From positions 1 through 23,053 of IMG/VR virus record IMGVR_UViG_3300035698_029555: a stretch of DNA of 23,053 nt; one strand, 5' to 3'. The stretch comes from a virus. A program made the position numbers and the translations under genes. Shown here one piece after another: positions 1-23,053 of this stretch. The notes beneath the pieces are model-generated. The model made no database searches, had not been told where the DNA came from, and saw only the letters and a list, made by a program, of their open reading frames with translations. Each line of letters begins with the position of its first letter. Positions within the stretch are counted from its first letter, which is position 1.

Positions 1-95
1 AATGTATATTAAAGATTTTTTAATAGTAAATTAAGGAGTATAGCCACTAAATGTATATTAAAGATTTTTTAATAGTAAATTAAGGAGTATAGCCA
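1..95. repeat. Two-copy direct tandem repeat, 49-bp period
   Basis: Bases 1-46 and 50-95 are identical; a 3-base spacer (47-49) gives a 49-bp period. Each copy holds a perfect 7-bp inverted repeat, TATTAAA-gattt-TTTAATA (7-13 with 19-25 in the first copy), and a Shine-Dalgarno-like AAGGAG. The array touches the window edge, so more copies may lie upstream. It could be an operator or iteron-like binding site, the remnant of a small tandem duplication, or an assembly overlap. No function can be assigned from sequence alone. Confidence 0.85.
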
Positions 96-291
96 TTTTT
101 TTTGAAACAGACCATTATAGATACTTTTGATAATAGTGTTATCTCTTATTAGTAATTACCATTAGACTGATATAGTTCTTTTCTTTCCTTCTATTTTCTT
201 TTATAAACATCCGCCAGAATTTTATTGACATAAGGAAAAGAAGTTTGTATAGTTAATATTGTAGAATTATAATTATTTAAAGGTAGAATTT
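96..291 (+). other. Non-coding leader upstream of terminase
   Basis: No credible reading frame is present on either strand. The stretch contains a pyrimidine-rich tract near 176-202 and, further on, the promoter listed separately. No small terminase gene is found between the repeats and the large terminase, so that gene must lie upstream or be absent. The last bases contain AAAGGT, a modest ribosome-binding site for the terminase start at 292. Confidence 0.6.
225..253 (+). promoter_or_regulatory. Sigma70-type promoter upstream of terL
   Basis: A perfect -35 hexamer TTGACA (225-230) is followed after a 17-bp spacer by TATAGT (248-253), which matches the -10 consensus at five of six positions. 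Transcription would begin near 260, about 30 bases before the terminase start. The spacing is optimal and the position is intergenic, which supports the call, although AT-rich DNA produces chance -10 matches. Confidence 0.7.
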
Positions 292-2439
292 ATGTCAGTA
301 AAAACTGGGAAGTTATATGTGGATGAAAGAGTTGATCTGGATGATAAAATCGAGGGATTGGTTGATAAGGCGATTCAAGGATTGGGAGATGTTGTTGAAG
401 AGAGACATATTTTATCCAGGAAAGAATTGGGAAGATTTATTGAACTGGTTGTGCATGTGGGAGGATTATTTTGTCCAGATGGATTTAGACCTTATCAGAA
501 GAAGTTTGCTAAGAGGGTAATTGAGTCAGTATTGTTAGAGGACACGGCTGAGATTACAGCTTTGTTTTCTCGCCAATCTGGTAAATGTTTAGGTAAAAAC
601 ACGCCCGTAATGCTGTTTGATGGATCTGTTAAATTGGTGCAAGATATTGTGGTTGGGGATCAGTTAATGGGGGATGAGGGAGAAGTTAGGAATGTATTAT
701 CTTTGGCCAGGGGACGTGAGCCACTATACAAGGTTGTGCCTAGATATAAATATGCTGATGCTTATGTGGTGAATGAAAGTCATATTTTATCTTTGATATA
801 TAAAGATGAAATTGTTGATATGAGTATGGATAATTATTTAGCATTATATGATAAAGAAAGTATGTATGGTTATCAGGTAATGACTAATGATAATTGTAAA
901 AGAATATATTATGAATTTGATGTTGAAAAGTTAGATGAGGGTGATTACTATGGTTTTACTATAGATGGTAATCATAGGTTTTTACTAGGTGATTTTACTG
1001 TTACTCATAATACGGAAACTATTGCTTGTATGGTTGTAGCGATGTGTATTCTTTTGCCTAAGTTTTCTGAATATAGTGAAGATTCTCGATTGCAAAAATT
1101 TAAGGATGGATTTTTTGTAGGTTTGTTTGCTCCGGTAGGTGGTCAGGCATTTATTACTTTTGACAGGATGCGGGTTAGAGTAAAGTCGAAAAAGGGTCGT
1201 GCTATTCTGGGTGATCCTGATATTGATATGGATCCTGAAATTTGTCATAATTTAAAGTTTCCTAATGATTCGAGTGTTACTACCCAGTCGGCGCATAGGT
1301 CAGCCCATATTGAAGGAAAGACTTTTCATTTAATTATTATTGAAGAGGCACAGGATGTAGAAGATTTTGTATTGAGAAAGTCGATTCATCCAATGGGTGC
1401 GGAAACTGCTGCAACTATAGTTAAGATAGGTACTTGTAATCCTCATAAGTCTGATTTCTTTGAGGCTATTCAGAGAAATAAGATAGAAATAATTCGGTAT
1501 CCTCGTAGAGTTTCTAATCATTTTGAGTTTGATTATAGATTTGCTGCAAAATACTCTCCGCGTTATAGAAAGTATATTAAGGCGGAGGTAAAAAGGTTAG
1601 GATTTGATTCAGATGAATTTAAGTTAGCTTATCGTTTAATTTGGATTTTAGAGAGAGGAATGTTTTTAACTGATGATGTTATTGATTATTGTGCAGATAA
1701 AACTCGTGAGATTTCTATAACAGATAGTATGTCTTATTGTATTGCAGCTTTTGATGTTGGGAAATTAAATGATAGTACTATATGTACTATTGGTCGGTAT
1801 GATATGAGTAAGCCAAAGGCGCTTACTAAAATGGATATTAGGTATCCAAAAGAAATATTAGCTTGGAAAGCTATGGTTGGAGATGACTATGTTGTTCAGG
1901 GTCAGGAATTTGGTGATTTTCTTGTTGATTATAATATACAATTATGTTTAGTTGACGTAACGGGTGCTGGAGAGGGTTTTTACGACATATTAAAACATAA
2001 ATTGAGACATCGGGTTCGTATGGTTAGAATTCATTTTGGAGGTAGTTCGGGAACTACTGACCGTATCAATCGCTATTATTTTCAGGAATGGCAATCTGGT
2101 CGGTTAAGGTATCCGGCTGGTGTCATAACTCGAAAAACGAGAGAATATAATGATTTTATATTTCAACATTCTTCAGCAGTAAAAGAATATAATGGTAAAT
2201 TTTTGAAGGTTCACGCCCCTGTTACAAAGTTAAGACAAAATTTAACAGAAAAATATCACGATGACTATGTATCAAGCGGAGGCCTATTTTGTTGGGCAGA
2301 ACAATGTGGATTTTTAACACAACTAGAAGTGTCTGTGGGTAATGTATTTAAGAAGACGACTGGTTTAGGTGTATATAAAACAATTTCACAAAATAAAAAT
2401 TCACAATTAAAACGAGCTTCTATGTCATTTTTTAAATAA
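292..2439 (+). CDS. terL: Terminase large subunit with in-frame mini-intein
   Basis: This is the packaging motor ATPase-nuclease, which cuts concatemeric phage DNA and pumps it through the portal. The 715-aa precursor contains a 142-residue intein (residues 99-240) inserted into Walker A. Removing it restores the contiguous P-loop SRQSGKTET and leaves a 573-aa terminase, a normal length for the family. Walker B is the hydrophobic strand LIII followed by Glu-Glu (E351-E352), and the coupling motif GTCNP is at 380-384. The RNase H-like nuclease domain shows acidic residues at D488 (AAFDVG), D555 (CLVDVTG) and D657-D658 (HDDYVS). The start at 292 follows AAAGGT and lies downstream of the TTGACA promoter. 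The portal gene follows. The terminase identity is very secure; the nuclease residue assignment is by motif recognition only. Confidence 0.96.
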   Translation: MSVKTGKLYVDERVDLDDKIEGLVDKAIQGLGDVVEERHILSRKELGRFIELVVHVGGLFCPDGFRPYQKKFAKRVIESVLLEDTAEITALFSRQSGKCLGKNTPVMLFDGSVKLVQDIVVGDQLMGDEGEVRNVLSLARGREPLYKVVPRYKYADAYVVNESHILSLIYKDEIVDMSMDNYLALYDKESMYGYQVMTNDNCKRIYYEFDVEKLDEGDYYGFTIDGNHRFLLGDFTVTHNTETIACMVVAMCILLPKFSEYSEDSRLQKFKDGFFVGLFAPVGGQAFITFDRMRVRVKSKKGRAILGDPDIDMDPEICHNLKFPNDSSVTTQSAHRSAHIEGKTFHLIIIEEAQDVEDFVLRKSIHPMGAETAATIVKIGTCNPHKSDFFEAIQRNKIEIIRYPRRVSNHFEFDYRFAAKYSPRYRKYIKAEVKRLGFDSDEFKLAYRLIWILERGMFLTDDVIDYCADKTREISITDSMSYCIAAFDVGKLNDSTICTIGRYDMSKPKALTKMDIRYPKEILAWKAMVGDDYVVQGQEFGDFLVDYNIQLCLVDVTGAGEGFYDILKHKLRHRVRMVRIHFGGSSGTTDRINRYYFQEWQSGRLRYPAGVITRKTREYNDFIFQHSSAVKEYNGKFLKVHAPVTKLRQNLTEKYHDDYVSSGGLFCWAEQCGFLTQLEVSVGNVFKKTTGLGVYKTISQNKNSQLKRASMSFFK
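586..1011 (+). other. Mini-intein in the terminase P-loop
   Basis: The segment encodes 142 residues from Cys1 (codon 586-588) to the terminal Asn (1009-1011). Block A begins CLGKNTPVML. Block B contains VVNESHILSL, with the expected His. The C-terminal blocks read YYGFTIDGNH and end FTVTHN, with the penultimate His and terminal Asn required for cyclisation. The first C-extein residue is Thr, an accepted nucleophile. Only about 65-70 residues separate blocks B and F, too few for a LAGLIDADG or HNH homing endonuclease. The N-extein ends exactly at the Walker A Lys (K98), so an unspliced precursor should not bind ATP normally. Intein identity is firm; splicing activity is inferred. Confidence 0.96.
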
Positions 2440-2444
2440 AAGAC

Positions 2445-2473
2445 TTGCTTTTTAAGTAATAGAATGATATACT
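2445..2473 (+). promoter_or_regulatory. Candidate sigma70 promoter upstream of portal
   Basis: TTGCTT (2445-2450) and TATACT (2468-2473) are separated by exactly 17 bp in the 65-bp gap between terminase and portal. It would start a transcript about 25 bases before the portal start. This could let structural genes be transcribed above the level of terminase. Confidence 0.55.
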
Positions 2474-2504
2474 TGTTAAGAATAGTACACTAATTAGGGA
2501 ATTT

Positions 2505-3938
2505 ATGGCTATAGAACTATTTCAATCACAAGTACCTTTAATAACGGATCAAAATTTTACGGGTTTAACAGACCCTAGAGTTTTGCACGCATTATTAAAG
2601 GATTATGGTACACCAGATCAACTTACCTATTTTAAGAAAGTTATAAATTACTGGAATTATTATTTAGGACAGCAGTGGCCTGGACAAACTGATGATACAT
2701 TGGTTATAAATTTATGTTCAGTTATTGTCGATTTATATACCCATTTTTTATATGGAAATCCTTTTTATACGGTGGCTCCTGATGAAAAAAGGGAATTAAA
2801 AAATGTAGTAGATGTTTTATGGAATAAAAATGATGAAGTAGTATTTGGATTAGAATTAGGTCAAATGGCTTCGGCTACAGGAGGGGCTTGGGTACGTATC
2901 GGAATTGGTCAGGATGATCTATCTAATATGAGTATTCCACAGGCTGATGTTCAACATACGGGAATGGTTCATGGAATTTGGTCTGGATCTAATACTAAAC
3001 GATTATTGAGAGTTAGTCATTATTATGTGGAATATCGAGAGACGGGGATATTAAAAAAGAAATATGAACCTTTTTTAATTCAGGAAATTTGGACTAAAGA
3101 TAGAGTAGAGATATATCACAATCAAAAGAGGGTTCATTCGGCTGTAAATCAATTTGGTGAAATACCTTATGAATATATTGCTAATATACCTTTAGCAGCT
3201 TCTAATATGGGTTTGAGTGATCTACATAATATCATTCCGTTACAAAATAAATTGAATGAAAAGATGGCTGTATTAGAAGATATTATTGATTATCAGGCGG
3301 AACCGGTTACTATTGTAAAAGGGGCCAGTATTGGGACGCTTGAAAGAGGGGCTGGAAAAATTTGGGGAAATTTACCTGTAGAAGCAGTAGTAGAAAACTT
3401 AACACTTGATACTGGTGCTATTGAACCTATTATGGACTATATTAAGTTGATAAGAGATTTTTTATGGTTGATTTCCAGTGTTACTAATACAACTGTGGGA
3501 GAGGTTGGAGGGATTAGTAATACCCCTGGTTCTACTATGGAAATGACTTTTCATCCTGTAATACGGCGAATTCAAATGAAAAGTCATGTACAGGCTCGTG
3601 GAATTAGACGAGTTCAGCGAAAAATGATTCGTATGTTAGAAATGATGACTGGAGAAACAATAGCAAAAGATGGGGATTATGATATTCCAGTTAAATTTGA
3701 GTATGGATTACCGAAGGATAAACTTAGAGAGATAACTATTGCTACACAAAAGATTACTACAGGGGTACTTAGTAGAGAAACTTATCTGGAAGAATCACCA
3801 GATACTGATAATGCAAAGGAAGAATTAGTAAAGATATTTAAGGAAATGGCGGTTATTTCAGAGGTTAAATCAGCTAATGAACCTAAAAAAGAGGTTATTT
3901 CTGATGAAAAGCTAAAAAATAAAGACGCTCAAAGATAA
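2505..3938 (+). CDS. Portal protein
   Basis: The product should form the dodecameric ring at one capsid vertex through which the terminase packages DNA and to which the tail connectors attach. The 477-aa length and the position directly after the large terminase fit the SPP1 gp6 / HK97-type portal superfamily. The protein opens with a helical, Tyr/Trp-rich region (YFKKVINYWNYYLG, about 42-55). A middle segment reads IPLQNKLNEKMAVLEDIIDYQ, the usual portal helix before the wing and stem. A basic helical region near 345-375 (VIRRIQMKSH, ARGIRRVQRK) precedes an acidic and lysine-rich tail. The start at 2505 follows AGGGA with suitable spacing. The call rests on fold-like pattern and synteny, not on a database match. 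Confidence 0.85.
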   Translation: MAIELFQSQVPLITDQNFTGLTDPRVLHALLKDYGTPDQLTYFKKVINYWNYYLGQQWPGQTDDTLVINLCSVIVDLYTHFLYGNPFYTVAPDEKRELKNVVDVLWNKNDEVVFGLELGQMASATGGAWVRIGIGQDDLSNMSIPQADVQHTGMVHGIWSGSNTKRLLRVSHYYVEYRETGILKKKYEPFLIQEIWTKDRVEIYHNQKRVHSAVNQFGEIPYEYIANIPLAASNMGLSDLHNIIPLQNKLNEKMAVLEDIIDYQAEPVTIVKGASIGTLERGAGKIWGNLPVEAVVENLTLDTGAIEPIMDYIKLIRDFLWLISSVTNTTVGEVGGISNTPGSTMEMTFHPVIRRIQMKSHVQARGIRRVQRKMIRMLEMMTGETIAKDGDYDIPVKFEYGLPKDKLREITIATQKITTGVLSRETYLEESPDTDNAKEELVKIFKEMAVISEVKSANEPKKEVISDEKLKNKDAQR

Positions 3939-3953
3939 AAATAAATTTTAATG

Positions 3954-3983
3954 TTGACTTATTGTACTACTATTTAGTATTAT
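3954..3983 (+). promoter_or_regulatory. Candidate sigma70 promoter before the small post-portal gene
   Basis: TTGACT (3954-3959) and TATTAT (3978-3983), each one mismatch from consensus, are separated by 18 bp. They sit in the 91-bp gap between portal and the next gene. This is an independent start point for the scaffold and capsid genes, which are needed in the highest amounts. Confidence 0.5.
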
Positions 3984-4029
3984 AAGTTATGTAATAATAA
4001 ATAAATGAATATTTCTAAAGGAGAAATTC

Positions 4030-4227
4030 ATGGCAGCAGAAAGTGTTGGAAAAACTCCAGCTCACAATCCTGGTAATAAAGACGTTGATCGTGATACAGT
4101 ATTAATTGGAAAAGTTACTTCCCCTCGTAAAAGTCCGGTAGTTGGAACTTTTAATGCTGTTGCAAATGATAATGCTTCAACGGGACCGGCTCGTAATAAA
4201 AGAGTTTCAGATCCTCGTTTAGTTTAA
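4030..4227 (+). CDS. Small hypothetical head-module protein
   Basis: This 65-residue protein is not recognised. It is polar, rich in Asn, Pro, Ala and basic residues, and has no membrane segment or cysteine; it is probably largely disordered (NPGNKDVDRDTV near the start, PARNKRVSDPRLV at the end). A strong AAGGAG lies 7-8 bases before the ATG, so translation looks real. Its place between portal and the scaffold candidate suggests a capsid assembly accessory or minor head protein, but nothing in the sequence proves that. Confidence 0.6.
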   Translation: MAAESVGKTPAHNPGNKDVDRDTVLIGKVTSPRKSPVVGTFNAVANDNASTGPARNKRVSDPRLV

Positions 4228-4254
4228 GTTTAAGTTAATTAATGATGAAAATTT

Positions 4255-5010
4255 TTGGAGAATATTATGCCTGATAAAAAAGTAGATGATAAAACTGTTG
4301 TTAAAGATCAAAAAGATAAAAATATAAAAACTGTTACTTTTACACAAGAGCAATTAGATGCCAGAGTTTCAAAAGCAGAAGTATCAGCCAGAAAAGAAGA
4401 AAAAGATAAACTTTATGATCGTGTAGAACAACTATCAACTAAATTACAAACTAAAGATGTAGATGCTGGTCGTTTACAAAGTCATGTTCAAGAATTGGAA
4501 GATGAAATTAAAAAAATCAAACAATTACCTGTTAAGGATGACAAAACTAAAACAGTTAATAACGATTCACGAATTGAAGCTTTAGTTAATAGTATTGCAG
4601 ACTTAACAAAAAATGTTCAGGAAGATCAAAAACAACGTAAAGAAAATCAGAAAAAAATTGAAGTACTAACTCAAAAAAGAGAGTTAGAAGACTATCAAAA
4701 AGAAAAATTAGCCGCTTTAAAAGATGGCTATATTAATGAAATGATCGTTGGAAAAACTAAGGAAGAGATTGATACTGCAATTGAATTATCAGTTGCAACA
4801 TATAAAGAAATTTATGAAGAGGGTAAATCAGAACAAACAACTACTACAACTGTTACATTACCTAATGGTAAAACAACTACAGTTGATGGGACGCTAACTG
4901 TTCAGGATAGTGAAATTAGAATCCCCTCAAATATGACAATACAAGAGTGGAAAACCAATGGCCAGGCTTTAAAAAATAAAGCTTTAGAAACTGTTGGTAT
5001 AAAAAGATAA
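4255..5010 (+). CDS. Putative scaffolding protein (coiled-coil)
   Basis: The 251-aa product is highly charged and Lys/Glu/Gln-rich, with long predicted coiled-coil stretches from about residue 20 to 160. It lacks cysteines and membrane segments. The N-terminus is very lysine-rich, and a Thr-rich stretch lies near 195-215. Such composition, together with placement between portal and major capsid protein, is typical of internal scaffolding proteins that direct procapsid assembly and are then lost. TTTGGAG precedes the chosen ATG at 4267 (MPDKKVDD), which lies in the same frame as the upstream ATG at 4255; the downstream start has the better Shine-Dalgarno spacing, so the true protein is probably 247 aa. 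Role inferred from synteny and composition. Confidence 0.7.
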   Translation: MENIMPDKKVDDKTVVKDQKDKNIKTVTFTQEQLDARVSKAEVSARKEEKDKLYDRVEQLSTKLQTKDVDAGRLQSHVQELEDEIKKIKQLPVKDDKTKTVNNDSRIEALVNSIADLTKNVQEDQKQRKENQKKIEVLTQKRELEDYQKEKLAALKDGYINEMIVGKTKEEIDTAIELSVATYKEIYEEGKSEQTTTTTVTLPNGKTTTVDGTLTVQDSEIRIPSNMTIQEWKTNGQALKNKALETVGIKR

Positions 5011-5033
5011 ATTAGTATAGGAGATTATGTATA

Positions 5034-5684
5034 ATGATGAGAAACACAAATGTACCGATTCAGGAAGTATTTCGTGCTCGATTTTTAGCGAGTGCGGGAG
5101 CAGCTTCTTTTGTAGTAGGTATGAATCCAGGGCCTTATAATGCAGCACAGTTAATTGGAACCAGTTTAAATGTTGAAGATGAAGATGACGCATCTGCTTA
5201 TACTGTTACCTTTGCAAGTACAGATTTTGCTAATCCGTATGGTAACGCAACGGCGGCAGAAGTTGCAACTGCAATTGGTTCTTCTACTAGTGTAGTAACT
5301 AGTGTAGCATTAGATGGTGGATATACTGGTCGAACTTATTTGAAAATTTTAGCTTCAGCGGCTGATAAAGATTTGACTATTACTAAAGATACTGCGGCTG
5401 GAGCTAAAGATGCTCTAGTAATTTTAGGTCTTTTACCAGTTGTTATTGATGCTTCAGCTTTTACGGCAACTTATGATTTGTCTAGTTATTTTATAGACGA
5501 TCTTGGTTTAGGAGCAGAAATGTGCCCGCCTTTAGTACAAGTATATGAAGTAAGTTCTAATGCTTGGACTTTAGATGTTGATAATGTAGTAGTTTGGACC
5601 GATGAAGTAAGTGCTACGCCACATATATTAAGTGTAGATAGTGGTGCTGCTATTGATGGTGCTGTGGTTATCACCTTTGTTTAA
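5034..5684 (+). CDS. Putative head decoration or minor structural protein
   Basis: The 216-aa protein is rich in Ala, Ser, Thr, Val and Asp and looks all-beta. Residues about 55-130 resemble a beta-rich module seen in many phage virion proteins: a strand ending in FASTDFAN, then ATAAEVATAIG, then a strand, then a segment ending ALVILGL. The C-terminal half has further beta strands and an acidic stretch. It sits immediately before the major capsid gene, where decoration or head-fibre proteins are common. AGGAG precedes the ATG-ATG start at 5034/5037. No specific family is assigned; a head surface role is an inference from position. Confidence 0.55.
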   Translation: MMRNTNVPIQEVFRARFLASAGAASFVVGMNPGPYNAAQLIGTSLNVEDEDDASAYTVTFASTDFANPYGNATAAEVATAIGSSTSVVTSVALDGGYTGRTYLKILASAADKDLTITKDTAAGAKDALVILGLLPVVIDASAFTATYDLSSYFIDDLGLGAEMCPPLVQVYEVSSNAWTLDVDNVVVWTDEVSATPHILSVDSGAAIDGAVVITFV

Positions 5685-5724
5685 TTTTGATAAGTTTATA
5701 ATAATAATTAACGGGAGTATATAA

Positions 5725-6729
5725 ATGCCTTCATATATGAATACTGCAAGGGCAACAGGCAATGGGTTTGTTCCATTAACGGAAACTATTTTAGAAGTTT
5801 GGAGTGCCGACATTCTTTTTAATGCGTTACCAGTAATGAAATTTTATCAGTTTGCTGTTGCAAAGACTGAGTTGACGGATCGTCCGGGTTTGTCGATTGG
5901 TTTTACAAAATTTGGTAATTTGAAACGTGGCGGAAAGTTGGTTGAGGGAACTCGAATGACAACTAATGCCATGAACGCAACTCAACAGTTTATTACTGTA
6001 GAAGAGTGGGGAAATGCAGTCGGTGTATCCGAAATGCAACTTCAGGCATCTTATGATGACACTCTGGATACAGCAGCTATGTTGTTAGGTCGCGATTATA
6101 GTATGGTACGAGATATAGCATTACGTGATGTTGCTACTCTTGGTCCAAATAGAACTTATGCCCCAACTTGGGCTGGTGGAGTTGCAACTGAAATTGCAGC
6201 TAGAGCAAGTATTACTGCCACTTCTGTAATGTGCATGTACACGATTAAAGATGCAATAGAAGTTTTAGCAACTAATAACGCTCCGAAGGTTGGTGGAGAT
6301 AGTTATATTTGTTTTATCCATCCTCATCAAGCTCGTGATTTGCGTAGTGATCCTGATTGGGTTAATGTAAGTGCGTATGCAGCTGCATCTCAGATTTGGA
6401 ATGGCGAAATTGGTCGAATTGAAGATGTTCGATTTATTGAAACAACTATGGTAAGTAATGGTGTAACGGCTACAACTAATGCCGATACAGGCGATTATGT
6501 TGATCCTGGTTATTCTGCTGCATTAGATTCAGGTGGAGCCGGTGCTGTTGACGTATTTATTTCACCGGTTTTTGGTGATAATTATTTCGGTAATGCGATT
6601 GGTCTTCCTGTTGAAATGCGTGATGACGGTATTAAAGATTTTGGTCGTGAACACGGTTTGGCTTGGTATAGCATTGCTGGTGAAGATAGAATTGAAACTG
6701 ATAATGGAGTTTCGATTGAAACTAGTTAA
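5725..6729 (+). CDS. Major capsid protein, N4-gp56 family
   Basis: The product forms the icosahedral shell. Its 334-aa length is close to the usual size for N4-gp56-type capsid proteins with the HK97 fold. Family-like features are an N-terminal segment with FVPLTETILEVW, the glycine-rich segment GNLKRGGKLVEGT near residues 64-76, a conserved VEEWGNAVGVSE segment near 93-104, and the FIHPHQARDLRSDPDW region around 191-206. It starts after GGGAG with normal spacing and follows the scaffold candidate. There is no obvious N-terminal cleaved delta domain, consistent with the separate scaffold gene upstream. The family call is from pattern recognition and is strongly supported by synteny. Confidence 0.85.
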   Translation: MPSYMNTARATGNGFVPLTETILEVWSADILFNALPVMKFYQFAVAKTELTDRPGLSIGFTKFGNLKRGGKLVEGTRMTTNAMNATQQFITVEEWGNAVGVSEMQLQASYDDTLDTAAMLLGRDYSMVRDIALRDVATLGPNRTYAPTWAGGVATEIAARASITATSVMCMYTIKDAIEVLATNNAPKVGGDSYICFIHPHQARDLRSDPDWVNVSAYAAASQIWNGEIGRIEDVRFIETTMVSNGVTATTNADTGDYVDPGYSAALDSGGAGAVDVFISPVFGDNYFGNAIGLPVEMRDDGIKDFGREHGLAWYSIAGEDRIETDNGVSIETS

Positions 6730-6781
6730 TTAGTAACTTACGCCTTAGATTTAGAAGAAAATTTTTACGGAGCAATATTTT

Positions 6782-7078
6782 ATGAATAAAATTAATAAAC
6801 CCACAAAATCCAAAGTTGAATTTGAAACAGGAATCGAATCAAAAAGTGAAATCATTGAAATGGATGATTCTGATTTAAAAGTAGCTGAGTATGATGGTAC
6901 AGAAACTGAGATTGAAGAGAAACCTTTGAAATATTTAGAGCCTGTAAAAGGTAATGTGAAGATGCGTTTTTCAAAACAAAAAATTTCTAAAAAAGCCATT
7001 ATTCAGGAAAATATTGAATCAGAACCGGTTGGAAATGAACCAATGGTTACTTGTGTTGGACGAAAGATGGTTCAGTGA
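6782..7078 (+). CDS. Hypothetical protein downstream of capsid gene
   Basis: This 98-residue protein is not recognised. It is strongly charged, acidic in the first half (EIIEMDDSDLK, ETEIEEKP) and basic in the second (KMRFSKQKISKKA), with no membrane segment. ACGGAG lies about 9 bases before the ATG. The stop codon overlaps a GTG that opens a 32-aa frame, suggesting translational coupling. It lies between the capsid gene and a terminator, so it belongs to the end of the head transcription unit. A capsid-associated role is possible but unproven. Confidence 0.6.
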   Translation: MNKINKPTKSKVEFETGIESKSEIIEMDDSDLKVAEYDGTETEIEEKPLKYLEPVKGNVKMRFSKQKISKKAIIQENIESEPVGNEPMVTCVGRKMVQ

Positions 7079-7173
7079 ACATTGCCGGAAAACATTATGT
7101 AATTCGTAAGAAAAAAGTAATGAAAGTCGGACTTAATGTTCATTCTGTTTTAGTCGAGGCTGGTTGGGCTTAA
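7075..7173 (+). CDS. Very small basic ORF coupled to the preceding gene
   Basis: A 32-codon frame starts with GTG at 7075, sharing GTGA with the stop of the 98-aa gene, and ends at TAA 7171-7173. The product is basic in the middle (VIRKKKVMKVG) and ends VLVEAGWA. It lies just before a strong terminator, leaving no unexplained gap, which is why I consider it coding. The frame is -1 relative to the upstream gene, so it could instead be a C-terminal extension produced by frameshift or hidden by a one-base error. No slippery heptamer is visible in the open window 7039-7078. Confidence 0.4.
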   Translation: MNIAGKHYVIRKKKVMKVGLNVHSVLVEAGWA

Positions 7174-7193
7174 AAATAAGAAATTAAATTTAC

Positions 7194-7239
7194 AAGGCGT
7201 ACATTACTCTAGTTTATATAGATGCTGTACGCCTTTTTT
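7194..7239 (+). terminator. Rho-independent terminator
   Basis: AAGGCGTACA (7194-7203) pairs perfectly with TGTACGCCTT (7226-7235), leaving a 22-base loop, and the stem runs directly into a T-tract (7234-7239). The stem is the most GC-rich element nearby. It closes the head gene block and separates it from the membrane protein genes that follow. Confidence 0.85.
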
Positions 7240-7266
7240 AAAACCTATTCAACAATGAGGGACTAC

Positions 7267-7662
7267 ATGGCAACAGGAAATGGGAATAATGTTATAAGAA
7301 GTGTAGGAATGTTATTGGCCGTTATTCTTGGGTTTTTAAGTATTCAACGAGATTTTACTCAAAAATTACAATTTAAAGAATCGTATTCTCAACAAAAAAT
7401 TGATGAATTACAAACTCAAGTTGATTATTTACGTCAGGAAATTAAAGGGAATAATCAACAAATAATTTCTTCTACTACTACATTTATTCGATTATCCGAA
7501 AAGTTTGTAGAAGTCGGAACTCAATTTGATAATATGAAGATGCGAATTGAAAAATACGAAAAGTGGCATTGTTGGTGGAATGCTTACATTCCAGCATTAG
7601 ATGCTACTCAAAATGAAAAAATTCAATCATTAGAACGTAAAATATATGGAGGAAGTAAATAG
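7267..7662 (+). CDS. Small membrane-anchored coiled-coil protein
   Basis: The 131-aa product has one N-terminal hydrophobic segment (about 13-26, SVGMLLAVILGFLS) followed by a long heptad-like coiled coil rich in Gln, Glu and Lys (about 27-95), then a Trp-rich patch (WHCWW) and a short C-terminal helix. An ATG in the same frame at 7222 lies inside the terminator stem-loop, and ATG 7255 has no ribosome site; ATG 7267 has TGAGG six bases upstream and is the chosen start. An N-terminal anchor plus coiled coil recalls inner-membrane spanins, but no outer-membrane partner with a lipobox is visible nearby, so function is left open. The stop is immediately followed by another start. Confidence 0.6.
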   Translation: MATGNGNNVIRSVGMLLAVILGFLSIQRDFTQKLQFKESYSQQKIDELQTQVDYLRQEIKGNNQQIISSTTTFIRLSEKFVEVGTQFDNMKMRIEKYEKWHCWWNAYIPALDATQNEKIQSLERKIYGGSK

Positions 7663-7785
7663 ATGACTGTTATACTTTTACTAATTGGATTTGCTGCTAT
7701 ATGTATTGGAAATCCAGAAATTTTTACGAATCACTTAGCTCATTGGGTTCAAGATGAGTTATTAATTGATTCGGAAAATGAGTAA
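7663..7785 (+). CDS. 40-aa single-pass membrane peptide
   Basis: ATG at 7663 directly abuts the TAG of the preceding gene (7660-7662). The 40-codon frame encodes a hydrophobic N-terminus (VILLLIGFAAICIG, residues 3-16) followed by an amphipathic acidic tail. GGAGG lies a few bases upstream within the end of the preceding gene, and the last 8 bases overlap the next start (ATGAGTAA). The tight spacing on both sides supports a real gene. Cys14 is not in a proper lipobox, because the preceding residue is Ile. The function is unknown; with its neighbour it forms a small membrane-protein pair. Confidence 0.55.
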   Translation: MTVILLLIGFAAICIGNPEIFTNHLAHWVQDELLIDSENE

Positions 7786-8029
7786 AAAATTTTTATTAGA
7801 TATAGCTAAAGCGGCACAAGATAAACAACGGGTAAAAATTAGTTATTTAAATAAAGCTGGTAAAAAAATTAAAAGAAATATTGCCGCTTATGAATATGAT
7901 GGAAAGTATCTGTGGGCAACTGATACTATTCATGGTAGAAAACATATTCATAGTTTTAAGGCCAATATGATTCAAAGTGCTAATGTAGTTAAGCGAAAAT
8001 TTATACCTCAATGGGAAATTAAATTTTAA
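7778..8029 (+). CDS. Small WYL-domain-like protein
   Basis: The 83-aa product resembles an isolated WYL-type beta domain: VKISYLNKAGKK (19-30), a strand with YEYDGKYLWATD (38-49), then HIHSFKANMI (56-65) and the ending FIPQWEIKF (75-83). This Y-x-Y / YLWA / hSF / F-P-x-W-x-x-x-F progression matches short phage WYL-like proteins I know by pattern. WYL domains are ligand- or nucleic-acid-binding regulatory modules; here there is no attached helix-turn-helix. An in-frame TTG lies at 7766, but the ATG at 7778 overlaps the preceding stop and is preferred. Its placement within a structural operon, next to membrane proteins, leaves its role open. Confidence 0.55.
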   Translation: MSKKFLLDIAKAAQDKQRVKISYLNKAGKKIKRNIAAYEYDGKYLWATDTIHGRKHIHSFKANMIQSANVVKRKFIPQWEIKF

Positions 8030-9084
8030 TGTCTTCTTTAGTAAATTTACGAGATAGATTACGAAATGATATAAAAGATAATCGTTATCGATTACCGGTT
8101 ATTCGTTTAGATATTCAAGATGATGATTCTTCAGCAGCCGTAGCTTCTATTGTTGATGTAACAAGTATTAAAAGTATTGTAGTTGTAGTAACTGGTGGAA
8201 CGACCCCCTCAATTTCTTATAGTTTACTAAATACATCTTATAGTACTTTAGGAGAATTAGCAAGAGTTTTAGACGCTCTTACTAATTATAGTATTACAAT
8301 TAATGAAGAAGTTGATGAGAATATGGCATCAACTGAAATTCGATATGAGCCGGAAACTTCTTGTTTAAATACAGCTTTTGATATGCACGTTCGAGCTTTT
8401 AGTGATTCTGAATTAGAACAAATAATTATTGATAGCATCTATTTACATAATCCAACTTATTCTGTAACTACCGTGCCGGTAACAGAAGAACCTTTGATTT
8501 TAATGTTAGGTCAGATAAAATGTTTTACTATTTTAGCAGGTGATTCAGCTAAATTTTTTGCAATAACCGGTCAGGATTCAACTATTGATCCTGGAATACG
8601 AACAAATAGATATCTTTTATTAGTTTCTCAGGTAGAACAGCAATATGATAATATTGTTAAGCGATTAGGTCTACGGCCAGTTTCAGCAGATGGTTCTGGT
8701 AGTATTACTATAGGTCATATATTGGTTCAGAATCCTCGAACAAAAGTTGTTAAATCAAGAGAATATACACCTTTATTAACTGCACCAACAATAATGGCTC
8801 AAGATATTACGAGCAGTGCTGTTGAATTGTTTTGGAATAGATTTGAAACTACTCGATTACAAAAATATGAAATCTATTATAGTACTTCATCAGGGGTAAC
8901 AGTAGAAAACGGTACGTTAATAAAGACTGGATATAACCCTGATGAGTGCTATTATGATATGAGTGATTTAATAACAGCAACAATTTATTATTTTATAATG
9001 GTAGTTTATGATTCTAATTGGGTTTCTAGTTCAAATAGTCGTCGCTATAATTATAGTAATGAATTATCTGTAACTACATTATAA
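8029..9084 (+). CDS. Putative neck/virion protein with C-terminal Fn3-like domain
   Basis: The 351-aa product starts on the A of the previous TAA (TAATG). Its N-terminal part (about 1-110) is mixed alpha/beta with a polar helix LVNLRDRLRNDIKD. The middle (about 120-245) is helical and begins near SDSELEQIIIDS. Residues about 252-351 look like a fibronectin type III domain: APTI, then VELFWNR, LQKYEIYYSTSSGV, IYYFIMVVYDS and a closing SNELSVTT. Fn3 domains on phage virions are thought to bind cell-surface carbohydrate weakly. Synteny before the HK97 gp10-like gene suggests a head-tail joining or neck role; the specific function is inferred and the Fn3 call is firmer than the neck call. Confidence 0.6.
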   Translation: MSSLVNLRDRLRNDIKDNRYRLPVIRLDIQDDDSSAAVASIVDVTSIKSIVVVVTGGTTPSISYSLLNTSYSTLGELARVLDALTNYSITINEEVDENMASTEIRYEPETSCLNTAFDMHVRAFSDSELEQIIIDSIYLHNPTYSVTTVPVTEEPLILMLGQIKCFTILAGDSAKFFAITGQDSTIDPGIRTNRYLLLVSQVEQQYDNIVKRLGLRPVSADGSGSITIGHILVQNPRTKVVKSREYTPLLTAPTIMAQDITSSAVELFWNRFETTRLQKYEIYYSTSSGVTVENGTLIKTGYNPDECYYDMSDLITATIYYFIMVVYDSNWVSSSNSRRYNYSNELSVTTL

Positions 9085-9093
9085 GGAAAAATT

Positions 9094-9327
9094 ATGATAA
9101 ATTCTGTAACAAAAGATTTGAATTATACGATTAAACAAGCAAAACAAATGAAAGCTTATGAATTAGCTATAGAAAAAGCTGGATTAGGTGGTGATACATG
9201 GCCTGAGTATCCTAAACAATTGAAACCAAATAGGTTTGAACAAGCGGTTATTGATTCTCGTAATGGTTTACAAGTTATGACTATGAAAACTAATCATAAT
9301 AGGGTAGTAGAAAATTTTTCTGGATAA
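9094..9327 (+). CDS. Small hypothetical connector-region protein
   Basis: The 77-residue protein is not recognised. It is helical and basic at the N-terminus (YTIKQAKQMKAYELAIEKAG) with a WPEYP motif near residues 36-40, and has no cysteine or membrane segment. AAGGA precedes the ATG. It lies between two connector-type genes and shares their short spacing, so a small virion or assembly role is plausible. Nothing more can be supported. Confidence 0.55.
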   Translation: MINSVTKDLNYTIKQAKQMKAYELAIEKAGLGGDTWPEYPKQLKPNRFEQAVIDSRNGLQVMTMKTNHNRVVENFSG

Positions 9328-9330
9328 ATT

Positions 9331-9753
9331 ATGCAATATGGAAGTTTTTTTCCAAAACAAAATAGGTTGGTAATAGATGCAGGGAGTCCTCATTTAGTTG
9401 GAGATTCTTTTCGTTCTTATTTCTTTTATCAACAAAGTTTACAGGGAAAAACAGCTTCTGTATTACGTTATACTGTTTCAGAATCAGGTTCAAGCGTAGC
9501 TTGGACAGATGATACAACGACTTTGGTAACTGGCTTGAATAATTTGCCTGTTTTAATTAAAGATTTAATATTAAATATAGATCGAAATAAATTAAATGTA
9601 GATCAAAATTCTCAAAAAACTTTTTGGTTTATTGATATTACTTTGGTTCAAACTGATATAATTAATTATGCAGGCAATACTTATAAAATTTTAAGTTTAC
9701 TAGTAAATTCAAATGCTCAAACTACAGAAGTAGTAGCTGAATTAGTAACATGA
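9331..9753 (+). CDS. Putative head-closure / stopper-like protein
   Basis: The 140-aa product is beta-rich, with alternating hydrophobic strands and no cysteine or membrane helix. A polar N-terminus (MQYGSFFPKQNR) is followed by strands such as KTASVLRYTV and TFWFIDITLV, and it ends VVAELVT. It sits directly upstream of the HK97 gp10-like gene, where head-closure or stopper proteins are normally encoded, and overlaps that gene by ATGA at 9750-9753. No diagnostic motif is visible, so the assignment rests on size, predicted fold class and order. Confidence 0.5.
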   Translation: MQYGSFFPKQNRLVIDAGSPHLVGDSFRSYFFYQQSLQGKTASVLRYTVSESGSSVAWTDDTTTLVTGLNNLPVLIKDLILNIDRNKLNVDQNSQKTFWFIDITLVQTDIINYAGNTYKILSLLVNSNAQTTEVVAELVT

Positions 9754-10271
9754 TTTCGTTAGATATAAAAATTGATATCAATAATTTAAAACAAGCTATT
9801 GAAGTAACACAGAAAAATTTTATTCCGCGATTAAATACCGCAATAACAAAAGTTGGTCGTATTTTAAAACGTGAAGCTCAAGATATAACTCCTGTTATGA
9901 CAGGTAGAACACAAAGGGCTTGGCAATTAAAGATATGGAAAGGTAATAAAACTACTTTAGTAAAATGGCGACTATCGAATAGACGAGAATTGATTGTTGA
10001 TATACTTGATGAAGGTGCAGTGCCTCATGTAATTATGCCAAGAAGAAAAAAGGCTTTACGATTTACAATTGAAGGTGAAGAGTTTATTCGACGACGAGTA
10101 AATCATCCTGGTATAAAACCTCATTTTATACAAGTAAAATTGTTAGAAAATGCTGATGCTCAAATAAATGAAGTAATAGATAAAATAAATGATGCTATTG
10201 TACGTCAATGGGCGCGAAAAGGAACTGGTTATTTTCCAGATATTATATCTTATCGTGGTGTTAAAGAATGA
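9750..10271 (+). CDS. HK97 gp10-like tail completion protein
   Basis: The 173-aa protein belongs by pattern to the HK97 gp10 / minor-component family that sits at the head-tail interface and helps complete the tail end. The hallmark is DITPVMTGRTQRAW (45-58), matching the family's TPVdTGxLrxS signature, with an N-terminal helix before it. ILDEGAVPHVIMPRRKKAL (85-103) corresponds to the vEyGt-phxI-P segment, and RVNHPGIKPHF (116-126) to the usual hPGxkpxPF ending. It overlaps the preceding gene by ATGA and the next gene also by ATGA, so the connector genes are translationally coupled. The family call is strong. Confidence 0.85.
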   Translation: MISLDIKIDINNLKQAIEVTQKNFIPRLNTAITKVGRILKREAQDITPVMTGRTQRAWQLKIWKGNKTTLVKWRLSNRRELIVDILDEGAVPHVIMPRRKKALRFTIEGEEFIRRRVNHPGIKPHFIQVKLLENADAQINEVIDKINDAIVRQWARKGTGYFPDIISYRGVKE

Positions 10272-10732
10272 GAGCCGAAAGTAAAGATTATAATCTTAAA
10301 TTAAGTGTCAATAAATATATTGATGCAAATTTAAGTTTGGAATATGCAGGACTTTTTAATTATGGAAATGTGGATTTTTCAGTAATAGGTTTAGATCGTT
10401 GGTTTGAAATAGATTGGTTTGAATTTCCAGGTACAAAAACAACAAAAAATGACTTTGCTATTTTATGCTACAATAATTCAGAAAATGATAAATATAATTG
10501 GCAATTAGAACGCATGGCAGCCAATGTACGAGAACTATTAAATGTTAATAGTATTGAATTATATGACTTTGAAACTCGCTCTAGTCCAGAACGAATTATG
10601 TATTCAGGAGTATATCTTGATGCAGGAATACGATTTGTACATCGCAGCGAAAATGAAATATTTAATAAAAAAATTTATAAAACAGTCTTGAATTATCAAC
10701 TTATAGTTGGTAGAATGGACATAATAATATAA
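10268..10732 (+). CDS. Putative tail terminator protein
   Basis: The 154-aa product starts in the ATGA overlap with the gp10-like gene. It has mixed alpha/beta composition, a Trp-rich central segment (LDRWFEIDWFEFPG, 43-56) and a hydrophobic C-terminal strand ending GRMDIII. The order gp10-like, then this gene, then a tail tube candidate, matches where tail terminator proteins are encoded; these cap the growing tube and dock it to the head. No motif fixes the family, so the function is inferred from size and position. Confidence 0.5.
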   Translation: MRAESKDYNLKLSVNKYIDANLSLEYAGLFNYGNVDFSVIGLDRWFEIDWFEFPGTKTTKNDFAILCYNNSENDKYNWQLERMAANVRELLNVNSIELYDFETRSSPERIMYSGVYLDAGIRFVHRSENEIFNKKIYKTVLNYQLIVGRMDIII

Positions 10733-10756
10733 ATTGAATTTTATGAGGAGACTTTT

Positions 10757-11506
10757 ATGGCTAGAGACATACCGACTTTTGGAGTAGTTGGGGCTGACAC
10801 AATAAATTATAATCGTAATGTACAAACATTAGAATTAACTGATGGGGTTACAATTGAGCCTTTTATTCGTTCTGAAGACGGAACTATTGCTTATTCAAGA
10901 ACAATTATGCCTTATTATGGGATACAAGATAGTGAAAATAATGCTTTACTTAGAGTAATTGAATCGGTAAGTTCTAGTGAAACTGAAGAGGTGATTACCC
11001 ATGAAGCTGCTATTGCTGGTGCTTCAGTTCCGGCTGTGGATTCATCTACTAAATTAGTAAAAATGGATGCAGTATTAATTTTACGAAAACGTATTTCAAT
11101 GAGTGTTACTGGAAAGGGCACTTTACCCGCAGGTTATACCGAAGAAGATGGTGGAACACAAAAAACATTATCTATAAGTGCCGCTTTAGGTAGTTTTAGT
11201 GCTAGTATTTCAGATGCTATTTTAACTAATCCTAATCAGGTAAAAAATGCTTTGGATTGGAATACTTTTAGTTTTGAATTAAATATGGTAACCGCACAAG
11301 ATGACGGTTTGGGTAGTGCACACTTGGTTACTGTAGATAATTGGGATGCCAATTTACCTACTATAAATACTATATTAAGTGGTATACCAAATTATTCCAT
11401 TGCAAAGACAATAAATTTAGGTGTTGAATCTTGGGTTACTCAAGAGGTAACTTTAACCGAATACTTTGGTGCAACTCATGCTAGTGGTACTGGAGAAACT
11501 TGGTAA
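10757..11506 (+). CDS. Putative major tail tube protein
   Basis: The 249-aa protein is beta-rich, with a strong GAGGAG ribosome site, suited to an abundant product. A conserved-looking central part includes ILRKRISMSVTGKGTLPAG (about 111-129), followed by a Ser/Ala-rich hairpin region and WNTFSFELNMVTAQDD, then a Trp-containing C-terminus. No cysteine is present. Tail tube proteins of siphoviruses are this size and lie between the terminator and the tail assembly chaperones. The alternative is that the 300-aa protein at 12156 is the tube and this is another tail component. Confidence 0.5.
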   Translation: MARDIPTFGVVGADTINYNRNVQTLELTDGVTIEPFIRSEDGTIAYSRTIMPYYGIQDSENNALLRVIESVSSSETEEVITHEAAIAGASVPAVDSSTKLVKMDAVLILRKRISMSVTGKGTLPAGYTEEDGGTQKTLSISAALGSFSASISDAILTNPNQVKNALDWNTFSFELNMVTAQDDGLGSAHLVTVDNWDANLPTINTILSGIPNYSIAKTINLGVESWVTQEVTLTEYFGATHASGTGETW

Positions 11507-11509
11507 GAA

Positions 11510-11833
11510 ATGAGTGTATTTTTACGACAAATAATTGAATATACAGAACCGATTTATCGACAGAAAACTACTTTATCTAATCATATAAGTAAAACTGAAA
11601 AGTTATATGATAAAGGAATTAAAATAGTAGAATATTTTTTTATTAGTAATGAAGATAATGAAATACAACAGAAAATAAGTGATACAATAGAGGAATTTGA
11701 ATCTAATTGGGTTTTAGATGGTGAACCTTCAATTACAGAAGTTTCTAATACTAATTGTTTTAATATACAGATGACTTTTCAAGGAGTGGAAACAACTGCT
11801 TCTATTGCAAATAAAATAGTAACATTGGATTAA
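11510..11833 (+). CDS. Hypothetical tail-module protein
   Basis: The 107-aa product is not recognised. It has an N-terminal Tyr-rich region (IEYTEPIYRQ), a helical Glu-rich middle (KISDTIEEFESNW) and beta strands at the C-terminus. It starts 4 bases after the tail tube candidate and is followed 4 bases later by another small gene, so all three are probably co-translated. There is no clear ribosome-binding site beyond GGTAAG. A tail assembly role is inferred from position only. Confidence 0.5.
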   Translation: MSVFLRQIIEYTEPIYRQKTTLSNHISKTEKLYDKGIKIVEYFFISNEDNEIQQKISDTIEEFESNWVLDGEPSITEVSNTNCFNIQMTFQGVETTASIANKIVTLD

Positions 11834-11836
11834 ATA

Positions 11837-12142
11837 ATGATAACATCAGAACGATTAGCTGAACACGTTAGTATGGGTATTCAAACTATAGAATATGACT
11901 ACCCACGGCAAGTTGTAAAAATAAATCAGGAATATAATCTGGATGTTCAAGAAGCGGGAAGAGTTTTTATAAAAATTTTAAAATTAACTTGGGTTCCAAT
12001 TAATCGTTATATGTCTTATATAAATGAATATTTTCCAGGTGAAGATAGTTATACATTAGAATCAGGTTCAATTTCAGTAGAAGTAGTAGAAGGTACTAAC
12101 TTAGTAAATGTTAGTGCTAAAGGTAAAAAAACAAGTAATTAA
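11837..12142 (+). CDS. Hypothetical tail-module protein
   Basis: The 101-aa product is not recognised. It contains a Tyr-rich N-terminal part (IEYDYPRQVVKINQEYNL), a hydrophobic middle with Trp-Val-Pro, and a beta-rich C-terminus (GSISVEVVEGTNLVNVSAKGK), ending with basic residues. It is tightly linked to its neighbours by 4-base and 13-base gaps. No signal peptide or cysteine is present. It is likely a minor tail component or assembly factor; no stronger statement is justified. Confidence 0.5.
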   Translation: MITSERLAEHVSMGIQTIEYDYPRQVVKINQEYNLDVQEAGRVFIKILKLTWVPINRYMSYINEYFPGEDSYTLESGSISVEVVEGTNLVNVSAKGKKTSN

Positions 12143-12155
12143 TGGGAGTATTTAA

Positions 12156-13058
12156 ATGGCTCAAATAACACAACAATATACAAGTCCTAGTACTGGTCTT
12201 AACGCTGAAATGAGTTTGACCGCAGAATTAATAAAACTTAGACTTGATACACAAGAGAGTACACCAGCAGAAGATTGGTGTATAAGATTAACCGGCAGTG
12301 GCAATAGTGCTTATATTGCTTCGGTTAATGCTATAGTTGAAGATTGTCTTGATGGACGACCTTCGACTTCATTGACAGATAAAGTATGGACAAGAGTAGA
12401 TGCAGCAACTTCTGGTGCTACAGCAGTAATTCCGGTAGAATGGACAACTGGCTTTTCTGCTTTTGATGTAGTTGCTTTGGAAAAAAGTGATGGCACTTAT
12501 GAATTTGGATTTATTTCCGCAGTTAGTGCCGGAGTTAGTATTACTGTTCATAATGTTAGTGATTCACCTGCTTTAGTTGCAGGATTTGTACAAGATGTTA
12601 AAATTGGTGATCGTATTCTTAATTTGTCGTCTGAAGTATTTGGTACTTCATTAGGTGAAGGCAGCATTTGGGGTATGAAGGCTCAATTAGAAAAACCAGG
12701 AACTCCAACATTTGTTACGGCAGATGGTGGGGATCATGTTAGTATAGATGTAACTATTACAGCTCCAACAAGTGATGCTGCTACTATCACATATTACGAT
12801 ATTTATGTTAGTGATACAGTATTTACGACTATACCTGTTGGTCAAGAACCTGATAGTAAAAATGAAGCTACAATTACTTCTGCAATTAATGTTACTACTT
12901 ATGGTGGTAGTGCAGATGCTAGAATGTTTGCTGATGATGGAGTTGGTGGAGATATCAGTGATTCTACTTTTTATGTAGCGGTAGTTGCTAAAACCGGTAC
13001 GGGTATGCAAGATATAAACTTTAGCGATTTTACTGTTTCTAGTCAAGCAGTTGCTTAA
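12156..13058 (+). CDS. Tail virion protein with Fn3-like C-terminal domain
   Basis: The 300-aa product is Ser/Thr/Ala/Val/Asp-rich and apparently all-beta. The N-terminal two thirds have repeated strands (for example SGATAVIPVEWTTG and FDVVALEKSDGTYEFGFI). From about residue 183 the pattern resembles an Fn3-like domain: KPGTPTFVTADGGD, SIDVTITAPT, ITYYDIYVSDT, a divergent middle, then TFYVAVVAKTG and FSDFTVSS. TGGGAG lies 8 bases before the ATG. It may be a second tail tube or a tail decoration protein, since Fn3/Ig-like extensions on tube proteins are well known. It stands immediately before the tail assembly chaperone genes. Confidence 0.55.
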   Translation: MAQITQQYTSPSTGLNAEMSLTAELIKLRLDTQESTPAEDWCIRLTGSGNSAYIASVNAIVEDCLDGRPSTSLTDKVWTRVDAATSGATAVIPVEWTTGFSAFDVVALEKSDGTYEFGFISAVSAGVSITVHNVSDSPALVAGFVQDVKIGDRILNLSSEVFGTSLGEGSIWGMKAQLEKPGTPTFVTADGGDHVSIDVTITAPTSDAATITYYDIYVSDTVFTTIPVGQEPDSKNEATITSAINVTTYGGSADARMFADDGVGGDISDSTFYVAVVAKTGTGMQDINFSDFTVSSQAVA

Positions 13059-13098
13059 AGAATATAACTAATCAAGAACACTTATTTTGGAGTAAATT

Positions 13099-13680
13099 AT
13101 GCCAGTTATTGAAGTAGAGATGCCGGATGTACTAAAAATGTTACATCCTGAAGAATGTGAAGACGTAATTGTTATTGGAAAAAAAGCGTATAAACTATAC
13201 CCTTTAACAGAGGGTCAAGTTGAAAAAGTTGCGGCTATTGCCAGTGATGTAATGCTAACTTTGTTTCCAAAAGATATGATAGGATCGGGAGAATTTAAAC
13301 TCGATACTCAAGGTTTAATAAAGGCTTTTTTTAATGTATTAATTAAAGAAAATCGAATTGCTGGAGTAATTGCCGAAGTTACTGGATTAACTAAAGAATT
13401 GATTTCTGAAGAAGCAACCTTACCTCAAATATTTCATCTGGCTTCAGTTATTTATAAAACCAATTTTAATCGGAAATCTTTACCAGAAACTACGGTAAAA
13501 AACTTCGAGGGCCTGCTGAATCTAAAAGAACAACCAGTGGGCAAAACGACGGAGCAAAAGTTCATCGAGGAAATGGTAGAGACAATGCAAGAGATGACAA
13601 CGACACCACAAAAGAAGATCGACGATGTGTTAGAAAATCTGAAGCAAACTTGGCCCTCGCAGGTGTCTACGAACGACTAG
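13099..13680 (+). CDS. Tail assembly chaperone, short (G-like) product
   Basis: The 193-aa product is the zero-frame form of a two-part tail assembly chaperone, which in siphoviruses binds the tape-measure protein and recruits tube subunits. The N-terminal part includes VEMPDVLKMLHP and a KLYPLTEGQVEKVA segment, then a helical region through about 130. A canonical slippery heptamer A AAA AAC falls at 13497-13503 in the correct phase (codons AAA 13498, AAC 13501). After it, the zero frame continues for another 58 residues (FEGLLNLKEQ onward, Glu/Met/Thr-rich), ending at TAG 13678-13680. TTTGGAG lies before the ATG. The gene sits directly upstream of tape measure, as expected. Confidence 0.8.
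   Translation: MPVIEVEMPDVLKMLHPEECEDVIVIGKKAYKLYPLTEGQVEKVAAIASDVMLTLFPKDMIGSGEFKLDTQGLIKAFFNVLIKENRIAGVIAEVTGLTKELISEEATLPQIFHLASVIYKTNFNRKSLPETTVKNFEGLLNLKEQPVGKTTEQKFIEEMVETMQEMTTTPQKKIDDVLENLKQTWPSQVSTND
13497..13503 (+). promoter_or_regulatory. -1 ribosomal frameshift slippery site (A AAA AAC)
   Basis: The heptamer AAAAAAC obeys X XXY YYZ with codons AAA (13498-13500) and AAC (13501-13503) in the chaperone reading frame. The -1 frame has a stop at 13467-13469 and is then open through 14516, so slippage here gives a continuous fusion. I did not find an unambiguous stimulatory hairpin downstream by eye, although the downstream 180 bases are unusually GC-rich. Confidence 0.8.
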
Positions 13681-14516
13681 TTAAAGATTATGGTTGGACC
13701 AGAGAATATATAAATGGTCAATGGAATTGGGTTTGTGAATTAACTGGAAATCGTTGTTGTAAGGGATTTTCAGATATGTGTAGTAGAGCTAATTGTTATG
13801 GACCAGAACAATATATTGATTTAGAATTACGAAAAAAAGCATTGGGTGGATATGCACGGCCTATTTTATATGGTTTAACTCGCCCAATGTTTTTAATGTA
13901 TTGGAGCATTGCTCAAAAGAGACAATTAGATGATTTAAATATTGAAATGAAATTACATGGTATTGATCCAGATGGAGATGGAAATAAAGATACTCTTACT
14001 AAAAAAGACGCGAAAGATTTTTTAGATGATCCTTTTAAGGATTTTCCTAATGATGTAGACTACTCTTCTTTTACTGATGAATTTATTGATAAACAAATAA
14101 AGTATTATGAATCGGTACAAAAAGCGTATCAAAAGAAAAATATATCTATTCCTAATACTATAAATTTGTGGACAAAGGAAAGGGTTGCCGCTTTTCGGAG
14201 TGGTGATGTGCTTTTGAAACGTGTTTCAATAAACTTTATTTTATGGAGTATGTATCGTGAATTAGTCAATAAAGGTGTTAAAGTCGATCAAGTATTGGTT
14301 TTAAAACTACTTCGTTGGAATTGGACTCGATATCAATTATATCCTAATAGTTCAAATATTGAAGAATATAAAAAAGGGAAAACCGCAAATGAAATAAAAA
14401 ATATAAAAATAGTAAGTTATGAAGATGATCCTCCAAAGTGGTTTATTCAAAAATTACATGATGAGGGACGTTTGGATAGCATATTAGCTAAAATAAGAGA
14501 AATATTAAATGGCTAA
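13503..14516 (+). CDS. Tail assembly chaperone, frameshift (T-like) extension
   Basis: This frame lies in the -1 register of the chaperone gene and has no ribosome site. After slippage at 13497-13503 the fusion reads VKN then LRGPAESKR, a polar linker to about 13650, then VYERLVKDYGWTREYINGQW, typical of chaperone C-terminal extensions. The shared 135 residues plus 337 residues give a fusion of about 472 aa. The T part has a cysteine-rich stretch (CELTGNRCCKG, MCSRANC), an aspartate-rich segment with DPDGDGNKD resembling an EF-hand loop, and a helical C-terminus. It is longer than usual for such extensions. It overlaps the tape-measure start by 8 bases. Translation only by frameshift is inferred. 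Confidence 0.75.
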   Translation, partial: LRGPAESKRTTSGQNDGAKVHRGNGRDNARDDNDTTKEDRRCVRKSEANLALAGVYERLVKDYGWTREYINGQWNWVCELTGNRCCKGFSDMCSRANCYGPEQYIDLELRKKALGGYARPILYGLTRPMFLMYWSIAQKRQLDDLNIEMKLHGIDPDGDGNKDTLTKKDAKDFLDDPFKDFPNDVDYSSFTDEFIDKQIKYYESVQKAYQKKNISIPNTINLWTKERVAAFRSGDVLLKRVSINFILWSMYRELVNKGVKVDQVLVLKLLRWNWTRYQLYPNSSNIEEYKKGKTANEIKNIKIVSYEDDPPKWFIQKLHDEGRLDSILAKIREILNG

Positions 14517-14904
14517 AGTAGTAATAGAATTTGGGACAAAAGGAGAAGGGGATGTTCTTGCTTCTTTGAAAAAAATGGTTGATTCCATTGAAAAGGGGCA
14601 AGCGGCAGTTGTAAAGTCTTCGGATAGATTATCGGGGAAATTAAAGGGACTTAAAGGGGCCTTTGATGCCCGAACATTTCATCATTTCAGTAGTCGAATG
14701 CAGGATTTAGGTCGTGGTCTATGGTATCTTAGTAGATCAGTGGCTAATGTTACACGTCTTTTTATACGATTTGGAGCCACTCTTTTAAAAATAACTACCG
14801 GTTTCGCAGTAGTGGGGGTTATGTCTTTAACTGGTTTAATTATTGCACTTGGAAAAGCAGTTGGAACTACTGGTACTCAATTTGAAATGTTGCGTAATAA
14901 TTAG
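14509..14904 (+). CDS. Tape measure protein, N-terminal fragment
   Basis: This 131-aa frame is the start of the tape-measure protein, whose length sets tail length and which enters the cell during DNA delivery. It begins with MAKVVIEFGTKGEGDVLASL, a usual tape-measure opening, followed by a helical basic region (SDRLSGKLKGLKGAF), and a hydrophobic stretch (about 93-121, TTGFAVVGVMSLTGLIIALG). It ends ALGKAVGTTGTQFEMLRNN, and in intact homologues the text after GTQFEML continues directly. It stops at TAG 14902-14904, and the next frame carries on as if the protein were intact. The start overlaps the chaperone stop by 8 bases. I treat it as one broken gene with the following entry. Confidence 0.75.
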   Translation: MAKVVIEFGTKGEGDVLASLKKMVDSIEKGQAAVVKSSDRLSGKLKGLKGAFDARTFHHFSSRMQDLGRGLWYLSRSVANVTRLFIRFGATLLKITTGFAVVGVMSLTGLIIALGKAVGTTGTQFEMLRNN

Positions 14905-14909
14905 CAACA

Positions 14910-17900
14910 TTGTATAAAGATGAGATATTAGCTTTAGAAAAGCTTGAATGGGCTAAAAAATTTGCTGCAAAAACTCCATTTGAAGTATTAGAAGTTGTTG
15001 ATGCTTTAGCTTCATTTAAAGCATTAGGAATTGAAGCTGATAAATTAGATCGACATGGTAGAACTTTGCTTGAAAATGCAGCGGATTTAGCTGGTGGATT
15101 AAGTAAGTCTATTAATGAAACTAATTTTGCTTTACGAAAAGCAATTTCCAGTAATTTTTGGATGTCTATGCAGCGTAATCTTGGTATTACCAAAGAGAAA
15201 ATTGCTGATTTTTATCTATCTCTTGAAGGAAAAAGTGCTGATTTAGAATCGGTTAAAGGTAGAATTGATGCAATTTCTACTTATATAAATGCTAAATTTG
15301 CCGGTGGCATGGAAAAGATGTCCAGAACTCTAACTGGTTATATATCTAATATAAAAGATCAATGGACCAATTTTTTAGACGATATTGCTAATACTGGATA
15401 TTTTGATTCTCTTAAAGCAATTTTTAAAGAGGTACTTGACTTTTTAGACGAGATGTCTGAAAAGGGAATTACAGCAGTTTGGGCAAAAGAATTGGGTGTT
15501 TTCTTAACTGATGTAGTAGATAAAATGAGGGAATTTGTTGGTTTGTTAATGGAAGGAACCGATATTAGATTTTCTCTTGGAACTAATTTAAAAGTTGTTA
15601 TAAATAATTTAGGAACATTTATTCGAGATGTAATTCCTAATATTATTAGTTTTATATTTGACCAGTTTTATACTCTGTTACCTATAATACAAGATATTTT
15701 TTCAGAGATTATGAAAAATATTGAAAGTATTATAGCCGATTCTGCTTTTGTTAATGCTTGGAATAAATTAAAAGTAGCTACTAGTGAAATGTGGAAAGAA
15801 TTAAATAAACCAAAAGTCGCAAAACAATTGGTATTCTTTTTTGAAAAATTAGTTGATGTTGTTAGTACAATGGTAGTTCCAGCATTAAAGTTTTTCTTAA
15901 CAGTAATGAATGGTTTGTTATGGATATTGGATTTAGTTGGTCCTAAATTAGCTATTTTTCTTCTTTTGTTACCTAAGATAGCTATGGGTATTGCAGGTAT
16001 AGGAAGATTAGCAAGAAATTTTGTTGATTTAGGACTTGCAATTAGAGGAGTCGGTGCTGCTTTAGCTTATTTACAAGGTGGTTTAGTTACATTAATGGGG
16101 AAAGTAGGTTTAGGTGGAGTTGTTACAGCATTATTTCAGTTTAAGACTTCTGTAAAAATTGCGTTTGTTGCCGCAGCAAAGGCAGTAGGCGGTTTTGGTC
16201 CTCTTATTTTAGGTATGGTTGCAGCAATAGGTGTTTTGGTTTATTCAATTAAAACAATAATTGAAAAATGGAAAGCTTTAAGAGGACATGTAGTTACTGC
16301 GGAAGAAAGAATTCAAAATGCTATTGATCGTAAAAATAAGTCTTTAGAAAAAACTATTACATTACACAAAGACCTTTCTAATATTAATCGTTTAGGTATA
16401 AAAATTGCCTTATCAAGAACTGGTGAAGGTTCTTCAGTATTAAATAGAGCTAGAGATTCTAAAAAAATACAAATAGCTGAAGAAGCGGCTCGACAAGCTA
16501 AATTAGATCTTTATACTCTTATGGAAAAAGTAAGTATTGATTCAAAAGCAACTTCTTATGCTCATGCACCAGGTGGTATGGGTGGTGGTATGGGTGGTAT
16601 GTATATGGCCACACCTCTTAATGCAGCAACTATCGAAATTAATAAAGAAGAAGCAGCAATTAAAAAAATGCAAGATCGACTTAGAATTCAAAAACAAAAA
16701 TATGAAGATAAATATGGAAAAAAGTATGGTGGTGAATATAAACCTGAAACTATGAAAGAACGTTTAGCTGAACAAGGTCCAGATACTGCTTCTCAAAAAT
16801 TAAGAGATATAGAACAGGAAATTTTAGAAATTCGTGTTAGAGGGGGTAAAGTTCAAGGAGATCAATTAACTAAAATAAGAAATGAATTAGAACTTACTCA
16901 AGGACTTGAATGGTTAGGAGCAAAACGAGTAACAATTTTTGAAAAAATTGACAAAATTGCTAAAAGTATTAATATAACTCTTAAAAGACAAGAAGTAACT
17001 ATAGAAGGAGTTACTTCAGCATTGGGTAGTCAAAAAGCAGCTTGGGAAAAAATATATAAAACAATTTCGGGTATTAAAAGTAAAATGGAAGGATTGATGA
17101 GTGCTAGATGGAGTATTACCGATCAAGCATCTTCATTAAGAGATAATCTTGATATAGCTTTAAAAAATCTAAAAGAATATCATAAAACTATTCGTTCTAT
17201 TTTTAGAAATGAAGCTCGTGTACAAGAAGCTCAAAAAGGTGGATTCCTTGAATTAGCTTCAAAACGTCAACATGATATTATTACTCAAAAAACTTCTTTA
17301 GTTGATACATTAATGGGAATTAAGGATAAATTAGTTGGAACAAAAGAAGGTGAATACAAAGATCGTACTACTGATAGATTAGAAAGAAAAAAATTAGAAA
17401 CTGAATGGACAGGGATTGCAAAAACCTTGGATATTGAAGGTTCTTTAACACAAGTAATTAAAACATTAGCAACAGGCACAGAAGTTGATATAACTAGACT
17501 TGATACTATGAATAAGGAATTATTAAATCGAAATTTAGTTGAACAACGAAAACAGGAAATTTTATTAGCTAAACAAGTAGTTGAGTTAGAAAAAATCGTA
17601 GCAGCTTTAGATGTATTAAAAGGTGAGTATGGAGTTGTAGAACCACAATTTGGTAAAAGACAACAAGGTTCATTAGGTGGAACATTAGAGCTTTTAAATT
17701 TAGTAAAACAACAAGCTGAAATGATGGTAGCAACAGGTGGTGGTCAAACTAAAGTCCCTAAATTATCTTTTCCAACAAAAAGACAGAATGTTTTTGATGA
17801 CCCTTATAATATCAGTGGTTCTACTGAATCAATAAATAATTCCAATTTATTAAAGGATCTTTTAACTAATAATGTATATAATGCAGGAGTTACCAAAATT

Positions 17901-17948
17901 GTAAGAGCAGTCAATAATCCTACATGGACTGGAAATCGAGATTTATAA
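14910..17948 (+). CDS. Tape measure protein, main fragment
   Basis: The 1012-residue frame is open from 14901 (reading LATLYKDEI), so 14910 is only a nominal TTG start; no ribosome site precedes it. The text WAKKFAAKTPFEVLEVVDALASFKALGI (split near residues 14-41) is the classic conserved tape-measure segment. Hydrophobic helices lie at about 323-367 and 427-447, the usual membrane-active middle. A Gly/Met-rich linker (GGMGGGMGGM) falls near 554-563, and the rest is long charged helix. With the upstream fragment the protein would be about 1146 aa. Assuming the usual 1.5 angstrom per residue, the tail would be about 170 nm. Function is secure; the break is discussed separately. Confidence 0.85.
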   Translation: MYKDEILALEKLEWAKKFAAKTPFEVLEVVDALASFKALGIEADKLDRHGRTLLENAADLAGGLSKSINETNFALRKAISSNFWMSMQRNLGITKEKIADFYLSLEGKSADLESVKGRIDAISTYINAKFAGGMEKMSRTLTGYISNIKDQWTNFLDDIANTGYFDSLKAIFKEVLDFLDEMSEKGITAVWAKELGVFLTDVVDKMREFVGLLMEGTDIRFSLGTNLKVVINNLGTFIRDVIPNIISFIFDQFYTLLPIIQDIFSEIMKNIESIIADSAFVNAWNKLKVATSEMWKELNKPKVAKQLVFFFEKLVDVVSTMVVPALKFFLTVMNGLLWILDLVGPKLAIFLLLLPKIAMGIAGIGRLARNFVDLGLAIRGVGAALAYLQGGLVTLMGKVGLGGVVTALFQFKTSVKIAFVAAAKAVGGFGPLILGMVAAIGVLVYSIKTIIEKWKALRGHVVTAEERIQNAIDRKNKSLEKTITLHKDLSNINRLGIKIALSRTGEGSSVLNRARDSKKIQIAEEAARQAKLDLYTLMEKVSIDSKATSYAHAPGGMGGGMGGMYMATPLNAATIEINKEEAAIKKMQDRLRIQKQKYEDKYGKKYGGEYKPETMKERLAEQGPDTASQKLRDIEQEILEIRVRGGKVQGDQLTKIRNELELTQGLEWLGAKRVTIFEKIDKIAKSINITLKRQEVTIEGVTSALGSQKAAWEKIYKTISGIKSKMEGLMSARWSITDQASSLRDNLDIALKNLKEYHKTIRSIFRNEARVQEAQKGGFLELASKRQHDIITQKTSLVDTLMGIKDKLVGTKEGEYKDRTTDRLERKKLETEWTGIAKTLDIEGSLTQVIKTLATGTEVDITRLDTMNKELLNRNLVEQRKQEILLAKQVVELEKIVAALDVLKGEYGVVEPQFGKRQQGSLGGTLELLNLVKQQAEMMVATGGGQTKVPKLSFPTKRQNVFDDPYNISGSTESINNSNLLKDLLTNNVYNAGVTKIVRAVNNPTWTGNRDL

Positions 17949-20011
17949 TGAGTGTTATAAAAACAGAAATTTCTTTTGATTCCAGTTTCAACGATCAAAT
18001 AAATGGAATTTGGACATTTGGTGCCGGTAATATTGCAGGAGACTATCATGCTGAAGTTTTTAAAGAAGGAGATATAGTTTCTATTGGAACGATAGGATCT
18101 TATGGAAATCGTTCTGCAATTATTACACAAACTCAAAAAGAATTTAATGAAAATTCTAAATCTTATAGTATAGAAGCTAAAGAATTAGTTTATTATTATA
18201 TTAATAAAAGCTATGACCGAGATACCTATTTTATTTCAGCTACAGCAGCTGAATTTGAAAAAATGGAATTATTAACTAATGTAGATGTATATTTTAAAGA
18301 GATAAAAAATGATATTGGTTATGAAGGTTGGACTGTTGAAGAGATTATTGAACAATTAGCTACTTATGCTGAGATGACTCTTACTTATACCCTACCTAAT
18401 TGGGATGTTAAACAATTTATTATTCGTCGTGGACAATCTATTATTGAAGCTATAAAAGGTTTAGTTATTGCATTGGATCCTTCTATTTATATAAGTTCTT
18501 CTCGTTTATGTATTCGACCAAAATCTAATGTTCCCTGGATGGGTTCATTACAGATTAACAGTGGTATTATTGAAAAAACTGAGACACAAGTTTGGGAACC
18601 CCATCCAAAATTTGTTAGAATTACTGGTGGTCAAGGTGAATTTGTTGCCGATCATTATGAAGGAGTTAAACCTTTAAATTTAACTAATACTTATCAGGAA
18701 TGGGCCTTTGGAAAAAATGAAACAGTAGCGACTGAATTTGAAGGGGATATGATTGAAACTTGGTCGTATATTTCATCAAAAAAAGAAATTAAAATTAGTC
18801 AAATATTTACAGGATGTGATATTTTTGGAAATCCATCTTTTAAAATTTTTGAAAGAGAATGGATATATGAAAATGTAAAAAGTCTTTTTGGTATTAGTTC
18901 TGCAAGTCAATTAGATGAAATTTATCCTGAATATCCAGATTGGATGGGACATGTAGCACAAGCTCCAGCTTTAGGAATATCCTTTCCAGAGGATATAGAT
19001 TATAATCGTTTTTTATTAATTAATTTAGAAGAAACTTTTTATGTATATGTTGGAATTACACGTTATTATGCTAAACCATTAGTTATTTATTCATTAAAAA
19101 CTATTGCAGCATGGATACCAGCTTTTACTGGAAATACTACGGATGATTATCCTGATCGTACATCAGAATTAATTTGGACTTATGATGCTTATAGAGAAAG
19201 AACTGACTATTATTATAGTGAAGATGAGTATGATTATAATAATGAAATAATTAGTTCTAATGGTGGATTACTTTTAGCGAAAAAAACTTTTGGATTTGGA
19301 GATATTGGAACTAAGGGTCAACTATATGAAGGAGAATTAAAAGATGGCGAAGGGAATAATTTAGATTTAGAAGGAAAACAAAAAAAATATAATAATGTAG
19401 TTTGGTATCCTTTATATAAACAGGCTTTAACAAGTTTAATAATAAAAAGTAATGAAGAAACTGGAGCCGGTGTTTCAATGGGTAATGAAATAATTATTTC
19501 TAATGCTTTAATATCAATGAAATCTGAAGAATATCGTTCTACTGGTCCAAAAGCATATACTAAAAAAGAAAGTAGTGTTGAATTAAATTCTGATAATGAT
19601 TTTGCAACAGGTGAAGGATTACAGTATATTACTACAACCTCTATTCAAGATTCTATAGGTTCTTGGCCTCCTCAAAATTGGTTGACAAGTCGAAAAATGG
19701 AAGTATATTATGAATATGCTATTGGTGGTAGTGGACTTACGGGATCGCCTGTTACAATAAATGTTAATACAGTTATTGATTGGGATGATATGGAAGTAAT
19801 TGGTAAACAAATTATATCAAATATTTTTGATAAAATTAATACTATTACTTATGAAGTTAGTATGACAAAACCGAATAACTTAAATTTAAAAGTAGGAATG
19901 TTAATTACTGGTCCAGAATTTTATGGAACTTGTCGTTTAGTTGCTTATAATACAGATGAAGATGCTGAAAAAGGTGAATCAACCATGTCTTTAACAATAG
20001 AGAGTACATAA
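17948..20011 (+). CDS. Putative tail hub / baseplate protein
   Basis: The 687-aa product begins with ATG sharing the last base of the tape-measure stop (TAATG). An in-frame ATG at 17924 would overlap the tape measure and has no ribosome site. The N-terminal part (MSVIKTEISFDSSFND) and a section around 155-185 with QFIIRRGQSIIEAIKGLVIAL resemble baseplate-hub proteins, where a GQS-x-x-EAI helix follows a beta domain. The remainder is Tyr/Trp-rich and beta-rich, including two long acidic loops. Its place just after tape measure fits a hub or distal tail protein that contacts tip and fibre components. There is no visible enzymatic motif. Confidence 0.65.
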   Translation: MSVIKTEISFDSSFNDQINGIWTFGAGNIAGDYHAEVFKEGDIVSIGTIGSYGNRSAIITQTQKEFNENSKSYSIEAKELVYYYINKSYDRDTYFISATAAEFEKMELLTNVDVYFKEIKNDIGYEGWTVEEIIEQLATYAEMTLTYTLPNWDVKQFIIRRGQSIIEAIKGLVIALDPSIYISSSRLCIRPKSNVPWMGSLQINSGIIEKTETQVWEPHPKFVRITGGQGEFVADHYEGVKPLNLTNTYQEWAFGKNETVATEFEGDMIETWSYISSKKEIKISQIFTGCDIFGNPSFKIFEREWIYENVKSLFGISSASQLDEIYPEYPDWMGHVAQAPALGISFPEDIDYNRFLLINLEETFYVYVGITRYYAKPLVIYSLKTIAAWIPAFTGNTTDDYPDRTSELIWTYDAYRERTDYYYSEDEYDYNNEIISSNGGLLLAKKTFGFGDIGTKGQLYEGELKDGEGNNLDLEGKQKKYNNVVWYPLYKQALTSLIIKSNEETGAGVSMGNEIIISNALISMKSEEYRSTGPKAYTKKESSVELNSDNDFATGEGLQYITTTSIQDSIGSWPPQNWLTSRKMEVYYEYAIGGSGLTGSPVTINVNTVIDWDDMEVIGKQIISNIFDKINTITYEVSMTKPNNLNLKVGMLITGPEFYGTCRLVAYNTDEDAEKGESTMSLTIEST

Positions 20012-20220
20012 TGAGTATACAAAATTATATGAATCGACAAAAAAGAATTGAAAAGAAACGGGATATGAATCCTCGAATTGTAACAGGAACAACTGGATTT
20101 TTTAGTGGTGATGTTGGATTATGTAGAAATACTGTGGGTGTGGATCCTCAATATTTAAGTGGTCAGTATTTGGCTCTTCCAATTTCTGAACATGAAAGTG
20201 TAATTATTGGGGCCTTATAA
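20011..20220 (+). CDS. Small tail-tip protein, hypothetical
   Basis: The 69-aa product starts in a TAATG overlap with the hub gene. It has a basic N-terminal helix (MNRQKRIEKKRDMNPR) followed by a beta-rich, glycine-containing C-terminus ending ESVIIGAL. It is not recognised. Tight coupling on both sides (the next gene again starts in TAATG at 20218-20222) argues for real translation and for assembly with the tail tip. Confidence 0.6.
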   Translation: MSIQNYMNRQKRIEKKRDMNPRIVTGTTGFFSGDVGLCRNTVGVDPQYLSGQYLALPISEHESVIIGAL

Positions 20221-20375
20221 TGGAACGTATTGTTAATGAAGCTCATGGAGTAACTGGTTCAAAAATTATTTCGGTCGGTACTGAATTAGTTTTTATTGAA
20301 GAACCAGCAAATAATAATGCTCAAATTGTAGTTGAAAAACGTGAAAATGAAAATTTAGTAATTTATGTGGAATAA
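20220..20375 (+). CDS. 51-aa hypothetical tail-tip protein
   Basis: A 51-codon frame opens with ATG in the TAATG overlap at 20220 and ends at TAA 20373-20375. The product is acidic and beta-like (ELVFIEEPANNNAQIVVEKR, ending LVIYVE), with no membrane segment. Without it there would be an unexplained 159-base gap in an otherwise packed operon, and its stop lies 4 bases before the next start. The function is unknown. Confidence 0.55.
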   Translation: MERIVNEAHGVTGSKIISVGTELVFIEEPANNNAQIVVEKRENENLVIYVE

Positions 20376-20379
20376 TTAA

Positions 20380-21435
20380 GTGGCAACTATTATACCGATA
20401 ACAACTGGTGATTTTGATGCTAGTGATTCTAGTGCTAATATACCTTTAAGAGGTACGTCAGGAACAACTCTTAAAGAATTAATGCGTGATTCAAATGGAT
20501 ATATTGATAGTAATGTTTTAAATGGTCAAGGAGCACAAGTGGCAGTTAGTGGAGGTGGACCAGGAGATTCTCCAAATGTACCTACTACAGGGCCTTTAGT
20601 AATTCCTTTTCAACATCATGGTTTAGGAATGAATAACCATGCTTTTATAGCTAATGCTAATTTTATAACTGTCTGTTCTACTTTAGAAGATCCGGCTTAT
20701 TCTACAGGGGCTTTTCCTCATGCCTTACAATTTACAGTTGGACAGGTATTAAAAATTAATGCTTGGAATAGTAGTTATGGTTGTCCTCAAGTTGTAGTAC
20801 CAAATGATGATGATGATGGTTGTGTAGTTGTACGTTATTCAATACAAGATTGGTTTATAAAAAATAGTGGTGTTACTAATCAAACAGTCCATTTTGGATT
20901 AGTTTACGATCATGGAATTTGCCCTATACTAATGAAAACAGGAGAAAGTTTTATAATTGGTGCTAAAATTGGATCTTATAATACTGATGCTGGAACATCT
21001 TCTGTAGGAAAAGGGATAGTTTCAGATATTAATCCTTTTGCAATGGCATTAGTTGATTTAGGTAGTAATTATTGGTTATGCCGTGTTGGGATAAACGGAA
21101 GCGGTTCGACGGTGATCCGAGCGAAGGCACAAGAAGTGGCTCAGGCGGACGGTAAGATTAGTGTCAAACTGTTGGATTCTGCGGGAGCCGTTACGGGTTC
21201 CGCTTTTGACGTTTACGCTTTTCCAGATAAAGGAAGTACTAATATGGCTTTATACCTTCCTTACTTGACTACCAATGATATTGTGATTATTTCGCAAGAT
21301 ATGAATGATGATTGGTTCCTAGTTAATCCGACATTAATTGAGGCAGGCACATCGGCGGCTACAGTGAGTGCAACTTGCACAACGGTTTTTGGTCGGGTTA
21401 TGAATGCGATAGGGAAGTGGGAAGTGGTAATATGA
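20380..21435 (+). CDS. Putative tail fibre or tail-tip protein
   Basis: The 351-aa product starts with GTG at 20380; the nearest purine-rich element is GGAAT upstream, a weak site. It is Gly/Asp/Ser/Thr-rich and beta-rich, with an aspartate run (NDDDDG) near residue 144-149 and no enzymatic motif. A glycine-proline-rich stretch (SGGGPGDSPNVPTTGP) around 58-73 resembles a fibre linker. The C-terminal third, from about residue 235 (RVGINGSGSTVIRAKAQEVA), has markedly higher GC than the first two thirds, which suggests a transferred receptor-binding or trimerisation segment. The stop overlaps the next start by ATGA. Fibre role is inferred from position and composition. Confidence 0.55.
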   Translation: MATIIPITTGDFDASDSSANIPLRGTSGTTLKELMRDSNGYIDSNVLNGQGAQVAVSGGGPGDSPNVPTTGPLVIPFQHHGLGMNNHAFIANANFITVCSTLEDPAYSTGAFPHALQFTVGQVLKINAWNSSYGCPQVVVPNDDDDGCVVVRYSIQDWFIKNSGVTNQTVHFGLVYDHGICPILMKTGESFIIGAKIGSYNTDAGTSSVGKGIVSDINPFAMALVDLGSNYWLCRVGINGSGSTVIRAKAQEVAQADGKISVKLLDSAGAVTGSAFDVYAFPDKGSTNMALYLPYLTTNDIVIISQDMNDDWFLVNPTLIEAGTSAATVSATCTTVFGRVMNAIGKWEVVI

Positions 21436-22112
21436 CTTGGGATGGCAGGGCAAAATGGGAAGATACGGATAATGAATTACATATTTACTGTGATAATGAT
21501 ACTACTGAAACAGAGTTTCAGGCTAAATGGGATGATACGAACAATCAACTAGAGATACATTTATCAGGTGAAACAGATGAACAGGTCAAATGGGATGATA
21601 CCGCTAATACACTGGAAGCTCAAACAATACCAGATGATTGGTGTTATATTATAGCCGGTGTTTGTTGTGGTCTTGATTGTGGAAAAATGCCTAAATACTT
21701 AAAAGTAACTTTTGCTGGAATTACTAATTGTGATGTATATGTAAAGGAATGTGGTGATCCAGAATTAGGTTATTATCCGCCAGCAACGGATTTTAATGGA
21801 GTTTGGATTTGCGAGTTTAGTCAGAATTGTAGTTGGGAATATGAGTATGAAAATAATTGTGGGGATACTTCTTATGTTAGAGTTAGCTTAAACAAAGATA
21901 TCGATCATGGAATTTACAGTGTTGTCGCTTCACATCGTGTACATTTTGTAACAGAAGCGGCTTTTAATAGTGGGGAATTATATACAGATTCTCCTGATGA
22001 TTGTGATGTTTGTGATGGTTTACCTTATATAACAGATAATCTTGGGGGTTGTCCTCCTGTGGCCTGGAGGCATAGAGGAGAAAATGGAACGGGAACTATT
22101 AGTGAAGTGTAA
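21432..22112 (+). CDS. Cysteine-rich tail-associated protein with KWDDT repeats
   Basis: The 226-aa product begins in the ATGA overlap at 21432; the in-frame upstream ATG at 21375 lies inside the preceding gene. Three imperfect repeats, KWEDTDNELHI (8-18), KWDDTNNQLEI (32-42) and KWDDTANTLEA (53-63), form short beta-hairpin-like units spaced 24 and 21 residues apart. A cysteine-rich domain follows (CCGLDCGKMP, then five or more further Cys including CDVCDG near 197-202). This suggests disulfide bonds or metal binding in a tip or fibre component. The C-terminus overlaps the next start. No family is recognised. Confidence 0.6.
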   Translation: MTWDGRAKWEDTDNELHIYCDNDTTETEFQAKWDDTNNQLEIHLSGETDEQVKWDDTANTLEAQTIPDDWCYIIAGVCCGLDCGKMPKYLKVTFAGITNCDVYVKECGDPELGYYPPATDFNGVWICEFSQNCSWEYEYENNCGDTSYVRVSLNKDIDHGIYSVVASHRVHFVTEAAFNSGELYTDSPDDCDVCDGLPYITDNLGGCPPVAWRHRGENGTGTISEV

Positions 22113-22668
22113 TTATAGATATAATAATCAATGTCTTTTAGCTACAATCTTAAAGGGCCAAAATTATTTTATCCCCCTCAGTTGGTGTAAAGACCGCTGT
22201 TGGCCAGATGAGAATTTACCAGCAGAGCAGTTGAGCAGAATAAGATCAAAGATGTTATCTAACCTGGATATTCAACTGGAAACAGTGCCAAGATCACCGG
22301 AGGAACTGGAAGCGAAAATTGTTTCCGGTGAGATTAAAATCAAAAAGACTGAGTCTCATATTAGGCGTGAAAAGCTCAAAGCGGAAATAAAAGCGGCAAA
22401 GGTAGATATGCCGGGCCTTTATCAAATGACGAAAAATCTAGGAACCCATTTTATTGAGGTGTTCAGGCATTACAAAAAAACAGGCAGAATATTATGCCTG
22501 AAAGATGAATTGAATCGACGTCTGGAAATTTGTAATAAATGCGACAAAATGATTGTAAAGAATGGGCGTAAAACATGTACTCAATGTGGATGCAAACTTA
22601 AAGAAGTGCCATTATTCGGCGAACATGGCAAGGCTACATTTGAGGCATTAAACTGTAAATATTGGTAA
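22084..22668 (+). CDS. Zinc-ribbon-like protein of the tail region
   Basis: The 194-aa product has two likely metal sites. Near the N-terminus, C9, C17, C35 and C39 form a possible four-cysteine site. At the C-terminus, C150-x2-C153 and C165-x2-C168-x-C170 give a zinc-ribbon-like pattern (ICNKCD, CTQCGCKL), and C191-K-Y-W closes the protein. A Lys/Glu-rich helix lies between. AGAGGA is 6-8 bases before the ATG at 22084; the in-frame ATG at 22042 lies deep inside the preceding gene. Small proteins with this C-terminal RxxxC-x2-C ... C-x2-CGC ... C-x-W layout occur near phage tail genes. A structural or assembly role is plausible. Confidence 0.65.
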   Translation: MERELLVKCNYRYNNQCLLATILKGQNYFIPLSWCKDRCWPDENLPAEQLSRIRSKMLSNLDIQLETVPRSPEELEAKIVSGEIKIKKTESHIRREKLKAEIKAAKVDMPGLYQMTKNLGTHFIEVFRHYKKTGRILCLKDELNRRLEICNKCDKMIVKNGRKTCTQCGCKLKEVPLFGEHGKATFEALNCKYW

Positions 22669-22741
22669 GTTTAATAAAAAATAATTATATTATAAAAATT
22701 AATATCTATCATCAAAAAGTGATTTATAATAAATTTTAAGG

Positions 22742-22770
22742 TTGCAATTTTATTTTATATAAAGTATAAT
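22742..22770 (+). promoter_or_regulatory. Candidate sigma70 promoter
   Basis: TTGCAA (22742-22747) and a perfect TATAAT (22765-22770) are separated by 17 bp. They sit in the 143-bp gap after the zinc-ribbon gene and 40-odd bases before the start at 22812. The rest of this gap is AT-rich with no credible gene and no clear terminator hairpin. Confidence 0.6.
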
Positions 22771-22811
22771 ATAGTATAGTGTAGTTAATTAGAATACCTA
22801 TAGGAAATGGT

Positions 22812-23000
22812 ATGATTGGTAGAAAAACCCCATATACAAAAAATGGAATAAAAAGAGTTCCTTGTTTAAGATGTGGAAAACCATCACAACAACAATGGCA
22901 AATTTGTTCTTTAGGTAATAGATGGTGCGGAATTTGTAACAACTGCGATATTAAATTAAATGAATTAGTATTAAAATTTATGGTAATTAAAAAAAATTAA
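22812..23000 (+). CDS. Small cysteine-rich protein (phage CxxC type)
   Basis: The 62-aa product has C18-x2-C21, C32, C39 and C42-x2-C45 in a layout reading PCLRCGKPSQQQWQICS, then NNCDIKLNELVLKFM. I recognise this as a frequent phage pattern: a PCxRCGKPAxxQWQIC segment followed by CxxCDIxLNxLVL. The cysteines should bind zinc. AGGAAA precedes the ATG with suitable spacing, and the TTGCAA/TATAAT promoter lies upstream, so it probably begins a new transcription unit. Function in the family is unknown to me. It is followed after 27 bases by the next start. Confidence 0.65.
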   Translation: MIGRKTPYTKNGIKRVPCLRCGKPSQQQWQICSLGNRWCGICNNCDIKLNELVLKFMVIKKN

Positions 23001-23027
23001 GTCTTACAAAGCTAGATTGGAAAAATA

Positions 23028-23053
23028 ATGAGACCAGAAATTTTAGAAAAACT
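23028..23053 (+). CDS. Start of a gene cut by the window end
   Basis: ATG at 23028 opens a frame reading MRPEILEK before the window ends. GGAAAA lies about 5-9 bases upstream. Only eight complete codons are visible, so no function can be given; it may be co-transcribed with the preceding cysteine-rich gene. Confidence 0.4.

Follow-up and report, generated by a model that had tools for sequence, protein, structure and literature searches.

A predicted class 1 mini-intein between the Walker A lysine and threonine of a phage large terminase

We found that the large terminase gene of an uncultured phage is interrupted, within the codons for its ATP-binding loop, by an in-frame insert that has the hallmarks of a genuine class 1 HINT mini-intein and is predicted to splice. 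The gene lies in an IMG/VR virus record of 23,053 bases (the window, by which we mean this whole stretch of DNA), probably a fragment of the phage genome. We put a probability of about 93% on the reading that a class 1 mini-intein of a phage GK/T family (here and below, the slash marks the insertion bond) interrupts the terminase ATPase, that autocatalytic splicing yields the active 573-aa protein, and that the element is the endonuclease-stripped descendant of a homing intein.

The terminase precursor is encoded on the plus strand at positions 292–2439 and is 715 aa long. The insert (586–1011, plus strand) consists of 142 codons, in frame and without a stop, corresponding to precursor residues 99–240. 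It runs from Cys1 to Asn142, beginning with CLGKNTPVMLFDG and ending with GDFTVTHN before TET, and interrupts the bond between Lys98 and Thr241 in the Walker A motif, SRQSGK/TET. The N-extein (292–585, plus strand; terminase residues 1–98) ends with the Walker A residues SRQSGK (568–585). The C-extein (1012–2439, plus strand) starts with the Walker A Thr, the +1 residue (1012–1014), and is supported by conserved alignment columns, TerL PHROGs, and tblastn. Annotated relatives lack the interruption: the motif reads SRQSGKTET in Streptomyces phage pSt2308 and SRQSGKSE in two gut phages. A preliminary description of this DNA had placed a mini-intein at exactly this Lys/Thr position, and the comparison with relatives agrees; its coordinates, codon counts, and lengths of 573 and 715 aa were reproduced exactly.

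The identity of the insert is supported by profile and sequence matches. Pfam Hom_end_hint (PF05203) matched it with 85.2 bits (E = 8.4e-24), and the nearest solved chains by sequence in phmmer were PI-SceI (E = 4.5e-15) and the Prp8 inteins (E about 5e-10). Furthermore, a profile of the intein family matched PI-SceI at 1.3e-43, with the NESH of block B lying over NATH of PI-SceI. The only NCBIfam match, a weak one, was to a radical SAM model that contains an intein. All four of the intein blocks named in the preliminary description were located on the plus strand by alignment with relatives: block A (CLGKNTPVMLFDG, 586–624), in which Cys1 would be the first nucleophile; block B (YVVNESHILSL, 763–795); block F (DYYGFTIDGNHRFLL, 943–987); and block G (GDFTVTHN, 988–1011), with His141 and Asn142. 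Across the alignment of 24 related inteins, Cys1, Asn63, His66, His141, and Asn142 are invariant. The insert carries the features of a class 1 intein, namely Cys1, the block B Asn63-E-S-His66, His141-Asn142, and a +1 Thr, and Thr is an accepted +1 nucleophile in intein chemistry.

The structure prediction proposed in the preliminary description also pointed to an intein. Folded alone, the 142 residues gave a pLDDT of 33, and the alignment of 24 inteins was required for a confident model. With it, AlphaFold predicted a HINT fold at a mean pLDDT of 95.9, and this predicted fold superimposed on the VMA1 and Prp8 inteins with a Z of about 22.6 and an rmsd of 1.3–1.4 Å over 136–140 residues.

Could the insert be an intein that has decayed and can no longer splice, in a terminase without function that stems from a defective virus or an assembly artefact? 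The window is a metagenomic fragment that has a repeated 49-base unit at its left end and a tape-measure gene whose frame changes, both of which fit such an origin. However, all of the splice residues are intact, the frame is open, and the terminase motifs are conserved. The third-position GC of the intein (0.232) also equals that of the extein (0.237), which is consistent with long residence. We regard decay as extremely improbable.

The host gene was called a packaging ATPase in the preliminary description, and several lines of evidence uphold this. TerL PHROGs matched the 715-aa precursor (PHROG TerL 6e-5), and the C-extein alone aligned in tblastn with Streptomyces phage terminases over 89–95% of its length (E down to 3e-57), as well as with unannotated homologs in one Bacteroides phage and one gut phage. 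When the joined terminases were aligned with relatives, Walker A, Walker B, and the acidic nuclease residues were kept at 32–33% identity; Walker B is LIIIEEAQD (1330–1356, plus strand) in the C-extein, and the RNase H-like nuclease part follows downstream. In Pfam, Terminase_6N was absent at E ≤ 1 from the listing of the insert-bearing precursor. On the rejoined extein, which is 573 aa long after removal of the insert, it appeared at E = 2.9e-4 (21.0 bits vs. a curated cut-off of 22), together with Terminase_6C (14.9 bits vs. a cut-off of 22.6). Terminase_1 was not among the Pfam matches of the precursor or the rejoined extein, for which only the Terminase_6N/6C type was listed. The portal protein gene directly 3′ of the terminase (2505–3938, plus strand; Pfam SPP1_portal 7.3e-31; PHROG 64 2e-38) supports the terminase call, and the major capsid gene also lies downstream. 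On these sequence grounds, the product of 292–2439 is the large terminase subunit, apparently of a Terminase_6-like kind.

Splicing is predicted to follow the usual class 1 route. The 715-aa precursor would fold its HINT domain, Cys1 would undergo an N–S acyl shift, and the N-extein would be passed to the +1 Thr, which is the Walker A Thr itself. Asn142 would then cyclise with the help of His141, and the exteins would join as SRQSGKTET to give the active 573-aa terminase. An intact P-loop would thus exist only after splicing. Since the insert lies inside Walker A, we infer that ATP binding depends on splicing and that the precursor is inactive.

The insert, as the preliminary description had it, contains no homing endonuclease: Pfam found no such domain in the 142 residues and found Hom_end and LAGLIDADG_3 in the inteins of four related loci (L046, L070, L104, and L125). 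From the alignment with L046 and L070 and the Pfam matches on relatives, a short linker (877–909, plus strand) occupies the place where these relatives carry the LAGLIDADG endonuclease domain. It is conceivable that the intein is still mobile in trans, with an endonuclease supplied from another locus of the phage or by its host, as the endonuclease-bearing alleles that relatives have at this bond could cut empty ones in mixed infections. On the other hand, no homing endonuclease was recognised by Pfam or PHROGs in the other window ORFs scanned, a weak argument in an incomplete fragment. On balance, we consider continued mobility in trans improbable. According to the preferred reading, the ancestor would have been an endonuclease-bearing homing intein whose LAGLIDADG domain was lost, either in the terminase gene or before reaching it. 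The remaining mini-intein would persist without needing a function because its removal from the essential Walker A motif would have to be exact; an imprecise deletion would destroy the motif.

To place this intein among related alleles, we collected terminase relatives with alignment queries, in IMG/VR as well as in bacterial and archaeal genomes; a single-sequence query, the rejoined terminase, gave no matches in IMG/VR. Among the 91 relatives obtained (L004–L094, including three annotated phage relatives), 88 have no insert at Walker A, a count biased towards empty sites since the uninterrupted motif was one of the two scan patterns. At exactly this bond, L046 and L070 have homologous 334-aa inteins that include a LAGLIDADG endonuclease. 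In the remaining relative (L049), the same Walker A codon is interrupted by 298 bases with an early stop. An intein-directed scan added three loci of the same terminase family and bond, one with an endonuclease-bearing intein of 336 aa (L104) and two with mini-inteins of 138 aa (L095 and L096), as well as inteins in a more distant terminase family (L125/L126). Pfam did not find Hom_end or LAGLIDADG_3 in the L095 and L096 inteins. The comparison of relatives suggested in the preliminary description has yielded empty, endonuclease-bearing, and mini alleles.

In a quick terminase tree, the states of the site are interleaved (6 changes, with at least 4 forced for "empty"), a pattern that mobile elements would be expected to give. 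The three mini-bearing terminases (the window, L095, and L096) are not neighbours on this tree, in which the window terminase forms a long, deep branch of unsure placement. The allelic series favours ordinary endonuclease loss followed by fixation, and the window intein resembles the last stage of an ordinary homing cycle, stripped of its endonuclease.

Might the intein instead be a timer or sensor, retained in an endonuclease-free form because slow or condition-gated splicing sets the start of packaging? If so, the splicing rate, perhaps condition-dependent, would set the time of motor activation. The insert sits in the ATP-binding loop, homing does not explain the persistence of an intein that lacks an endonuclease, and mini-inteins recur at the same terminase codon (the window, L095, and L096), as if kept for use. 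Furthermore, conditional splicing has been reported for other inteins (PMC6195587). However, 88 of the 91 terminase relatives do without an intein, no sensor is indicated by the sequence, and the five terminase inteins tested in one study spliced readily, although the TerL1-a class was not among them (PMC5050341). We consider this regulatory role very improbable. The preliminary description had offered fixation, reliance on another endonuclease, and a packaging timer side by side; fixation is the option that the allelic series favours, and we found nothing that supports the timer.

Other elements occur at this Walker A codon and further along the terminase gene. The insert in L049 (314–611) matched the Rfam group I intron model with 27.7 bits (E = 3.5e-5), below the curated 50, and Rfam at the gathering threshold reported nothing in L049, L046, or L070. 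A close relative of L049 (L019) is empty at this codon. The insert is, judging by that match, a probable group I intron, so that inteins as well as a group I intron seem to have inserted at the same Walker A codon. Large second inteins occur after Walker B in four terminases of the same family (L004, 3728–6445; L005, 3725–6448; L095; and L096). Their sites are A/T of SIEPMLSA/TGG in L004, SIHPMAAAC..VHN/TAG in L095 and L096, and a neighbouring site in L005.

From the 80 loci of the intein-directed scan, about 60 distinct members of a single intein family were obtained, almost all at GK/T of P-loop proteins, many of which are helicases. Most are 330–355 aa long, and the minis are 138–158 aa. 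A tree of the splicing domains (109 columns) placed the window intein with L097 and helicase inteins, apart from the other terminase inteins; a single clade of terminase Walker A inteins was not rejected (AU p = 0.317). The grouping with inteins of other P-loop proteins suggests that the endonuclease may have gone before entry into the terminase. A limited literature search, which is not proof of absence, found no published description of a GK/T intein family across many phage genes. A 139-aa mini-intein-like insert is also present in Ruegeria phage vB_RpoS-V18 (L176, 3001–3417), in a gene with a tail tape measure protein annotation and at a site that is not a Walker A motif; the same match occurs in other Ruegeria phage records.

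Several other features of the window deserve mention. At its left end (1–95), a 49-base unit is repeated almost twice in identical copies, possibly a contig-end assembly artefact. Between the capsid and tail genes, a small ORF (7766–8029) matched a WYL domain below the threshold (16.4 bits, E = 0.009). Ahead of the tape-measure gene, two ORFs (13099–13680 and 13650–14516) overlap in different frames, an arrangement that resembles tail assembly chaperone frameshift pairs; neither PHROGs nor Pfam gave a match in support of a chaperone reading. In the tape-measure gene (14509–14910), the frame changes at about 14900, with a stop after FEMLRNN, and another frame continues. This would be accounted for by a frameshift or by an indel of one base near AATAATTAG.

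Among these relatives, a single codon of an essential phage gene is either uninterrupted or occupied by a full homing intein, a mini-intein, or a probable group I intron. Such a natural allele series is suited to asking when mini-inteins persist, whether inteins move from the Walker A motif of one gene to that of an unrelated gene, and whether packaging is ever limited by splicing. It also carries a warning for annotation, as intein-bearing terminases get missed or split in profile searches.

How does this intein compare with known systems? Mycobacteriophages have terminase inteins at seven sites, one of which, TerL1-a, separates the invariant Lys from the nucleophilic Thr (PMC5050341). Five representatives, none from the TerL1-a class, splice readily, two mycobacteriophage terminase inteins cut intein-free alleles, and the packaging motor was argued to be unlikely to assemble before splicing (PMC5050341). 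TerL1-a provides the precedent that the preliminary description had invoked and matches the window intein in gene and bond, whereas its host is a Terminase_1 protein (PMC5050341) and the window host is Terminase_6-like. As Pfam lists Terminase_6N/6C and no Terminase_1 for the window host, we do not file the window intein as TerL1-a. Mycobacterium was not among the named groups in the tblastn tally, so that the sequence of the window intein looks unrelated to TerL1-a at that sensitivity.

Closer likenesses are found among uncultured phages. The inteins of L046, L070, and L104 share with the window intein the terminase family, the bond, and homologous splicing blocks at 42–52% identity, but they are 334–336 aa long and include the LAGLIDADG domain that the window intein lacks. 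Those of L095 and L096 occupy the same bond, are likewise free of an endonuclease at 138 aa, and are 43–44% identical to it, although both terminases carry the second, large downstream intein. The cultured Vibrio phage 13VV501A (OQ622096, L175) has a 147-aa mini-intein of the same family at Walker A Lys/Thr, in a P-loop/helicase protein rather than a terminase. Helicase inteins of Salmonella, Klebsiella, and Vibrio phages also belong to this family and lie at the Lys/Thr bond, most of them with an endonuclease-sized insert. The closest solved folds to the window model, VMA1 (PI-SceI) and the fungal Prp8 inteins, are about 29% identical over the aligned HINT core; they reside in eukaryotic host proteins, and PI-SceI carries an endonuclease, unlike the window intein. 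The Walker A site and the splicing logic are thus already known, and Lys/Thr terminase inteins have been published (PMC5050341). What is new is this phage, the Terminase_6-like host at the site, and the mini version beside endonuclease-bearing alleles in relatives.
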